DNA of 64,000 nt from Palleronia sp. THAF1 (GTDB taxonomy: Bacteria > Pseudomonadota > Alphaproteobacteria > Rhodobacterales > Rhodobacteraceae). The notes below the pieces were generated by a model. The model made no database searches and was not told the DNA's origin. It saw only the letters and a program-made list of their open reading frames with translations. The translations under genes and the position numbers were made by a program. The stretch is from assembly GCF_009363795.1 (NCBI RefSeq), contig NZ_CP045420.1, forward strand, positions 2,833,001 to 2,897,000, read 5' to 3'. The stretch's first letter is position 1. Each line of letters starts with the position of its first letter. Below, one piece after another: positions 1-64,000 of this stretch.

Positions 1-1544
1 CCGAAGCCTACGAGCTTTCGGAAGAGGAAATGCTGGGCGCAGTGAAGTTCGCGCATGAGCAGATCCAGCCGGTGATCGACCTGATTATCGACTTGGCCGA
101 GGACGCCGCGAAAGAGCCGTTCGACTTCACCCCGCCGAACTACGACGACCTGTACCAAGCCGTGAAGTCCGCCGGCGAAGACCAGATGCGCGCCGCTTTC
201 GCCATAACCGACAAGCAGGAACGCACGACGGCCATCTCGGACGCGCGCGCCCACATTGTCACGCAGCTGAACGAAGAGCAGCAGCTGGATCCGAACCTTG
301 GCTCTGCCTTCAAAAAGCTGGAGTCGTCCATCCTGCGCGGTGACGTGGTCAAGGGTGGCAAGCGGATCGACGGTCGCGCGACCGACGAAGTGCGCGACAT
401 CGTTTGCGAAACCGGCATCCTGCCCCGCACCCACGGCTCTGCCCTGTTCACGCGCGGCGAGACGCAAGGTCTGGTCGTCACCACGCTGGGCACCGGCGAC
501 GATGAGCAGATGATCGACGCGCTGGAAGGCACCTACAAGTCGAACTTCCTGCTGCACTACAACTTCCCGCCGTACTCGGTCGGCGAAGTCGGTCGTTTCG
601 GACCTCCGGGCCGTCGTGAGATCGGTCACGGTAAGCTGGCATGGCGCGCCCTTCAGGCGGTGCTTCCGGCTGCGACGGACTTCCCCTACACGATCCGCCT
701 GGTCTCCGAGATCACGGAATCCAACGGTTCCTCCTCGATGGCTTCTGTCTGCGGCGGCTCGCTGTCGATGATGGACGCGGGCGTTCCGCTGAAGGCACCG
801 GTGGCCGGTGTGGCCATGGGCCTGATCCTGGAAGAAGATGGCGACTACGCGATCCTGACCGACATCCTGGGTGACGAAGACCACCTGGGCGACATGGACT
901 TCAAGGTTGCGGGCACCGCCAACGGCATCACCTCGCTGCAGATGGACATCAAGGTCGCCGGTATCACGCCAGAGATCATGTCCAAGGCGCTGGAGCAGGC
1001 GAAAGCCGGCCGGATGCACATCCTGGGCGAGATGAACAAGGCGCTGTCCGAAGCGTCCGAGTTCTCCGAGCATGCGCCCCGGATCGAGACGATGCAGATC
1101 CCCACCGACAAGATCCGTGAAGTTATCGGATCGGGCGGCAAGGTGATCCGCGAGATCGTGGAAGTGTCCGGTGCCAAGGTCGACATCAACGACGACGGTG
1201 TCATCAAGATCGCGTCCTCGAATGGTGACCAGATCCAGAAGGCCTACGACATGATCTACTCGATCGTGGCAGAGCCGGAAGAGGGCAAGGTCTACAAGGG
1301 CACGGTCGTCAAGATCGTCGACTTCGGCGCCTTCGTGAACTTCTTCGGCAAGCGCGATGGCCTGGTCCACGTGTCCCAGATCGAGAACAAGCGCCTGAAC
1401 CATCCGTCGGACGTGCTAAAGGAAGGCCAGGAAGTTTGGGTTAAACTTCTGGGCTTCGACGATCGCGGCAAGGTCCGTCTGGCCATGAAGATGGTCAACC
1501 AGGAAACCGGCGAAGAAGAAGCCCCGGCAGACGCCGAAGGCTGA
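1..1544 (+). CDS. pnp: Polynucleotide phosphorylase, C-terminal part (5' end outside window)
   Basis: This is the 3'-to-5' exoribonuclease that phosphorolytically degrades mRNA and forms part of the RNA degradosome. The reading frame is open from base 3, so the gene starts before the window and only the second RNase PH core and the tail are seen. Visible family motifs are [10 protein letters not shown] and [10 protein letters not shown] in the second RNase PH domain. A KH domain follows with the [10 protein letters not shown] loop near bases 1130-1155, then an S1 RNA-binding domain from about 1285 to 1500. The protein ends in a short acidic tail, [10 protein letters not shown]. The first internal ATG (30) is not the true start. 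Identification is secure. Confidence 0.98.
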
Positions 1545-1558
1545 GCCCCCATGCGCGC

Positions 1559-2602
1559 ATGACGCTGACCTACCTAGAACACCTCAACGGCAGCCTCCCC
1601 GATCCGGGGGGGCTTCTATGCGTTGCGCTGATTCATAATGAAGCAGCGTTGCTACCGGAGTTTCTTCGCCACTACAGGGACTTGGGAGTGACGAGTTTCG
1701 TAATCGTGGACGATCGCTCGGATGACGGGACTTATGACTTACTGGAGGCAGCAGATGACGTCGCCGCGTTCGCGCCAGTGGCGGGGTCGACATACGCAGA
1801 ACACAAGCGCAAGTGGCGATCGGAACTGCTTGATAAATTCTGTGCAGGTCGTTGGGCCATAGTTCCCGACATCGACGAACATATGGTCTTCGCTGGAATG
1901 GAGCATGGCGGCCTTCCTAAGCTTGTCGACGCCTTGGACGCAGACGGATGCGAAGCCGCGCAAGCAACGATGATCGATATGTACGCCGATGGCACTTTGG
2001 GCGACATGAACTATTCTAACGGGCGCTTGACCGACGCTTTCCCACTGTTCGACGCGCCTGACTGCTACCATCGCCTCGCCGCGCCTAAGCGATTCCGCCG
2101 CAAATTTCCGACTCCTTTCTTTATGGTAGTAGGCGGCATGCGACAGCGGGTGTTCGAGCCGGTGGCGTTTGATAGATCGAAGTGGACCCATCGCGCCTTC
2201 CTAGATTTCGCCGCGATCGAAAATGGGTTCGTGTCGACCGCTGGCGATCGCGTGAAAGCTGTGGCGCTGCGTCAGTTGGTGCGCAGCACTCTCGCAGACC
2301 GGCCGCTTTTCAATCTGACTAAGATTCCGCTCGTGAAATGGCGCAGAGGAATGACTTACTACAATGGCGCTCATGCCCTGTCCGGGCAGCTTGCTCTCTC
2401 AAAGCGCCGCTTGGCGCTGCTTCACTTCAACTTCGCAGGCGGCATGAGCGCGATACGTTACAAATCTGCCCGTGGCCAACATGCTGCCGGTAGTAACTTC
2501 TACAGACGGATTGAGGATGGCAGACCAGAGACGACGGCCCTACTCTTTGATCGTTCGCTGCACTACGTTCAACCGCAATCGCTGGGATCGCTCATTTCTT
2601 AA
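1559..2602 (+). CDS. Glycosyltransferase family 2-like protein (PF13704 type)
   Basis: A 347-residue predicted cytoplasmic glycosyltransferase. The nucleotide-sugar and metal-binding signatures are DDRSDDGT at residues 51-58 and DIDE at 104-107, which fit the Glyco_tranf_2_4 group; donor and acceptor cannot be told. No membrane segment is seen. It sits 14 bases after pnp and starts a run of four same-strand glycan genes. The start has only a weak ribosome binding site. Codon use differs from its neighbours: it uses TTA Leu and AGA Arg codons and looks visibly less GC-rich, which suggests acquisition separate from the three genes that follow. Function class fairly sure, specificity unknown. 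Confidence 0.8.
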   Translation: MTLTYLEHLNGSLPDPGGLLCVALIHNEAALLPEFLRHYRDLGVTSFVIVDDRSDDGTYDLLEAADDVAAFAPVAGSTYAEHKRKWRSELLDKFCAGRWAIVPDIDEHMVFAGMEHGGLPKLVDALDADGCEAAQATMIDMYADGTLGDMNYSNGRLTDAFPLFDAPDCYHRLAAPKRFRRKFPTPFFMVVGGMRQRVFEPVAFDRSKWTHRAFLDFAAIENGFVSTAGDRVKAVALRQLVRSTLADRPLFNLTKIPLVKWRRGMTYYNGAHALSGQLALSKRRLALLHFNFAGGMSAIRYKSARGQHAAGSNFYRRIEDGRPETTALLFDRSLHYVQPQSLGSLIS

Positions 2603-2674
2603 GCGAAGCTTCCAAGCCGTAGCTGCGAGCAACGCGGCTACTAGTTCCCGACACTACATAAAGGGGCTCGCAGA

Positions 2675-3484
2675 ATGCGTGTTCGTATTTTTAAGGACCT
2701 CGAGAAAACGCTGCCGGAGGATCGGTTCGTCGCGTGGACCAATTTGCGCGGTCGCTACCGCGGCAAGCAGCATTATGTGTCCTCCGTGCCGAGCGAGCCG
2801 GAAGGCATCCTGATCGCTCAGGATAAGTTCGACCGGATTTATTTCTGCCGCCGTCCGCGCCACAACCGATACAAGAACGGCATCATGAACCGAGTCGATT
2901 TTTTGGCTCACGAGTATCACCTGGATCGGCTGACGGACCTGCGCGGCGGCACCTTCATCGACTGCGGCGCGAATGTGGGAGAGCTGGGCCTGTGGGCCAA
3001 GGTGCGCGGCTTCTCCTATATTCCGTTCGAGCCTGAGGATTTGGAAGCGCGTTGCGTCGATCTGAACGTGTTCGACGGGGCCGACACCTGCCATCGCAAA
3101 GGCCTGTGGAACGAGACGACGACGCTGCAATTTCATAGCAGCCCCGACAGCGCCGACAGTTCGCTGATCGCGTTCGAGGGCAGCACGCAGACTGCCAAAT
3201 TGGAGGTCGTGCGGTTGGATGATGCCGTGGATCTGTCCACCGCTGACGGTCCCGTGATCTTCAAGCTGGAAGCCGAAGGCGCAGAGCCAGAGGTGCTGGA
3301 AGGCGCGAAAGACAGCCTCGCGCATATCGACTGGGTCGCGGTCGATTGCGGATATGAGCGCGGCCCCGACAAGCAGCACACATTCGTCGAGACGAACACC
3401 GCGCTCGTCGACCACGGTTTCCGCTTGGTTGCCGCGCAGTTCGGGCGCGTGACGGCGCTTTACGGACGCCCAGGCGCGACCTGA
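2675..3484 (+). CDS. FkbM family methyltransferase
   Basis: A 269-residue SAM-dependent methyltransferase of the FkbM family, which commonly O-methylates sugars in surface glycans. Motif I, DCGANVGELG, lies at residues 96-105 and the characteristic FKLEAEGAE segment follows near 191, as expected for FkbM proteins (KID-EG-E type). The start is preceded by AAGGGG at 2661-2666. It lies in a run of glycosyltransferase genes (1559-5274) and is three bases from the GTG start of the next gene, so co-transcription is likely. The methylated substrate is inferred to be a polysaccharide or glycosylated surface molecule from context only. Confidence 0.85.
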   Translation: MRVRIFKDLEKTLPEDRFVAWTNLRGRYRGKQHYVSSVPSEPEGILIAQDKFDRIYFCRRPRHNRYKNGIMNRVDFLAHEYHLDRLTDLRGGTFIDCGANVGELGLWAKVRGFSYIPFEPEDLEARCVDLNVFDGADTCHRKGLWNETTTLQFHSSPDSADSSLIAFEGSTQTAKLEVVRLDDAVDLSTADGPVIFKLEAEGAEPEVLEGAKDSLAHIDWVAVDCGYERGPDKQHTFVETNTALVDHGFRLVAAQFGRVTALYGRPGAT

Positions 3485-3487
3485 TCT

Positions 3488-4534
3488 GTGACGCGCGTCC
3501 TGCACATCCATTTCGGCAAAGAAGGCGGCGCAGAGCGGTTTTTCGTGAACCTTGCCACCGCTTTTGACAAGCGAGGAGTCGAACAGCGGTTCGTCATCCG
3601 CCCCAACCGCAGTTGGGGCGACGCGATTGCCGCGCTCGGCCCGGTGCGTCACAGCAACTTCCAGCGGTTGTCGCCGATGCGCTCCCTCGTGCGCGCCCAT
3701 ATTCGCAAGACCTGCCGTGACTGGCAGCCGGATGCGGTGATGGCCTGGATGCACCGCGCCGCGCAGGCTCTGCCACCGTCGCATGATGGTGTGCGCCTGT
3801 GTCGGCTGGGAGACTACCCCGCAAACCTCAAACATTTTGACAACTGTGATGTCGTGGTCGGCAATGTCCCCGGCATCGCGCAACGGCTGGATGATCTGGG
3901 CTGGAGCGGCGGGCGCACGGTGGTGTCGAATTTTCCCAAGCCGGTGACGCCCCGGCCTGTGTCTCGTGCCGACCACGATACGCCCGAAGATGTGCCGCTC
4001 TTGGTCACCGGCGGGCGATTCGTGCCGCGAAAGGGCATGGACATTGCGATCCGCGCCGCCGCCCGCATTCCCGGCCTGTGGCTGTGGCTGATCGGTGACG
4101 GTCAAGAGCGCGCTGCACTGGAGGCTCTTGCCCGCGAACTTGGCATCGCCGACCGCACCCGTTTCATCGGCTGGGTGGACGAGACGATCCATTACATCGC
4201 CGCCGGAAACCTGTTCCTTCTGCCCTCGCGCCACGAGCCGCTTGGCAATATCCTGTTGGAGGCCTGGCAAGCTGGCGTACCGGCCATCTCGACCCGGTGC
4301 GAGGGGCCATCGTGGTTCATGCGCGACGGTGTCGATGGGCCGATGGTGGATATCGATGACATAGACGCGACCGTGACCGCCCTGCAGGCTCTTCTGGACG
4401 ACCCGGCACGCGCACAGCGCCACGCGGCTTCGGCGACAGAGCGACTGCAGCAGATGTTTACCGAGGACGCCATTGTCGACGAATATATGCGCCTGTTCGC
4501 CATGACACCAAGTGAAGCAAGGGCCCTTCGATGA
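3488..4534 (+). CDS. Glycosyltransferase family 4 (group 1)
   Basis: A 348-residue GT-B fold glycosyltransferase. The N-terminal half opens with a GT4-type glycine-rich segment (HFGKEGGAERF), and the C-terminal half has the family's E-x7-E region in HEPLGNILLEAWQAG, near residues 248-262. The start codon is GTG, three bases after the FkbM stop. The gene ends with an ATGA overlap onto the GT25 gene, so the two are translationally coupled. It probably adds a sugar to lipopolysaccharide or a capsule-like glycan, but donor and acceptor cannot be read from sequence. Confidence 0.85.
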   Translation: MTRVLHIHFGKEGGAERFFVNLATAFDKRGVEQRFVIRPNRSWGDAIAALGPVRHSNFQRLSPMRSLVRAHIRKTCRDWQPDAVMAWMHRAAQALPPSHDGVRLCRLGDYPANLKHFDNCDVVVGNVPGIAQRLDDLGWSGGRTVVSNFPKPVTPRPVSRADHDTPEDVPLLVTGGRFVPRKGMDIAIRAAARIPGLWLWLIGDGQERAALEALARELGIADRTRFIGWVDETIHYIAAGNLFLLPSRHEPLGNILLEAWQAGVPAISTRCEGPSWFMRDGVDGPMVDIDDIDATVTALQALLDDPARAQRHAASATERLQQMFTEDAIVDEYMRLFAMTPSEARALR

Positions 4535-5274
4535 GCTTGGAAGCGTTTCTCATCAACCTTGACGGCTCCGACGCGCGACTGGCCACAGCCGCCAGCCAGT
4601 TGGACAGGATCGGGATGAAGTGGTCTCGAGTGCCTGCGGTGGACGGGCGCGGCAAGCCGACGTCTGATTTCCCGCAATACGATGATGCCGCCTGTCGCCG
4701 CTACATGGGCCGGTCGATGACGGGCGCGGAGATCGCGTGCCACCTTAGCCACGCGCGTGCCGCAGAAACCTTCCTGCACAGCGGGGCCAGCCACGGCCTG
4801 ATCCTGGAAGACGATTTCACCCTGATTGCCGATGGCCCGACGCTGACCACGGTGTGCGAATGGCTGATGGCCGAAAGCGCGCTCGACTGGCAGATCGCGA
4901 ACCTTGGCGCGCACAAGAACAAGATCAGCACAGAGATCGCGTCAGTCGAAGGCCACGCCATCCTGCGCGCGCATTACTTTCCGATGCTCGCCACCGCGAT
5001 CCTGTGGACGCGGCCCGCAGCAAAGACGTTCGTTGCCGATGCCGCGCGCTTGTTCTGTCCTGCGGACAACCAGCTGCGCTACTGGCAGACCCGCACGGAC
5101 GGTGGCCTTTCGATCTGGCCCCCCCTGATCCGCGCGGGGGACCACCCCAGCGATATCGACAGCAAGAGCCGTCGCACCGACAAAGTCGAGCGCACGGCGA
5201 CCTATGGGCTGGCCAAACAAAGACGCCTCTGGACCGACAAGATCATCGCGTTTCGGCACCAGAAGGGCCTTTGA
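4531..5274 (+). CDS. Glycosyltransferase family 25 (LPS-type)
   Basis: A 247-residue family 25 glycosyltransferase, related to the beta-galactosyl transferases that build lipooligosaccharide outer core. Diagnostic segments are the N-terminal FLINLDGSDAR, the GAEIACHLSHARA helix at residues 65-77, and the LEDDF metal-binding motif at 92-96. The start ATG overlaps the upstream GT4 stop (ATGA), indicating coupled translation. It is the last gene of the 1559-5274 glycan cluster. The acceptor is not identifiable. Confidence 0.88.
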   Translation: MSLEAFLINLDGSDARLATAASQLDRIGMKWSRVPAVDGRGKPTSDFPQYDDAACRRYMGRSMTGAEIACHLSHARAAETFLHSGASHGLILEDDFTLIADGPTLTTVCEWLMAESALDWQIANLGAHKNKISTEIASVEGHAILRAHYFPMLATAILWTRPAAKTFVADAARLFCPADNQLRYWQTRTDGGLSIWPPLIRAGDHPSDIDSKSRRTDKVERTATYGLAKQRRLWTDKIIAFRHQKGL

Positions 5275-5372
5275 CCGGAAGGCCTGATAAATACTTCGTC
5301 AGCCGCGATACTTCCGCGCGCGACTGCACTATCCTAATTACCAAATGATCGACTTCCGAAGGACCGAATCGC

Positions 5373-5963
5373 ATGGATAGAAGAGACTTCATTACCACCG
5401 GCCTTGCCGCTTTCGGTGCGGCTTTGGTAGGCGGCCCCGCCGCCTTCGCGCAGGACGCGGCACCGGCGAGCTCTGGCTTGCCGCCACACCTGCAGCCCAA
5501 GTTCGTGCAGCTGCGCTATGCCCTACCCGCGAACGAAGTGCACGTTTTCCCCGATCACTTCCAGCTGTTCTGGACGCTGCCGAACCGTCAGGCGTGGCGC
5601 TACGGCATCCGCGTGGGGCGCGCAGGCCTGTATGAACCCGGACAGTACTTCGTGGGTGCGAAGAAAGAGTGGCCTTCCTGGACGCCGACGCCCGACATGA
5701 TCGCGCGCGAGCCGGAGAAATATAAGCAATACGAAGACGGCATGCCCGGCGGCCCCGGCAACCCCCTGGGCGCGCGTGCGCTGTATCTGTTCCAGGAAGG
5801 CCGCGGCGACACGTTCCTGCGCATCCATGGCACGGCTGACGTGAACACCATCGGCCGCGCGGTTTCGAACGGCTGTGCGGGCCTGACCAACGAGCATGTG
5901 AAACTGCTGTATGAGCAGGTTCCGATGAACACCCGTGTGGTGCTGTATCCCAAGATGGTCTGA
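5373..5963 (+). CDS. L,D-transpeptidase (YkuD domain), Tat-like exported
   Basis: A 196-residue periplasmic L,D-transpeptidase that would cross-link peptidoglycan or attach proteins to it. The N-terminus carries a twin-arginine-like signal (MDRRDFITTGLAAF) ending near AFA-QD at residue 26-27. The YkuD active site is complete, with H152, S166 and C168 in the HGT...SNGC arrangement. The start has an AAGGAC site just upstream. It is separated from the glycan cluster by about 100 bases and is followed by a strong intrinsic terminator, so it is probably a single-gene unit. A second, smaller YkuD protein is encoded at 33100-33591. Confidence 0.92.
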   Translation: MDRRDFITTGLAAFGAALVGGPAAFAQDAAPASSGLPPHLQPKFVQLRYALPANEVHVFPDHFQLFWTLPNRQAWRYGIRVGRAGLYEPGQYFVGAKKEWPSWTPTPDMIAREPEKYKQYEDGMPGGPGNPLGARALYLFQEGRGDTFLRIHGTADVNTIGRAVSNGCAGLTNEHVKLLYEQVPMNTRVVLYPKMV

Positions 5964-5991
5964 ACGACCGTCTCGGTTTCTGATACGCTGA

Positions 5992-6020
5992 AGGCGTCGC
6001 TCGCAGAGCGGCGCCTTTTT
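5992..6020 (+). terminator. Intrinsic terminator after the L,D-transpeptidase gene
   Basis: An 11-bp stem (5992-6002 with 6006-6016, one G-T pair) closes a 3-base loop and runs into five T residues at 6016-6020. It lies 28 bases after the stop at 5963 and before the cydA promoter region. Confidence 0.9.
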
Positions 6021-6122
6021 CATGTGTTAGCGCCCGAACTGCGACACTGCGGCTGTGCAGAGCGGGTGCATTCCGACGCAAAAGCGCTTATTTCCATCCC
6101 GACACCGACGAAAGGTAGGCGA

Positions 6123-7538
6123 ATGGACACGTTTCTTGGATTGGACGCATTGGTGCTGGCCCGGATCCAGTTCGCCTTCACCGTCGCATTCCACTTCATC
6201 TTCCCGGCATTTACCATCGGATTGGCAAGCTTCCTTGCCGTCCTGAACGGCATTTGGCTGAAAACCGGAGAGCGTGTTTACTACCGCCTGTTCAAATACT
6301 GGGTGAAGATCTTCGCCATCTCTTTCGCGATGGGCGTCGTGTCGGGTATCGTGATGTCCTACCAGTTCGGCACCAACTGGTCCGTGTTCTCTGACCGCGC
6401 GGGGCCGGTGATCGGACCGCTGATGGCTTATGAGGTTCTGACCGCCTTCTTCCTGGAGGCCGGGTTTCTTGGCATCATGCTCTTCGGACGCGACAAGGTC
6501 GGCCCCACGCTGCACATGGTTGCCTGTCTGATGGTGGCCGTCGGCACGGCGATTTCTGCCACGTGGATCCTATCGGTCAATTCGTGGATGCACACGCCTG
6601 CGGGCTACGTGATGGGCGAGAACGGCCAGTTCCTGCCCGACGACTGGATGAAGATCATCTTCAACCCGTCCTTCCCCTACCGCCTGCTGCACACCCTGAC
6701 GGCTGCCTATCTGGGCACAGCCTTTGTGGTCGGTGGCGTGGGCGCGTGGCACCTGCTGCGGGGCAAGCGCGACAACATCGCCGTGCGGCGCATGTTCTCG
6801 ATGGCGATGTGGATGGCCGCGATCGTGGCCCCGTTGCAGATCGGCGCGGGCCACCTGCAGGGCATGAACACCTATGAGCATCAGCCGACCAAGGTGCTGG
6901 CGATGGAAGGTCACTTTGAAAGCAGCGAGGACGGTATTCCCCTGATCTTGTTCGGCATCCCGGACCAAGAGGCGCAGGAAATGCGCTACGAGCTTTCGAT
7001 CCCACGCCTTGGCGGTCCGATCCTGGAAAAGGGCCTGAGCGCGTCCATGGACGGGCTTGATACCGTGCCGATCGACGAACAGCCGCCGGTCGCCATCGTG
7101 TTCTACTCGTTCCGCATCATGGTCGGGATCGGCTTCCTGATGGTGGCCGTCGGGTTCTGGTCGCTTTGGGCGCGCTACAAAGGGCGTCTGTATGAAGACA
7201 AGTGGCTGCACCGCGCGGGTGTGCTGATGGCGCCGTCCGGTCTGGTCGCGGTGATCGCGGGCTGGATTACGACAGAGGTGGGGCGCCAGCCCTACACCGT
7301 CTACGGCGTGATGCGCACGTCTGAATCCGTGTCGCCCATCGCCGCCTCTGCCGTCGGTACGTCGCTTCTGATCTTCATCGCCATCTACTTCGCGGTGTTC
7401 GGCGCAGGCATCCTGTACCTGCTGAAACTGATGAGCCGCGCGCCGGACGTCGGTGAGAAAGAAACCGACGACAGCGGCCCGATCCGAACGGGTGGCATCA
7501 CGCCGGGCAGCCTGCCCGCAACGCAGCCTGCGGAATAG
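6123..7538 (+). CDS. cydA: Cytochrome bd-type quinol oxidase subunit I
   Basis: A 471-residue integral membrane subunit of a bd-type terminal oxidase that carries the haems and the quinol site and reduces oxygen to water. The N-terminus (LDALVLARIQFAF, then an early conserved His in AFHFIF) and the C-terminal GRQPYTVYG segment are characteristic. The length near 470 residues, with a short periplasmic Q-loop, fits the cyanide-insensitive CIO-type branch rather than the longer E. coli form. I chose ATG 6123 because AAAGG lies just upstream and the protein then begins with the conserved first helix; the frame is open further upstream to 6024 but that part has no family similarity. It forms an operon with cydB, ten bases downstream. 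I see no clear FNR box upstream. Confidence 0.96.
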   Translation: MDTFLGLDALVLARIQFAFTVAFHFIFPAFTIGLASFLAVLNGIWLKTGERVYYRLFKYWVKIFAISFAMGVVSGIVMSYQFGTNWSVFSDRAGPVIGPLMAYEVLTAFFLEAGFLGIMLFGRDKVGPTLHMVACLMVAVGTAISATWILSVNSWMHTPAGYVMGENGQFLPDDWMKIIFNPSFPYRLLHTLTAAYLGTAFVVGGVGAWHLLRGKRDNIAVRRMFSMAMWMAAIVAPLQIGAGHLQGMNTYEHQPTKVLAMEGHFESSEDGIPLILFGIPDQEAQEMRYELSIPRLGGPILEKGLSASMDGLDTVPIDEQPPVAIVFYSFRIMVGIGFLMVAVGFWSLWARYKGRLYEDKWLHRAGVLMAPSGLVAVIAGWITTEVGRQPYTVYGVMRTSESVSPIAASAVGTSLLIFIAIYFAVFGAGILYLLKLMSRAPDVGEKETDDSGPIRTGGITPGSLPATQPAE

Positions 7539-7547
7539 GATCGAGAT

Positions 7548-8579
7548 ATGGACATCGGACTGGGCATCAGCATCGACCTGACCATCGCGTGGGCCATCCT
7601 TCTGGCGTTTGCCGTCTACGTCTACGTCATCCTCGACGGGTTCGATCTGGGCATCGGCATCCTGTACCCCGCCTTCCCCGCGAAGGAAGACCGCGACCTG
7701 ATGATGAACACGGTCGCACCCGTCTGGGACGGCAACGAGACGTGGCTGGTGCTGGGCGGCGGCGGACTATTTGCCGCTTTTCCCATGGCCTACGCGATCA
7801 TTATGCCTGCGCTTTATCCGCCGATCATCGCGATGCTTCTGGCGCTTGTGTTCCGTGGGGTGGCGTTCGAGTTTCGCTGGAAGGCAGCCTCGGATTTCTC
7901 CCGTCGATTCTGGGACTGGGCGTTCATCGGCGGCTCGACCGTTGCTGCGCTCAGCCAAGGGATCATTCTGGGCGCTTTGCTTCAGGGGATAGAGGTCGAC
8001 GGCCGCGCCTATGGCGGCGGCTGGCTGGACTGGCTGACGCCGTTCTCGGTCACCTGCGGCGTTGCGGTGATCTTCGGCTACGGTCTTCTGGGCGCGTGCT
8101 GGCTGAACTGGCGCACGACCGGCTACATGCGCGAGCAGTCCCGATATATCGCGCGAATGCTGGGTTTCGTCACCGTCGCCTTCATCGGCATCGTGTCCCT
8201 GTGGACGCCGTTTCTGGAGCAGGAGTATTTCCAGCGCTGGTTCGCATGGCCGTCGATCCTGCAAGTTCTGCCGATCCCCGCGCTCGTCATCGGCTTTGTG
8301 TTCATGCTGGGCCGAGAGTTGTATAACGAGGCGAACGACTGGATGCCCTTCGTGCTGACGCTGGGTCTGTTCGGGCTGTGCTTCCTTGGCCTTGGCGTGT
8401 GCATGTGGCCTTACATCATCCCCACCGAGGTCACGATGTTCGAGGCTGCGAGCCCGTTCAAATCGCAGCTTTTCATGTTCGTGGGCGCAATCATCCTGAT
8501 ACCGATCATCTTGGCCTACACCATCTATGCTTACTGGGTGTTCCGCGGGAAGCTGGAGCACGGTGAAGGCTACCACTGA
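7548..8579 (+). CDS. cydB: Cytochrome bd-type quinol oxidase subunit II
   Basis: A 343-residue membrane protein that pairs with CydA in the bd oxidase. The family signature DGFDLGIGIL appears in the first helix (near residues 26-35), followed by the GNETWLVLGGGG region. Eight or nine hydrophobic segments are visible, matching CydB. The gene starts nine bases after the cydA stop, and its TGA stop shares its last base with the ATG of a short third gene (8579), so cydA, cydB and the short gene should be one transcript. Confidence 0.97.
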   Translation: MDIGLGISIDLTIAWAILLAFAVYVYVILDGFDLGIGILYPAFPAKEDRDLMMNTVAPVWDGNETWLVLGGGGLFAAFPMAYAIIMPALYPPIIAMLLALVFRGVAFEFRWKAASDFSRRFWDWAFIGGSTVAALSQGIILGALLQGIEVDGRAYGGGWLDWLTPFSVTCGVAVIFGYGLLGACWLNWRTTGYMREQSRYIARMLGFVTVAFIGIVSLWTPFLEQEYFQRWFAWPSILQVLPIPALVIGFVFMLGRELYNEANDWMPFVLTLGLFGLCFLGLGVCMWPYIIPTEVTMFEAASPFKSQLFMFVGAIILIPIILAYTIYAYWVFRGKLEHGEGYH

Positions 8580-8674
8580 TGCTGCGCCGGGTAGCTTGGT
8601 TCGTAGCGATCTGGGTGCTGAGCGTCACGGCGTTGGGCATCGTCGCCTACGGCATCCGGTCCATGATCTTGTAG
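8579..8674 (+). CDS. Short single-helix CydX-like subunit (DUF2474 type), 31 residues
   Basis: A 31-residue protein starting MLRRVAWFVAIWVLS and ending in IRSMIL. It has one predicted membrane helix with two arginines in front, a tryptophan-rich start and a short basic end. This matches the DUF2474 family, small proteins encoded just after cydB in CIO-type operons and thought to be the counterpart of CydX. Its ATG shares one base with the cydB TGA stop, which indicates coupled translation. Similarity is judged by eye from pattern, length and position only. Confidence 0.8.
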   Translation: MLRRVAWFVAIWVLSVTALGIVAYGIRSMIL

Positions 8675-8706
8675 ACAAGGCACGTTGCGAGCCTATCTGG
8701 CCGCGG

Positions 8707-9825
8707 ATGAAGCATTTTCTGATCCGCCTCGCCGCACTGGCCCTGTTGGCCGCCCCTCTTCACGCGCAGGAAGACACGCCTGCCACAAGCCAGCCCGCCA
8801 TCGGCGACGCGACAGAGGAGGCCGCCTTGAGTGGCACGCTGACCGTCGCCACCCGAGAGGCCCCGCCCTTCGCCTTTCGCGGCCCCGACAACGAATGGAC
8901 CGGCATCGCCATCGAGATGTGGGCCGCGCTCGCCGACGAGCTGGACCTTGATTACACTTTGGAAGAGGCGTCGCTGGCCGACATGATCGAAGGCACCACC
9001 GATGGCCGCTTCGACGCCGCCGTCGCTGCGCTGACGATCACGCCCGAACGCGAGGGGCGGCTTGATTTTTCGTTCCCCTACTATTCAACAGGCCTTGGTA
9101 TCGCGGTCGATCCCGGCGCGTCGGGCGGCTGGCTGCGCGTCGCGGCAAACTTCTTTTCGTGGCAATTTCTGACCGTGCTCGCCAGCCTATCCGCTGTCTT
9201 GTTGATCGCAGGCGCGGCCATGTGGTTTTTCGAGCGGGGAAAAAACGAAGAATTCCCCAAGGCCCCGGCAAAGGGCTTGGGAGACGGCTTCTGGTGGGCC
9301 GCGGTAACAATGACCACCGTGGGCTACGGCGACAAAAGCCCACGCACACTGGGCGGACGTATCGTCGGTTTCATCTGGATGTTCACCGCGATGATCATTG
9401 TCGCCAGCTTCACTGCCGCCATTGCTGCGTCGCTGACGGTCGGTCAGCTCGGCGGGCGCGTCGGCGGCCTTCAAGATCTGGACAGCGTGCGCGTGGGCGT
9501 GGTCGCGGACAGCGCGGGCCAGACAGAGTTGACCGAGCGGCGCATCGACAGTCAGGGGTTCGAGACCGTCAACGCAGGCTTCAACGCTCTTCTGGCGGGT
9601 GATATCGACGCCTTCGTTCACGACCGCCCGCTGATGCTGTTCACGGCCGATCAAGACTATCAGGGACAGGTTCGCATCCTTGACGATAACGTCGGCCGTC
9701 AGGACTACGGCGTCGCTCTGCCAGAGGGCGATGACCTACGTGAGCCGCTGAACCGCGCGTTGCTATCCTATGTGCGCAGCCCCGAGTGGGGTGCCCTTAC
9801 GCGGCGCTATTTGGGGACGAACTGA
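8707..9825 (+). CDS. Predicted GluR0-type ligand-gated potassium channel
   Basis: A 372-residue protein with the layout of a bacterial ionotropic glutamate receptor: signal peptide (residues 1-20, ending LHAQ), first half of a solute-binding domain (about 40-140), a membrane helix (about 150-177), a pore loop with TVGYGD at residues 204-209, a second helix (about 215-243) with SFTAAIAASLT, then the second binding lobe to the end. TVGYGD is the potassium selectivity filter and SFTAAIAASLT resembles the SYTANLAAF motif of glutamate receptors. It should bind an amino acid in the periplasm and gate potassium flow. I chose ATG 8707 because it starts a clean signal peptide. The 3' end overlaps the convergent DMT gene by 29 bases. 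Ligand unknown. Confidence 0.85.
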   Translation: MKHFLIRLAALALLAAPLHAQEDTPATSQPAIGDATEEAALSGTLTVATREAPPFAFRGPDNEWTGIAIEMWAALADELDLDYTLEEASLADMIEGTTDGRFDAAVAALTITPEREGRLDFSFPYYSTGLGIAVDPGASGGWLRVAANFFSWQFLTVLASLSAVLLIAGAAMWFFERGKNEEFPKAPAKGLGDGFWWAAVTMTTVGYGDKSPRTLGGRIVGFIWMFTAMIIVASFTAAIAASLTVGQLGGRVGGLQDLDSVRVGVVADSAGQTELTERRIDSQGFETVNAGFNALLAGDIDAFVHDRPLMLFTADQDYQGQVRILDDNVGRQDYGVALPEGDDLREPLNRALLSYVRSPEWGALTRRYLGTN

Positions 9826-10696
9826 CGTCGCGCAATGCACGGCGGCGCTGATCCCACAGGTAGATCGCCAGCGTCACAACCACGATGGCCCCGCCGATCA
9901 AGCCGCGGGGGCCAACGGCCTCTCCGACGCCCCACCACACGACGATGGGACCAAGTACCGTTTCCAGCAGCAACACAAGGCTGACATTGGCGGCAACGGT
10001 GAAGCGGGAGGCAAGGTTGAAGCAGGTGAAGGACACCGGAAGGATGCAGATGCCCGTGACCCAGATCGCGGGCAGATAGCCGTCTGTCTGCGTCAATGGT
10101 CCGGCCAGCGACCAGCCGGTCGATCCCGCGATCAGCGCGCCGAGGCCGACGGTCAGCAGCACCGGCAGATCGGGTCGTGCGCGGTAAATGGTGAAGGTGC
10201 CCGACAGTGACACCGCGACGACCAGCCCGCAAAGTGCGCCCAGAACGGCGTTCGACCCGCCACCGCCCTCTCCCCAGACCGACAGACCGATCCCGCCAAG
10301 GACGACGACAGCAGCGATCAGGGTTCTGGGCTTGATGCGGTCGCCCAGAAAGGCCGCGCCCAACAGCGCGGCGATCAGTGGCGTGCAGGCGACGGCGAAT
10401 AGCACGACGGACACCGGAGCGATCGCGATGCCAGTGGCGAACAACCCGGCATTGGCGGCGCTCAACAGGATCGTCGTAACGCCGCCCAACGTCATCAGCG
10501 CCGCCAGATCGCGACGCTTGGTCCGCGAAACGATGATCCACGCCAGCGCAAGCACACAGGATTGAAGCAGCCCCCGCCATGCCACCATCTGCGCGGCGTC
10601 CAAACCGGAAATCCGCATCAGCAGCGTGTCGGGCACGATCACGAGCGCGCCGATCAGCGCGATGGTGATGCCCTTGATGTCGTTGTCCTGTCTCAT
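9797..10696 (-). CDS. DMT family transporter (EamA domains)
   Basis: A 299-residue inner-membrane protein of the drug/metabolite transporter superfamily with about ten hydrophobic helices arranged as two EamA repeats. The second repeat has the usual features: a short loop followed by an LGDRIKPRTLIAA segment at the end of the first repeat and a conserved proline-rich region. Such proteins export amino acids, nucleosides or drugs; the substrate cannot be inferred here. It is convergent with and overlaps the channel gene by 29 bases, and it lies downstream of and in the same direction as the peroxiredoxin gene, separated by a terminator. Confidence 0.88.
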   Translation of the reverse strand: MRQDNDIKGITIALIGALVIVPDTLLMRISGLDAAQMVAWRGLLQSCVLALAWIIVSRTKRRDLAALMTLGGVTTILLSAANAGLFATGIAIAPVSVVLFAVACTPLIAALLGAAFLGDRIKPRTLIAAVVVLGGIGLSVWGEGGGGSNAVLGALCGLVVAVSLSGTFTIYRARPDLPVLLTVGLGALIAGSTGWSLAGPLTQTDGYLPAIWVTGICILPVSFTCFNLASRFTVAANVSLVLLLETVLGPIVVWWGVGEAVGPRGLIGGAIVVVTLAIYLWDQRRRALRDVSSSPNSAA

Positions 10697-10726
10697 GCAT
10701 CGGCGCTATCCCATCGGAGGCGCACG

Positions 10727-10759
10727 AAAAAGGCCGGATCGCGCGGTGGCGACCCGGCC
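10727..10759 (-). terminator. Intrinsic terminator after the peroxiredoxin gene
   Basis: On the minus strand an 11-bp stem (10759-10749 with 10742-10732, one G-U pair) closes a 6-base loop and is followed by five T residues (A run at 10727-10731). It lies 40 bases after the peroxiredoxin stop and just before the DMT start, so it separates the two units. Confidence 0.88.
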
Positions 10760-10798
10760 CTTCGGGGAAGGTATTTGAAGAACTGTGAAGCCGAAGCG

Positions 10799-11452
10799 TC
10801 AGCTCGGCTGCTTCGTCGTGCGGATGTAGGGCAGCTTCTGGTCGAAATCGCCGAACTTGTCTCGCGCCTCGTCGTCAGAGACACCACCGGTGATGATGAC
10901 GTCGCCGCCTTGGCTCCAACCCGCGGGCGTCGCAACCTTGTGCTTCGCCGTCAGTTGGATCGAGTCCAGCGCGCGCAGGATCTCATCGAAGTTGCGGCCC
11001 GTGGTCATCGGGTAGGTCATCGACAGCTTCACCTTCTTGTCCGGCCCGATGATGAACACCGTCCGAACTGTCGCGTTGTCGGCAGGCGTGCGGCCGTCCG
11101 TGCGCTCTTCGGAAGCGGGCAGCATATCGTAGAGCTTGGCCACTTTCATCTCGGGGTCGCCGATCATGGGGTAAGAGACCTCATTGCCGGTGAAGGTCGC
11201 GATGTCGGACTTCCATTTGTGGTGGTCTTCCACCGGATCAACAGAAACGCCGATGATCTTGGCGTTCCGCTTGGAGAATTCCTCGGCCATGCCCGCCATC
11301 ATGCCCAGTTCTGTCGTGCAAACGGGCGTGAAGTCCTTGGGATGGCTGAACAGGATCGCGTAGCCGTCGCCGATCCAGTCGTGAAAGCTGATCTCGCCTT
11401 CGGTGGAATCGGCGGTGAAGTCGGGGGCGGTGTCGTTGAGGCGCAGGGCCAT
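10799..11452 (-). CDS. 1-Cys peroxiredoxin (Prx6 type)
   Basis: A 217-residue cytoplasmic thiol peroxidase that would reduce hydrogen peroxide and alkyl hydroperoxides. The peroxidatic cysteine is C45 in PVCTTE (residues 43-48), preceded by the DFTP motif. The long C-terminal extension with the TYPMTTGRNFDEILR segment is the Prx6 dimerisation region. I chose ATG 11452 because AAGGAGA sits six bases upstream; the open frame to 11494 has no family match. A terminator follows. It diverges from the dioxygenase/esterase pair at 11669-13183, both being plausible oxidative or electrophile stress functions. Confidence 0.94.
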   Translation of the reverse strand: MALRLNDTAPDFTADSTEGEISFHDWIGDGYAILFSHPKDFTPVCTTELGMMAGMAEEFSKRNAKIIGVSVDPVEDHHKWKSDIATFTGNEVSYPMIGDPEMKVAKLYDMLPASEERTDGRTPADNATVRTVFIIGPDKKVKLSMTYPMTTGRNFDEILRALDSIQLTAKHKVATPAGWSQGGDVIITGGVSDDEARDKFGDFDQKLPYIRTTKQPS

Positions 11453-11668
11453 GGGACTCTCCTTCGGTTGTCTCTTGAGAGGACAAGTAATCACGAACGC
11501 ATGGGTTCAAAGGCACCAGAACAGAAAACAGGACGGCGTTCGCCCTAATCCGCGCCACGTGGGACGCGCGTTTGCAATCGTGCGCGGACGCACAGATTTG
11601 GTTTGTGGGCGGGCGTTTCGTGGATGGCTCGCACGCTCTATCTAGCGGCTCAACATAAGGAGGATGCC

Positions 11669-12574
11669 ATGCTGACCCAGATCAACGGATTGCACCACGT
11701 CACCACAATCGGGTCCGACCCGCGCGCCATCGACCGCTTCTGGACGGAAACGCTGGGGATGCGGCGCGTGAAGAAGACCGTGAACTTCGACGCGCCCGAT
11801 GTGTACCACCTGTACTATGGCGATACGGTCGGCACGCCAGGCACAGCGATGACCTACTTCCCCTTCCCAGACGCCCGCCCCGGCAAGCGCGGCACTGGAG
11901 AGGTCGGCGAAGTGCGCTTGGCGATCCCGCACGGTGCCGCCGGGTTCTGGGCGGATCGGCTTGGAACGCAGGTCGTCGAAGATCGCTTCGGTGCGGCATC
12001 GGTGCGCACAGAAGCGCCCGATGGCGATGTGTTCGCGCTGGTCGAGGATGACGATCCGCGCACGCCATATGCCGCCACCATCGACGCCGAGAACGCGATC
12101 CGTGGCTTTCACTCCGCGACGTTGCGCGTGGCCGACGCCGCGCCCACGGTCGAGTTGCTGCGCTTCATGGGCTACACGGAACAGGCGCGCGACGGCGATA
12201 CCACCCGACTGATCCGTGAAGGCGGGACGGCCAATCTGATCGACGTGGTCGCCGCGCCTGACATGCCTGCCGCCGGTCAAAGCGCCGGGTCGGTGCATCA
12301 CATCGCCTTCGCCGTCGATAACCGTGCCGCGCAGAAAGAGGTGCAGACAGCGCTGGCAGAGCATGGCTTTCAGGTCACGCCGCAGATCGACCGCGACTAC
12401 TTCTGGGCCATCTACTTTCGCACCCCCGGCGGCATCCTGTTCGAAGTCGCCACCAACGAGCCCGGTTTCGACGCCGATGAGCCGCGCGAGACGTTGGGTC
12501 AGGCGTTGAAGCTGCCCGACCAGCACGAGCATCTGCGGGATCGGCTTGAGAAACATCTCGTGCCGCTGGGCTAG
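11669..12574 (+). CDS. VOC-superfamily ring-cleaving dioxygenase (MhqO-like)
   Basis: A 301-residue protein with two vicinal-oxygen-chelate modules, the first beginning GLHHVTTIG and the second with SVHHIAFAVDN. The glutamate ligand sits in LFEVATNEPG. These are the metal ligands expected of glyoxalase/extradiol-type dioxygenases, and the overall pattern fits the MhqO/YkcA group that cleaves hydroquinones. ATG 11669 follows a perfect AAGGAGG (11657-11663). An esterase gene follows 18 bases downstream, recreating the mhqO-mhqD pairing known from quinone-resistance operons. Substrate is inferred from family and neighbour. Confidence 0.85.
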   Translation: MLTQINGLHHVTTIGSDPRAIDRFWTETLGMRRVKKTVNFDAPDVYHLYYGDTVGTPGTAMTYFPFPDARPGKRGTGEVGEVRLAIPHGAAGFWADRLGTQVVEDRFGAASVRTEAPDGDVFALVEDDDPRTPYAATIDAENAIRGFHSATLRVADAAPTVELLRFMGYTEQARDGDTTRLIREGGTANLIDVVAAPDMPAAGQSAGSVHHIAFAVDNRAAQKEVQTALAEHGFQVTPQIDRDYFWAIYFRTPGGILFEVATNEPGFDADEPRETLGQALKLPDQHEHLRDRLEKHLVPLG

Positions 12575-12592
12575 GCGCGCTAGGACGGCAGT

Positions 12593-13183
12593 ATGACCTA
12601 TGAAGCCTTGCGCCACGACGGCAGCGCCCCGAAAATTGCGTTCACCTTCCACGGAACCGGGGCGCAGGCTGCGCAACTACACGGCGTCGCCCAGCAGTTC
12701 CTGCCCGAACATCACGTCGTCAGCCCAGAGGGTGACGTGGACGAAGGCGGTGCGGCGCGCTTTTTCCGCCGTACAGGCGAAGGCGTTTACGACATGGACG
12801 ACCTTGCCGCGCGCGTCGCGGCGATGGCGAAGTTCGTTCAGGCAGAGCGCGACCGCACCGGGGCGACCCACGCCACCGGCATCGGTTACTCCAACGGCGC
12901 GAATATCCTGTGTGCCACCGCGATGGCGCATCCAGACCTGTTCGACGCGCTGGTGCTGATGCACCCGCTTATCCCTTGGCAGCCACAACCGCAGCCCAAG
13001 ATGGCGATGATGCGCGTCCTGATCACCGCAGGCCAGAACGATCCGATTTGCCCGGCACCACAGACGCAGGCGCTGGCAGAGTGGTTCACCGATCAAAAGG
13101 CCGATTGCCTGCTGGCGTGGCACCCCGGCGGCCATGAGGTTCAGCAATCCGAGATCGACGCGATCCGCGACTTTCTGGTTTAG
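12593..13183 (+). CDS. Alpha/beta hydrolase, carboxylesterase family (MhqD-like)
   Basis: A 196-residue cytoplasmic alpha/beta hydrolase of the phospholipase/carboxylesterase type. The catalytic triad is visible as the nucleophile Ser in GYSNGA, the Asp in AGQNDPICP and the His in PGGHEV near the C-terminus. The oxyanion region is FHGTG. It lies 18 bases downstream of the ring-cleaving dioxygenase with AGGAC before its ATG, so the two are likely co-transcribed. The pair resembles mhqO-mhqD of Bacillus, where the hydrolase is part of quinone detoxification. The exact substrate is unknown. Confidence 0.85.
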   Translation: MTYEALRHDGSAPKIAFTFHGTGAQAAQLHGVAQQFLPEHHVVSPEGDVDEGGAARFFRRTGEGVYDMDDLAARVAAMAKFVQAERDRTGATHATGIGYSNGANILCATAMAHPDLFDALVLMHPLIPWQPQPQPKMAMMRVLITAGQNDPICPAPQTQALAEWFTDQKADCLLAWHPGGHEVQQSEIDAIRDFLV

Positions 13184-13186
13184 CGA

Positions 13187-13846
13187 CTAGAATGGTACCC
13201 GCGCGTCGAAGCGATGCCATGCGCCGCCGGTCGGGTGGCGCAGCTCCAGCGTTTGTGCGTGCAGCATAAGGCGCGGGTGGGCGCGGTCGTCGCCATTGGC
13301 ATATAGCGTGTCCCCAAGGATCGGGTGCCCAAGCTGCTGCATATGAACCCGCAACTGATGCGACCGGCCCGTCAGCGGACGCAGGCGCATCCGGGTCTCT
13401 GCCCCAAGGCGCTCCAGCACCTCCCAATCGGTCTGGGCGGCGCGGCCTTTCTCGTAGTTCACGTGCTGCAGGGGGCGGTTTTCCCAATCGACGCAGAGCG
13501 GCAGATCCACCTGCCCCGCGTCCTGCGCCACCACCCCGGCAACCCGCGCGACATAGGCTTTGCGTGTCACCTTCTTTTCGAATTGCAGACCCAGATGGCG
13601 TTGTGCGTTGAGGGTGCGCGCGAAGACCATCACGCCAGAGGTGTCGCGGTCCAGACGATGGACAAGCAACACGCGCGGGTCATCCGCAAGTAGCCGCGCG
13701 ATTACGCAATCGGCCAGTTGCGGCCCCTTCCCCGGCACCGACAACAGCCCCGCAGGCTTGTTCACCACCAGCAGATCATCGTCCTGATGCAGGATCGGAA
13801 CCGGGCCGCTGGGCGGATCGTAGTCAGGCGCGGGCAAAGGTGGCAT
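13187..13846 (-). CDS. RluA-family RNA pseudouridine synthase
   Basis: A 219-residue pseudouridine synthase that isomerises uridines in rRNA or tRNA. The catalytic aspartate is in HRLDRDTSGV, and the downstream RMRLRPLTGRSHQLRVH segment is the RluA/RsuA family arginine-histidine motif. There is no S4 domain, so it is closest to the short RluA subgroup. The chosen ATG (13846) overlaps the end of the upstream msrC gene by 23 bases, so the two are probably co-transcribed; a later start is possible but would cut into the LPAPDYDPP leader only. Target position unknown. Confidence 0.9.
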   Translation of the reverse strand: MPPLPAPDYDPPSGPVPILHQDDDLLVVNKPAGLLSVPGKGPQLADCVIARLLADDPRVLLVHRLDRDTSGVMVFARTLNAQRHLGLQFEKKVTRKAYVARVAGVVAQDAGQVDLPLCVDWENRPLQHVNYEKGRAAQTDWEVLERLGAETRMRLRPLTGRSHQLRVHMQQLGHPILGDTLYANGDDRAHPRLMLHAQTLELRHPTGGAWHRFDARVPF

Positions 13847-14279
13847 GCACGATCCGTTCCAGAGCATCCACGTCGGCGGCATCGAACGCGTCCGGCTGAT
13901 CGCTATCGATATCCAACACCGCGATCAGCTCGCCAGAGGCATCGCGCACCGGCACAACGATCTCGGACCGAGTCGAAGATGCGCAGGCGATATGGCCCGG
14001 AAAGGCGTCCACATCCGCGACAAGCTGGGTTTCGCCCGTGCGCGCGGCCGCACCGCAGACGCCCCGATCAAACGGGATCGTCAGACAGCCGTGACCGCCT
14101 TGATATGGTCCGATCTTCAACAGGTCAGGCGCGACAACACGGTAGAAGCCGGTCCAATCGCAGCGCGGGTCCGAGTGGTGCAATTCGCATGCGACGGTGG
14201 CCATCAGGGCCACGGGGTCGCTCTCTCCGTCCGTCAGCGCCGCGATGCGGTCGGCCAGCGCGGTGTCTGTCAGTGCCAT
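13824..14279 (-). CDS. msrC: Free methionine-R-sulfoxide reductase (GAF domain)
   Basis: A 151-residue GAF-domain enzyme that reduces free L-methionine (R)-S-oxide, repairing oxidised methionine. The three redox cysteines C65, C75 and C99 have spacings of 10 and 24 residues, the same as C84, C94 and C118 of the E. coli enzyme. The motifs GVCGAAARTGE and FPGHIAC are typical. I chose ATG 14279, preceded by GGAAATAGG, over an upstream TTG at 14294. It overlaps the downstream pseudouridine synthase by 23 bases and is divergent from the STAS gene. Confidence 0.93.
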   Translation of the reverse strand: MALTDTALADRIAALTDGESDPVALMATVACELHHSDPRCDWTGFYRVVAPDLLKIGPYQGGHGCLTIPFDRGVCGAAARTGETQLVADVDAFPGHIACASSTRSEIVVPVRDASGELIAVLDIDSDQPDAFDAADVDALERIVHATFARA

Positions 14280-14363
14280 CCTATTTCCCGACAATGCTAC
14301 CTTTTAAGCGGCTATTAGCATCGGTGTGTCACGGTGGCCATGCGCTGATAACAGAGGTGTCCG

Positions 14364-14717
14364 ATGCAGATCGACATGCAGACCCGCGACAATGTTCTTA
14401 TGGTTCGCCCCATGGAAGACCGGCTGGATGCCGCTGTCGCCGTGCAGTTCAAGGATGCGATGCGCGACCTGCCCATCGATGCCCCGGCTCGCGTGATTCT
14501 TGATATGGGCGGAGTGCAGTTCCTTGATTCCTCTGGGCTAGGGGCGGTGATCGGCGCGATGAAACTCCTCGCCCCCGCCCGTCGGCTTGAGATCGCGGAT
14601 TTGACGCCGGCGGTGGCCAAGGTCTTCAAACTGACGCGCATGGAAAACTTCTTCACCATCCATGCCAGCGCCAGCGACGTGTCGCCGCCGCAGCCAGAGA
14701 CCAGCCATGCCAGTTGA
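14364..14717 (+). CDS. STAS-domain anti-sigma factor antagonist
   Basis: A 117-residue single STAS domain of the SpoIIAA/RsbV type. The conserved phosphorylation site is in DSSGLG at residues 55-60, followed by a typical hydrophobic helix. Such proteins, when dephosphorylated, sequester an anti-sigma kinase and release a sigma factor. The next gene, overlapping by 11 bases, encodes just such a kinase-like protein, so the two form a partner-switching pair. No cognate sigma factor gene is within the window. ATG 14364 follows a GAGGTGTCC spacer. Confidence 0.9.
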   Translation: MQIDMQTRDNVLMVRPMEDRLDAAVAVQFKDAMRDLPIDAPARVILDMGGVQFLDSSGLGAVIGAMKLLAPARRLEIADLTPAVAKVFKLTRMENFFTIHASASDVSPPQPETSHAS

Positions 14718-15195
14718 ACGGATAGCGCCCCAGATCACAGGCGAAACCCTGTGTCGCCCCGATGGAAGACGAGAGCTGCGGGTCCTCTACCCAAGCGATC
14801 CCTTCGCGGTGCGCGCCGCCCTGAAGACGACAACCGATGCCCTGCGCGGCTTCGACGTGGCACAGGATGACTGCGATACGATCGAACTCGTCCTGGCAGA
14901 AGTTTTGAACAACGTAGGTGAGCATGCCTATCCGGGAGATGCATCCGGTATCGTGGAACTGCGCGTGGTCATCGCCACGGATTCCGTCGCCTGCGAAGTG
15001 CTGGATAATGGACCGTCGGTGCCGACGCACCTGCTGGATGGCCGCGATCCGCCAGTGCCCAGCGCGCTGCCAGAAGGCGGGTTCGGCTGGCATCTGATCC
15101 ATTCGCTGTGCCGAGAGATCTCTTACACGCGCTTGGACGCGCGCAATATTCTGACGCTGGAAATCTCGCTGCACCGAAAGCTCACGCTTAGCTAG
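14707..15195 (+). CDS. Anti-sigma regulatory factor (RsbW-like HATPase)
   Basis: A 162-residue protein with a histidine kinase-like ATPase fold of the RsbW/SpoIIAB type. The N box is visible as ELVLAEVLNNVGEHAY, the G1 region as VLDNGP, and a G2-like GGFGWHLIHSL. It should phosphorylate the STAS protein encoded upstream (14364-14717), with which it overlaps by 11 bases. I chose ATG 14707 (PVERIAPQ) because the longer frame from 14662 overlaps the STAS gene further and has no family match. Which sigma factor or output it controls is not visible here. Confidence 0.88.
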   Translation: MPVERIAPQITGETLCRPDGRRELRVLYPSDPFAVRAALKTTTDALRGFDVAQDDCDTIELVLAEVLNNVGEHAYPGDASGIVELRVVIATDSVACEVLDNGPSVPTHLLDGRDPPVPSALPEGGFGWHLIHSLCREISYTRLDARNILTLEISLHRKLTLS

Positions 15196-15262
15196 GCTGT
15201 GCCCTTTCCATCCGTTCGCACCGCCCCTAGCGTGGCCGCGATCAACGATGGGACTTACCAAC

Positions 15263-16837
15263 ATGCGTGATTTTCACCTGCCGGGCCGGTCGCCCGTCTA
15301 CGCCTCCAACGGCATGTGCGCGACCTCTCATCCCTTGGCCGCGAAGGTCGCCGTTCAGACACTGGAAGCGGGCGGCAACGCGGTCGACGCGGCCATTGCG
15401 GGCGCTGTGCTGCTGGGGATCGCAGAGCCCCAGATGACCGGGATCGGCGGCGATTGCTTCGCGCTGATCTCGCAGCCCGGCAAAGACGTGGTCGCCGTGA
15501 ACGGGTCGGGCCGCGCGCCGACGGCAATGGACGCGGCCAAGCTGCGCGCAGATGGCCACCGCCAGATGCCCCTGCGCCACGGCGCGGCCGTCACCGTTCC
15601 GGGCGCGATCGACGCCTTCTGCCGCATGTCGGAAGACTACGGAAAGCTTGGACTGCCGGATCTGCTCGCCCCAACAATCCACTACGCCGAGGAAGGCATC
15701 CCCGTGTCCGACCGCGTCGCCTTCGATTGGGCGCTCGACGCTGGAACGCTGTCCGGTGCCGCTCGGCGGGTCTACCTGCCCGACGGCAAGGCGCCCGCGC
15801 CGGGAACGATGTTCCGCGCGCCGATGCAGGCCGAAGTGCTACGCCGCGTGGCCGAACAGGGTCGCAGCGCGTTCTATGAGGGCGAGATCGCAGAGGACAT
15901 GGTCGCCTGTCTGAACGCCGCCGGGGGCACGCATTCGCTGGCCGATTTCGCGGCGACCGAAGCCACCTACGGCACACCCGTCTCCGGCCATTACGGCGGC
16001 TATGAACTGGTCGAACATCCGCCCAATGGCCAAGGCGCGACCGCGATCCTGATGACCAACATCCTGTCGCACTTCGACATCGCCTCGATGGATCCCGTGG
16101 GCACCATGCGCGCCCATATCGAAGCCGAAGCCGCCAAGCTGGCCTACGACGCCCGCAACCGCTTCCTGTCAGACGAAGACCACGTCACCCGGCTGGAACA
16201 CATGCTGTCGGCCGACACCGCCGAAGCGCTGGCAGCGTTGATCGACCCGAAGCGCGCCATGGGCGATCCGAGCGCCTTGTCGGGTGCGGTCCACAAGGAC
16301 ACGATCTACATCACCGTCGTGGACAAGGATCGCATGGCGGTGTCGCTGATCTACTCGATCTTCCACGGGTTCGGATCGGGCATCGCATCCGACAAGTTCG
16401 GCATCCTGTTCCAGAACCGGGGCGCCGGTTTCAGCCTGGAGGACGGCCACGCGAACGAGGCCGGTCCTAACAAGCGTCCGATGCACACGATCATCCCCGC
16501 CATGCTGAAGGTCGATGGCAAGGCCGTGATGCCCTTCGGTGTCATGGGCGGGGCCTACCAGCCTGCGGGCCACGCGCATTTCCTGTCGAACATCGCAGAT
16601 TTCGGCATGTCACCCCAAGAGGCCATCGACTCGCCGCGCAGCTTCTCGGACGCCGGAACGCTGACCGTCGAGCGTGGGTACGCCGCGCAGGTCCGTCAGG
16701 AACTGGCCGACATGGGGCATTCGGTCAGCGTGCCGGAGAAGGCCATCGGCGGTGCGCAGGCGATCCAGATACACGACAACGGCGTGCTGGAAGGTGGGTC
16801 CGACCCGCGCAAGGACGGATGTGCGTTGGGCTATTGA
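15263..16837 (+). CDS. ggt: Gamma-glutamyltransferase
   Basis: A 524-residue Ntn-hydrolase-type gamma-glutamyltransferase that would cleave glutathione and other gamma-glutamyl compounds. The self-cleavage and catalytic threonine aligns with T347 in KDTIYITVVD, and the glycine-rich FGVMGGAYQPAGHAH and GGNAVDAA segments match the family. No signal peptide is seen, so it may be cytoplasmic. I chose ATG 15263 (MRDFHLPGRS), the usual family start, over ATG 15248; the ribosome binding site is weak for both. It is followed 11 bases later by a rhodanese gene, which may handle sulfur released from cysteine-containing products. Confidence 0.94.
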   Translation: MRDFHLPGRSPVYASNGMCATSHPLAAKVAVQTLEAGGNAVDAAIAGAVLLGIAEPQMTGIGGDCFALISQPGKDVVAVNGSGRAPTAMDAAKLRADGHRQMPLRHGAAVTVPGAIDAFCRMSEDYGKLGLPDLLAPTIHYAEEGIPVSDRVAFDWALDAGTLSGAARRVYLPDGKAPAPGTMFRAPMQAEVLRRVAEQGRSAFYEGEIAEDMVACLNAAGGTHSLADFAATEATYGTPVSGHYGGYELVEHPPNGQGATAILMTNILSHFDIASMDPVGTMRAHIEAEAAKLAYDARNRFLSDEDHVTRLEHMLSADTAEALAALIDPKRAMGDPSALSGAVHKDTIYITVVDKDRMAVSLIYSIFHGFGSGIASDKFGILFQNRGAGFSLEDGHANEAGPNKRPMHTIIPAMLKVDGKAVMPFGVMGGAYQPAGHAHFLSNIADFGMSPQEAIDSPRSFSDAGTLTVERGYAAQVRQELADMGHSVSVPEKAIGGAQAIQIHDNGVLEGGSDPRKDGCALGY

Positions 16838-16848
16838 GGGAGCAGACC

Positions 16849-17235
16849 ATGGCGATCACACCCGTGTCCGAGCTTGTCGCGCAGGCCAAGGCGCGCATCA
16901 CGACGCTGCCGCCCGATCAGGCCCGCGCCATGGCGGATGCGGGCGACGCGCTGCTGATCGACATTCGCGACGTGCGCGAGTTGCAGCGCGAAGGGCGCGT
17001 GCCAGGCGCCATTCATGCCCCACGCGGCATGCTGGAGTTCTGGGTGGACCCGGAAAGCCCCTATCACAAACCGGCCTTCGCGACCGACAAGACCCTGATC
17101 CTGTTCTGCGCAGGTGCAATGCGGTCCGCCTTGGCCGCAGCGACGCTACAGGACATGGGGGTGACCAATGTGGCCGAGATGGATGAGGGGTTCGGTGGCT
17201 GGAAGGACCGCGGCCTACCGGTCGAGCAGGACTAG
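16849..17235 (+). CDS. Rhodanese-like sulfurtransferase
   Basis: A 128-residue single rhodanese domain protein. The active-site cysteine is C87 in the loop LFCAGAMRSA, and the domain start has LLIDIRDVREL. Such enzymes move sulfur as a persulfide. ATG 16849 is preceded by GAGGGA. It is 11 bases after ggt, suggesting an operon. Its TAG stop overlaps the stop of hspQ on the other strand in a CTAG palindrome at 17232-17235. Confidence 0.92.
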   Translation: MAITPVSELVAQAKARITTLPPDQARAMADAGDALLIDIRDVRELQREGRVPGAIHAPRGMLEFWVDPESPYHKPAFATDKTLILFCAGAMRSALAAATLQDMGVTNVAEMDEGFGGWKDRGLPVEQD

Positions 17236-17558
17236 TTCAGTTGGAAGTGCAGCGGATAGCTGCCGTCCTGTATTTCTCCGAAGAAGTCTTCAAGGTCGGG
17301 GTGGCCCACAGGCTCCCCGGAATAGTCGGCTTCAAGGTTCTGCTCGGACACATAGGCGACGTAATAGCTTTGATCGTTCTCGGCCAACAGGTGGTAGAAC
17401 GGCTGATCGCGGGCCGGGCGCGCTTCTTCCGGGATCGACTCGTACCACTCCTCGGTGTTCGAGAATGTGGGGTCCACGTCGAAGACCACCCCCCGGAAAG
17501 GGTGCTTGCGATGGCGGACGATCTGCCCGAGATGATACCGTGCGCGGGTCTTCAGCAT
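17232..17558 (-). CDS. hspQ: Heat shock protein HspQ
   Basis: A 108-residue protein of the HspQ/YccV family, which in enterobacteria binds hemimethylated DNA and acts as an adaptor that stimulates the Lon protease. Recognisable segments are KTRARYHLGQIVRHR, FRGVVFDVDP and QPFYHLLAE. I chose ATG 17558, preceded by GGGGAA. The gene ends in a CTAG overlap with the convergent rhodanese gene. Confidence 0.93.
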   Translation of the reverse strand: MLKTRARYHLGQIVRHRKHPFRGVVFDVDPTFSNTEEWYESIPEEARPARDQPFYHLLAENDQSYYVAYVSEQNLEADYSGEPVGHPDLEDFFGEIQDGSYPLHFQLN

Positions 17559-17636
17559 GGCGGATTCCCCCAATAAACGTGATTTAAGATGTAGAAACCT
17601 GAAGGCCGTGTCCATGACAACCGTAGGAAACACTCT

Positions 17637-18518
17637 GTGAACCTTGTCCTCACAGTGGGCGAGGTCGTCGCCCCCGTCTTCCTGTTGGCGGCCATCGGCT
17701 TCGTTTGGGTGCGTATGGGGCTGGCCTACGAGATCGAGTTCGTCACCCGCATGTCGATGACCCTAGGCGTGCCCTGCCTGATCTTCGTGTCGCTGATGAA
17801 CACTGAAATCGACCCTGCGGCGCTGACCGTCGTGTCAGTGGCCGCCGTTGTGGCCTATGCCGCCGTGACCGTCGCGATGCTGGCGGTGGCGTTGCTGTTC
17901 CGGCTGGAGATCCGAACTTATCTTGCGCCACTGATCTTCGGGAATACCGGCAATCTTGGGCTTCCGCTGGCATTATTCGCCTTCGGGGACGAAGGTTTGG
18001 GCTATGCCGTCGTCGTTTTCGCCGTCATGGCGATCTATTCCTTCACCGCAGGCGTCTGGATCGTGTCTGGGGGTGGCTCACTGGTTCGCGTCATCAAGGA
18101 ACCGATGGTCGCCGGAACGCTGCTGGGCGCGCTGTTCCTGTGGCAAGGCTGGCAGACGCCCGTTTTCCTGACGAACACCCTATCGCTGATCGGCCAGCTG
18201 GCGATCCCCTTGATGCTGATCACCCTAGGCGTCGCCGTCGCGCGGCTGACACCGCAAAGCTTCGGGCGGCCCGCAATCCTGTCGGTTCTGAAGGCGGCCG
18301 CGTGCACCGCCATCGCCGCGGCAGTTGGTCGCTATTTCGAACTTCCGCCCGTCGCTTTCGCCGCCCTCGTCATTCAGGTGGCGACGCCAGTCGCCGTTAC
18401 ATCCTACCTTCTGGCCACGAAATACGGGGCCGACGCGCAATCCGTCGCCAGCCTTGTGGTGGTCTCGACGCTGGCTTCAGTTCTGTATCTGCCGCTGATC
18501 CTTGCTTGGGTGATGTAG
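17637..18518 (+). CDS. AEC family transporter
   Basis: A 293-residue inner-membrane protein of the auxin efflux carrier family with about ten hydrophobic segments. The pattern GNTGNLGLPLALFAF in helix four is the family's conserved glycine/proline-rich hinge, and a matching segment ends the protein (VATPVAVTSYLLATKYG). The start codon is GTG at 17637, preceded by AGGAAA. Substrates in bacteria include malate and other organic anions; none can be assigned here. It is divergent from hspQ. Confidence 0.9.
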   Translation: MNLVLTVGEVVAPVFLLAAIGFVWVRMGLAYEIEFVTRMSMTLGVPCLIFVSLMNTEIDPAALTVVSVAAVVAYAAVTVAMLAVALLFRLEIRTYLAPLIFGNTGNLGLPLALFAFGDEGLGYAVVVFAVMAIYSFTAGVWIVSGGGSLVRVIKEPMVAGTLLGALFLWQGWQTPVFLTNTLSLIGQLAIPLMLITLGVAVARLTPQSFGRPAILSVLKAAACTAIAAAVGRYFELPPVAFAALVIQVATPVAVTSYLLATKYGADAQSVASLVVVSTLASVLYLPLILAWVM

Positions 18519-18588
18519 TCGCGCTTTGCGAAATCGGGATTTGCTGTTACGCTTTCTGCAAAACAAACAAACGACATTGAGCAGTCCC

Positions 18589-19176
18589 ATGAACAAAGCC
18601 ATCCGCGCCCTGGCGCTGTTGCTTCTCGTCGCGTCCTGTGGCGGCGAACGTCAGGCAACCGCCCCCCGCAATCTGGATAACGCCTGCGACATCGTCGACG
18701 AGCGTCCGCAGTACCTGCGCGCGATGCGCCGCACGCAGAACAAGTGGGGCATCCCTGTGCCCGTTCAGATGGCGACGATTCATCAGGAGAGTAAGTTCAT
18801 CGGCAATGCGCGCACGCCGCTGCGCTTCTCGCTTGGGATCATTCCGATGGGCCGCCAAAGCAGCGCTTATGGCTACAGCCAGGCGTTGGACGGCACGTGG
18901 GAAGAGTACAAGGATGACCAACGCCGCCGCCGTGCAAAGCGGGACGATATCGACGACGCGACGGATTTCATGGGGTGGTACATGGACGCGACGACGCAGC
19001 GTCTTGGGATCTCCAAGGGCGACGCGAAGAACCAGTATCTGGCCTACCACGAAGGCCGGACAGGTTTCGCGCGCGGCAGCTACAACGCGAAGCCTTGGCT
19101 GCTGACGGTGTCGGACCGGGTGCAGGCGCGCGCCGTGCGCTACGAGGCACAGCTGCGCGCCTGCAATCGTCTGTAG
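18589..19176 (+). CDS. Lytic transglycosylase-like lipoprotein (SLT fold)
   Basis: A 195-residue lipoprotein precursor with a lipobox LVASC (C17). The catalytic glutamate is likely E67 in ATIHQESKF, the typical SLT HxES motif, and YGYSQALDGTWEEY is the second SLT motif. It would cleave peptidoglycan glycan strands at the outer membrane. I chose ATG 18589 because it begins a proper lipoprotein signal; the open frame starts further upstream. It stands between the AEC transporter and the convergent lolA, with three bases separating the two stops. Confidence 0.9.
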   Translation: MNKAIRALALLLLVASCGGERQATAPRNLDNACDIVDERPQYLRAMRRTQNKWGIPVPVQMATIHQESKFIGNARTPLRFSLGIIPMGRQSSAYGYSQALDGTWEEYKDDQRRRRAKRDDIDDATDFMGWYMDATTQRLGISKGDAKNQYLAYHEGRTGFARGSYNAKPWLLTVSDRVQARAVRYEAQLRACNRL

Positions 19177-19179
19177 GGA

Positions 19180-19791
19180 TCAGCCCCCGCGAGAGTTGAT
19201 CTCGGTCGGAATCGAGAAGTAGCTGGCCGGCAGTCCACCGACACGCTGCAGATCGCCCAGCGCGGTGGTTGTGCGATTGCCCTGACCGTCGATCACGACC
19301 CACTGGCGCAGCTGCACCGGATCGCCCGTGAACACCATCTCCAGCGAACCATACTGCGGGCGCTGGGGGTCCTGCGCGGTCACGATGGTCTTGTTGCCGT
19401 CTTGGCGGTGGCCCTGCACCATGCCCGCGCGGCCAAGGTTCACGTTCTGCTCAAGGATGATCGACAGCGGCGTCTCGCTCAGCGGATATTGCTCCGGCCG
19501 GCGCGAGTTGGATTTGGCGTCGAACACGGCAACCTGTCCGCCACCTGCCATCACCAGCATCTGCTCGGGCGGGTTGTAGTCGAAACGCATCCGGCCGGGA
19601 CGGTTGATATACAGCGTACCGGTCGAAATCGTACCGTCGTTGTTGATCTGGGTGAACCCGGCCTGCGCGGTCGTCAGGCTGTTCAAATATTGCGACAATT
19701 GCGCCAGCGGTATCGGCGCGGCTTGGGCGGGCATCGCGGCCAGACCAAGGGTCGCGGCAGTTCCTGCAAGCATGGTGCGGCGGGTGAGCAT
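19180..19791 (-). CDS. lolA: Outer membrane lipoprotein carrier protein (LolA family)
   Basis: A 203-residue periplasmic protein that would carry lipoproteins from the inner to the outer membrane. The signal peptide begins LTRRTMLAG and ends near PAQA-API, so it may use the Tat route. The body has the LolA pattern: GTLYINRPGRMRFDYNPPEQ, then a long beta half-barrel. In many Rhodobacteraceae lolA follows ftsK directly; here dps and a membrane protein gene lie in between on the opposite strand. Confidence 0.88.
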   Translation of the reverse strand: MLTRRTMLAGTAATLGLAAMPAQAAPIPLAQLSQYLNSLTTAQAGFTQINNDGTISTGTLYINRPGRMRFDYNPPEQMLVMAGGGQVAVFDAKSNSRRPEQYPLSETPLSIILEQNVNLGRAGMVQGHRQDGNKTIVTAQDPQRPQYGSLEMVFTGDPVQLRQWVVIDGQGNRTTTALGDLQRVGGLPASYFSIPTEINSRGG

Positions 19792-19962
19792 CGGGAATCT
19801 CCGTCTTGTGTGCTGGGACTGATATAGGCCCGGACCTCGCGCACACCAAAAGTCATCGCATAACGACGCCGTGTCGCAGGATGGAACCGGGCGCTGCGCG
19901 GGACGCTTGAGTGGTCGAAGGGCGGATCGCCGCCCGTGAAATTACGTACGAGGAGATTTCCC

Positions 19963-20451
19963 ATGCCAGAAGCATTCGTCAAAGGCCTGAACGACAACAC
20001 CCGCACCAAAACCATTGATCTGCTGAACGCCCGCCTCGCGGACGTTATCTCGCTGGCCATGGCCGTGAAGCAGGCGCACTGGAACCTGCGGGGCGCCGGT
20101 TTCATCGGTGTGCACGAGTTGTTGGATGACGTGGCCGACCGCCTGCGCGAATCCTCTGACCTGATCGCAGAGCGTGCCGTGATCCTGGGTGGCATCGCCC
20201 GGGGCACCACCGAGGTCGTGGCCGAGCAGACCACCATGGCCGCCTATCCGGTCGAAGAGAAAGAGCTTCAGATCCACGTCGAAGCGCTGAAAGAGCGGTT
20301 CCTGGATGTGGGCGAAAAGGTCCGCGCGGCCATCGGCGAAGCTGGCGAGATGGGCGAGGACGACGTGGAAGACCTGTTCACCGAAGTCTCGCGTCAGATC
20401 GACAAGGACGCGTGGTTCATCGGCGCAAACTCTCCCGTTCCCGCATCCTGA
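19963..20451 (+). CDS. dps: Dps family ferritin-like DNA protection protein
   Basis: A 162-residue Dps-like mini-ferritin that oxidises and stores iron and protects DNA. The intersubunit ferroxidase residues are all present: H39, H51, D55, D66 and E70, matching H31, H43, D47, D58 and E62 of Listeria Dps with a fixed offset. Motif KQAHWNLRG is typical. I chose ATG 19963, preceded by AGGAGA (19950-19955). It has its own terminator just after the stop. The short N-terminus has one lysine only, so non-specific DNA binding through a basic tail is doubtful. Confidence 0.94.
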   Translation: MPEAFVKGLNDNTRTKTIDLLNARLADVISLAMAVKQAHWNLRGAGFIGVHELLDDVADRLRESSDLIAERAVILGGIARGTTEVVAEQTTMAAYPVEEKELQIHVEALKERFLDVGEKVRAAIGEAGEMGEDDVEDLFTEVSRQIDKDAWFIGANSPVPAS

Positions 20452-20476
20452 TCGGCCGGTTGCCGAAAAGTCATCC

Positions 20477-20507
20477 TACCTGGCCCTCGGGCCAGGTAAC
20501 AATTTTG
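20477..20507 (+). terminator. Hairpin terminator after dps
   Basis: A perfect 10-bp inverted repeat (20477-20486 with 20489-20498) around a 2-base centre is followed by AATTTTG. The T-tract is imperfect but the stem is very strong, so it probably ends dps transcription. Confidence 0.7.
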
Positions 20508-20553
20508 TAACGGACGCTGGACCATCCCGCCGACTTTCATCATCAGCGGCGGC

Positions 20554-21210
20554 ATGTTGCTCTCATCGCGTTCGATTATCCCGCTTTACATCATTGTGGC
20601 TTCCATCGTTGTTCTGACGGACTGGACCCGCCTCGCCGACACCGCAAACCTGACCAGAGAGAATGGCAGCGTCGAGACGATGTCTATGGTGGGATATCTG
20701 GCCGCGCTGGCGGTGTACCTGCTGCGATCCGGCAAGCAGACGTTCTGGCCAGTGCCCGTCGTCCTTGGCCTGATGGCTCTGCGAGAGTTCGATGCCGACA
20801 AACGCTTTACCAGTGAAGGCCTGTTGAGCACCAATATCTTCAGCGCCGACACTCTTCTGTGGGAAAAGGGACTTGCGGTCGGCCTATGGGCGCTGCTGGT
20901 CTGCACGCTATTCACCCTGATCCGCTACCGTGCCGCACCTTTTGCGGCCGCGCTGCGCACGGGGTCGCGTTGGGCCATCCTGCTGTTAGCGGCGATCGGC
21001 ATTGCGGCCTTCAGCAAGTCGATCGATGGGCTTGCACGGAAGCTCTCGCCCCTGAACATCGACGTCAGCGATCAAGTGTCCGCAGGAGCCGGAACGCTTG
21101 AAGAGATGTTGGAGCTTCTGATCCCGGTTCTGTTCATGCTTGCAATGACCCGCAAGAAGGATCGGCAGGATGCGCGCGTAAGCGACGACGCCATGCAACC
21201 TGCCGAATAG
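20554..21210 (+). CDS. Unknown six-helix membrane protein
   Basis: A 218-residue protein I do not recognise. Six hydrophobic segments are visible at about 8-24, 44-58, 64-79, 106-123, 137-155 and 186-199. Two polar signatures stand out: RENGSVET near residue 34 and LREFDADKRFTS near residue 76, both beside membrane helices. The start has a weak ribosome binding site. It sits with dps between the convergent ends of ftsK and lolA, which is unusual. It could be an unusual envelope protein, but I would not assign a role. Confidence 0.75.
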   Translation: MLLSSRSIIPLYIIVASIVVLTDWTRLADTANLTRENGSVETMSMVGYLAALAVYLLRSGKQTFWPVPVVLGLMALREFDADKRFTSEGLLSTNIFSADTLLWEKGLAVGLWALLVCTLFTLIRYRAAPFAAALRTGSRWAILLLAAIGIAAFSKSIDGLARKLSPLNIDVSDQVSAGAGTLEEMLELLIPVLFMLAMTRKKDRQDARVSDDAMQPAE

Positions 21211-21216
21211 GCCTGC

Positions 21217-24054
21217 TTACTGAACCTCTGGCACCAGCACCTCGCGCTTGCCCACATGGTTGGCCGAGGACACGACACCTTCTTCTTCCATCTGCTCCAC
21301 CAGCTTCGCGGCCTTGTTGTAGCCGATGCCCAGCTTGCGCTGGATGTAGCTGGTCGAACACTTGCGATCCCGCGCGACGATCTGCACCGCCTCGTCGTAC
21401 TGCGCGTCCTCGCCGTTGGTGTTGCCACCCAGGCCCAGCACGGCGTCGATGTCGGACTCCTTGCCGTCCTCCGGGCCTTCCACGACGCCGGACTTGTAGT
21501 CGGGCGGGCCGAAGGACTTGAGGTAGGTCACGATTTCCTCGACCTCCTCGTCCGAACAGAACGGGCCGTGGACGCGGGTGATCTTCGATCCACCGGCCAT
21601 GTACAGCATATCGCCCATGCCCAGCAGCTGCTCGGCCCCCTGCTCGCCCAGAATGGTGCGGCTGTCGATCTTGCTGGTCACGCTGAACGAGATCCGCGTC
21701 GGGAAGTTCGCCTTGATCGTACCGGTGATGACGTCGACGGATGGACGCTGCGTGGCCATGATCAGGTGGATGCCGGACGCCCGCGCCATCTGCGCCAAGC
21801 GCTGAATGCAGGCTTCGATCTCCTTGCCCGCGACCATCATCAGGTCGGCCATCTCGTCCACGACGACGACGATGTAGGGCAGGATTTCAGGCACCGTCTC
21901 TTCGGTTTCGAAGATCGGCTCTCCGGTGTCCTCATCGAAGCCGGTCTGGACAGTGCGCTCGAACAGCTCACCCTTGGCCAGCGCGTCCTTCACCCGGCCA
22001 TTGAAGCCGTCGATGTTGCGCACGCCCATCTTGGACATCTTGCGGTAGCGGTCCTCCATCTCTCCGACGACCCACTTCAGCGCGACGACGGCCTTCTTGG
22101 GATCGGTGACGACGGGCGACAGCAGGTGCGGGATGCCGTCATAGACGGACAGTTCCAGCATCTTGGGGTCGATCATGATCATCCGGCACTCTTCCGGCGT
22201 CAGCTTGTAGAGCAGTGACAGGATCATCGTGTTGATCGCCACGGACTTACCCGAACCGGTCGTACCCGCGATCAGAAGGTGGGGCATCTTGGCCAGATTG
22301 GCGATGACGGGATCGCCGCCGATATCCTTGCCCAGCGCCAATGGCAGCTGGTGGTTGCCGTCACCGAAGTCGCGGTCAGAAAGGATCTCACGCAGTACGC
22401 ACATCTCGCGCTTTTCATTGGGCAATTCGATGCCGATGACGCTGCGGCCCGGCACGGTAGAGACACGCGCGGACAGGGCGGACATCGAGCGCGCGATATC
22501 GTCTGACAGGCCGATCACGCGGGATGCCTTCAGGCCCGGCGCAGGCTCCAGCTCGTACATGGTGACGACGGGGCCGGGGCGGACGCTGACGATTTCGCCC
22601 TTAACGCCGTAGTCGTCCAGCACCGTTTCCAGCATCCGCGCGTTCTCTTCCAGCGCCTCGTCGGACAGAACGTGACGCTCCACACCAGAAGGGTCGGCCA
22701 GCAGGTTCAGCGGCGGATGCTCGTAGTCCGAATGGCGGTCCTCGAACGACAGCGAGGGCTGCGCTTCTTCCTTCGCGCGGGTGGACGGGCGCAGGGGCTT
22801 TTTCTGAACATGCTGCACCTTCGGCTTCGGGGCTTCGCGCACGACCTGCGGGGCGAAAGCGGGTGCAGACTGCGCATCGTATTCGACCGGCGCTGCGGTC
22901 ATCGGCTCGGCCTCGAACACCTCATCCTCTTCGATGGCGGTGTCGGCCATGACCGGCGCTTTCGGCAGGATGATCGGCTGCGGTCCCTTGGGATGACGGC
23001 GCTTGACCTGCGGTTCGATCCGCGGACCGGCGGTCAGCATCGGTTGTGCGCGCGCACGGCTGCGGATGGCGTCGCTGATCTTGCCCTTGATGCGCTCACC
23101 GCTGGCGTATTGGTCGGGCATGTCGACTTCGGGCAGGTATTCCGGCTCATCCTGCGCGGTCAGGCCCAGCTTGTCGCCAAGGCGCGACAGGAAGCCCTGC
23201 GGCTCTTCGTACTCGTAAGCATCCTCGATCTCGTCCCAATCCGGCTCTGGCGCGGGGATCGGTGTGGCGCGAAGCACCGGGCGCTTCGGCATGGCGGGCA
23301 TCTCCGGCTCGGGCGACAGAGAGCGTTCGGCGCGGGCGACACGCGCCGCCTCCAGCCGTTCCGCCGCGAGGCGCGCACCACTGCTGACACCGCGCGCGAC
23401 ACCGCGCTGGCCAAGGCCAAGAACCGCCACGATACCGGCGTAGGTGAAAATCGTTCCCGCCAGCAGCCAGTTCACGATGGTCTTCACCTCATGCTTTGTG
23501 AAGCCCAGCACGAAGCCACCCACCGCAACGGTGAGAACCATGATGAACAGCGCCGTCATCTTCAGGCCGAATGCGCCATCGACACCGAACAGGCCGAAGA
23601 GCGTGCCGAGCGCTGTGTCGCCGAACAAGCCGCCAAGCCCGAAGCTCTGCTCCCAGCCTGCGCCGGGCGTGTGGGTGGACAGGTAGATCGCCAGCAGGGC
23701 CACGCCGATGGGTACGAAAACGGCGCGCGAGACAGCCCGTTCCGCGCCCATGTGGAACAGAAAGCGGCCGCCCCAGACCATGAAGGACGCGACCACACCC
23801 CAAGACGCCAGCCCCGCGATGATGATCGCTGGTCCGGCAACGGACGCACCCATCCGCCCGAAGATGTTGCGCGCGGGATCGGTGGTCGCGGTCAGCCAAG
23901 ATGGATCGCCCGGAACATAGGTGCCCAGCATCAGTGCCAGCACCAGCCCCGCTCCGATCAGGGCGATGCCGAACAACTCCTTGCCACGCCGCTCCAGGAT
24001 CGCCTGGGTGTCGCTGTCGAACAGGGGGTCACGCCCGCGCGTCTGATAAGCCAT
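21217..24054 (-). CDS. ftsK: DNA translocase FtsK
   Basis: A 945-residue septal DNA pump for chromosome dimer resolution and segregation. The N-terminal third has four membrane helices, a charged linker follows, then the motor domain with Walker A GTTGSGKS at residues 597-604. The C-terminal gamma domain (winged helix, [16 protein letters not shown]) recognises KOPS sequences. I chose ATG 24054 (MAYQTRGRD), preceded by AAGAGGA, over ATG 24072. It follows the aminotransferase gene on the same strand with its start inside the terminal bases of that operon, so co-transcription is likely. Confidence 0.96.
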
Positions 24055-24064
24055 ACCGTTCCTC

Positions 24065-25234
24065 TTACGCATAAAGACAGTCGCGCAGCTTGATCAGCCC
24101 GCTCTGCAGTTCGTCTTCGTGGGCGACCAATGCCGCCCGGATGTATCCCGCACCGGGGTTCGCGCCGCCGACATCGCGGCTTAGATAATTGCCCGGCAGC
24201 ACCCGCACGCCGGTCTCCTGCCACAGCTTCAGCGTGGCGGCTTCGGCGTCGTCCACCGGCAGCCACAGGAAGAACCCGGCCTCTGGCGCCGCGCAACCGT
24301 CGATGCCGTCGAACACCGCATCCACCATGTCGTACTTCGCGACGTAGCGGCGACGGGACGCGACGACATGATCCTCGTCCCGCCATACTGCCGCGCTGGC
24401 CGTCTGGATCGGGCCGGGCAGCGGCGCGCCCGCGTAGTCGCGCAACTGCTTCATCCGCGCCATGCTTTTCGGGCCAGCGACGGCAAAACCGGATCGCAAC
24501 CCCGGCAGGTTCGAGCGCTTGGACAGCGAGTGGAAAATCACGATCCGCTCGGGGTCCGCGCCCATGGAATGCGCCACCTGCAACGCGCCCGGCGGCGGGG
24601 TATCGCGGTAGATTTCCGAATAGCATTCGTCGGCAAAGATGCGGAAATCATGCTTTTCGGCCAGCGCGATCAGGTCGCGCCAATAATCTTCCGTCGCCAC
24701 CGCGCCCTGCGGGTTCGAGGGTGAGCAGATGTAGGCGATGGCAGTGCGATCCAGCGTCTTGGCGTCCAGCGCGGTGTAATCCGGCAGGAACCCGCTCTGC
24801 GCCGTCGCGGGCACGTAGACAGGCTGCGCGCCCATCGCAAGCGCGGCAACGGCATAGACCTGGTAGAACGGGTTGGGCGTCAGGATGACGGGTGCGTCTT
24901 CCGGGCACAACGCGACGGCGGTGTTGAACAGCCCCTCTCGGGTGCCGTTCAAGGGCAGCACCTGCGTGCGGGCGTCGACGGTCACACGATAGCGACGGGC
25001 CACCCATTCGGCGATGGCGTCCTGCAAATCGGCGTGGCCATGGTTCGGGGGATAGCGCCCGAAATCGGCGGCGCTTTCGGTCAGTATCTGGGACACGAAG
25101 GCGGGCGGATCGTGGCGCGGCTCTCCGATGGACATGTGCAGCACAGGACCGCCCGCGTCATGCGGGTCGAGCAGCGCCCGCAAACGCGGAAACGCATAGT
25201 CCGGCAGGGCCGAGAACCGGCTTGGAAACTGCAT
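24065..25234 (-). CDS. Class I/II aminotransferase
   Basis: A 389-residue PLP-dependent aminotransferase. The PLP lysine is in [15 protein letters not shown], the FADECYSE motif carries the pyridine-nitrogen aspartate, and the C-terminal arginine lies in YIRAAL. The SLSKRSN version and N-terminal pattern resemble the DapC/N-succinyldiaminopimelate aminotransferase group; I give the activity only at family level. It lies between the amidase and ftsK on the same strand; ftsK starts 10 bases upstream of its stop. Confidence 0.88.
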
Positions 25235-25353
25235 TGCTGTGCCTCACGGGTCGGGGTCTGACGCCCCATTTGCGTCGATCCTAGCCTGTGTCCGGCGTGC
25301 GCGTCCAGAAATTGCCATGTCGCATCGCGGGCTTGGGGGCTTGCCTGTGTCTT

Positions 25354-26676
25354 TTACGCCAGCGCCGATTCGGCAGCACGCCCCAAGCGCAACAATCGCC
25401 CTTCCGTGCGCGACGGCGTTTGCAGCAGCAGCCCGACCGACGGCGTATCGGTCGGCAGCGTCAGCCCCGGAAGGCCCATCAGGTTGCCGATCCGGGTGTT
25501 GCGCAGGGTCTTAAGGTTCCGCTCGGCATAGAATTCGGCGTCCGTCTCAAGCCGCGCCCGCTTCGGTGGCAGCATCGGGCAGGTTGGCAGCAGGACAGCA
25601 TCGAAGCCCGCGGTGTCCGCCGCATAGTCGTGGCGCAGCGCCTCTAGCCGCACCCAAGCGGCAACGTAGTCCGGCGCGCTGACATCCGCGCCGCCCCGGA
25701 ACCGCTCTCTCACCGGGGCAAACATCTTGTCGGGCGCGGCCTCGATGGTGTCGCGCCAGTGGCCGTAGGCCTCGGCGGCGAAGAGGGTTGCGGACAGCGG
25801 CATCGCCTTCGCCACGGCGGGCACCTTGCGGCGGACAATCGTCGCCCCCGCAGACTCCAGCTTGCGCACCGCACGGTCGAACGCATCGCCGATGGGGCCT
25901 TCCAGATCGTCAAGCGCGCTTGTCTCCAGCACCATCAGCCGTGTGCCAGACAGGCTGACGCCCCGCAGATCGCACGCACCGCCGCCCAGCGCCGCGAACA
26001 GCAGCGCCGCATCCTCGACAGAGCGCGCCAGTGGCCCGACCGTATCGAAGCGCGGCGCAAGGGGCACGACGCCATCCAGGGGCAGCACGCCACTGGTGGT
26101 CTTCAGACCCACTAAATCGTTCCACGCCGCGGGCACCCGCACCGATCCGCCCGTGTCCGACCCGATAGCCCCCGCCGCCAGCCCGAACGCGACCGATGTG
26201 GCCGCACCAGAGGACGAGCCGCCCGACACCGCGTCCGCATCGTTCACACAAGGCGGCGTGCCGGTCATGGGGTTCAGCCCAAGGCCAGAGAACGCCAGCT
26301 CGCTCATGTGCGTTTTGCCCAGACACACGAGGCCCGCGCGCGAACCACGCGCCAGCACCGCCGCGTCGGCCTCCGGCACGCGACCCTCCAGCAGCCGGCT
26401 GCCCGCTTCGGTCGCGACGCCTGCACTGTCGAACAGGTCTTTCCACGACACCGGCACCCCATCCAGAAGTTCGCGCCGCACGCCATTCCGAGCGCGCCCA
26501 GCGGCGGCCATAGCCTCGGCGCGCGCGCGATCCGGCGTGGTGCGGGCGTAGATCCGGTCAGACAGGTCGTGGTCCGCGATGGCGTCCAGATGCGCCTCGC
26601 ACAGCTCCACGGGGTCGATCTGGCCCGCGCCGATGCCGCGTCCCAGTTCCGAAGCGCTCACCCTGAGCCAATCCAT
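25354..26676 (-). CDS. Amidase (amidase signature family)
   Basis: A 440-residue amidase-signature enzyme. The Ser-cisSer-Lys triad is visible: lysine in SWKDLF, and the serine pair in SGGSSSGAATS and GSDTGGSVRVP. These enzymes hydrolyse amides and include GatA; here the context does not suggest the tRNA amidotransferase. I chose ATG 26676 because AAGAGGTG sits just upstream and the ORF upstream has no match. It is divergent from the UbiH-family gene with about 60 bases between the starts. Confidence 0.88.
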   Translation of the reverse strand: MDWLRVSASELGRGIGAGQIDPVELCEAHLDAIADHDLSDRIYARTTPDRARAEAMAAAGRARNGVRRELLDGVPVSWKDLFDSAGVATEAGSRLLEGRVPEADAAVLARGSRAGLVCLGKTHMSELAFSGLGLNPMTGTPPCVNDADAVSGGSSSGAATSVAFGLAAGAIGSDTGGSVRVPAAWNDLVGLKTTSGVLPLDGVVPLAPRFDTVGPLARSVEDAALLFAALGGGACDLRGVSLSGTRLMVLETSALDDLEGPIGDAFDRAVRKLESAGATIVRRKVPAVAKAMPLSATLFAAEAYGHWRDTIEAAPDKMFAPVRERFRGGADVSAPDYVAAWVRLEALRHDYAADTAGFDAVLLPTCPMLPPKRARLETDAEFYAERNLKTLRNTRIGNLMGLPGLTLPTDTPSVGLLLQTPSRTEGRLLRLGRAAESALA

Positions 26677-26736
26677 CGCACACCTCTTTGCCTGCCCACG
26701 ATGGACAATGGCAGCGCGCGTCCCATAGTCCACCCC

Positions 26737-27945
26737 ATGACCTACGATGTCCTTATCGGCGGCGGTGGCCTGACCGGCACCGCACTTGCCATCGCCCTGT
26801 CCCAGTCGGGCCTGTCCGTCGCGCTTGCAGACCCCCGCCCCGCGACAGAGCGTGGCGCGCAGGGCTTCGACGGGCGCAGCTACGCGCTATCGGTCGGCTC
26901 TCGGAACCTGCTGCGCGCGCTGGGACTGTGGGAGGCGCTGGCCGACACCGCCGGGCCGATCCTTGATATCCGCATCTCTGACGGGCGCGTTGGCGAAGGC
27001 CCGTCGCCCCTCACCTTGCATTTCGACCATACCGAGATCGAGGAAGGCCCCATGGGCCATATGGTCGAGGATCGCCACCTGCGCCCGGCCCTACTGGATG
27101 CGCTTGGCGATGTGACGGTGATCGAGGCCGGAGTGACCGCCCAAACCGAGGCCGACGACAGGATCGACGCCCTTCTGTCGAACGGAGATACCGTGTCGGT
27201 CCGCGTTCTGATCGCCTGCGATGGCAAGACCTCTGGCATCGCGAAACGCGCGGGCATCCGGCGCACGGGGTGGGAGTACGGCCAAGCCGCTTTGGTCGCC
27301 GCCATCGAACATGAGCAGCCGCACAACGGCGTCGCGCACCAGTTCTTCATGCCGGAAGGGCCGCTGGCGATCCTACCGCTGGCTGGCAACCGATCCTCTA
27401 TCGTCTGGACCGAAAAGCGTGACCGCGCGCGGGCGCTGACCGATCTGGACGACAACGCCTATCTGGATCTTCTGCGTCCCCGCTTCGGTGATTTCCTGGG
27501 CGAGATCGCTCTGTCCGGCAAGCGGTTCACCTACCCGCTTGGCCTGTCCATCGCCAACCGCTTCGCCGCACCCCGCGTGGCGCTGGTGGGCGATGCGGCG
27601 CACGCGGTTCACCCCATCGCGGGACAAGGATTGAACGCAGGGTTGAAGGATGTGGCGGCGCTGGCAGAAGTTCTGATCGACGCGCGCCGACGCGGTGAAG
27701 ACATCGGGCGGGTCGACGTTCTGCAACGATACGAGCAATGGCGTCGGTTCGATGTGACGGCACTGGCCGTGGCGACGGATGGGTTCAACCGTCTGTTCTC
27801 GAACGACAACCCGCTCTTGCGCGCCGCGCGTGACTTGGGTCTGGCCGCCGTTCAACGCCTGCCCGGTCTGCGCCGCACATTCATACGCGAAGCGGCGGGA
27901 CTGACCGGCGACCGCCCCAAGCTGCTACAGGGCCAGCGCCCCTAG
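26737..27945 (+). CDS. UbiH/UbiF/Coq6-family FAD monooxygenase
   Basis: A 402-residue FAD-dependent hydroxylase of the ubiquinone-ring family. The N-terminal [14 protein letters not shown]-binding motif and the [14 protein letters not shown] motif near residue 285 are typical. It should hydroxylate the ubiquinone precursor ring. I chose ATG 26737 after the divergent amidase start; the longer frame from 26308 is inside the amidase. It ends in a CTAG overlap with the convergent Trm112 gene. The exact ring position (UbiH, UbiF or UbiL) is not clear. Confidence 0.9.
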
Positions 27946-28115
27946 TCCAGCTTGCGCGCCTCATCGACCAGCATGATCGGAATGCCGTCGCGGATCGGGT
28001 AGGCCAGATGCGCGGCCTTCGACACCAGTTCCTGCCGCTCGGCATCGTAGGACAGCACGGCATGCGTCTCGGGGCACACGAGCGACTCCAACGCTTTGCG
28101 ATTCACTTCGGTCAT
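27942..28115 (-). CDS. Trm112 family protein
   Basis: A 57-residue protein of the Trm112/DUF343 family. Members activate or stabilise methyltransferases that act on tRNA, rRNA and release factors. The sequence has [15 protein letters not shown], a [16 protein letters not shown] tail and no further domain. It overlaps the upstream LON-domain gene in an ATGA at 28112-28115 and overlaps the convergent UbiH-family stop in a CTAG. Its small size makes it easy to miss. Confidence 0.9.
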
Positions 28116-28750
28116 TGAAGTCGTTCCTCTCCACCGCCTGCGAGGGCGAATTCGATCAACGTCACCAGCGTCTCGCGCCGGGTCGTCAGGTCGGGCGCTT
28201 CGAGAAGCGCCTGTTTATCCTCTGGCTCGAACGGGCATAGCATAGACAGCGCGTTAATAAGCAACTCATCTTCTGCATCTGACAGCGACTCCCAATCCGT
28301 CTTCAACTCTTCCGCGTCGAAGTAACGGTTCAGCAGTGTCAGGAAACGAGTACGGTCGAAGCCTTCGTCTTTTTCCGGGCGGCCCAGGTCGCGCTGGAAA
28401 CCGTCCCAAGACACCGCGCATTTGCGGTAGGGTGTGAAGCCTTCGACCTCTTCGCGGATACGGAAACGCGACACACCGGACAACGTGACCATGTAGCGCC
28501 CGTCTTCGGTTTCGCTCATGCCGGTCAGACGGCCTGCACAGCCGATAGAGTGTAGCCGCGCCTCGCCGCCCGGCGTCTCACGCGGCTGGATCATGCCGAT
28601 CAGCCGCGCTTCCGTTTTCATGCAGTCTTCGATCATCGCCAGATAGCGCGGCTCGAATATGTGCAGGGGAAGTCTTCCACGCGGCAGCAGCAATGCGCCG
28701 GGAAGCGGGAAGACCGGGATTTCCGAAGGCAAGTCTGCGGTGTTCAGCAT
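28112..28750 (-). CDS. LON peptidase substrate-binding domain protein
   Basis: A 212-residue protein made only of the LON N-terminal substrate-binding domain. Family features are [26 protein letters not shown] at the start and GCAGRLT in the middle. No protease or ATPase domain is present. It is coupled to the Trm112 gene by an ATGA overlap and lies downstream of ybbN, the standard alphaproteobacterial arrangement. Function is unknown. Confidence 0.92.
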
Positions 28751-28777
28751 GTCAGGCGACGTAGGCCGCTACCCGCA

Positions 28778-29695
28778 TCAGGCAAATATCAACGAAGACA
28801 ATCGACGGCGACCTTTCAACGCAATCGGATCCTGCGGCGGCAGCGCTTCGAAAATGGTGAAGAGCTGCGTGCGCGCGGCGTCTTCGTTCCAGTCGCGGTC
28901 GCGGCGGAACAGTTCCAGCAATTCGTCGACCGCCTCTTCGGTCTGGCCGGTGGCGTACAAAGCCTGAGCCAGATCGAACCGAGCTTGATGGTTCGCCGGA
29001 TCGGCGTCGACCTGCGCGCGCAGATCGTCCACCGGGCCAGCGTTCGCGGCTTGCTTGGCCAGTTCCAGTTGTGCGTGCGCGGCTTCCAGTTCGGGGGCTT
29101 TGGCGATGGACACATCGGCCCCGTTCAGGATCGCTTCCGCCTGCTCCAGATCGCCCATGGCAATGTGCGCGCGCACGAGACCGGCGTAGGCGGCCGGGTG
29201 GTTCGGCTCTTCGCCCAGGATGCCCGCGTAGATCTGCGCGGCGTCGCTGGCGGCACCGGACTCCAGCATCTCATCGGCGGCGGCGACGGCCTCGCCTAGA
29301 CCGTCGCCCTCTGCCTCGCCCCCCGATTGGGCGATCAGGCGATCGACGAAGGCCTTGATCTCGGACTGGGGCTGCACGCCCTGAAAGCCGTCGATCGGCT
29401 GGCCTTTGTAGAATGCGTAGACCGTCGGGATGGACTGGATCTGCAGTTGCGCCGCGATCTGCTGCGCCTTGTCCACATCGACCTTCACCATCTTCACCGC
29501 GCCTTTCGCGGCGCGCACGGCGTCTTCCAGCATCGGGCCAAGCGTTTTGCACGGGCCGCACCACGGCGCCCAGAAATCGACGATGACGGGCACCTCCTGG
29601 CTGGCCTCGACCACGTCGGCCATGAAGGTGGCTTCTGTCGTGTCCTTGATCAGATCGGTGTCCGCTGCGGGCTGGCTGCCGCCGAGTTCGAGCAT
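28778..29695 (-). CDS. ybbN: Thioredoxin-fold chaperone YbbN (CnoX)
   Basis: A 305-residue protein with an N-terminal thioredoxin domain (active site WCGPC, C46 and C49) followed by TPR-like repeats from about residue 125 to the end. This is the CnoX/YbbN layout, a redox-responsive holdase that passes clients to GroEL and DnaK. Unlike E. coli YbbN, which lacks the second cysteine, both cysteines are present here as in other alphaproteobacteria. It starts the ybbN-LON-Trm112 run. ATG 29695 has GAGGA upstream. Confidence 0.93.
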   Translation of the reverse strand: MLELGGSQPAADTDLIKDTTEATFMADVVEASQEVPVIVDFWAPWCGPCKTLGPMLEDAVRAAKGAVKMVKVDVDKAQQIAAQLQIQSIPTVYAFYKGQPIDGFQGVQPQSEIKAFVDRLIAQSGGEAEGDGLGEAVAAADEMLESGAASDAAQIYAGILGEEPNHPAAYAGLVRAHIAMGDLEQAEAILNGADVSIAKAPELEAAHAQLELAKQAANAGPVDDLRAQVDADPANHQARFDLAQALYATGQTEEAVDELLELFRRDRDWNEDAARTQLFTIFEALPPQDPIALKGRRRLSSLIFA

Positions 29696-29750
29696 GGGTG
29701 GTCCTCTCGTATCCGTGTTCCTGCTTTAGATGGGCGGTCTGCCCGGGTTC

Positions 29751-30542
29751 TCAAGCCAATGGCAGGTCGAAGGTGGCAAAGACCGGTGCGTGGTCCGACG
29801 GCTTTTCCCACCCACGGGCATCACGTCGAACCCGGCTGCCATACGCGGCCCCGGCGATATCCGGTGTGGCCCACAGGTGATCGAGGCGGCGTCCCTTGTC
29901 GGCGGCGTCCCAATCCTTGGCGCGGTAGGACCACCACGAATACAGTTTACCTTCCGGGATGTCGGCGCGGGTCACATCGACCCAACCACCAGCCTCTTGC
30001 GCCTCTCCCAGCGCGGCAATCTCGACCGGCGTATGGCTGACGATCTTCAGCAGCTTCTTGTGGTCCCAAACGTCATCCTCACGCGGGGCGATGTTAAGAT
30101 CGCCCACAAGGATGCTGCGTTCGGGGACCTCGGCGCGGAAGGCGTCGCGCATGTCGGTCAGGTAATCCAGCTTCTGCCCGAACTTCTCGTTCACCTCGCG
30201 GTCCGGCACATCACCGCCCGCAGGGACGTAATAATTGTGGATCACGACGCCATTCGGCAGGGCCGCCGACACGTGCCGCGCGTGACCCAGATCGGCATGA
30301 TCCAATGCTGACACTTCGCGCAAAGGCACCTTCGACAGGATCGCAACGCCGTTGTAGCCCTTCTGCCCGCGTGCGATGCAATGGCCGTAGCCCAGCGCCT
30401 CGAACGAGGGCAGCTTGTCCACCGGCGACTTGCACTCTTGCAGGCACAGCACGTCGGGCGCGTCCTCGGCCAACAGACGTTCGACCAGGCCGGCGCGCAA
30501 ACGGACCGAGTTGATGTTCCAGGTGCAGATCGTGAAAGGCAA
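29751..30542 (-). CDS. xthA: Exodeoxyribonuclease III
   Basis: A 263-residue AP endonuclease and 3'-phosphatase that works in base-excision repair. The family start is ICTWNINSVR, the metal site is LQECK, and the catalytic DLN and SDHAP motifs are in GDLNIAP and SDHAPVFATF. I chose a TTG start at 30542 because AGGAGA lies seven bases upstream and the product then begins exactly at the family start; the ORF is open much further upstream. It is divergent from the secreted protein gene at 30650. Confidence 0.93.
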   Translation of the reverse strand: MPFTICTWNINSVRLRAGLVERLLAEDAPDVLCLQECKSPVDKLPSFEALGYGHCIARGQKGYNGVAILSKVPLREVSALDHADLGHARHVSAALPNGVVIHNYYVPAGGDVPDREVNEKFGQKLDYLTDMRDAFRAEVPERSILVGDLNIAPREDDVWDHKKLLKIVSHTPVEIAALGEAQEAGGWVDVTRADIPEGKLYSWWSYRAKDWDAADKGRRLDHLWATPDIAGAAYGSRVRRDARGWEKPSDHAPVFATFDLPLA

Positions 30543-30649
30543 CGGCGTTCTCCTGTGGTGCGCGGCCTCTCTAACGGGCACGCGACCCGATGTCACCGGA
30601 ACGCGGGAGGGCCTCACCCGTTGGTCCGCCAAACCAACCGGAGACCGAT

Positions 30650-31156
30650 ATGACCCGAACCTTCGCCCCTGCCGTCGCCCTTGCCGCGGCTCTTTTATCA
30701 TCGACCGCCATGGCACAGGAAACCGTCGGCTCGATCGATGGCATCCTTGACGGACGCCAAGTGTCATTCGTCGTGATGGATGGAGAGGACGCACAGACCG
30801 GCTGGAGTGACACCGAAGACGGCATCCAGGTAACGCTGGACGCCTACCCCGCCGACAGCCCCATGTCCGACGAGAACCGGCTACTGATTGAGTTCACCGC
30901 CCAGACCGCCACGCGAATGCCGGAAATGACCGAAGGCACTGTGACCCTGACACGCGGAGACGATCCGCTGACCGCGACGGACGATGCGATAGACCTGTCG
31001 CTGAACAATTTGGAGGTTCAGGGCGAAAGCCTGTTGGTCACGGCAAACATTCGCGTCACCATGGCCCAAACCGAAGAGAACGTCTCTGTCGTGTCGCCAG
31101 CGGGCGTGACCATGTCCGCTGACCTTCAAGCGACCGTCATCCGCGCCGAGGACTGA
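30650..31156 (+). CDS. Predicted periplasmic protein of unknown function
   Basis: A 168-residue protein with a clear signal peptide ending TAMAQ-ETV (about residue 22). The mature part is acidic and beta-rich by eye, with no cysteine. I do not recognise a family. ATG 30650 is preceded by GGAGA, and a strong bidirectional terminator follows. It is divergent from xthA and convergent with the response regulator gene. Confidence 0.72.
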   Translation: MTRTFAPAVALAAALLSSTAMAQETVGSIDGILDGRQVSFVVMDGEDAQTGWSDTEDGIQVTLDAYPADSPMSDENRLLIEFTAQTATRMPEMTEGTVTLTRGDDPLTATDDAIDLSLNNLEVQGESLLVTANIRVTMAQTEENVSVVSPAGVTMSADLQATVIRAED

Positions 31157-31180
31157 TCGGGCCGCGACGATGCGACACGA

Positions 31181-31205
31181 AAAAGGGGCCCGCGGGCCCC
31201 TTCCT
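31181..31205. terminator. Bidirectional intrinsic terminator
   Basis: A 9-bp GC-rich inverted repeat (31183-31191 with 31194-31202) with a two-base centre is flanked by an A run on the left and TTCCTT on the right. It can end transcription of the periplasmic protein gene from the left and of the response regulator from the right. Confidence 0.8.
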
Positions 31206-31891
31206 TACATCGACAGACGGTAGCCGCCGGTCTCGGTAACCAGCAGCCGCGCATTCGACGGATCGGGCTCAATCTTCTGACGCAAGCGGTAGATGTGCGT
31301 CTCCAACGTGTGGGTCGTGACGCCCGCGTTATATCCCCAAACCTCATGCAGCAGCACATCGCGCGGCACGACACCGTCAGGCGCGCGGTAGAGGAACTTG
31401 AGGATATTCGTTTCCTTCTCGGTCAGCCGGATCTTCTTGTCGGCCTCGTCCAGCAGCATCTTTTGCGCGGGACGGAACGAATACGGCCCAAGCTGGAACA
31501 CCGCGTCTTCGGACTGCTCATGCTGGCGCAGTTGCGCGCGGATGCGGGCCAGAAGAACGGGGAACTTGAACGGCTTGGTCACGTAATCGTTCGCACCCGC
31601 GTCCAATCCAAGGATCGTGTCGGAATCGCTGTCATGACCCGTCAACATCAGCACCGGGCACTTCACGCCTTGCTTGCGCATCAGTTTGCACAACTCACGC
31701 CCGTCCGCGTCAGGCAGACCTACGTCGAGGATCACCAGATCGAACAGGCCCTCTTTGACCTTATCCATCGCGTGCGCGGCTGAATCGGCCTCGAACACGT
31801 CGAAATCCTCTGTCATGACCAGTTGTTCGCTCAACGCCTCGCGCAGATCGTCGTCGTCATCGACCAATAGTATTTTCTTCAACGTGCTCAT
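31205..31891 (-). CDS. OmpR/PhoB-family response regulator
   Basis: A 228-residue response regulator with an N-terminal receiver domain (acidic pair D11 and D12, phospho-aspartate D56, lysine in TKPFKFP) and a C-terminal winged-helix DNA-binding domain (RLTEKETNILKFL, ETHIYRLRQKIEP). It could belong to the CenR or other alphaproteobacterial envelope regulators; no partner kinase gene is in the window. ATG 31891 has AAGGAGA upstream. It is divergent from ribA and ends in the bidirectional terminator. Confidence 0.94.
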   Translation of the reverse strand: MSTLKKILLVDDDDDLREALSEQLVMTEDFDVFEADSAAHAMDKVKEGLFDLVILDVGLPDADGRELCKLMRKQGVKCPVLMLTGHDSDSDTILGLDAGANDYVTKPFKFPVLLARIRAQLRQHEQSEDAVFQLGPYSFRPAQKMLLDEADKKIRLTEKETNILKFLYRAPDGVVPRDVLLHEVWGYNAGVTTHTLETHIYRLRQKIEPDPSNARLLVTETGGYRLSM

Positions 31892-32032
31892 GTTCGAATC
31901 TCCTTGGTCCGACAACGCGCAGATGTGATCGTGGTTCACTCTGCACAACCGATGCGACAATCGCTCACGGATGCGTGGCCGCACGGGCGGTTTTATTTCA
32001 CTTTCCTGCATCCTGTGCCTATCCCGTTGCCG

Positions 32033-33103
32033 ATGGACGCTTTAGCCCCCCTGCCCCACGAACGTCGCACCCGCGCCCGGACCGATCTGGCGATGGGGTT
32101 GCCGATAATCATGACGAACGGCCCGCAGCGGATGCTGGTCGCGGCGGCAGAGGCTTTGTCTCCTCAACGGCTGGCATGGATGGTGCAGGACGGGACCGCC
32201 GAACTGGCGCTGACGCAGTGGCGAGCGGAAACGCTAAAAATTCGCGTGTACGATGACGATCTCGCCCGTATCGTGTTGGCCCCTGACACCGATCAAGCCG
32301 CGTTGAAAGCACTGATCGACCCCGTCGACGACTTGGCGACACCGATGAAGGGACCGTTCCGCGCCAGCCGTGAAGGTGACGCATCCATCGCGCGGGCCGG
32401 GCTGGCGCTGGCGAAGTCGGCACGCATTCTGCCCGCGGTCATCCTTCGGCCGGCCTTGCACGCGCACCCCGACCTGACGCAGATCGACGTGGCCGATCTG
32501 ACCGCCACTCCACAACAACGCCCCATCGACGTGGTGGCCGCGCGCCTGCCCTTGGCTGTGGCCGAAGACACCGTTCTGCACGTCTACCGCCCCGGTGACA
32601 CGGGGCCGGAGCATTACGCGCTGGAAATCGGCCGCCCCGACCGCGCAGCCCCGGTCCTGACGCGCCTGCACTCGGCGTGCTTCACGGGCGACGTGTTGGG
32701 CTCTCTGAAATGCGACTGCGGTCCGCAACTGCACGCGGCGATGGAGGGGATGGCCGCACAGGGCGGCGGCGTTCTTCTCTATCTGAACCAAGAGGGGCGC
32801 GGCATCGGGTTGGCCAACAAGATGCGCGCCTACGCTCTTCAGGATCAGGGGTTCGACACGGTCGAGGCGAACCACCGGCTGGGCTTCGACGATGATGAGC
32901 GTGACTTCAGCGTCGGGGCGGCGATGCTGCGCCATCTCGGGATCGGCAGCGTGCGGCTGATGACGAACAACCCCCGCAAGCTGGCGCGGCTGCAGGTGGA
33001 AGGCATCCATGTGGCAGAGCGTGTGCCGCTGTGGGTCGGCCAGAGCCAGCACAACCGCGATTACCTGCGGGTGAAAGCAGATCGCTCGGGTCACCTGGAA
33101 TGA
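32033..33103 (+). CDS. ribA: GTP cyclohydrolase II
   Basis: A 356-residue enzyme that opens GTP in the first step of riboflavin synthesis. The zinc cysteines are at 216, 227 and 229 (CFTGDVLGSLKCDCG), and the EGRGIGLANK motif completes the active site. About 150 residues precede the catalytic domain, longer than in E. coli RibA but usual for related organisms. I chose ATG 32033 after the divergent regulator; the frame is open to 31904. I see no FMN riboswitch. It ends in an ATGA overlap with the next gene. Confidence 0.92.
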   Translation: MDALAPLPHERRTRARTDLAMGLPIIMTNGPQRMLVAAAEALSPQRLAWMVQDGTAELALTQWRAETLKIRVYDDDLARIVLAPDTDQAALKALIDPVDDLATPMKGPFRASREGDASIARAGLALAKSARILPAVILRPALHAHPDLTQIDVADLTATPQQRPIDVVAARLPLAVAEDTVLHVYRPGDTGPEHYALEIGRPDRAAPVLTRLHSACFTGDVLGSLKCDCGPQLHAAMEGMAAQGGGVLLYLNQEGRGIGLANKMRAYALQDQGFDTVEANHRLGFDDDERDFSVGAAMLRHLGIGSVRLMTNNPRKLARLQVEGIHVAERVPLWVGQSQHNRDYLRVKADRSGHLE

Positions 33104-33591
33104 GCGTTCGTGACATGGTGCTGACGCCCACCGGCCTGCGCTTTGCCGGTCGGTGCATTCCCTGCACGATTGGACGCGGCGGGGTGACGGACCGCAAAGC
33201 AGAGGGCGACGGCGCGACGCCAACGGGCGTGCATCGCATCGTCGGGATGCTGTATCGGCCTGACCGGATCGCCCGCCCGACGGATTGGGCAGTGCCGATC
33301 CACCCGCGCGACATCTGGTCCGACGATCCCAGCGACCCGGCCTACAACACAATGGCCATAGCCCCGTCGCGGTTCTCGCACGAATCCCTGCGGCGTGCCG
33401 ATCCTCTGTATGATCTGGTGATCCTGACGGATTGGAACTGGCCCATGGCTGTGCCGGGTCGTGGCTCGGCGATATTCATTCACCGCTGGCGGCGACGTGG
33501 CTATCCAACGGAAGGCTGCATCGCGATGGACCCGCGCGACCTGCTGTGGGTCGCCCAACGCATCGGGTTCGAAACGCGACTGATCGTCTAG
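33100..33591 (+). CDS. L,D-transpeptidase family protein (YkuD), no signal peptide
   Basis: A 163-residue YkuD-domain protein. H128 and C140 in the HRW...EGC arrangement form the active site. No signal peptide is visible, so either the protein is exported by another route or the annotated start misses one. It is coupled to ribA by an ATGA overlap at 33100-33103. It ends in a CTAG overlap with the convergent YggS gene. The family sometimes includes proteins annotated as transpeptidase-like with untested function. Confidence 0.8.
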   Translation: MSVRDMVLTPTGLRFAGRCIPCTIGRGGVTDRKAEGDGATPTGVHRIVGMLYRPDRIARPTDWAVPIHPRDIWSDDPSDPAYNTMAIAPSRFSHESLRRADPLYDLVILTDWNWPMAVPGRGSAIFIHRWRRRGYPTEGCIAMDPRDLLWVAQRIGFETRLIV

Positions 33592-34235
33592 GGGCGTTCG
33601 CCAAAGATAGCAGAGCCGACGCGGACATGGGTCGCGCCCAGTCGCACGGCCGTCTCGAAGTCACCGCTCATGCCCATGGACAGGCCGGTCAGGCCGTTGC
33701 GCTCCGCGATCTTGGCGAGCAGGGCGAAGTGCAGCGCAGGCTCTTCGTCCACCGGCGGGATGCACATCAGCCCCCGAATCGGAAGGTCCAGATCGCGGCA
33801 GGTCGTGACGAATGCATCCGCGTCGGCGGGCATCACACCGGCCTTCTGATCCTCTTCGCCGGTGTTCACTTGAACGAACAGATCGGGGCACTTGCCCATT
33901 TCCTGCGCCAGCCGGGCGATGGTGGTCGCCAGCTTGGGGCGGTCGAGCACGTGGATCGCGTCGAACAGCTCCATCGCGGCGCGGGTCTTGTTGGTTTGTA
34001 GCGGGCCGATCAGGTGCAGGTCGCAGGCGCCGTATGTGTCGCGGAAGCCTGGCCATTTGCCGTCGGCTTCCTGCACGCGGTTCTCGCCAAAACTGCGATG
34101 CCCTTCGTCCAGCACGGCTGCGACACGCGCGTCCGGCTGCTTTTTCGACACGGCGATCAGCGTCACGTCACCGGGATCACGCCCACAGGCCGTGGCGGCG
34201 GTAGCGATTCGCGTCTGTATATCGGTCAGTCCCAT
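33588..34235 (-). CDS. YggS family PLP homeostasis protein
   Basis: A 215-residue PLP-binding protein of the YggS/PROSC family, involved in vitamin B6 and amino acid homeostasis. The PLP lysine is K31 in AVSKKQPD, and the GENRVQEA and HLIGPLQTNK motifs are typical. It has a 4-base CTAG overlap with the convergent L,D-transpeptidase gene. Confidence 0.94.
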   Translation of the reverse strand: MGLTDIQTRIATAATACGRDPGDVTLIAVSKKQPDARVAAVLDEGHRSFGENRVQEADGKWPGFRDTYGACDLHLIGPLQTNKTRAAMELFDAIHVLDRPKLATTIARLAQEMGKCPDLFVQVNTGEEDQKAGVMPADADAFVTTCRDLDLPIRGLMCIPPVDEEPALHFALLAKIAERNGLTGLSMGMSGDFETAVRLGATHVRVGSAIFGERP

Positions 34236-34261
34236 GGCACGCGTTCTGGCCGAGGGCTGCG

Positions 34262-34294
34262 CAAAAGAAAAGGGCGGCTCTGTAAAGAGCCGCC
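34262..34294 (-). terminator. Intrinsic terminator of the porin gene
   Basis: On the minus strand a 10-bp stem (34294-34285 with 34280-34271) closes a 4-base loop and is followed by TTTTCTTTT (A-rich 34262-34270). It lies about 30 bases after the porin stop. Confidence 0.92.
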
Positions 34295-34320
34295 CGATCC
34301 GTCATCCAATCCGCGAGGAA

Positions 34321-35391
34321 TTAGAAGTCCATCGAGATACCGAAGGAGTAGGTGTCGAAGTCGTTGTCGTCACCATCGGGATCGTTGTAGCCGTAGCCGA
34401 ACTCCAGAGCGGCACCGCCACCCAGGTCGTAGTTGGCGACCAGACCGAAGCCTTCGTCTTCGCCACCGTCGTCGAAGTCGTAGATGCCGTAGTTGGCGGC
34501 GACCAGGATTTCGCCGAAGGTATAGCCTACTGCGATACCAAAGTGATCGGCGTCGAAATCGACGTCGTTGGTGCCATCGTTGGCTTCGCCGTTCAGCTCG
34601 GAGTAGTTCAGGATAACCTGAAAGCCCGCGACGGTGGTGTCGAGGCTGATGCCGAAGATGTCGACATCAAAATCCGCCGAGTCTACGCCGTCGCTGAAAC
34701 GCAAGTCGGCCTGCTGGTAGCCAATACCAGCGCCGAAATCGAAGCCAGCGAAGCTGCCGGAGTAACGCATGCCGACGCCCAGGGCCGGATCACCATCAAC
34801 ATCGACTCCATCGACGTCCAGACCGAACACGGTTCCGTCGACTTCACCATCGACGCCCAGAGCCGCACCGCGGATACCTTCATCTTGGATCTCGGCGGAC
34901 ACGGCGAAGGAGAAATCACCGAAGGTGTAGTCGTAACGCGCGACCTGACCGTCGTAGATGCCGTCGAGGCCGGCGTTGCCGTTGTAACCAACGTGCTCGT
35001 GGTCATCGGCGATGGAGGAGCCGATGATGGCTTCCTGAAGAGCGAAGTCCAGCGCGCCGTCGGTGTCGCCCATGGTCAGCGTGCCGTAGACGCCGGAAAC
35101 GAAGATGACAGCGCCGCCATCGTCAGAGTCGTCGTCGGTCGCGCCGACGCCGGGACCGTCAACGTCGGACAGTTCAACCTCGGCACCGAAGGTCAGGCCG
35201 GCATCGGTTTCACCGGCCATGGTGAAGACGACGTTGATGTCGGTGTGGAACTGCAGGTCACCGTCATCGATGTCATCGTCGGCGTTTACACCGAACACAC
35301 CCATTTCGGCGGAACCAGAGATGTCCACGTCGGCCATTGCGAAGGCCGTCGAGGCGACCAGAGCCGTGGAGGCGAGAAGAAGATTTTTCAT
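34321..35391 (-). CDS. Outer membrane porin
   Basis: A 356-residue general porin-like beta-barrel protein. It has a signal peptide ending AFAMA-DVD, then an acidic, glycine-rich and aromatic beta pattern typical of Rhodobacteraceae porins, and ends in a phenylalanine (ISMDF), the usual outer-membrane C-terminal signal. ATG 35391 is preceded by AGGGAA. Acidic stretches such as DDDIDDGD suggest a cation-preferring or calcium-binding pore, which is inference. It has its own terminator and a long upstream region, as for a highly expressed gene. Confidence 0.92.
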   Translation of the reverse strand: MKNLLLASTALVASTAFAMADVDISGSAEMGVFGVNADDDIDDGDLQFHTDINVVFTMAGETDAGLTFGAEVELSDVDGPGVGATDDDSDDGGAVIFVSGVYGTLTMGDTDGALDFALQEAIIGSSIADDHEHVGYNGNAGLDGIYDGQVARYDYTFGDFSFAVSAEIQDEGIRGAALGVDGEVDGTVFGLDVDGVDVDGDPALGVGMRYSGSFAGFDFGAGIGYQQADLRFSDGVDSADFDVDIFGISLDTTVAGFQVILNYSELNGEANDGTNDVDFDADHFGIAVGYTFGEILVAANYGIYDFDDGGEDEGFGLVANYDLGGGAALEFGYGYNDPDGDDNDFDTYSFGISMDF

Positions 35392-35568
35392 GTTTTCCCT
35401 CATGATCTAAAATCGGCCCCAAGAGGTTTGCCTCGTGGGTACGGATGCTGATTGCGCTTTTTGGTGGAACGACTCAATGCGCAGCGATCAGTCGGGGATC
35501 AGGTCTTTTCAGATGGTGCAGCTATGTCACACCGCCCATTGCGGGCAACAGATGCTGGCACCGCCACG

Positions 35569-35596
35569 AAAAACGGCCGCCCGAAGGCGACCGTTT
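35569..35596 (-). terminator. Intrinsic terminator after the 84-residue gene
   Basis: On the minus strand an 11-bp stem (35596-35586 with 35581-35571, one G-U pair) closes a TTCG loop and runs into five T residues (A run 35569-35573). It lies about 40 bases past the stop of the gene at 35635. Confidence 0.9.
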
Positions 35597-35634
35597 CAGA
35601 ACAATCGGCAAGAGAGCCGATCATGTCACCACGA

Positions 35635-35889
35635 TTAGTCGTTCAGCAGGGCGTCGATCTGGTCACACTTTTCCGACTCATCGGCGGAACCGGCGGTCAA
35701 AAGAACGCCAGCGACCTGCGCCATGGTCAGGTCCATGATCTGCTCGTCGTCGACTTCGTAGTCACAATCGGCAACGGCTTCGGCGAACTTCGACTGAACC
35801 ATCGTCATCTCTTCGGTCATGTGCGCGGCGGCGAAAGCGGCCGGAGCAGCGACGAGAGTGGCGGCGGCGAGGGTGATGATACGCTTCAT
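35635..35889 (-). CDS. Small exported protein of unknown function, 84 residues
   Basis: A short protein with a clear signal peptide ending AAFA-AAH (about residue 20). The mature part of some 64 residues has two cysteines and many acidic residues, and may form one disulfide. I do not recognise it. ATG 35889 has AAAGGA upstream and the gene has its own terminator with a UUCG-type loop, so it is probably well expressed. A structured upstream region with two hairpins lies at 35920-35974. Confidence 0.75.
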   Translation of the reverse strand: MKRIITLAAATLVAAPAAFAAAHMTEEMTMVQSKFAEAVADCDYEVDDEQIMDLTMAQVAGVLLTAGSADESEKCDQIDALLND

Positions 35890-35919
35890 AAGAGTAGTCC
35901 TTTTACTTCGTTCTGTTGT

Positions 35920-36065
35920 GCCCCGACGGATCGGGGCGGCTATGCACACTCGGGCGTGAACCGGCCGAAGCCGGACCCTGTAAACTCGCATCTAAATCGT
36001 AACTACATACAGTCACGTATGTGGCCCAAAAAAAGTTCCAAGACACGAACTTTCCACGTTGGGCC
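35920..36065. promoter_or_regulatory. Structured intergenic region with nested inverted repeats
   Basis: Between the small exported protein gene (start 35889) and the DUF3576 lipoprotein gene (start 36171) several inverted repeats are visible. There is a 7-bp stem at 35920-35926 with 35931-35937, a 5-bp stem at 35961-35965 with 35970-35974, a 6-bp stem at 36005-36010 with 36017-36022, and a nested pair: outer 36023-36028 with 36060-36065 and inner 36032-36038 with 36047-36053. They could form 5' leader structure for either gene or a small RNA. No known family recognised. Confidence 0.45.
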
Positions 36066-36170
36066 CTCTGATGCCTGTTCAATCAACCCGCCTGCCGGGA
36101 TTTGGTTCCTTGCCCGATGCAAATCACTCGGTTAGTCACGCAGAGACATTGTTATATAGAGGACGGCGTC

Positions 36171-36647
36171 ATGCAGGGATCGACCCCTTTGAGGATCGTC
36201 GCGGCGCTTGCGGCGGTCGCGATCGTGGCAGGCTGCGGAAACCGTGAGGGCAACCTTGCGCAGCGCGAGGCCCGCGCGAATGCTCTGGGCGTGAACGAAG
36301 AGCGGTCGACCATCTTCGACCTGTTCCTGAACGTCGATGACCCGAACCGCACTGTCGAGGTGAACAAGTATATCTGGACCGCCGCGCAAGAGGTTCTGGA
36401 CTTCCTGCCGCTGGAAACCGCCGATCCGTTCTCTGGCGTGCTGGTCTATGGCTACGGCACCCCGCCGGGTGGTGGGCAATCCTACCGCGCAACCGTCTTC
36501 GTGCAGGACCCCGCTTTGGACGCCCGGTCGCTGAATGTTGCCATGGCCACCCGTAGTGGTCCCGTCACCCGCGCCACCAGCCAGGCCATCGAGGATGCGA
36601 TCCTGACCCGCGCCCGCCAATTGCGCCTGGGCGACGACGCGCTTTAA
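36171..36647 (+). CDS. DUF3576 lipoprotein
   Basis: A 158-residue predicted lipoprotein with lipobox VAGC at the end of a short signal. DUF3576 proteins are conserved in alphaproteobacteria with unknown function; visible features are NEERSTIFDLF and YGYGTPPG. ATG 36171 has GAGGA upstream. It ends in a TTAA overlap with the convergent glycosyltransferase gene. It lies near leuS, the usual position in this group as far as I recall. Confidence 0.85.
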   Translation: MQGSTPLRIVAALAAVAIVAGCGNREGNLAQREARANALGVNEERSTIFDLFLNVDDPNRTVEVNKYIWTAAQEVLDFLPLETADPFSGVLVYGYGTPPGGGQSYRATVFVQDPALDARSLNVAMATRSGPVTRATSQAIEDAILTRARQLRLGDDAL

Positions 36648-37879
36648 CCGGCCAGTTCTTCGATCCACTGGAACTGCGCGGGCAGGCACACCCGCTTGAG
36701 GTCGTAGTCGCGCAGCACCCGTGCGCGCGCCGCGGCCCCAAGATCACCGCGCAGCTCCGGGTCTTCGATCAGCTCTTCGACGCAGTCGACCAGCGCCTCC
36801 TTGTCGAAGAAGTCGAACATCAGCCCGTTTTCGCCATCCGTGATCGCTTCGCGCACCGGAGCGGTGTCGCTGGCGACAATGGCGCACCCGGCACTCATCG
36901 CTTCCATCAACGACCATGACAGGACGAACGGATACGTCAGATAGACGTGCACCATGCTGACCTGCAGCAGCTTGGTGAAATCCTCGCGCCCGATTCGACC
37001 CGTGAAGTGCACCCTGTCCCAGTCGGCGTCGGAGATTTGATCCCCCACCTCGGCCAGCATCTTCTGCTTCCAGGTGCCGCCCTCTTTCGGCGCACTGCCG
37101 TAACTGACGCCATCTTCGCCGACGAGCACGACCTGCGCATTGGGCCGCCGCTTCAGCAGATCAGGCAGCGCGCGCATGAATACGTGGAAGCCGCGATACG
37201 GCTCCAGATTGCGGTTTACGAAGGTCACGATTTCATCCCCGGCGGCGAAGGGGGGATGGCCCTCCAGTTCCAGCCGGGCCACGGGGTCGGGCTTGATCGT
37301 ATCGGTGTCGATGCCATCGAACACGACGCTGATCTTGTCGCGCAAGGCGTCGGGATGGCCGTCCGCCTGCCAAAAGGTCGGCGCGATTCCGGCATCGGCG
37401 GCTTCCAGTTGCAAGCGCATGGCAAGGTTCTTCATTTCGACACGCGGCCCGCGCCCAAGCTCTGTCGCACTGTCGAACTCTTGGTCGAAGCCAATGTCCG
37501 CGCCGCTTTCACGATAGTAGAACTCGCAGAACACACCGATCCGTGCGTCGGGCCAGACGTGCCGCAGGTACATCGCCTCTCCCCAGCCTGAATGCGCGAC
37601 GATGACATCGGGCGACAAACCACGGTCCTTCAGCGCCATGCACGCACGATAAACGATGGCTCCGCGATCCGCCGCGCGGTTCAGCGTGTTCACCCACGGA
37701 TGCAACACGTGATTCTTCGGCGCGTCGTACTTATAGGCGATCACCTCGACCCCGCGCCACTTGATCGATTTTTCGACCCGGCTTGTCAGCGCGACAACCC
37801 GGTGCCCCGCCTGCGCCAGCGCCGGGGCCAGATGTGCGAATTGACCCGGAAAGTTCTGGTGTAGGAAAAGAATGTTCAT
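36644..37879 (-). CDS. Glycosyltransferase family 4
   Basis: A 411-residue GT-B glycosyltransferase. It begins ILFLHQNFPGQFAHLAPALA, a glycan-synthesis-like N-terminus, and has the donor-binding FVNRNLEPYRGFHVFMRALP segment and the LMEAMSAGCAIVASD motif near the end. It is likely cytoplasmic; the sugar is unknown. It is on the strand opposite to leuS, with which it diverges, and its stop overlaps the DUF3576 stop in TTAA. Confidence 0.87.
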   Translation of the reverse strand: MNILFLHQNFPGQFAHLAPALAQAGHRVVALTSRVEKSIKWRGVEVIAYKYDAPKNHVLHPWVNTLNRAADRGAIVYRACMALKDRGLSPDVIVAHSGWGEAMYLRHVWPDARIGVFCEFYYRESGADIGFDQEFDSATELGRGPRVEMKNLAMRLQLEAADAGIAPTFWQADGHPDALRDKISVVFDGIDTDTIKPDPVARLELEGHPPFAAGDEIVTFVNRNLEPYRGFHVFMRALPDLLKRRPNAQVVLVGEDGVSYGSAPKEGGTWKQKMLAEVGDQISDADWDRVHFTGRIGREDFTKLLQVSMVHVYLTYPFVLSWSLMEAMSAGCAIVASDTAPVREAITDGENGLMFDFFDKEALVDCVEELIEDPELRGDLGAAARARVLRDYDLKRVCLPAQFQWIEELAG

Positions 37880-38015
37880 CGCATGCTCGGTAATCTGTTT
37901 TGGACGCGTGATGCCGTAAAATTGGGGCGATGATAAGGAGCATTGGCTGGACCCTGCCCCCGTGCGCTCCTATCAAGTCCCGCAACACACCGAAGACCAT
38001 CCCGAAGGGGCGCCC

Positions 38016-40562
38016 ATGGACCGCTACGACGCAGCCGCCATCGAACCGAAATGGCAGCAGGAATGGGAGCGCGCAGGCTGCTTCACCGCCAAGCGCGATG
38101 CCGCGAAGCCGAAGTACTACGTGCTGGAGATGTTCCCCTACCCATCCGGCAACCTGCACATCGGTCACGTGCGCAACTACGCGATGGGCGATGTGGTCGC
38201 GCGCTATAAGCTGGCGACCGGCCATGCCGTGCTGCACCCGATGGGCTGGGACGCGTTTGGCTTGCCTGCTGAAAACGCAGCGATGGAACGCGGCGTGCAC
38301 CCCGAAGGCTGGACGCGCGAGAATATTGCCAACATGAAGGGGCAATTCGGCCGTCTTGGCCTGACGCTGGATTGGTCCCGCGAATTCGCCACCTGCGATC
38401 CGGACTACTATGGCCAACAGCAGGCCATGTTTATCGACTTCCTGGAAAAGGGCCTCGTGTACCGCAAGAACGCGGTGGTGAACTGGGATCCCGTGGACAT
38501 GACCGTTCTGGCCAACGAACAGGTCGAAGACGGGCGCGGCTGGCGGTCCGGCGCGTTGGTGGAACGGCGTGAGCTGACGCAGTGGTTCTTCAAGATCAGC
38601 CAATATTCCGACGATCTGCTAGGCGCGCTCGACGGCTTGGACAACTGGCCCGACAAGGTCAAATCCATGCAGCGCAACTGGATCGGCAAGTCGCGCGGCC
38701 TGCAATTCGGCTTCAAGCTGGACGACGCGGCCGACGGCTTTGACACGATAGAAGTCTACACCACCCGCCCGGACACCCTGCTGGGCGCGTCTTTCGTCGG
38801 CATCTCTGCCGATCATCCGCTGGCAAAATCGCTGGAAGGCGACAATCCGCAACTGGCCGCCTTCAACGCCGAGTGCCGCAAGATGGGCACCGCCGAAGAA
38901 GACATGGAAAAGGCCGAGAAGCGCGGCTTCGACACTGGCTTGACCGTCACACATCCGCTGGACCCGGACTGGCACCTGCCCGTCTTTGTGGCCAACTTCA
39001 TCCTGATGGACTACGGCACGGGCGCGATCTTCGGCTGCCCCGCCCACGATCAGCGCGATCTGGAGTTCGCGCGCAAATACGACCTGCCGGTGATCTCGAC
39101 CTTCCAGCCGGTCGCGGGAGAGCACATCAAGCCAGAGAATGACGGCACGCCCTACGTCCCGCCGAAGACCGAAACCGTGACCTACATCAAGCTGGTCGCA
39201 GGCGCTCCCGAACAGACCGGCGAGCAAGCCATCGACGCGGCGATTGCCGAGGCCGAGCGTCTGAACATCGGCAAGGGCGTCACCAAGTTCCGGCTGCGCG
39301 ACTGGGGCCTGTCGCGGCAACGCTACTGGGGCTGCCCGATCCCGGTGGTGCATTGCGATGCCTGCGGTGTGGTGCCCGAGAAGAAAGAGAACCTGCCGGT
39401 CGAGCTGCCCAAGGACGTGTCCTTCGACCGCCCGGGCAATCCGCTGGACCGGCATGATGACTGGCGCAATGTGCCCTGCCCGTCGTGCGGCGCGGACGCC
39501 AAGCGCGAGACCGACACGATGGACACCTTCGTGGACTCAAGCTGGTACTACGCGCGCTTCACCTCCCCCGGTGCAGAAACGCCGACCGACCCCGAAGACG
39601 CCGCCTACTGGATGAACGTCGACCAATATATCGGTGGCGTCGAGCACGCGATTTTGCATTTGCTGTACTCCCGCTTCTTCGCCCGCGCGATGAACGAGGC
39701 CGACCACCTGCCCGACGCCGCCCGCGAACCCTTCGACGCGCTGTTCACGCAGGGGATGGTGACGCATGAGATCTACATGACCGAAGAAGACGGGAAGAAG
39801 ACCTATTACTTCCCGCACGAGGTGACGAACGGCAAACTTGCCGACGGGCGCGAGGTCAAGGTCATCCCCTCCGCCAAGATGTCCAAGTCCAAGCGCAACG
39901 TCGTGGACCCGGTCGAGATTATCGACCGCTTCGGGGCCGATACCGCACGGTGGTTCGTCCTGTCCGACTCGCCCCCCGAGCGGGATGTCGAATGGACGGA
40001 CGCAGGTGCAGAGGCCGCATCGAAGCACCTCGCCCGCGTGTGGCGCACCGCCATGGCCGCCCGCGATGCGGCAGAGACGGGGCAGGGTGACGAAGACTTG
40101 CTGCGCGAGATGCACAAGACCATCCACGACGTGACGATGGGCGTCGAAAGCTTCGGCTTCAACGCGGCCATCGCGCGGCTCTATGCTTTCGCGGCGACGC
40201 TGCAGAAATCCAAGGCGGGACGCAAAGCACAGGTACAGGCGGCGCGCACGCTTGCGCAACTCATGTCCCCCATGACACCGCACCTGTCCGAAGAAATCTG
40301 GCAGGCGCTTGGTGGCGAAGGGCTGATCGCAACCGCCGCTTGGCCGAAGGCCGATCCGGCGATGCTGGTGGAGGACGAGGTGACGCTGCCGATCCAGGTG
40401 AACGGAAAGCGCCGCGACGAGATCCGCGTGCCCAAGGACATGCCGAAGGACCAGATAGAGGCAAAAGCTTTGGCCTCTGACGCGGTTCAGCGTAGCCTTG
40501 ACGGGAAGGAACCGAAGAAGGTGATCGTCGTGCCGGGGAAGATCGTGAATGTCGTGGTGTAA
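38016..40562 (+). CDS. leuS: Leucyl-tRNA synthetase
   Basis: An 848-residue class I synthetase that charges tRNA-Leu. HIGH is at residues 48-51 and KMSKS at 621-625. The editing (CP1) domain and a zinc-like C-x2-C region (VHCDACG) are visible in the middle. I chose ATG 38016 ([13 protein letters not shown]), with AAGGGG upstream, over an earlier in-frame start at 37962. It overlaps lptE by 14 bases and leads the leuS-lptE-holA run. Confidence 0.97.
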
Positions 40563-41058
40563 AGCAGCCTGCCTGACCCTTCTGCTGTCGGCTTGCGGGT
40601 TCACCCCCGTCTACGGCCCCGTCGGCGTTGCCCGTGGCCTGACCGGAGAGATCGCAATCGACCCACCGCGGGACGAGACCGGCTTCGTTTTCGTCAAAAA
40701 GCTGGAGGAACGGTTGGGCCGCGCCAGCAGCGCGCGCTACCGTCTGGCCGCCGATCTGGATGTCTCGGAAGAGCGTCAGGGCATCACGCCATCGAACGAT
40801 TCGACGCGGGTGCATGTCGTCGGGACGCTGGACTACCAGTTGCTGCAGGCGGGCACGAACGCCCCCGTGCGCAGCGGGCAGATCACAAGCTTCACTGCCT
40901 ATTCCGATCCCGTCTTCACCGACACGCGCGTCACAATCGCGGGCAATCCGGTCACCGTCCGCGCGGCACGGCGCGACGCGACCGAACGGCTGATGACGAT
41001 TCTTGCCGACCGGTTGACGGCCGAACTGCAGGCGTCCGCCGCCGATTGGCGGCAATGA
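40549..41058 (+). CDS. lptE: LPS assembly lipoprotein LptE
   Basis: A 169-residue lipoprotein (lipobox LLSAC, C16) that would plug and support the LptD barrel in lipopolysaccharide transport. It begins with [10 protein letters not shown], the family signature. It overlaps the leuS end by 14 bases and the holA start by 4 bases (ATGA), so the three are translationally coupled. Sequence conservation of LptE is low, so the assignment depends on pattern and position. Confidence 0.88.
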
Positions 41059-42074
41059 AGCTGAACGCCCGCGACGCGAACGCCTGGATCGCGAAGCCCC
41101 CGCCCGACCGCCCCGGCACGCTGATCTACGGCGAAGACGCGATGCGCGTTGCGCTGAAACGGCAGGACCTTGTGGCGAACCTCGCCGGTCCCGGTGCGGA
41201 CGAGGAAATGCGCCTGACACGCATCGCCGCCGCCGATCTGCGCAAGGAAAAGTCGCTGCTGTCGGATGCGCTGAAGGCGCAGGGTTTCTTCCCCGGCGCA
41301 CGGGTTGCACTGGTGGAAGACGTCACGGCCCACAATGCCGACCAGATCGTCGCGGCGCTGAGCGATTGGAAACCGGGCGACGCGCATATCGTCGTGACGG
41401 GCGGGCAGCTGAAGCCGACCAACGCCATTCGCAAGACGTTCGAGAAACACCCCAGCGCCGTCGCCATCGCAATCTATGACCAGCCCCCCGACCGGGCAGA
41501 GATCGAAGGTTGGATCAAGGACGCGGGCCTTGCCCCCGATCGCGACGCCATGGGCGCGCTGATGGAAATCGCGCAAGCTGTCGGGCCAGGCGACCTGCGT
41601 CGGATGATCGACAAGCTGGCGCTCTATAAGCACAACGATCCGGCCCCGCTGACGCCCGATGACATTGCCGCCTGTGCCCCGGCCTCGACCGAGGCCGAGC
41701 TTGACGACGTGTTGAACGCCGCCGCCGATGGGCGCACCGGGCAAATCGGCCCGATCCTTGCGCGGCTGGAAGCGCAGGGCGCGCAGCCGGTGGCCTTGGT
41801 GATCGCCGCCACCCGCCACTTCCGCACTTTGCACGCCGCCGCCGCTGATCCCGGCGGCCCGGCGTCGGGCATCGGCAAGCTGCGCCCGCCGGTCTTCGGG
41901 CCCCGCCGCGACGCGATGCTGCGACAGGCCCAGCGTTACGGGATGCACCGGTTGGAAGACGCGCTGCGGCTTCTGACCGACACCGACCTGACCCTGCGGT
42001 CTACCGCCCGCGCCCCGCAGATGGCGCTGATGGAACGCACACTCATACGCCTTGCCATGATGGGACGACGCTGA
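41055..42074 (+). CDS. holA: DNA polymerase III delta subunit
   Basis: A 339-residue clamp-loader subunit that opens the sliding clamp. It has the HolA pattern LIYGEDAMRVALKRQDL at the start, then AVGPGDLRRMIDKLALY, and lacks the full AAA+ nucleotide motifs, as expected. ATG 41055 overlaps the lptE stop (ATGA). Its TGA shares its last base with the ATG of the GST gene. Confidence 0.93.
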   Translation: MKLNARDANAWIAKPPPDRPGTLIYGEDAMRVALKRQDLVANLAGPGADEEMRLTRIAAADLRKEKSLLSDALKAQGFFPGARVALVEDVTAHNADQIVAALSDWKPGDAHIVVTGGQLKPTNAIRKTFEKHPSAVAIAIYDQPPDRAEIEGWIKDAGLAPDRDAMGALMEIAQAVGPGDLRRMIDKLALYKHNDPAPLTPDDIAACAPASTEAELDDVLNAAADGRTGQIGPILARLEAQGAQPVALVIAATRHFRTLHAAAADPGGPASGIGKLRPPVFGPRRDAMLRQAQRYGMHRLEDALRLLTDTDLTLRSTARAPQMALMERTLIRLAMMGRR

Positions 42075-42661
42075 TGCTGACGCTTTACGGAACCTCGAAA
42101 ACCCGCGCCTTGCGGCCCCTGTGGCTGCTGGAAGAACTGGGCTTGGATTACACCCACGAGCCGACGCCGCCGCGCCATGACGCGCTAAAGACGCTCAGCA
42201 ATCTGGGCAAGGTGCCGGTGCTTGACGCCGACGGTACCGCGATCACCGACTCAACGGCGATCCTGACCTATCTGGCGGATCGCGAAGGCCGCTTTACCGC
42301 CCCCGCCGGTACGCTTGCGCGGGCCGAGCAGGACGCGCTGACCTTCATGGTACTGGATGATCTGGAAGGCCAGCTTTGGACGGCAGCCAAGCATAGCTTC
42401 ATCCTGCCCGAAGAGCGCCGCGTTCCAGCCGTGAAAGAGACCGCGCGGTGGGAGTTCTCGCGCTACGTCGACAAGCTGATGGAACGCCGCAAGGGACCGT
42501 GGCTGATGGGCGACGAAATGACGATTCCCGACATCATCGCCGTTCACTGTGGTGGCTGGGCCAAATCCGCGAAGTTCGAGACGGATAACGAGGATTACGT
42601 CGCCTACATCAAGCAGGGTCGCGCCCGCGAGGCCTTCAAACGGGCTGCCGCGCTGCCCTGA
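42074..42661 (+). CDS. Glutathione S-transferase family protein
   Basis: A 195-residue GST with an N-terminal thioredoxin-like domain (TLYGTSKTRALRP, GKVPVLDADG, DSTAILTYL) and a C-terminal helical domain. It shares one base with the holA stop. Substrate is unknown. A second GST is encoded at 52300-52932. Confidence 0.9.
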   Translation: MLTLYGTSKTRALRPLWLLEELGLDYTHEPTPPRHDALKTLSNLGKVPVLDADGTAITDSTAILTYLADREGRFTAPAGTLARAEQDALTFMVLDDLEGQLWTAAKHSFILPEERRVPAVKETARWEFSRYVDKLMERRKGPWLMGDEMTIPDIIAVHCGGWAKSAKFETDNEDYVAYIKQGRAREAFKRAAALP

Positions 42662-42719
42662 CGCGGGAACGAAGACGCCACCGCTTTGTTGCCACCGCAA
42701 CGAGTATAGGAGCGTTCCC

Positions 42720-43682
42720 ATGTCCCAGAAATCAGCCATCGTCCTTGGCGGAAGCGCCGGTGTCGGCCACGCGGTCGTCACCGCCCTTGTCGACAGGGGC
42801 TACCGGGTCGGCGTTGTCGCCCGCGGCGAAGACCGCCTGGCAGAGATGCGCGACACACTCGGCGACCGGATCGCCACCTCCAGCGCCGATGTGGGCGACG
42901 CCGCGGCTTTGGAAGCCGCGACCGACACGCTGATTGCCGAGATCGGCAAGCCCACCGTCTGGGTGAACAGCGCCATGCTGACCAGTTTCTCGCCGTTCGA
43001 GAAGGTCGAAGCCGACGAGTTCAAGAAGATCGTCGACACAACGTTGCACGGTCAGGCGAACGGCTGCCGCCTTGCTTTACGGCACATGGATCGCGGCAAT
43101 ATCGTCAACATCGGGTCGGGTCTTGGTTATCGCTCCGTGCCGTTTCAGGCCGCCTATTGCGCGGCCAAGCATGGTATCAACGGCTTCACATCGGCCCTGC
43201 GCTGCGAGTTGATCCGCGACAAGCGCCCCATAACCCTCTCGGTGGTGCAACTGCCCGCGCTGAACACGCCGCAATTTGATTGGGCGATCAACCGATTGGA
43301 GCAAAAGCCACAGCCCGCCCCGCCGATCTTCCAGCCACACGTCGCCGCGAATGCGGTGATGAAAGCCATCGACACCGACGCGCGCGAGATCCTCGTGGCA
43401 AAATCCGTGATCCAGTTGGTCTTCGGCAATTTCATCGCACCCGACTGGCTGGACAAAAAGCTGGCGAAAGACGGGGCCGAGATGCAGAAATCCGGCGCGA
43501 ATGAGCCCGGCGGGCGTGAGAACAACCTGATGACGCCAGCAACCCACGCAGCCGGGGCCAAGGGCAGCTTTACCGACCGCGCGGAAGACAGCGCCTTTAC
43601 CATGGATGGCGACACCCTGCGCTATGCCATCTTCGGCGGTGCGCTGGGTGTCGCTTTCATCCTTGGTCTTCTGATCGGTTAG
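42720..43682 (+). CDS. SDR family oxidoreductase with C-terminal membrane helix
   Basis: A 320-residue short-chain dehydrogenase. The GGSAGVGHA motif is at residues 10-18, and the catalytic Tyr-x3-Lys is in AAYCAAKHG. Unlike the two other SDRs nearby, it has a C-terminal extension ending in a hydrophobic segment (YAIFGGALGVAFILGLLIG), so it may be anchored in the membrane. ATG 42720 is preceded by AGGAGCG. Substrate unknown. It is convergent with the GH13 gene, three bases apart. Confidence 0.88.
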   Translation: MSQKSAIVLGGSAGVGHAVVTALVDRGYRVGVVARGEDRLAEMRDTLGDRIATSSADVGDAAALEAATDTLIAEIGKPTVWVNSAMLTSFSPFEKVEADEFKKIVDTTLHGQANGCRLALRHMDRGNIVNIGSGLGYRSVPFQAAYCAAKHGINGFTSALRCELIRDKRPITLSVVQLPALNTPQFDWAINRLEQKPQPAPPIFQPHVAANAVMKAIDTDAREILVAKSVIQLVFGNFIAPDWLDKKLAKDGAEMQKSGANEPGGRENNLMTPATHAAGAKGSFTDRAEDSAFTMDGDTLRYAIFGGALGVAFILGLLIG

Positions 43683-43685
43683 GGA

Positions 43686-45275
43686 TCAGTTGCAGGCGGT
43701 CTCTTCCCGCTCTTCGACACCTTCCCAAACGGCGGCGCCCCACTTCGGCAGGCGCCGCCCATCCCAGCCATGGCTTAGCACGGGCGCCATGCCTTGCCGG
43801 GTCGGCACGGGCAGTTGGTCATCGCCGAAGTTGAACACCACCAACCAACGCTCATCCCCCTTCGTGATCCGCAGGGACATGGCCGTATCAGAAGCGTCGC
43901 ATTCCACCTTGTCCGGCGCGGCGATCCGCGTCTCTTTCCGGAACGCCATCGCACGGCGGTAGAAGTTCAGCACAGACTCCGCGTTATCTTCCTGCGCCTC
44001 GACGCTCAACGCCTTGTCCCAACGCATGGGCAACCACGGCTCGCCTTTCGTGAAACCGAAGTTTTTCAGGTCCTTCCGCCACGGGATCGGAATGCGCGGC
44101 GGCTCACGCCCCGGAGCGTCTGGCCAATAAAGCAGATCAAAGGGGTCCGTCGTCTCTTCCTTTGTCAGATCAAGCTGCGGCAGTCCCAATTCTTCACCCT
44201 GATACATCAGCGCGGCCCCCGGAAGGGTGGCGAGCAGCATCGCGAAGAACTTGGCACTTTCGGGCGACCCATCGCCCAGATCGCTGTTGTGGCGCACCTG
44301 ATCGTGGGACGAGAACCACCACGGCGCGCACCAGTCCCCGTCCAACTGCCGCAGGATATCTGCCAAAGCGGTCGGGTTCGTGGAAACAGTCGGCGGCAGC
44401 GTGTTGTAGCACCCGTCCAGCCGCCCGTCGGTCGTGAAGCTTTTCGATATCTCGATAGCGTCGTTACCGGTGTTGCTTTCGCCGATCAGGTAGATGTCGT
44501 CCCCCACCCATTTGCGCATGTTCTCGGTGTAGGCCGCGCCGTCGCCGGGCAGCAGGTCGTACACGTGGTCTTGATATGAGTATGGGTTGTGGTTCGGCCC
44601 CGTGACCCGGGATGCCACAACGGGCCGCGCAGGCGGATTGTCGGGCATGTCGGGATCGAACAGATACGCCGTGACCACGTCAAAGCGGAAGCCGTCGACG
44701 CCGCGATCCAACCAGAACTCCAATGTTTCGCGAAACATGCGCTGCACGAGCGGATGTCGCAGGTTCAGGTTCGCCTGACAGGACAGGAACTGATGGTGGT
44801 AGTATTGCTGACGACGGTGGTTCCACGTCCAGGCGGGCGGGCCGAACTGGCTGATCCAATTGTTCGGCGGCGTACCGTCCGGCTTCGGATCGCGCCAGAC
44901 GTAGCATTCCGCCTTTTCCTCGTCGCCGTCCAGCGACGCCTGAAACCACGCGTGATCGGTGCTGGTGTGGTTGAACACTGAATCGACCATGACCAGCAGA
45001 TCGCGGTCGTGCGCTTCTTTCACCAGCCGGTCGAAATCTTCCAGCGTGCCGTGCCGCTCTGCCACCGCGCGGTGGTCGGCCACATCGTAGCCGCCGTCAT
45101 GCAGCGGTGAGGTGTAGAAAGGGCACAACCACACCGCATCGACGTTCAGCGATGCGATGTAGTCAAGCTTTTCGGTAATCCCGTTCAGATCGCCGACGCC
45201 CGACCCGGTCGTGTCGTTGAACGACCGGGGATAGACTTCGTAAATCAGCGGGTTCGCTGGCCACTTACGCCCCAA
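43686..45275 (-). CDS. GH13 alpha-glucosidase
   Basis: A 529-residue family 13 glycoside hydrolase, closest in layout to alpha-glucosidases of the GH13_23 group. The catalytic nucleophile is D199 (GFRFDVV), the acid-base is E266 (IGESN), and the transition-state stabiliser is D325 (SSHDQVR). The start is a TTG at 45275 that overlaps the upstream SDR by 11 bases and follows a perfect GGAGG; no ATG fits. It is the third gene of a run with two SDRs on the same strand. No signal peptide, so cytoplasmic. Confidence 0.9.
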   Translation of the reverse strand: MGRKWPANPLIYEVYPRSFNDTTGSGVGDLNGITEKLDYIASLNVDAVWLCPFYTSPLHDGGYDVADHRAVAERHGTLEDFDRLVKEAHDRDLLVMVDSVFNHTSTDHAWFQASLDGDEEKAECYVWRDPKPDGTPPNNWISQFGPPAWTWNHRRQQYYHHQFLSCQANLNLRHPLVQRMFRETLEFWLDRGVDGFRFDVVTAYLFDPDMPDNPPARPVVASRVTGPNHNPYSYQDHVYDLLPGDGAAYTENMRKWVGDDIYLIGESNTGNDAIEISKSFTTDGRLDGCYNTLPPTVSTNPTALADILRQLDGDWCAPWWFSSHDQVRHNSDLGDGSPESAKFFAMLLATLPGAALMYQGEELGLPQLDLTKEETTDPFDLLYWPDAPGREPPRIPIPWRKDLKNFGFTKGEPWLPMRWDKALSVEAQEDNAESVLNFYRRAMAFRKETRIAAPDKVECDASDTAMSLRITKGDERWLVVFNFGDDQLPVPTRQGMAPVLSHGWDGRRLPKWGAAVWEGVEEREETACN

Positions 45276-46122
45276 CGATCATGCCTCCGTTCGGGTGCAG
45301 CGTCTGGCCGCTGAAATAGCTGCCATCGGGGCCGGCAAGGAACAGGAAGGCCGTCGCGACCTCCCACGGCTGGCCGCAACGGCCCATGGGAGTGGACGAT
45401 CCGAAATCCTCGACCATGTCAGCGGGCATGGTGCCGGGAATAAACGGCGTCCAGATCGGACCCGGAGCCACGCCGTTCACGCGGATACCCTTGGCCGTCA
45501 AGGCCGACGCCATCGAGCGCATGAACGCCAGCGACGCCCCGCGCGTGGTGGAATAGCCGATCAAGCTGTCGTTGCCCTGGAACGCATTGACGCTGTTGGT
45601 GATGACGACGCTCGCGCCCTCTTCCAGATGCGGCAAGGCGGCCTGCATGACGTAGAAGTAGCTCTTGATGTTAGAGCTTATCATGTCGTCCAGCATCTCG
45701 TCCGACAGCTTCTCGTCGATGGGCGAATCAAGGTACTGCTGGGCGTGGTTGATGACCAATGTGTCGAGCTGGCCGTAATGATCGACCACCTTCTTCACCA
45801 CGTCATCGGCATGGGTGCGGTTCCCCAGATCGCCTTCCAAGGTCAGGCATTCGCTGCCCTCGTCCTCGACGATCTTCTTCGTATCTTGGGCGTCACCCGT
45901 CTCCGAACGGTAGGCGATGGCGATCTTCGCACCCTCGCGCGCAAACAGCGCCGCCGTTGCGCGACCGATCCCAGAGTCTCCCCCGGTGATCAGAACGATC
46001 TTGTCCTTCATTTTGCCGACGCCCGGAAAGCGGGGCTTCCAATCGGGGGCCGGAGTCATCTCTGACTCGCGGCCCGGCATGGTGTCTTGGGTCTGCGGCG
46101 GAATCTTCGGATCGGTTGCCAT
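45265..46122 (-). CDS. SDR family oxidoreductase (YhdF/YghA-like)
   Basis: A 285-residue SDR of the glucose or ribitol dehydrogenase-like stress subgroup. It has the N-terminal extension PGRESEMTPAPDWKP typical of general stress protein 39-like SDRs, then TGGDSGIGRATA and the Tyr-x3-Lys region near GYSTTRGASLA. The canonical catalytic lysine of the SDR motif appears replaced: the sequence reads YSTTR, so the Y-x3-K lysine is arginine here; check before assuming activity. Start ATG 46122. The gene overlaps the GH13 start by 11 bases and follows the other SDR by 13 bases. Confidence 0.82.
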   Translation of the reverse strand: MATDPKIPPQTQDTMPGRESEMTPAPDWKPRFPGVGKMKDKIVLITGGDSGIGRATAALFAREGAKIAIAYRSETGDAQDTKKIVEDEGSECLTLEGDLGNRTHADDVVKKVVDHYGQLDTLVINHAQQYLDSPIDEKLSDEMLDDMISSNIKSYFYVMQAALPHLEEGASVVITNSVNAFQGNDSLIGYSTTRGASLAFMRSMASALTAKGIRVNGVAPGPIWTPFIPGTMPADMVEDFGSSTPMGRCGQPWEVATAFLFLAGPDGSYFSGQTLHPNGGMIVGA

Positions 46123-46135
46123 CTGCTTGCCCCCC

Positions 46136-46930
46136 TTACGTGTTGATTGCTGCGACAGCGCCGCCATCGACGCGGTAAGCGGACCCGTTGGTGAAGGTCG
46201 CGCGGTCCGAACACAGCAGGCCGATCACGGCGGCAACCTCATCCGGCTGACCACGACGCTTCAGCGTCAGGTAGGGCCGCTCTTCTTCCAAGAAGGTCTC
46301 GACGGCCTTGTCCTCGGACACGCCCATCTTCTCGGCGCGCATTTCCATCATGCCATCGGTCATCGGGCTTTCGATGAAGGCGGGCGAAACGGTGTTCATC
46401 AGCACGCCCTTGGGGCCGTAGACGAAGCTGGCGCCCTTGATAAAATTCAAAAGCGCGGCCTTCGACGTGTTGTAGACGGCCTCGTCCCAGTAGGGCTGAA
46501 CGGCGTTCTCGGACGTGACACAAACCATCCGGCCCCAACCTTTATCGACCATCTGCGGGATCATCCGCTTGGCCAGACGCACGGCAGACATGAAGTTCGT
46601 CTCCCACACGCGGCGGTATTCGTCGTCTGTCATCTCCAGCGGATCGCCCTTTTCGCCGGTGACACCAGCGGCGTGGACAAGGATATCGATCCCGCCCTTG
46701 TCCTTCATGGCATCGGCCAGCTTGTCGATGTGATCGGTCTTCGTCAGGTCGGCGGCCATGTATTCGACGTCCGAGCCGATCTGCTCGGCCTGAGCCTTCA
46801 CATCGCTCTCATCCATGTCGGTCAGCGTGATCTTCACGCCTTCCTCATGCAGAACCCGAGCGGCAGCGGCCGCAAGCCCGCCCGATCCGCCGGTGATGAG
46901 TGCGCGCTTGCCATTGATCTTCAAGTCCAT
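46136..46930 (-). CDS. SDR family oxidoreductase
   Basis: A 264-residue SDR with the TGGSGGLAAAAA cofactor motif, NAG-like VHAAGV, and Tyr-x3-Lys in VYNTSKAALL. Shares the general 3-ketoacyl/3-hydroxy-dehydrogenase fold; substrate unknown. It starts the SDR-SDR-GH13 run (46930 to 43686), and the next gene begins 13 bases downstream. Its full catalytic motif contrasts with the changed one in the downstream SDR. Confidence 0.86.
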   Translation of the reverse strand: MDLKINGKRALITGGSGGLAAAAARVLHEEGVKITLTDMDESDVKAQAEQIGSDVEYMAADLTKTDHIDKLADAMKDKGGIDILVHAAGVTGEKGDPLEMTDDEYRRVWETNFMSAVRLAKRMIPQMVDKGWGRMVCVTSENAVQPYWDEAVYNTSKAALLNFIKGASFVYGPKGVLMNTVSPAFIESPMTDGMMEMRAEKMGVSEDKAVETFLEEERPYLTLKRRGQPDEVAAVIGLLCSDRATFTNGSAYRVDGGAVAAINT

Positions 46931-47054
46931 CTCGGACCCCCGTTCATATTGTCATTCGATCAGCTAACGGAAAGCAGCGCGCGACGTTCCACCCCGCGAC
47001 ACATCTGTCGCGGGCTGCCCCTTTATCTTGTTTAGAATATGCGCCTTGCTGGCG

Positions 47055-47681
47055 TCAGGCCGCCCGCGCTTCGGATGGGTCCAGAAGCCCTTCGGCCACC
47101 AGACGCTGCGCCCAGCCTTTTGCGCCGGTAAAGTGGTGCACCTGCCAGCCGCGCGCCTCTGCCGCCGCGATATTTTCGGGGCGGTCGTCGGTGAACAGGA
47201 TACGGGAGGGGTCCACGCCGGTGCGCTGTTCCAGCGCCTCGTAGATGCCCGCTTCGGGCTTCAAGATACCCAGATGACCAGACACCACGGCACCGTCGAA
47301 CTCGGCCAGCACCGGGTAAAGCACCTGCGCATAGTCGAACGTCTCGCGCCCGAAATTGGTCAGCGCCCAGACCGGCATCCCCTTGGCCCGAAGGGTGCGC
47401 ATCATGTCGACGCTGTCGTCGATCAGCGGGGCCGCCATCTTGTCCCAATGGGTGTGCCAAGACCGGATATCCTTGCCCCAGCGCGCGTAGGTCTGAGCCG
47501 TCTCCTCGACCGTTTCGGCCCAGGGCGCGCCCGCGTCGATGGACAGGTTCATCTTGTGCAACGGCACTTCGCGGAACATCCGCACGCGCGCCACACGCCC
47601 CATGGTGCGGTCGTAGAACCCTTCGGGATCCCAGTTCAGCAACACGTTGCCGATATCCAGCACCACCAGATCGACGCCCAT
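47055..47681 (-). CDS. HAD family hydrolase
   Basis: A 208-residue haloacid dehalogenase-type hydrolase, class HAD-IA. The nucleophile aspartate lies in VVLDIGNVLLNWD, motif II is TNFG, and motif IV is FTDDRPENIAAA. The DxGNVL form is common in phosphatases of the YihX type. It follows yaiI by one base on the same strand, so the fghA-yaiI-HAD genes are likely one operon. Substrate unknown. Confidence 0.88.
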   Translation of the reverse strand: MGVDLVVLDIGNVLLNWDPEGFYDRTMGRVARVRMFREVPLHKMNLSIDAGAPWAETVEETAQTYARWGKDIRSWHTHWDKMAAPLIDDSVDMMRTLRAKGMPVWALTNFGRETFDYAQVLYPVLAEFDGAVVSGHLGILKPEAGIYEALEQRTGVDPSRILFTDDRPENIAAAEARGWQVHHFTGAKGWAQRLVAEGLLDPSEARAA

Positions 47682-47682
47682 A

Positions 47683-48132
47683 TCAGCCCCCTTTCGCAGC
47701 CCTCACCGCGCGCTCCAGCGCGTCGGCGAACCGGCTGCGGTCCTGTTTCGAAAACGGGCGTCCACCGCCCTGACGGAACGGGTCCGCGGCGCGAAGGTCT
47801 GTCATCAGGTCGCGGGTCGCAAGCGCCTGACCGACGTTCCTTTCGGTCAATGCCTCTCCATCCGGCTTCAACACGCGGGCCCCCGCCGACACGGCCTTCG
47901 CGGCAAGCGGGATATCGCTGGTGATTACAACGTCACCGGGCCCACAGCGGTCTGCGATCCACATATCGGCCACGTCCGCACCGTGATCGACGTAGACCAT
48001 CTGGATCAGCGGATTGTTCGAAGGTCGCAGCCCCCCGTTTGAGACCATCGCGACTTCCACCTTGTGGCGTGTCGCGACCGTCTCGACCTCGGCCTTCACC
48101 GGGCAGGCATCGGCGTCGACGAAAATAGTCAC
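47683..48132 (-). CDS. YaiI/YqxD family protein (DUF188, PIN-like)
   Basis: A 149-residue protein of the YaiI/YqxD family with the VDADACPVKAE start that gives the acidic site, and HGADVADMWIAD in the middle. These proteins are PIN-like and may be nucleases, untested. The start is GTG at 48132, which overlaps the fghA stop (GTGA). The gene lies in a run fghA-yaiI-HAD. Confidence 0.88.
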   Translation of the reverse strand: MTIFVDADACPVKAEVETVATRHKVEVAMVSNGGLRPSNNPLIQMVYVDHGADVADMWIADRCGPGDVVITSDIPLAAKAVSAGARVLKPDGEALTERNVGQALATRDLMTDLRAADPFRQGGGRPFSKQDRSRFADALERAVRAAKGG

Positions 48133-48962
48133 CGATACAGCTCTTCGGCGTGAAAGCGCAGGTGGTCTTCGATGAAGGACGACACGAAGAAATAGCTGTG
48201 GTCGTAGCCCGGTTGCAGACGGAAAACGCCCTGCTGCTTGCGCTCTGCCATCGCGTCGGCCAGCGCGCGCACCTTCAGTTTTTCCCAAAACTGGTCGTCG
48301 GTTCCCGTATCCACCAGCACCGGCCCGTCAAACCCTTTGGAGCGCATCACCTCGGACGCGTCATGCGGCGCCCATTTCGAATGGTCCTCGCCCAGATACA
48401 GCCCCAGCTGGCGCGTGCCCCAGTCGCTGTCCATCGTCCGGCTCATGGGCGAAAATGCCGAGATGGAGCGATAGCGTTCGCGCCCCAGACCCATCCCGAT
48501 CGTCAGCGCGCCGTGCCCTCCCATCGAGTGGCCGGTGATCGCCTGGCGGTCCATGTCCAGCGCGAACTCGGACCCGACCAGCGCAGGCAACTCTTCGGTT
48601 ACATAGTCCCACATATTGAAGTGCTTGGCCCAAGGCGCTTCGGTCGCGTTCACATAGTAGGACGCGCCCTGCCCCATATCGAAGCTGTCGTCATCCGCCA
48701 CGCCTTCGCCGCGCGGCGAGGTGTCGGGGAATACCAGCGCGATCCCGAATTCCGACGCCCAAGCCTGCGCGCCCGCCTTTGTCATCGCGTTCTCATGCGT
48801 GCAGGTCAGGCCCGACAGGAACCACAGCACCGGCACCGGGCCGGTCCGCGCCTCTTCCGGCAGGAACAGGCCGAAGGTCATATCACAGGCACAGGCCTTG
48901 CTGGCGTGGGTGTAGACCCCTTGCGTGCCGCCGAAGCAGGCGTTCTCGGACTTCGTTTCCAT
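48129..48962 (-). CDS. fghA: S-formylglutathione hydrolase
   Basis: A 277-residue serine esterase that hydrolyses S-formylglutathione in glutathione-dependent formaldehyde oxidation. The nucleophile is S146 in GHSMGG, and the oxyanion segment FLSGLTCTHEN is typical. I chose ATG 48962 because GAAGAGGG lies nine bases upstream; ATG 48971 abuts that site and is less likely. Formaldehyde dehydrogenase (adhC) is not adjacent, which is unusual. The gene is divergent from a TetR regulator. Confidence 0.93.
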   Translation of the reverse strand: METKSENACFGGTQGVYTHASKACACDMTFGLFLPEEARTGPVPVLWFLSGLTCTHENAMTKAGAQAWASEFGIALVFPDTSPRGEGVADDDSFDMGQGASYYVNATEAPWAKHFNMWDYVTEELPALVGSEFALDMDRQAITGHSMGGHGALTIGMGLGRERYRSISAFSPMSRTMDSDWGTRQLGLYLGEDHSKWAPHDASEVMRSKGFDGPVLVDTGTDDQFWEKLKVRALADAMAERKQQGVFRLQPGYDHSYFFVSSFIEDHLRFHAEELYR

Positions 48963-49083
48963 GACTGTCATCCCTCTTCTGACGGTGCCGCACCATGGAG
49001 CGCGCGTCGGGCGCCGGTCAACCGACGCGGCAGCCCAGAGCGACAGAGTGCTTGATGAAAGACGGCGGACAGACCATCTTAAG

Positions 49084-49099
49084 TGAACCGCCGCGTTCA
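49084..49099. promoter_or_regulatory. Inverted repeat, possible TetR operator
   Basis: A perfect 5-bp repeat TGAAC-N6-GTTCA lies at 49084-49099 between the divergent fghA and tetR genes. A possible -10 TATAAG lies at 49114-49119. Position and symmetry fit autoregulation by the TetR protein; not proven. Confidence 0.4.
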
Positions 49100-49127
49100 G
49101 TTTGGCGGACCAGTATAAGGCAGGTGC

Positions 49128-49751
49128 ATGACCGTCGAATCGCAGATCAAGAAGGGTCGCAAGTACGATCAGGTGATCGACGGAGCCCGCACCGTCTTCA
49201 TGGCCGACGGGTTCGAAGGCGCGACCGTCGACTCCATCGCCAAATGCGCAGGCGTGTCGAAGGCCACGCTATACAGCTACTTCGCCGACAAACGCCTGCT
49301 GTTCATGGAAGTCGCCACCTGTGAGTGTGGCAAGCAGGCGACTGCGGCCATCGACAGCCTGAACATGTCCCGCCCCCCGGCAGAGGTGCTGCACACCGCG
49401 GGCACCCATATGCTGGGGTTCATGCTGTCAGAGTTCGGGCAGCGCGTATTCCGCATCTGCGTGGCCGAAACCGACCGCTTCCCGGAATTAGGCCAACGCT
49501 TCTGGGAATCCGGGCCAGGTCAGGTGGAAACCACACTGCGGCGCTACTTCACCCAAGCCATCGAACGGGGCGAGTTGAGGATCGAGGATACCTCGCTCGC
49601 CGCACATCAGTTCGCCGAGCTATGCAAGGCAGAACTGTTCCCTCGGCTGGTCTTCGGGATGCAGACCGAGTTTTCAGAAGCCGAGCGCGAACGCGTCGTC
49701 GATGGCGCGGTCCAGATGTTCATGGCGCGGTACGGCACGCAGAAACAATAG
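49128..49751 (+). CDS. TetR family transcriptional regulator
   Basis: A 207-residue regulator with an N-terminal helix-turn-helix (ATVDSIAKCAGVSKATLYSYF, the YSYF form of the TetR signature) and a variable ligand-binding domain. It is divergent from fghA, so it may regulate that gene, or itself through the inverted repeat at 49084-49099. Three cysteines are near or within the ligand domain (C63 and C65 region). Its inducer is unknown. Confidence 0.9.
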   Translation: MTVESQIKKGRKYDQVIDGARTVFMADGFEGATVDSIAKCAGVSKATLYSYFADKRLLFMEVATCECGKQATAAIDSLNMSRPPAEVLHTAGTHMLGFMLSEFGQRVFRICVAETDRFPELGQRFWESGPGQVETTLRRYFTQAIERGELRIEDTSLAAHQFAELCKAELFPRLVFGMQTEFSEAERERVVDGAVQMFMARYGTQKQ

Positions 49752-50017
49752 GCCGTGATCCAGGCATTGTTCACAAAACAAAAAATAGTCACGTTCCGCT
49801 GAAATTTCTCCATTCCAAAATTTATCATTCAGTCTCAATTACAAGTATTAATAAATCTTTATTCTTTATAAGAAATTTTCGGGAGGCATACTTATTTAAC
49901 TTTGAGGGCACGGCGAATCGCCTCAGGGTTGCATCACGCAACTGCCATATGACGTGGGGACGATGGCGGTTGACTTAGTGTAACCGCGCATCTTGTGCGC
50001 CATGGTAGGAGCTTATC
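49752..50017. other. AT-rich intergenic island before the Hint-domain gene
   Basis: About 160 bases from roughly 49780 to 49940 are clearly AT-rich against the GC-rich surroundings, with runs like AAAATTTATCA and ATTAATAAATC. No convincing open reading frame or RNA gene is seen here. Near the end an inverted repeat 49986-49990 with 49996-50000 lies just before the next gene. It may hold promoter elements for the Hint gene or be a sign of transfer. Confidence 0.6.
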
Positions 50018-51043
50018 ATGCCCACTCGTACTCGCACGATTGACGACCTCGACCGGTTCAACGGAAGCCTTGTTCAGCTGAACAACAACGTAATTCTCTC
50101 ATCCTTCACCAGCGTCGCACCACGGACCGCGACCTTTCAGGATGACGACGGCGATTTCCTGTTCGAAGCGCCGCCAGAAAATGGAACGCTTGGAGGGGCA
50201 GAGATTCTGTCCGCAACCAGCGGCACCGCCTCGGCCGGTATCACTCTTCTGGGTATTACGATCAGTGCGTCCAGCCCGGTCAACGTGAACGTGTATGAAA
50301 CGACAGACGGCACCTTCGTGGAATACCCGGATGGCGACCGCGCCGCACTGCTGAACGGCCTCTTGTCCAACATAACGAACCCGCTTCTCAGACCGCTGCT
50401 GGGCAACAACCCGCTACAGTTCCTTGAACAGAACGCCCTTCTGACCTTCAACCTAGGCAACGATGTTGCCATTCCGGTCTGCTTCGGCGCCGACACCGGG
50501 ATCGCCACCCGATCCGGTGAGATCATGGCCGGCAATCTGCGGCCCGGAGACGAGATCATCACCCGCGACCATGGCTACCAGAAGCTCCGCTGGGTCGGAG
50601 CGCGAACGGTGAGGGCGATCGGTGCCTTCGCCCCAATCCGGTTTGCGGCCGGTTCGATCAACAACACCGAAGCCATGGTCCTGTCGCCGGAACATCGCGT
50701 GCTGATCTCCGGTCGGGAAGCCGAACTTCTGTTCGGAGAGCCAGAGGTTTTCGTTGCGGCCAAGCACCTTGTCGGCCTGCCCGGAGTGAAGCGCAAGACG
50801 GGCGGTTTGATCAGGTACGTGCATTTCATGTTTGAAAGACACGAAATCGTCTTCGCGAATGGCACCTGTTGTGAATCGTTCTACCCAGGCGATATCGCAC
50901 TGAACGCCTGCGAGCAGAACCAGCGTGAGGAAATCTTCTCTCTGTTTCCCGAACTACGCGGCAATGTCGATATCAACTACACCATCGCCCGCCGCAGTCT
51001 TAAGCGGTTCGAGGCAAAAGCGCTGCGTCAGATGGCGTGGTAG
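50018..51043 (+). CDS. Hint (Hedgehog/intein) domain protein
   Basis: A 341-residue protein with an N-terminal part of about 150 residues of unknown fold and a Hint_2-type domain beginning at C155 in VCFGADTGIATRSG. Typical downstream features are LRPGDEIITRD, RWVGARTVRAIG and LSPEHRVLI. These domains self-cleave or splice in relatives, but many bacterial forms are attached to secreted, calcium-binding or adhesion proteins. The N-terminal part has no recognisable RTX repeats. TAGGAGC precedes the start. It follows an AT-rich gap and is the most unusual gene in this half of the window. Confidence 0.85.
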   Translation: MPTRTRTIDDLDRFNGSLVQLNNNVILSSFTSVAPRTATFQDDDGDFLFEAPPENGTLGGAEILSATSGTASAGITLLGITISASSPVNVNVYETTDGTFVEYPDGDRAALLNGLLSNITNPLLRPLLGNNPLQFLEQNALLTFNLGNDVAIPVCFGADTGIATRSGEIMAGNLRPGDEIITRDHGYQKLRWVGARTVRAIGAFAPIRFAAGSINNTEAMVLSPEHRVLISGREAELLFGEPEVFVAAKHLVGLPGVKRKTGGLIRYVHFMFERHEIVFANGTCCESFYPGDIALNACEQNQREEIFSLFPELRGNVDINYTIARRSLKRFEAKALRQMAW

Positions 51044-51104
51044 CGCCCTACCCGGCAGGAGGGTCGCGAGAGCGACCTTCCCGTTCATCATCATGTGAAG
51101 ATGG

Positions 51105-51851
51105 TCAGTCCACGCGCCGGATGTGTAGCTGGTTGCCGATCTTCTTGGCCTCGAACCGCTTCAGCTCCATCACCAGATCGCTCAGCTTGCGCTTGCCGTA
51201 GGTGCGGGTGTCGAAGTCGGGGTGCTCTGCGGTGATGTATTGGCCGATCTGACCCATCGCGTACCACTCGTCGTCCTGTTCGATCCGGTCCATCGCCTGC
51301 AGGATAAGGGGCACCGCCTCAATGGGTGCGACCTTGCCGGACACCGTGGCGCTTGGCGCACGTCCACTTTCGGCGGCCTTGGGCTGCACCGGCTCGTCCA
51401 CGATGTTCTCGATCAGGATGAAACGGTTGCACACGTTGCGCAGCGCTTCCGGGGCCTTCTTCTCGCCGATGCCGATCACATCCAGGCCGTTTTCGCGCAC
51501 GCGGTTGGCCAGCGCAGTGAAATCCGAGTCCGATGACACCAGAACGAACCCGTCGAAGCGGCCCGTGTGCAAAATATCCATCGCGTCAATCACCAGCCCG
51601 ATGTCGGACGCGTTCTTGCCCACGGTGTTCGCGGTTTCCTGATGCGCCACAAGGCCAAGGTCGCGCACCACCTTCGACCAGTTGTTCAGCCGACCCGACG
51701 ACCAGTCGCCATAGACCCGCCGCAATGCCGGTTCGCCGAAAGACGTGATCTCTTTCAGGATCGGCGCCGCATATTTCGCGGGGATGTTGTCGGCGTCGAT
51801 CAGGACGGCGTAAAGTGGACGGCTGCGGCGGTCGCGGTCACGTTCGGGCAT
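51105..51851 (-). CDS. NYN domain protein with OST-HTH/LOTUS domain
   Basis: A 248-residue protein with an N-terminal NYN nuclease-like domain (LIDADNIPAKY with D19 and D21; SSDSDF further on) and a C-terminal OST-HTH/LOTUS domain (GQIGQYITAEHPDFDTRTYG and FEAKKIGNQLHIRR). It is of the LabA/DUF88 type and may be an RNase. ATG 51851 has AAGAGG upstream; the longer frame to 52199 is antisense to the lipoprotein gene. RNA target unknown. Confidence 0.9.
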   Translation of the reverse strand: MPERDRDRRSRPLYAVLIDADNIPAKYAAPILKEITSFGEPALRRVYGDWSSGRLNNWSKVVRDLGLVAHQETANTVGKNASDIGLVIDAMDILHTGRFDGFVLVSSDSDFTALANRVRENGLDVIGIGEKKAPEALRNVCNRFILIENIVDEPVQPKAAESGRAPSATVSGKVAPIEAVPLILQAMDRIEQDDEWYAMGQIGQYITAEHPDFDTRTYGKRKLSDLVMELKRFEAKKIGNQLHIRRVD

Positions 51852-51960
51852 GGGGCCTCTTCTTGGTAGGGACAGCACTTTACGCCTGCGCCAGCGGTCG
51901 GGTCTTGTCAAACCCCCGTGAGCCTCTTGCCGCTGCACCCTGCGCGTGCAGATTGGGGGC

Positions 51961-52296
51961 ATGACAGGATCGATCCATAAATTCGCGGTGTGCCTTGCGA
52001 TGGCGGGGATGCTGGCGGCGTGCCAGCCGGAACCGCCAGCGCCGACGGAGACCTCCGAGTCGGCCCAGCCGAAGGGCAAGGCCGAAAAGGCGACAGAAGA
52101 CCTTAGCGGTTGCGCGCCCGCCAGTTTCAACGGGCGCGCCCGGATGGGAACGCCGGTCGACCAGATCGATGCGACCGGCCCGGACGGGCGGCGCGTCATA
52201 CGGCCGGGTCAGATGGTGACGATGGATTATCTTGCCGGTCGGCTGAACCTGGTCGTGGACGGCGCGGGCAACCTGACCCGCGCCTACTGCGGCTAA
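51961..52296 (+). CDS. I78-type peptidase inhibitor-like lipoprotein
   Basis: A 111-residue lipoprotein (lipobox LAAC) with the I78 family pattern near the C-terminus: a short domain ending RAYCG and containing ATGPDGRRVIRPGQMVTMDYLAGRLNL split as DxRP-like and a final Cys-Gly. Members are elastase-type serine protease inhibitors in some bacteria. ATG 51961 is preceded by GGGGG; an upstream GTG at 51946 is less likely. It is divergent from the NYN gene and convergent with the GST. Confidence 0.78.
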   Translation: MTGSIHKFAVCLAMAGMLAACQPEPPAPTETSESAQPKGKAEKATEDLSGCAPASFNGRARMGTPVDQIDATGPDGRRVIRPGQMVTMDYLAGRLNLVVDGAGNLTRAYCG

Positions 52297-52299
52297 CCG

Positions 52300-52932
52300 C
52301 TAGCCCATATCCGGTTCTGTCGCGGCGAAGTCGCTATCCTTCGACAGACGCTCCCACCAGTCGGTCAGGCCACCGGCTTCGAGCAGCTCCGATCCGTGGG
52401 GCGTCATGTTCGTGTAGAAGACAAGCGGCCCAAGGTAGTAGTCGGCCATCGAGCAATGCGCGCCCGCCAGCCAGTCGTCGCCATTACGGATCTCGCCCAC
52501 CAGCTTCATGAATTTTTTCGCCTGATCCAGCGTCTCGTGATGCTGCTCTTCACTGGGGTTGCCGATGAAGTCCGGCTTGATGTGGTAGAAGGTGACGCCA
52601 ATGAGCGCGTCGTAGCCGTAGCCGTGGATCAGTGACACGATTTCCTGCGCGCGCGCCTTGTCCCACGCACTTTCAGGGATGGCCGAGGGGCCGTCGTAGG
52701 CCGCTTCCAGATAGGTGACGATGGCATCGGTCTCGCGCAGGCGGTGGCCGTCGATGTCCAGCACTGGCACCTTGCCGAAGGGGTGCCGTTCCAGATGTTC
52801 GGGCTGGCGCGGTTCGCCTTCCAACACGTTCACAGGGTTCTGGTCGTAGTCGACGCCCTTGCGGCGCAGGATGATGCGGGCGGTGCGGACATAGGTCGAG
52901 CCGCTGAAACCGTGCAGCATGGTGTCAGGCAT
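52300..52932 (-). CDS. Glutathione S-transferase family protein
   Basis: A 210-residue GST with the N-terminal thioredoxin-like domain (FSGSTYVRTARIILRRKG, GKVPVLDIDG, ETDAIVTYLEA). GGAGG lies seven bases before its ATG. Class and substrate unknown. It is downstream of imuB on the same strand with about 50 bases between. Confidence 0.88.
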   Translation of the reverse strand: MPDTMLHGFSGSTYVRTARIILRRKGVDYDQNPVNVLEGEPRQPEHLERHPFGKVPVLDIDGHRLRETDAIVTYLEAAYDGPSAIPESAWDKARAQEIVSLIHGYGYDALIGVTFYHIKPDFIGNPSEEQHHETLDQAKKFMKLVGEIRNGDDWLAGAHCSMADYYLGPLVFYTNMTPHGSELLEAGGLTDWWERLSKDSDFAATEPDMG

Positions 52933-52981
52933 GGGGGATCCTCCGTTGATCTGTTACACGGAACGGTAGCGCGCGCCGCGA

Positions 52982-54634
52982 TCAGGCAAAGGCCCCCTGG
53001 CAGAACCAGCCCGACGACAGGCCCGCACCATGGGCGTAATACATCCACAACCGATCGCCGCTGTCGCAAGTGACGCGCCAGTAGTCCCGCACGCCCGTGC
53101 GCCACGCCGGATCGTCCAGCCACCATTCGGGGGCGATGCGTTCCGGGCCGGTCGCCTCGATCAGTTCCAGATCACGGTTGCGCCAACGGAACGTGGGCGG
53201 CGGGCGGGGAGTATCTTCGGCGGTCACGGCCTCTGACGGCCAGATCAGATGCGGGCGCGGTACGGGGCTGCGGGGCCATTCCGTGGCGGGTTCGGACCAC
53301 GCGGCGGCAAGCACCTTTACCTCTTTTTCCGGGATGTGGCTGTCGGCAGGATGCTGGCGCGTGATCCGCTCCAGCCCCACGCGCGCGCCCAGCCGCCCGA
53401 TCAGATCGTCCATCGGCGTGCCCGTCAGCCGGGCCACCGCATCCTCTGCCGCCTCGGCATGGCCGCGATGCTGACGTTCGGAAACGGGTTCGGTCACATG
53501 GGCCTCTATCCGCACGCAGTCGATGCCGAAACCGGCCTCGATCTCGGGCACCTTCATCGCCAGAAGCGGGCGCAGGCGGTCGGGATCATGGGCGGGCCGG
53601 GCCAGCCCGACCTCTGCCACGCCCATCGTGTGATCGGTGCGATGACACTCCAGCCGCACCCGCCGCGCGCCGCGCCCATTGTCGCGCAGCTTGTCGCACA
53701 GGGCCGGCAGCAGGCGGTCGATGGCGGCCATCACGTCAGCTTCCAACCCGATAGGCTCTGGCAGCGTCAGACGCACGGCGAACCGCACCTCTGGTGCGGC
53801 GGGCGACACCGGTTCCGGCGCGGTGCCCAGCGCCTGATCCAGTCGCTGCACCAGCGCCTGCCCGAACCGCCGGGCCAGCGCGGCACGGGGCTGACCCGCC
53901 AGATCATCGACCCGGCGCAGGCCCAGACGGCCCAGTTCGGCCACCGTGTTCGCGTCCAGCCGCAACGCCGCAACCGGCAGCGCGGCCAGCGCGCCATGCA
54001 TCTTGCCGGGTGGGGCGATGCGTCCCTCTGGCCGCGTCTGGTCCCGTATCTGGGGGGCGTCTCCGCCCCGCTCCCACTGCCGCCGCTTGGCCGCGCGGGA
54101 TCGGGTGGCAGGGGCCTCCATGTCGATGGCATCGCCCGACCGGCTGCTGCCAGCCCGCCGCCCGGCATAGCGCGACAATGCCCAAGCCGCGCCCACCGTA
54201 TCGGCGATGCCCGCCTGCACCGACAGGCCCAGATCAGCGCAGTCCTGTTCCACCTGCGCCAGCAACTCGGCCTCTCCGCCGAACAGATGGGCGCAGCCTG
54301 TCAGGTCCACGATCAACGCGTCGGGGGCCTCTTCCGCGACCCAAGGGCTGAACTTGCCTGCCCAACGGCGCAGCGCGGCCAGGAACGCGGTGTCGGCTGG
54401 CGCGCTATGCCAGCGGGTCGTCAGGCCCGGACAGGCGGCCATCGCGTCGCGCAAGCCCTGCCCGCGCGACAGGCCCGCTGCCGAAGCCTCTCTCGACAGG
54501 CTGACAAGCACCTGCGCCCCGCCCCGGTCGGCGACCACGGCGAAGGGCGCGCCCATGGGATCACCCATGCGGCGCAAAAGGCGCTCTGCCCCCATGCGGG
54601 GAAACCAGAGCGAGAGGATACGACGATGTGCCAT
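52982..54634 (-). CDS. imuB: ImuB, Y-family polymerase-like SOS mutagenesis protein
   Basis: A 550-residue ImuB, a Y-family DNA polymerase relative that lacks the catalytic acidic residues and links ImuA and DnaE2 to the beta clamp in mutagenic SOS repair. Visible features are an N-terminal polymerase-like fold (LSLWFPRMGAERLLRR, IVDLTGCAHLFGG), a long hydrophobic C-terminal tail with a WWLDDPAWRTGVRDYWRV region, and a probable clamp-binding segment. ATG 54634 is used because a LexA box is 28 bases upstream. No imuA or dnaE2 is adjacent, which is unusual for this gene. Confidence 0.9.
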   Translation of the reverse strand: MAHRRILSLWFPRMGAERLLRRMGDPMGAPFAVVADRGGAQVLVSLSREASAAGLSRGQGLRDAMAACPGLTTRWHSAPADTAFLAALRRWAGKFSPWVAEEAPDALIVDLTGCAHLFGGEAELLAQVEQDCADLGLSVQAGIADTVGAAWALSRYAGRRAGSSRSGDAIDMEAPATRSRAAKRRQWERGGDAPQIRDQTRPEGRIAPPGKMHGALAALPVAALRLDANTVAELGRLGLRRVDDLAGQPRAALARRFGQALVQRLDQALGTAPEPVSPAAPEVRFAVRLTLPEPIGLEADVMAAIDRLLPALCDKLRDNGRGARRVRLECHRTDHTMGVAEVGLARPAHDPDRLRPLLAMKVPEIEAGFGIDCVRIEAHVTEPVSERQHRGHAEAAEDAVARLTGTPMDDLIGRLGARVGLERITRQHPADSHIPEKEVKVLAAAWSEPATEWPRSPVPRPHLIWPSEAVTAEDTPRPPPTFRWRNRDLELIEATGPERIAPEWWLDDPAWRTGVRDYWRVTCDSGDRLWMYYAHGAGLSSGWFCQGAFA

Positions 54635-54661
54635 GCGCGACTCCCGTGGCAGCGGAAATCT

Positions 54662-54676
54662 GTTCACTTTATGTTC
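54662..54676 (-). promoter_or_regulatory. LexA (SOS) box upstream of imuB
   Basis: The alphaproteobacterial LexA operator GTTC-N7-GTTC is exact: GTTC at 54662-54665 and GTTC at 54673-54676 with seven bases between (on the minus strand read as GAAC-N7-GAAC). It lies 28 bases before the imuB start, so imuB should be SOS-induced. Confidence 0.85.
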
Positions 54677-54954
54677 CATTAACTAAGCGAGGCGGGGATG
54701 CGGAGTCGAGTCCTTCAGCGCAAAGCACTGCGCATGACATTCGGTGGGGAGTGAGAGAGTGAAGTCCGATGCCGCGGCCCAAGCTGGGGGCAAGGAAGAC
54801 CGCGACACCGGTTAGCTATTCGCTATGATGGCACCTTGCCCCCGCCGCGTGACGACATGATGCCCATGCCAAGGTTTGATTAAGACGAAACCGTTGACAA
54901 TATCGCCCTCTTGCCAAGACCCGCACGGTCCCCCACGTTCAAGGGATGACCGTG
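54677..54954. other. Intergenic stretch between imuB and DUF2794 gene
   Basis: About 280 bases with no convincing gene. It is not long enough for imuA, the usual upstream partner of imuB. A GAGTCGAGTC repeat near 54701 and several G-rich runs are seen but I cannot assign a role. Promoters for imuB and for the DUF2794 gene must lie here. Confidence 0.6.
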
Positions 54955-55293
54955 ATGACCCCCACGCCGTTCCCCGGAAAACCCGACCCCCACGATCGGA
55001 CCGCCTTCGACCGGACCGAGTTGAACCTGATCCTGTCGCTTTACGGCCGCGCGGTCGCCGCCGGCATCTGGCGCGACTACGGGATGAGCTTTCTGCGCGA
55101 CGTCGCCGTCTTCTCGATCTTCCGCCGCAGCGCCGAGCATCCGATCTACCGCATTGAAAAGCGCCCCAAGCTGCGCAATCGGCAGGGAATGTATGCGGTC
55201 ATCGGCATGGACAACCAGATCCTGAAACGCGGCGCGGACCTGCGGTCGACCCTGTCGGTACTGGATCAGAAGCTGATCCGCGCCATCGACTAG
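54955..55293 (+). CDS. DUF2794 protein
   Basis: A 112-residue protein of the DUF2794 family, conserved in alphaproteobacteria, function unknown. Visible parts are FDRTELNLILSLYGRAV and a basic YRIEKRPKLRNRQG. I chose ATG 54955, nine bases after AAGGG; ATG 54946 abuts that site. The gene ends in a CTAG overlap with the NlpC/P60 gene. Confidence 0.82.
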   Translation: MTPTPFPGKPDPHDRTAFDRTELNLILSLYGRAVAAGIWRDYGMSFLRDVAVFSIFRRSAEHPIYRIEKRPKLRNRQGMYAVIGMDNQILKRGADLRSTLSVLDQKLIRAID

Positions 55294-56117
55294 AGCCGCC
55301 TGCGCGCCGTCACCGGCCCATCGCCCTGTGCGTCGATGCGGGCGATTGCGTCCTCGATCCGCTCATAGGACACTGCCATATGATGCGCGTTGGCGTGGAT
55401 CAGAACGTCGGCATCCACCGCCATCGCCACATGGCCTTTCCAGAAATACAGATCGCCGCGCTCTGGGACTTCGTCGGTCAGGGCACGGCCCAGCACAGCC
55501 TCTTGCAAGTCCGAGTCGCCGGGGCACGGGATGTGGCAGGCCAGGCACGCGGCCTGCACCAAGCCGGAACAGTCGATCCCCAGAGTCGAGTTGCCACCCC
55601 ACAGGTAAGGCACGCCAAAGAACAGCTGCGCCACCGCCGCGGGGTCGGTGAAGGCGCGGTTGGCGGGCACCAGATGCGGGCGGGGGATGTGCAGACCGCC
55701 CTCGATCTCGAAGAACTTGTCTCCGCCCGCGACGACTTTCACCCGCGCACCGAAGCCAAGGTGATGCACAGCGATCCGCTTCATGTCGGGCGCGGGATAG
55801 GCGTGGGTCGCGGCGACGCCGACGATGTGGGTGGCGTCGGCGCGCGCACCCAGATCGCCCTCGGCCACGTAGCCGACGTAGCCATCCTTGCCCGCGCGGA
55901 CGAAGGCCATGCCGCCGCGCCGCTCGAACACGTCCACCGGATCGCCCCACAAAAGCTGGCGATCGCGGGCGGTGCGGTCTGGCGTTTGCCACAGGTCGGC
56001 CACCGGCACCGTTACCTGCGCAGGTTCCGGCGTCACGAAAGCATCGGCACTCACGCGTCCCATCAACTCGCGCGCGGCGACACGGCCGTTGGCGGGGGTC
56101 AGGCGGCGGTCGGTCAT
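55290..56117 (-). CDS. NlpC/P60 family peptidoglycan hydrolase with SH3 domain
   Basis: A 275-residue C40 cysteine peptidase. The catalytic C183 is in DCSGLV, H229 in GHVAM, and H241 in IHAN. The N-terminal part has SH3-like repeats (from about 30 to 150). It should cut peptide stems in peptidoglycan; no signal peptide is seen. It has an ATGA overlap with the upstream aminopeptidase gene and a CTAG overlap with DUF2794. Confidence 0.9.
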   Translation of the reverse strand: MTDRRLTPANGRVAARELMGRVSADAFVTPEPAQVTVPVADLWQTPDRTARDRQLLWGDPVDVFERRGGMAFVRAGKDGYVGYVAEGDLGARADATHIVGVAATHAYPAPDMKRIAVHHLGFGARVKVVAGGDKFFEIEGGLHIPRPHLVPANRAFTDPAAVAQLFFGVPYLWGGNSTLGIDCSGLVQAACLACHIPCPGDSDLQEAVLGRALTDEVPERGDLYFWKGHVAMAVDADVLIHANAHHMAVSYERIEDAIARIDAQGDGPVTARRRL

Positions 56118-57502
56118 ACCATCCCCTCGATCGCCGCGAAGAGCGCTCGCGCCCCTTGGCCGACGCCGCCCTTGGGTCGGGCAGGCGACGCGCTGGGGTT
56201 CCAGCCGTAGATGTCGAAATGCACGTAACGCGGTGCCGTCACGAAGCGGCGCAGGAACAAGGCGGCGGTGATCGACCCGGCGAAACCGCCTTTGGGCGCA
56301 TTGTCGAGATCGGCGATGCCCGGCTCGATCATCGTCTCGTAGGGGGCCCAGAATGGCATACGCCACAGGGGATCGGCGTTGCGCGTGCCCGCGTCGGACA
56401 GCGCTTGCGCGAAGCCGTTGTCGTCGGTGTAGAACGGCGCGAGATCAGGCCCCACCGCCACGCGCGCGGCGCCCGTCAGTGTTGCCATCGAAACGGTCAG
56501 GTCGGTTTCTTCCTCTCCGGCCAAGGCCAACGCATCGGCCAGAACCAAGCGCCCCTCGGCATCGGTGTTGTTGATCTCTACCGTCAGCCCCTTGCGCGAG
56601 GGCAGGATATCACCGGGACGGAAGGCGTCGCCCGACACCGCGTTTTCTACCGCCGGGATCAGGACGCGCAGGCGGATGGGCTGCCCCGTCTCCATCAGCA
56701 TCTGAGCGAGGCCCAGCACCGTCGCTGCGCCGCCCATGTCCTTCTTCATCAGCCCCATAGAGGCACCGGGCTTCAGGTTCAGACCACCCGTATCGAAACA
56801 AACCCCCTTGCCGACCAGCGTGATGCGCGGACCGGCATTGCCCCACGTCATGTCGATCAGTCGCGGGGATCGCCCCTCTCCCGCGGCCTGCCCGACCGTG
56901 TGAATCAGCGGGAAACCTTCCGCGAGGGCGTCACCGTCGGTGATCGCGATCTGCGCGTCGAAACGGTCGGCCAAAGTCGTTGCCGCGCGGGCCAGATCGG
57001 CGGGGCCCATATCACGGGCGGGGGTGTTGATCAGATCGCGGGTCAGCGCCTCTCCGGCGGCCATCGCCTCCAACCGCGCGGCATCGACGCCAGCGGGCAC
57101 GACCAGCGTGGCGGTGGGTGCGGGAGACGTCGCGTAGCGTTCGAACCGGTAGCCCGCCAATAGCCACCCAAGCGCGGCTTCGTCCAACTGTGCGGCATCC
57201 AGATCACCGGAAAGACGCCACGGCCCCGCCGGCAGCGTCGCGCGGGCTGCGGCCACCGAGAACCGCGTGCGCGCTTGCGCCGACGCATCACCCAAGCCGA
57301 CCAAAGCCGCCTCTGGCGCGCCATTCGGTCCCGGCAGGACCAGCATCTGCCCCGGTTTGCCCTGAAACTCCGCCGCTTCCGCCCAAGCGCGATGCGGCTC
57401 GGACGCGCCGTCCTGCCACGCCGTAAAGCCATCGGGCGTCAACGCATACAGCGTCCGGACCTCGGCGGTGTCGGGGGCAAAGCGCAGGGGATCGTCGGTC
57501 AT
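56114..57502 (-). CDS. M17 leucyl aminopeptidase family protein
   Basis: A 462-residue metallopeptidase of the M17 family. The signature NTDAEGRL, the GKGVCFDTGG loop with the metal-binding lysine and aspartate, and MGLMKKDMGGAA are all present. It is coupled to the NlpC/P60 gene by ATGA, so it may handle peptides released from the cell wall, which is inference. ATG 57502 chosen because the frame above 57502 has no family match. Confidence 0.93.
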   Translation of the reverse strand: MTDDPLRFAPDTAEVRTLYALTPDGFTAWQDGASEPHRAWAEAAEFQGKPGQMLVLPGPNGAPEAALVGLGDASAQARTRFSVAAARATLPAGPWRLSGDLDAAQLDEAALGWLLAGYRFERYATSPAPTATLVVPAGVDAARLEAMAAGEALTRDLINTPARDMGPADLARAATTLADRFDAQIAITDGDALAEGFPLIHTVGQAAGEGRSPRLIDMTWGNAGPRITLVGKGVCFDTGGLNLKPGASMGLMKKDMGGAATVLGLAQMLMETGQPIRLRVLIPAVENAVSGDAFRPGDILPSRKGLTVEINNTDAEGRLVLADALALAGEEETDLTVSMATLTGAARVAVGPDLAPFYTDDNGFAQALSDAGTRNADPLWRMPFWAPYETMIEPGIADLDNAPKGGFAGSITAALFLRRFVTAPRYVHFDIYGWNPSASPARPKGGVGQGARALFAAIEGMV

Positions 57503-57571
57503 GGGGCGGCTTTCTGCTGGGTCATCGCGCCCGACCCTAGGCCCCACGCCGCCCGGTGCAATCCCCGGCGG

Positions 57572-57940
57572 TCACACCTGATCGCTGTGACGGCATGCAT
57601 CCTCGAACAACGCGCGGCCCAACCGCATCAGCCGCGCAGCGTTGGCAGCCAGTGCGGGCGCGTCATCACTGTGGGTCAGACGCTGCGTTGTGTGGGCCAC
57701 CCGCGCGATGCGATTCAGACCTAATGCCCCGGCCTGCTGCGCCAGGGGCTCCAGCCGGTCGCGCAGCAAATACAGGTCTCCGTGATTCCACGCGTGGGAG
57801 ATCGCGCTCATCCCCTCGGCCAACTCCTCCAGACCCGGCCCGAGGTCGGGGTGCCAACCGCCATCGGGCTGGGTGGTGCTCAGCAACCGCCAGGTATCCT
57901 GTTCGGCCCGTTCGGTCAGGCCCAGTTCGATCACGTTCAT
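57572..57940 (-). CDS. Unknown helical protein, 122 residues
   Basis: I do not recognise this protein. It begins MNVIELGLTERAEQDTWRLL and is mostly helical by eye, with clusters of leucine and alanine and no cysteine-rich or DNA-binding motif. Length and helices faintly resemble a histidine phosphotransfer fold, but no HxxKGxA motif is visible. ATG 57940 is chosen because GAAGG sits nine bases before it; ATG 57949 abuts the site. It is divergent from carbonic anhydrase. Confidence 0.6.
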   Translation of the reverse strand: MNVIELGLTERAEQDTWRLLSTTQPDGGWHPDLGPGLEELAEGMSAISHAWNHGDLYLLRDRLEPLAQQAGALGLNRIARVAHTTQRLTHSDDAPALAANAARLMRLGRALFEDACRHSDQV

Positions 57941-58074
57941 CTTCGGCATCCTTCATCGCTAGAGGATGACATGCCATCCGACGGTGCGTTGGACCCGACG
58001 TTGGCAAGGCAAGATGATGGAATGTCCCGACGATTCGCCGTAAAGCTTGTGCAGTCAGATGGAACGGAGTCCCC

Positions 58075-58722
58075 ATGTCACCTGCGAAGCCCCTGCCTCA
58101 GTACCTTGTTCAGCGCTATCACGGCTGGCACGCCACGACCTTTTCGGAGAACCACGCCTGGTATCGCCGATTGGCCGACGAGGGGCAGCGCCCGCGCGCG
58201 ATGGTGATTTCGTGCTGCGACAGCCGGGTGCACGTCACGTCGATCTTCGGGGCGGAGCAAGGTGAGTTCTTCATCCACCGCAACATCGCCAACCTGGTGC
58301 CGCCCTATGAACCGGATGGCGCGCAGCACGGCACCTCGGCGGCGGTCGAGTTCGCTGTGACGGCCTTGAAAGTCGCCCACGTGATCGTCATAGGCCACTC
58401 GCTGTGCGGCGGCGTGAAAGGGTGCATGGACATGTGTTCCGGCCACGCCCCCGAACTGGAAGAAAAGACCAGCTTCGTCGGCCGCTGGATGGACCTGCTG
58501 AAGCCGGGCTATGAGCGTTTGACGACGGAAAAGCCGGACTTCGACATCCGCGATCTGGAGCACGAGGCCGTGAAGACCTCTCTCGCCAACCTGATGACCT
58601 TTCCGTTCGTCAAAGAAGCAGTCGAGGCAGAGCGCCTATCCTTGCACGGTTTGCACACCGATATCGCGGAAGGCAGCCTGACGATGCTGGACGCGCGCAC
58701 GGATACGTTCCAGCCGGTCTAG
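58075..58722 (+). CDS. Beta-class carbonic anhydrase
   Basis: A 215-residue zinc enzyme that interconverts carbon dioxide and bicarbonate. Zinc ligands C48, H108 and C111 and the Asp-Arg dyad D49 and R51 (CDSR) are present, with the GHSLCGG loop near residue 107. It is cytoplasmic. Its start is ATG 58075 with GGAG shortly upstream. It stands alone, divergent from the 122-residue gene. Confidence 0.95.
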   Translation: MSPAKPLPQYLVQRYHGWHATTFSENHAWYRRLADEGQRPRAMVISCCDSRVHVTSIFGAEQGEFFIHRNIANLVPPYEPDGAQHGTSAAVEFAVTALKVAHVIVIGHSLCGGVKGCMDMCSGHAPELEEKTSFVGRWMDLLKPGYERLTTEKPDFDIRDLEHEAVKTSLANLMTFPFVKEAVEAERLSLHGLHTDIAEGSLTMLDARTDTFQPV

Positions 58723-58742
58723 GCGGTCGCATCGCAGCCGAT

Positions 58743-58928
58743 TCAGCTTGCCAGTTGCAACGGCTCTGGCGGCGTGACGTCGAACAGCTTGTCGATTTTG
58801 CTGCGGGTGCGGTGGCGCCGCTCGGTCGGGCGGTCGGGCGTCTCGAAAAACACGTTGTCCTTCGAGTGGCGAGACAGGCTCAGGGCGCGAGTGCGGCCCG
58901 AACGGGCTTTTTGGCTGAGGTCTATCAT
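58743..58928 (-). CDS. Small basic protein, 61 residues
   Basis: A 61-residue basic protein with many arginines in the middle (PTERRHRTRSK region) and the C-terminal PPEPLQLAS. GGAGA lies just before its start. I do not recognise it. It may be a nucleic-acid binding or regulatory small protein, or simply conserved without function here. It lies 20 bases beyond the carbonic anhydrase stop on the opposite strand. Confidence 0.55.
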   Translation of the reverse strand: MIDLSQKARSGRTRALSLSRHSKDNVFFETPDRPTERRHRTRSKIDKLFDVTPPEPLQLAS

Positions 58929-59201
58929 TCTGCTTCTCCTGCTGGGACCGGGTATCGTCGGTCGTGGCAAGATCAGAGTCGTCAATGGGTGTGGCGGAAA
59001 CGTGGCGACAGCATCGCAATTCGCGCAAAATGCTTTGAACGGGCGAAGAGTAAACGGATCACCCTTAATTCGATGCGTCGGACCAGCACTGCACACTGCG
59101 TGCGCAATGGGTGGTCTGCCCTTTGCCGCCGGCCTTTAATCAAAGGCATTCGGCAGCGATGCGGGCGTGAAGACTTGCGCCTTCATTCCGCCACAATCCG
59201 A

Positions 59202-59300
59202 TCACTCGGCGGCAACGACGAACACGTTTTCTTCGATCTGCTTGATGCCCTTCAGGGCGATCTGGCGACGCTTGGCGGCTTTGAGCATGAGTTCGGACAT
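59202..59300 (-). CDS. Short basic protein, 32 residues
   Basis: A 32-residue ORF starting MSELMLKAAKRRQ and ending VFVVAAE. AAAGAGA sits just upstream of its ATG. It lies between the 61-residue gene and asd on the same strand. An inverted repeat 59352-59367 is 50 bases before its start. Composition is plausible for a small regulatory peptide, but coding is not proven. Confidence 0.45.
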   Translation of the reverse strand: MSELMLKAAKRRQIALKGIKQIEENVFVVAAE

Positions 59301-59351
59301 AACGGTCTCTTTCGTGTTTTCCATCGTTGTGCCGTAAGCCACGGGCGCACT

Positions 59352-59367
59352 GTGAAACGAGTTTCAC
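59352..59367. promoter_or_regulatory. Inverted repeat upstream of the 32-residue gene
   Basis: A perfect 7-bp palindrome with a two-base centre (59352-59358 with 59361-59367, GTGAAAC-GA-GTTTCAC). It is close to the likely promoter of the 32-residue gene and could be an operator. A related GTGA-rich pattern follows at about 59373. Confidence 0.4.
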
Positions 59368-59390
59368 GGCGTCGTGATTTTTTTCACGAA

Positions 59391-59421
59391 AAGCAAAAAG
59401 GCGAGCCTGCGAAGGCCCGCC
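59391..59421 (-). terminator. Intrinsic terminator of asd
   Basis: On the minus strand a 9-bp stem (59421-59413 with 59408-59400, one G-U pair) closes a 4-base loop and is followed by five T residues (59395-59399 in A form). It lies about 42 bases after the asd stop. Confidence 0.85.
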
Positions 59422-59463
59422 CCAACTGAAATTAACGTATTACGAAGACCCGGTGTACCGCAG

Positions 59464-60486
59464 TCAGCCCTTCTTCAAAACCTCACGCCCCAACAACTCG
59501 GCGATCTGGATTGCATTCAGGGCAGCGCCCTTGCGCAGATTGTCGGACACGCACCACAGCGACAGGCCGTTGTCGATGGTCGGGTCCTGGCGGATGCGGC
59601 TGATGAAAGTGGCAAAGTCGCCGACGCATTCGATGGGCGTGACGTAGCCGCCCGGCTCGCGCTTATCCACGACCATTATGCCCGGCGCCTCGCGCAGGAT
59701 GTCGCGCGCTTCGTCTTCGTCCAGGAACTCTTCGAACTCGATGTTGATCGCTTCCGAATGGCCCACGAAGACCGGCACGCGCACGCAGGTTGCATGCACC
59801 TTGATGGAGGTATCGACGATCTTCTTCGTCTCTACGACCATCTTCCACTCTTCCTTTGTCGAGCCGTCTTCCATGAAGACGTCGATCTGCGGGATCACGT
59901 TGAAGGCGATCTGCTTCTGAAAGGCCTTGGGCGGCTTGCTGTCGGTCGGGTTGTAGATCGACTTCGTCTGATCCCACAGCTCATCAAGACCGTCTTTCCC
60001 GGCGCCGGACACGGATTGATAGGTGGACACCACCACGCGCTTGATCTTCGCGCGGTCGTGCAGCGGCTTCAGCGCCACCACCATCTGCGCGGTCGAACAG
60101 TTGGGGTTCGCGATGATGTTCTTCTTGGAATAGCCGTGGACCGCTTCGGGGTTCACCTCCGGCACGATCAGCGGCACTTCGCTGTCGTAGCGGTACAGCG
60201 ACGAATTATCGATCACCACGCAGCCCGCCTTGGCGGCCTTGGGCGCGTAGGTCTTCGTTGCGTCCGACCCGATGGCGAACAGGGCCATGTCATAGCCCGT
60301 GAAATCGAACGTATCGAGATCCTTGGTCTTCAGCGTCCGGTCACCGTAGCTCACTTCGGTGCCCAGTGACTTGCGCGATGCCAGCGCGACCACCTCGTCG
60401 GCGGGAAAATCGCGTTCGGCAAGGATGTTCAGCATTTCGCGACCCACGTTGCCCGTGGCGCCTGCGACGACGATCCTGTAACCCAT
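59464..60486 (-). CDS. asd: Aspartate-semialdehyde dehydrogenase
   Basis: A 340-residue enzyme that makes aspartate semialdehyde in lysine, threonine and methionine biosynthesis. The catalytic cysteine is C130 in NPNCST, and GATGNVGREML is the cofactor-binding start. ATG 60486 has AAAGGA upstream. A strong terminator follows. It stands alone. Confidence 0.96.
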   Translation of the reverse strand: MGYRIVVAGATGNVGREMLNILAERDFPADEVVALASRKSLGTEVSYGDRTLKTKDLDTFDFTGYDMALFAIGSDATKTYAPKAAKAGCVVIDNSSLYRYDSEVPLIVPEVNPEAVHGYSKKNIIANPNCSTAQMVVALKPLHDRAKIKRVVVSTYQSVSGAGKDGLDELWDQTKSIYNPTDSKPPKAFQKQIAFNVIPQIDVFMEDGSTKEEWKMVVETKKIVDTSIKVHATCVRVPVFVGHSEAINIEFEEFLDEDEARDILREAPGIMVVDKREPGGYVTPIECVGDFATFISRIRQDPTIDNGLSLWCVSDNLRKGAALNAIQIAELLGREVLKKG

Positions 60487-60595
60487 GGAATGTCCTTTCG
60501 ATAACGTCGCGGTCTCTAACGGATGCGATTGGAACGTGAAAGGCCCCGCAGACGTCCTATGTGTGTCAACGGACCGCTAACAAGGAGCATTCGCC

Positions 60596-60673
60596 ATGAT
60601 GTATATTCTCGTTCTTCTGATCCTCGTCGCCTTGCTGGCCCTGGCCGGCTTCAACTTCATGAAGAGCAAGTAA
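60596..60673 (+). CDS. 25-residue hydrophobic membrane peptide
   Basis: A 25-residue peptide, almost entirely one hydrophobic helix (MMYILVLLILVALLALAG), ending in FMKSK. AAGGAGC lies eight bases before the ATG at 60596. No terminator is seen. It lies between asd and the phosphatase gene, on the opposite strand to both. Such peptides can be subunits of larger membrane complexes or toxin-like, but none is recognised here. Confidence 0.6.
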   Translation: MMYILVLLILVALLALAGFNFMKSK

Positions 60674-60682
60674 ACCTGCGCT

Positions 60683-61474
60683 TCACGTTCCGGGGACGAG
60701 CGCGCGGCGTCCGTCCTCGTGCAACGTGAAGACAGAGCGGCCTTCTATCGCCGCAGGTATCAGCGGTCTGCCATAACCGGCACCGCCATCGAGATTCACG
60801 CGGTTTCCCCGATGTTCGGGGAAGTCCAAGGCAGTGTGTCCGTGGATCACAAGCCATGGGTGGGGGCTTTCGACCTCCAGCCACCCGTCCCTGATCCACA
60901 TCAGATCTTCCGGGTCCTGCTGTGCCAAGGGCACATCCGGCGCAATGCCGGCGTGGACGAACAACAGATCGCCTTCTTCGATGTGGTGCGGCAGGTCCGA
61001 TAGGAATTGCACATGTGCGTCTGGCACGGCCTCTCGCGCGGCACTGCTAAGCTCCATATCCGACAGCGACTGCCCGTCGATTTCATAGGAGGCCAGCGTT
61101 TCACGCCCGCCGTTGCGATCATGCAGGAACAGCGGCGCACCGCCCAACCCATAAGAGGCAAGCGTCGACGGCCCGCCCAGACGTTTGTTCATCCAGCTCA
61201 GGCCAGAGCCGATGTGGCTGTCGTGCTGCGCGCCGTTGGTCAAGAAGTTCAAAAACATCTGATCGTGATTGCCACGCACGAAACGCCAGTTGCGCCCCGC
61301 GTCACGTCCTTCGATCAGACGATCCAGCACGCCGCGACTGTCGGGGCCGCGGTCGGTGAAATCGCCCAGAAACACCACCTGCGCGTCCGGCCCGCCGTCT
61401 GCCTCGATCAGCGCCAGCGCGCGATCAAGCTCTGCGGCCTGTCCGTGGATGTCGCCCACTGCGTATAGGGTCAT
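60683..61474 (-). CDS. Metallophosphoesterase (serine/threonine phosphatase-like)
   Basis: A 263-residue calcineurin-like phosphoesterase. GDIHG at residues 7-11, GDFTDRG at 37-43 and GNHD at 68-71 are the metal-site motifs, with a later VIHGHT. It is of the PPP-type small bacterial phosphatases. The start overlaps pyrF by 4 bases (ATGA). Substrate unknown. Confidence 0.93.
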   Translation of the reverse strand: MTLYAVGDIHGQAAELDRALALIEADGGPDAQVVFLGDFTDRGPDSRGVLDRLIEGRDAGRNWRFVRGNHDQMFLNFLTNGAQHDSHIGSGLSWMNKRLGGPSTLASYGLGGAPLFLHDRNGGRETLASYEIDGQSLSDMELSSAAREAVPDAHVQFLSDLPHHIEEGDLLFVHAGIAPDVPLAQQDPEDLMWIRDGWLEVESPHPWLVIHGHTALDFPEHRGNRVNLDGGAGYGRPLIPAAIEGRSVFTLHEDGRRALVPGT

Positions 61475-62163
61475 CCCGCGATCTCTGCACCAATAGCGCG
61501 CGCCGCCGCAGCCGGATCAGCAGCCTGCCAGACCGGCCGACCAACCACGATGTGATCCGCGCCCGCCTGCAAGGCTGCTGCCGGTGTGCTGATGCGCTTC
61601 TGGTCGCCTTGCGCCGCGCCCGCTGGCCGAACGCCCGGCGTGACGATCAGCCGACCATTCGCCGCCCCAAGGCCGCGAATCGCTGCGGCTTCCTGCGGGC
61701 TCGCGATCACGCCATCGGCCCCGGCCTCGAACGCGCGACCCGCACGCTCGACCACCAGATCGGACACATCGCCCGCCTGCATCAGCCCGTCATCCAGATC
61801 GGCACGGTCCAGCGAGGTCAAGATCGTCACCGCCAAAATGCGCGTGTTCGTCCCAGACGCCCCTTCCATCGCGGCACGCACGACATGCGGGTCGCCATGC
61901 ACCGTCAGGAAGTCCAGATCGAACCGGCACAGGCCCCGCACCGCAGCTTCGACCGTCGCGCCGATATCGAACAGCTTCATATCCAGGAAGATACGCTTGC
62001 CGTGCTCGTCCTTAAGCTCTTGCGCCAGCGCCAGACCACCGCCGGTCAGCATCCCCAAACCGATCTTGTAGAACCCCACCGAGTCGCCCAGCCGCTCGGC
62101 CAAAGCCAGTGCGGCCATCGCGTCCGGCACATCCAGAGCTACGATAAGTCTGTCGTCGGTCAT
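61471..62163 (-). CDS. pyrF: Orotidine-5'-phosphate decarboxylase
   Basis: A 230-residue TIM-barrel enzyme that makes UMP. The Asp-x-Lys-x-x-Asp catalytic array is D61, K63 and D66 in DMKLFDIG, and the phosphate loop VVGRPVW is near the end. ATG 62163 has AAGGAGA upstream. It is coupled to the phosphoesterase gene by ATGA. Confidence 0.96.
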   Translation of the reverse strand: MTDDRLIVALDVPDAMAALALAERLGDSVGFYKIGLGMLTGGGLALAQELKDEHGKRIFLDMKLFDIGATVEAAVRGLCRFDLDFLTVHGDPHVVRAAMEGASGTNTRILAVTILTSLDRADLDDGLMQAGDVSDLVVERAGRAFEAGADGVIASPQEAAAIRGLGAANGRLIVTPGVRPAGAAQGDQKRISTPAAALQAGADHIVVGRPVWQAADPAAAARAIGAEIAG

Positions 62164-62274
62164 GTCGTCTCTCCTTGCCTCGCACCGCCCTTGCCCCATC
62201 TGAGACAGTGCAGCAAGGCGCGGACCCCGCGATGGGGACATTCGATGCCTGCCAGATATTCTACGGAGACGTTC

Positions 62275-62991
62275 ATGGCCAATTCCTCGCTTAGCAATAC
62301 CAACCCTCTGGTCCCGATCGGCATCATCGGTGCCGTCGTCGCCGCCGTGATGATCGGCGTCTTCGCCGTCGCCGATGATGGCCCGCCCGATGAGCCGACC
62401 GTGATCGCGGAAGACGTGGACGGAGAGCCCGCAGGCGCGGGCACGATGGCCGAGGGCGAAGCCGACATGGAAGAAGAGGGCGTCACCGAAGAACTTGATG
62501 AGGTAGAGCCAGCCGCTGGCGGCGAGATCCCGGCGCAAGAGAACATCGACACCGAAGGGTCGGATGAGGCCAGCACCGAAAGCGACAGCGAAGCTTCGGA
62601 TAGCGAAGCTGCGGACGCGCAGGGCAACGAAACCGAAGAGCGCGTGACCGAGGAAGGGGCGACCACGACCGAAGCCTCTGAAGCCGGTGGCGCGGATGGC
62701 GAACAGCCCGTCGGTGCCGATGCCGCCGAGCAGGACGGTGCGGCCAGCGAAGAGGACGATTCCTTCCTGATTGATGAAAGCAGTGACAACCCGACGCCCG
62801 CCGACGAGAACACCGAGTCTTCGACGGAGAACGCTGAAGCCCTGCCCGAAGGCCGCGACGCGGAGACCGAGCTGAATCCAGAGGACTGCCAGGATATCGT
62901 GCGCGACACCGACGATGGCGGTGCGGCGGTTGTGCCGACCCCCTCTGGCCCCAATGGCAACATCGGTGACTGCGTGGAAAGCGCGCAGTAA
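62275..62991 (+). CDS. Anchored acidic protein of unknown function
   Basis: A 238-residue protein with one membrane helix near residues 13-32 (PIGIIGAVVAAVMIGVFAV), then a long highly acidic, low-complexity extracytoplasmic tail full of Asp, Glu, Ser, Thr and Ala. Two cysteines are near the C-terminus (PEDCQD and IGDCVE) and may pair. ATG 62275 with GGAGA upstream is preferred; ATG 62245 is a weaker option. It has a strong bidirectional terminator behind it. No family recognised. Confidence 0.72.
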   Translation: MANSSLSNTNPLVPIGIIGAVVAAVMIGVFAVADDGPPDEPTVIAEDVDGEPAGAGTMAEGEADMEEEGVTEELDEVEPAAGGEIPAQENIDTEGSDEASTESDSEASDSEAADAQGNETEERVTEEGATTTEASEAGGADGEQPVGADAAEQDGAASEEDDSFLIDESSDNPTPADENTESSTENAEALPEGRDAETELNPEDCQDIVRDTDDGGAAVVPTPSGPNGNIGDCVESAQ

Positions 62992-63013
62992 TCCGATCCC
63001 ACCCCAATCGCAC

Positions 63014-63046
63014 AAAAAAACGCCCTGTCGAAAGACAGGGCGTTTT
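63014..63046. terminator. Bidirectional intrinsic terminator
   Basis: A 9-bp stem (63021-63029 with 63034-63042) around a GAAA loop is flanked by A7 on the left and T4 on the right. It ends the acidic protein gene (plus) and the 94-residue gene (minus, stop at 63083). Confidence 0.92.
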
Positions 63047-63082
63047 GAGTTGAGGTAGGTCGTACCTACAGGCAGTGAACAT

Positions 63083-63367
63083 TCAAGCGGCGTGGACGGC
63101 ACCCGCGCTTGTGGTCTGTGACATGAAGTGCTCGGCGAGCATGGTCGCGTCGGCAATCAGGCGGGCGCGCAACGGGGCCGCACCTTTGTCATTCACATTC
63201 GTGCGGACGCGATAGGGGCGCAGCGGGCTGCCCTGTTGCTTGACGTAAAGCGTCACGGTGGCCTCGATCCGACCGAAATCACGGTCGCGTGAGACGGCAT
63301 CAATATCGGCATCGACGAAAATCATTCCGGATGTACCGTTGAGAATCTTGGGAAGCGTGCCTGTCAT
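63083..63367 (-). CDS. Unknown small protein, 94 residues
   Basis: I do not recognise this protein. It begins MTGTLPKILNGTSGMIFVD, has a beta-rich middle and a helical C-terminal segment (LIADATMLAEHFM). AGGAGCA lies before the start. It is divergent from clpB, and a consensus DnaA-box sequence lies 61 bases upstream of its ATG. Confidence 0.65.
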   Translation of the reverse strand: MTGTLPKILNGTSGMIFVDADIDAVSRDRDFGRIEATVTLYVKQQGSPLRPYRVRTNVNDKGAAPLRARLIADATMLAEHFMSQTTSAGAVHAA

Positions 63368-63427
63368 TGTCTTGCTCCTATCTGCTCGAAGCGACTTTTT
63401 TGCCGCGTTGTCCATAATACGCGCGAG

Positions 63428-63436
63428 CCTGTGGAT
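63428..63436. promoter_or_regulatory. DnaA-box-like 9-mer
   Basis: The minus-strand sequence TTATCCACA is an exact match to the DnaA-box consensus. It is a single site in the intergenic region between the 94-residue gene and clpB. A single match can occur by chance. Confidence 0.35.
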
Positions 63437-63571
63437 AAGTTCCTTCACACGCCTGTGAGCGCCAATCTTGATCGATTCCCCGCCAGTCCCCATCTCCTTG
63501 TCACAAGGCCCAAATCGCCGTGCCGCATCAGGGCGGCGAAGACACGGGCGCTTATGTAGGAGAGTGACGAC

Positions 63572-64000
63572 ATGAACTTGGAGAAGTTCACGGAACGGTC
63601 GCGCGGCTTCATTCAGGCTGCCCAGACCATCGCAATGCGCGAGAACCATCAACGACTGCTGCCAGAGCATCTGTTGAAGGCGCTACTGGACGACGAACAA
63701 GGCCTGGCCTCGAACCTCATAACCCGCGCAGGCGGTGCGCCGCAGCGCGTGGCCGAGCAGGTAGAGCTAAGCCTTGGCAAGCAGGCCAAGGTTTCCGGCG
63801 ACGCGGGGCAGGTTTATCTGGACCAGACCACCGCGCGTGTTCTGGACGAAGCCGAGAAGCTTGCCAAGAAAGCGGGCGATTCGTTCGTGCCGGTGGAGCG
63901 GCTGCTGACTGCGCTCGCCATGGTGAAGTCCAAGGCCAAGGACGCGCTGGATGCCGGTGCGGTAAATGCGCAGGCACTCAACGGCGCGATCAACGATCTG
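63572..64000 (+). CDS. clpB: ATP-dependent disaggregase ClpB, N-terminal part (3' end outside window)
   Basis: The first 143 codons of ClpB, the Hsp100 disaggregase that works with DnaK. The N-domain begins MNLEKFTERSRGFIQAAQ, and the two Clp_N repeats are visible. The start has AGGAGA upstream. The gene runs off the right edge. I do not see a convincing RpoH promoter, though heat-shock control is expected from family knowledge. Confidence 0.96.
   Translation, partial: MNLEKFTERSRGFIQAAQTIAMRENHQRLLPEHLLKALLDDEQGLASNLITRAGGAPQRVAEQVELSLGKQAKVSGDAGQVYLDQTTARVLDEAEKLAKKAGDSFVPVERLLTALAMVKSKAKDALDAGAVNAQALNGAINDL

Follow-up and report, generated by a model that had tools for sequence, protein, structure and literature searches.

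Gene organization and domain architecture

The window analyzed here, a 64,000-nt stretch of the Palleronia sp. THAF1 genome, harbors on its + strand a gene for a predicted GluR0-type ionotropic glutamate receptor (8707..9825), identified by its open reading frame (ATG at 8707, stop codon ending at 9825, 372 aa) together with Pfam, phmmer and structural matches. The description of the genome as roseobacter-like, made in the initial annotation, fits, since the genome falls in the same genus as Palleronia abyssalis, which is labelled Roseobacteraceae. The protein begins with a signal-peptide-like segment (MKHFLIRLAALALLAAPLHAQ, residues 1-21, 8707..8769), read by eye and corresponding to a low-confidence helix at residues 2-15 of the structure model. 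It is followed, always on the + strand, by the S1 half of the ligand-binding domain (residues 44-135, 8836..9111) with Arg115 (codon 9049-9051), the M1 helix (about residues 152-176, 9160..9234, placed by Pfam and the model), the pore helix and K+ filter (residues 191-212, 9277..9342, with TVGYGD at residues 204-209, 9316-9333), the M3 helix (about residues 215-247, 9349..9447, placed by the GluA1 alignment and the model) with SFTAAIAASLT at residues 234-244, and the S2 half (residues 252-370, 9460..9816) with Asp306 (codon 9622-9624). S1 starts at about residue 44 and the chain ends two residues past S2, leaving neither an N-terminal domain nor an M4 helix, and the predicted topology comprises two transmembrane segments and a P loop (model helices 152-176, 187-203, and 215-245).

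By its domains, the product is a type-3 solute-binding protein part that a pore divides into S1 and S2. The strongest Pfam match, SBP_bac_3 (4.5e-25), is spread over residues 45-370, and Lig_chan (6.1e-17, residues 162-260), Ion_trans_2 (5.6e-15, residues 164-243), Lig_chan-Glu_bd (2.8e-9), and Ion_trans (1.4e-7) also passed their curated cut-offs; YhfZ_C (0.11) fell under its own. These include SBP_bac_3 and Ion_trans_2, the pair by which the initial annotation had proposed to recognize the architecture. The best phmmer match among PDB sequences was 2pyy, the Nostoc GluR0 core, aligned over residues 44-135 and again over 252-360, on either side of the pore. In the PDB sequence search GluA1 aligned over residues 93-279, including GRIVG...S-TA--AA-LTV, and its alignment pairs SFTAAIAASLT in M3 with SYTANLAAF of AMPA receptors. 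The earlier reading of a split binding domain and a pore in one protein, with a TVGYGD filter at residues 204-209 of the translated frame and a segment resembling SYTANLAAF, is therefore borne out, Pfam, phmmer and fold matching of the model agreeing that the domain is split.

Pore, anchor residues, and structure model

When the pore fragment (residues 140-250) was searched alone, the best matches were voltage-gated K+ channels (Kv1.2, E 5.6e-12), with which it has FWWA-V-MTTVGYGD in common, and AMPA receptors came lower in the list, the first at 1.9e-8. The alignment of the pore to potassium channels, on which the initial annotation hinged, is thus found, and K+ selectivity of the channel can be predicted. 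Gating by amino acids is likewise a prediction, drawn from the binding domain: Arg115 (in ALTITPER) and Asp306 (in AFVHD) each aligned with the same residue in 2pyy and in glutamine-binding protein, and are expected to contact the alpha-carboxylate and the alpha-amino group, respectively. Ger et al. (2010; PMC2950845) describe glutamate as being held at its carboxylate by an Arg of S1 and at its amino group by an Asp of S2. Both residues were invariant in the 12 rows of alignment A2, which were picked as close relatives and include one row (L162) with an altered filter.

Among the six genes found in the genus, residues 191-212 were invariant (22/22) and M3 was nearly so (31/35), S1 (42/92) and S2 (47/123) being looser. 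In the five genus relatives, differences from the window gene lay mostly at third codon positions (0.47-0.54, compared with 0.20-0.27 and 0.14-0.22 at first and second positions), far beyond what chance would give. Because this third-position bias recurred in all five comparisons and the pore and M3 were kept, the gene looks functional.

The AlphaFold2 model, built from six sequences, was of modest quality (mean pLDDT 67.7, pTM 0.43), with filter residues 205-207 and residues 309-320 below pLDDT 50. The best 50 Foldseek matches listed were AMPA receptor chains (best E 2.7e-18 over 365 columns, LBD-TMD structures), and whole-chain superpositions among them were loose (TM 0.42-0.46, rmsd 7.7-16.8). 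With VIA-align, amino-acid-binding proteins and ionotropic glutamate receptor (iGluR) cores were intermixed (Z 20.8-23.0): LAO-binding protein ranked first (Z 23.0), and GluR0 with L-glutamate (1ii5) reached Z 22.3 (216 aligned residues, rmsd 4.2) and 2pyy Z 21.9. Structure prediction, another check proposed at the outset, thus returned a modest model whose binding domain matches the GluR0 cores 1ii5 and 2pyy. The modeled fold supports a GluR0-like architecture; since non-channel binding proteins match the clamshell equally well, it does not name the ligand.

Genomic neighborhood

Upstream of the channel gene and on the same + strand lie the genes for CydA, cytochrome bd oxidase subunit I (6123..7538; PF01654, 8.7e-164), CydB, subunit II (7548..8579; Pfam), and a CydX-like DUF2474 protein of 31 aa (8579..8674; PF10617, 35.2 bits vs. 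a cut-off of 26.6), referred to below as CydX. The start of the DUF2474 gene overlaps the cydB stop, and its end lies 32 nt before the channel gene. A convergent gene for an EamA/DMT transporter (9797..10696, - strand) overlaps the end of the channel gene by 29 nt, the whole order being LDT (YkuD), CydA, CydB, and DUF2474 upstream, then EamA and peroxiredoxin downstream.

The window-type channel was carried by six of the 14 genus genomes (66-100% identical), in all six between cydX and the next conserved gene. The window cydAB was present in 13 of the 14 (CydB 69-100% identical), and in seven of these 13 the channel was missing from the locus. LDT upstream and peroxiredoxin downstream were found in all 12 genomes compared with the window, carriers or not, and an EamA match in 10 of them (not in L126 and L156). 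The channel gene starts 32-70 nt after the cydX stop in five carriers; in the sixth (L161) the distance is 457 nt, with an extra small ORF in between. Around close relatives outside the genus, 15 stretches (6.5-15 kb each, three without the K+ filter and two from one genome) gave no match to CydA or CydB. Among 86 rows of the family and contig searches, the only ones with CydA or CydB near the receptor were the window, L037, and L031, all of the same genus.

A scan gave no terminator-like site in the gap from cydX to the channel gene, so that co-transcription with cydABX is plausible. It also gave no sigma-70-like site in 5900-9950, with a promoter model that fits alphaproteobacteria poorly. 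Since the flanking order is conserved with or without the channel, linkage alone is no evidence of joint function at the cyd site. In the tree of 13 genomes (CydA, CydB, peroxiredoxin, and LDT) the carrier state needs three changes, with G296 apart from the other five carriers, and the channel tree groups all six genus carriers (SH-aLRT 100), which fits either an ancestral channel gene that was later lost in some lineages or a single gain followed by two losses. Having been lost or gained several times, the channel gene is dispensable in the genus.

Elsewhere in the window genome we observed a second bd-oxidase-like pair (G000:C1:1687985-1688938, L157; CydB 42% identical, with a CydA match adjoining), found likewise in G295, G300, and G302. 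The only other Ion_trans_2 match found in this genome (G000:C1:159095-159235) lay in an open frame of 121 aa.

Distribution and phylogeny of the relatives

In the family, 77 of 295 genomes had a match at E <= 1e-20, in 80 places. A G-Y-G-D filter was present in 12 of these (the window, L037, L038, L039, L040, L041, L044, L045, L049, L055, L060, and L076) and absent from 68, of which 61 carried GGFEER-P or GSFEER-P. At the phylum level, 28 of 398 genomes matched profile A2 at E <= 1e-40, 11 of them with the filter and 10 with the filter and both anchors, a count that includes the window genome (G000) as well as a G242 copy (L165) identical in sequence to L039, and that leans to K+-filter receptors because A2 consists mostly of K+-filter rows. 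The Balneolota relatives L032 and L035 also possess the filter and both anchors. Receptors combining filter and anchors are uncommon yet widespread in what was searched. Among more distant K+-filter rows, L040 lacks the Arg and L174 the Asp. The set of relatives contains one cyanobacterial row (L163), without the K+ filter.

Some relatives required separate treatment. L036 (E 8e-6) was excluded from alignments and trees. The long open frames of L038 and L039 (674 and 578 aa), which seem to extend the protein at its N-terminus, were read as chance, the channel in L038 having its own internal start and signal-like segment. A relative of L172 and L192 was matched in two separate 235-aa frames (L186 and L193, G516), and this gene may be broken or mis-assembled. 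The genome matching Palleronia abyssalis (G295) carries a second, highly divergent receptor-like gene (L131), without the K+ filter, 28-31% identical and on the longest branch of the relatives tree.

From 116 distinct rows, a first tree was computed on 60, namely every fifth of the 69 non-K+ family rows bearing anchors (14 rows) and the others, minus the truncated L186. For the second tree (56 rows) L186 and the long branches L131, L040, L174, and L183 were left out, and residues 200-214 and everything before residue 40 were cut from the alignment. The 29 K+-filter rows among the 56 did not form one clade: constraining them to do so lowered the log-likelihood by 93.6 (AU p = 4.4e-5), the group having been set by motif and the 60-row tree viewed before the AU test. 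As this is a quick tree with many weak forks, we make no strong claim of non-monophyly.

The window lineage is a 17-row set (SH-aLRT 96) that includes three filter-less rows, L162 (5875-6996, Rhizobium tumorigenes), L172, and L192 (two genes of one genome of the same class), which show altered filters (TQASTGHRG, TQAGAAQN) and keep both anchors. They possibly represent a natural switch from K+ to another pore. K+-filter rows L044, L045, and L175 are nested among filter-less rows (26-row set, SH-aLRT 99). A separate K+-filter group with TTIGYGD, here called type B, comprises eight rows (L041, L049, L055, L060, L076, L128, L129, and L130; SH-aLRT 99). It has lost Asp306 in all eight and Arg115 in six and shows a gap where M3 ends; these may be K+ channels with another ligand or none. 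Type B occurs in three genus members, and the two types were found together in none of the 14 genus genomes at E <= 1e-20. Around the eight type B loci no neighbor was shared by more than three, and those shared by three were antisense frames of the receptor gene.

Discussion

The gene product is, in our judgment with a probability of about 0.8, a GluR0-type subunit that contributes to an inverted K+ channel gated by amino acids. The domain order, the filter, the anchor residues, the fold matches, and the conservation are observed, and topology, tetramer, gating, and K+ selectivity are proposed by analogy with GluR0 and AMPA receptors. Like the window protein, Synechocystis GluR0 (slr1257) and the Nostoc punctiforme core have a split type-3 binding domain with the Arg and Asp anchors, and GluR0 has two transmembrane segments and a K+-channel filter; in structural alignments restricted to the binding cores, the window domain is 24% (1ii5) and 31% (2pyy) identical to them. 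The window protein differs in being alphaproteobacterial. AMPA receptors (GluA1-4) share the S1-M1-P-M3-S2 order, an aligned GRIVG...SYTANLAAFLTV region, and a loose whole-chain fold match, but they add an N-terminal domain and M4 (PMC6385376) and lack the K+ filter.

Within the prokaryotic iGluRs, the window protein is best read, from architecture, filter and anchors, as a member of 'Group 1' of Ger et al. (2010; PMC2950845), with which it shares domain order, K+ filter, S1 Arg, and S2 Asp. The family iGluRs that we call 'Group 2'-like, a label assigned by pore type to the non-K+ rows, resemble it in architecture (27-35% identity, both anchors in most rows) and differ in lacking the K+ filter. 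Ger et al. placed 12 Group 1 members apart from Group 2 among 22 sequences in total; against this clean split, the K+-filter rows of our 56-row sample are not one clade. That catalog also qualifies the initial statement that few bacterial iGluRs have been studied, as K+-filter receptors had been compiled earlier, and GluR0 is the bacterial example most discussed in the papers cited here. Searches of the open-access literature, which do not imply absence from print, found no paper joining GluR0 and cydAB, none on prokaryotic or bacterial ionotropic glutamate receptors under those names, and none linking bacterial receptors of this kind to Rhodobacter and a selectivity filter; for Palleronia and potassium channels the only match concerned allicin resistance of Pseudomonas. 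The channel gene adds to a known family and is by itself not surprising.

The position of the gene next to a bd oxidase operon had been put forward as suggestive. The position itself holds, cydA, cydB, and the DUF2474 gene lying directly upstream, whereas the functional hint loses ground, with seven of 13 genus cydAB loci devoid of the channel and no cydAB in the 15 stretches from outside the genus. One could propose that the channel functions within the operon, sharing a transcript with cydABX and offsetting or sensing the membrane potential generated by the oxidase, e.g., under low oxygen or oxidative stress, as the shared strand, the 32-nt distance from the DUF2474 gene free of terminator-like sites, and the cyd position in six of six genus carriers, five of them with gaps of 32-70 nt, would suggest. 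We consider this unlikely in view of the channel-free cydAB loci inside the genus, of the relatives outside it with no cydAB in the 15 stretches around them, of the interposed 457 nt and small ORF in L161, and of LDT and peroxiredoxin (12/12) and EamA (10/12) being kept whether or not the channel is present. Expression from the bd oxidase operon with a coupling of extracellular amino acids to respiration appears more doubtful still; if true, a ligand-gated K+ conductance would short-circuit or reset the membrane potential during bd oxidase activity, and a glutamate receptor would have a respiration-linked role in a bacterium. The link to the bd oxidase is probably incidental.

Alternatively, the protein might be an ungated K+ channel or an orphan one, its binding domain being kept for assembly or sensing a signal other than an amino acid. 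There appear to be receptors of this kind among the relatives, given the loss of Asp306 (8/8) and Arg115 (6/8) in type B, and GluR0 transport required the soluble domains and dimer contacts (PMC13099474). The window protein, however, retains Arg115 and Asp306, as do all 12 rows of A2, and we regard this explanation as improbable for it. Finally, relatives bear the GenBank name 'transporter substrate-binding domain-containing protein' (most of the annotated plasmid relatives listed), and SBP_bac_3 is the top Pfam match, as would be expected of an ABC-transporter solute-binding protein with a membrane anchor. This is very hard to reconcile with a domain interrupted by a pore with a K+ filter, with the lack of any permease or ATPase family in the protein, and with the lack of ABC transporter families in the eight neighbors scanned (3488 to 11494).

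For the amino-acid-gated K+ channel, the following mechanism can be envisaged. The signal peptide would direct the N-terminus to the periplasm, where S1 and S2 would form a two-lobed clamshell; between them, M1, the re-entrant loop, and M3 would build an inverted K+ channel pore with the TVGYGD filter on the cytoplasmic side, four subunits assembling into the channel. Arg115 would hold the carboxylate of an L-amino acid and Asp306 the amino group, and closing of the clamshell would pull M3 open, letting K+ move down its electrochemical gradient. K+ flows until the membrane potential nears the K+ equilibrium, and the flow through this channel would shift the potential in that direction and adjust cell K+ and volume.

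Synechocystis GluR0 offers the closest guide to a physiological use. No physiological role had been reported for it before 2026, according to the authors of PMC13099474, who describe K+ uptake in Escherichia coli, with the N- and C-terminal parts outside and some fusion results not significant. There, a gluR0 mutant showed an altered cell-volume response to KCl, shrinking faster after KCl upshock in microfluidic tests, with apparent volume unchanged at 1-10 minutes in a longer assay and liquid growth also unchanged (PMC13099474). By analogy, our best guess for the Palleronia channel is a rapid response to ionic or osmotic change. The neighbors of type A relatives (10 proteins scanned) revealed no common theme. 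Genes for MscS-type mechanosensitive channels lie near two channel relatives (L198:1338-4808; L162 near 11298) and would fit an osmotic role, two cases being too few to use.

The window gene belongs to a K+-filter lineage, found here in Pseudomonadota and Balneolota, in which the residues that a working amino-acid-gated K+ channel should have are retained, and the set of receptors assembled around it could serve to examine transitions of glutamate receptors between K+-selective pores and other types.
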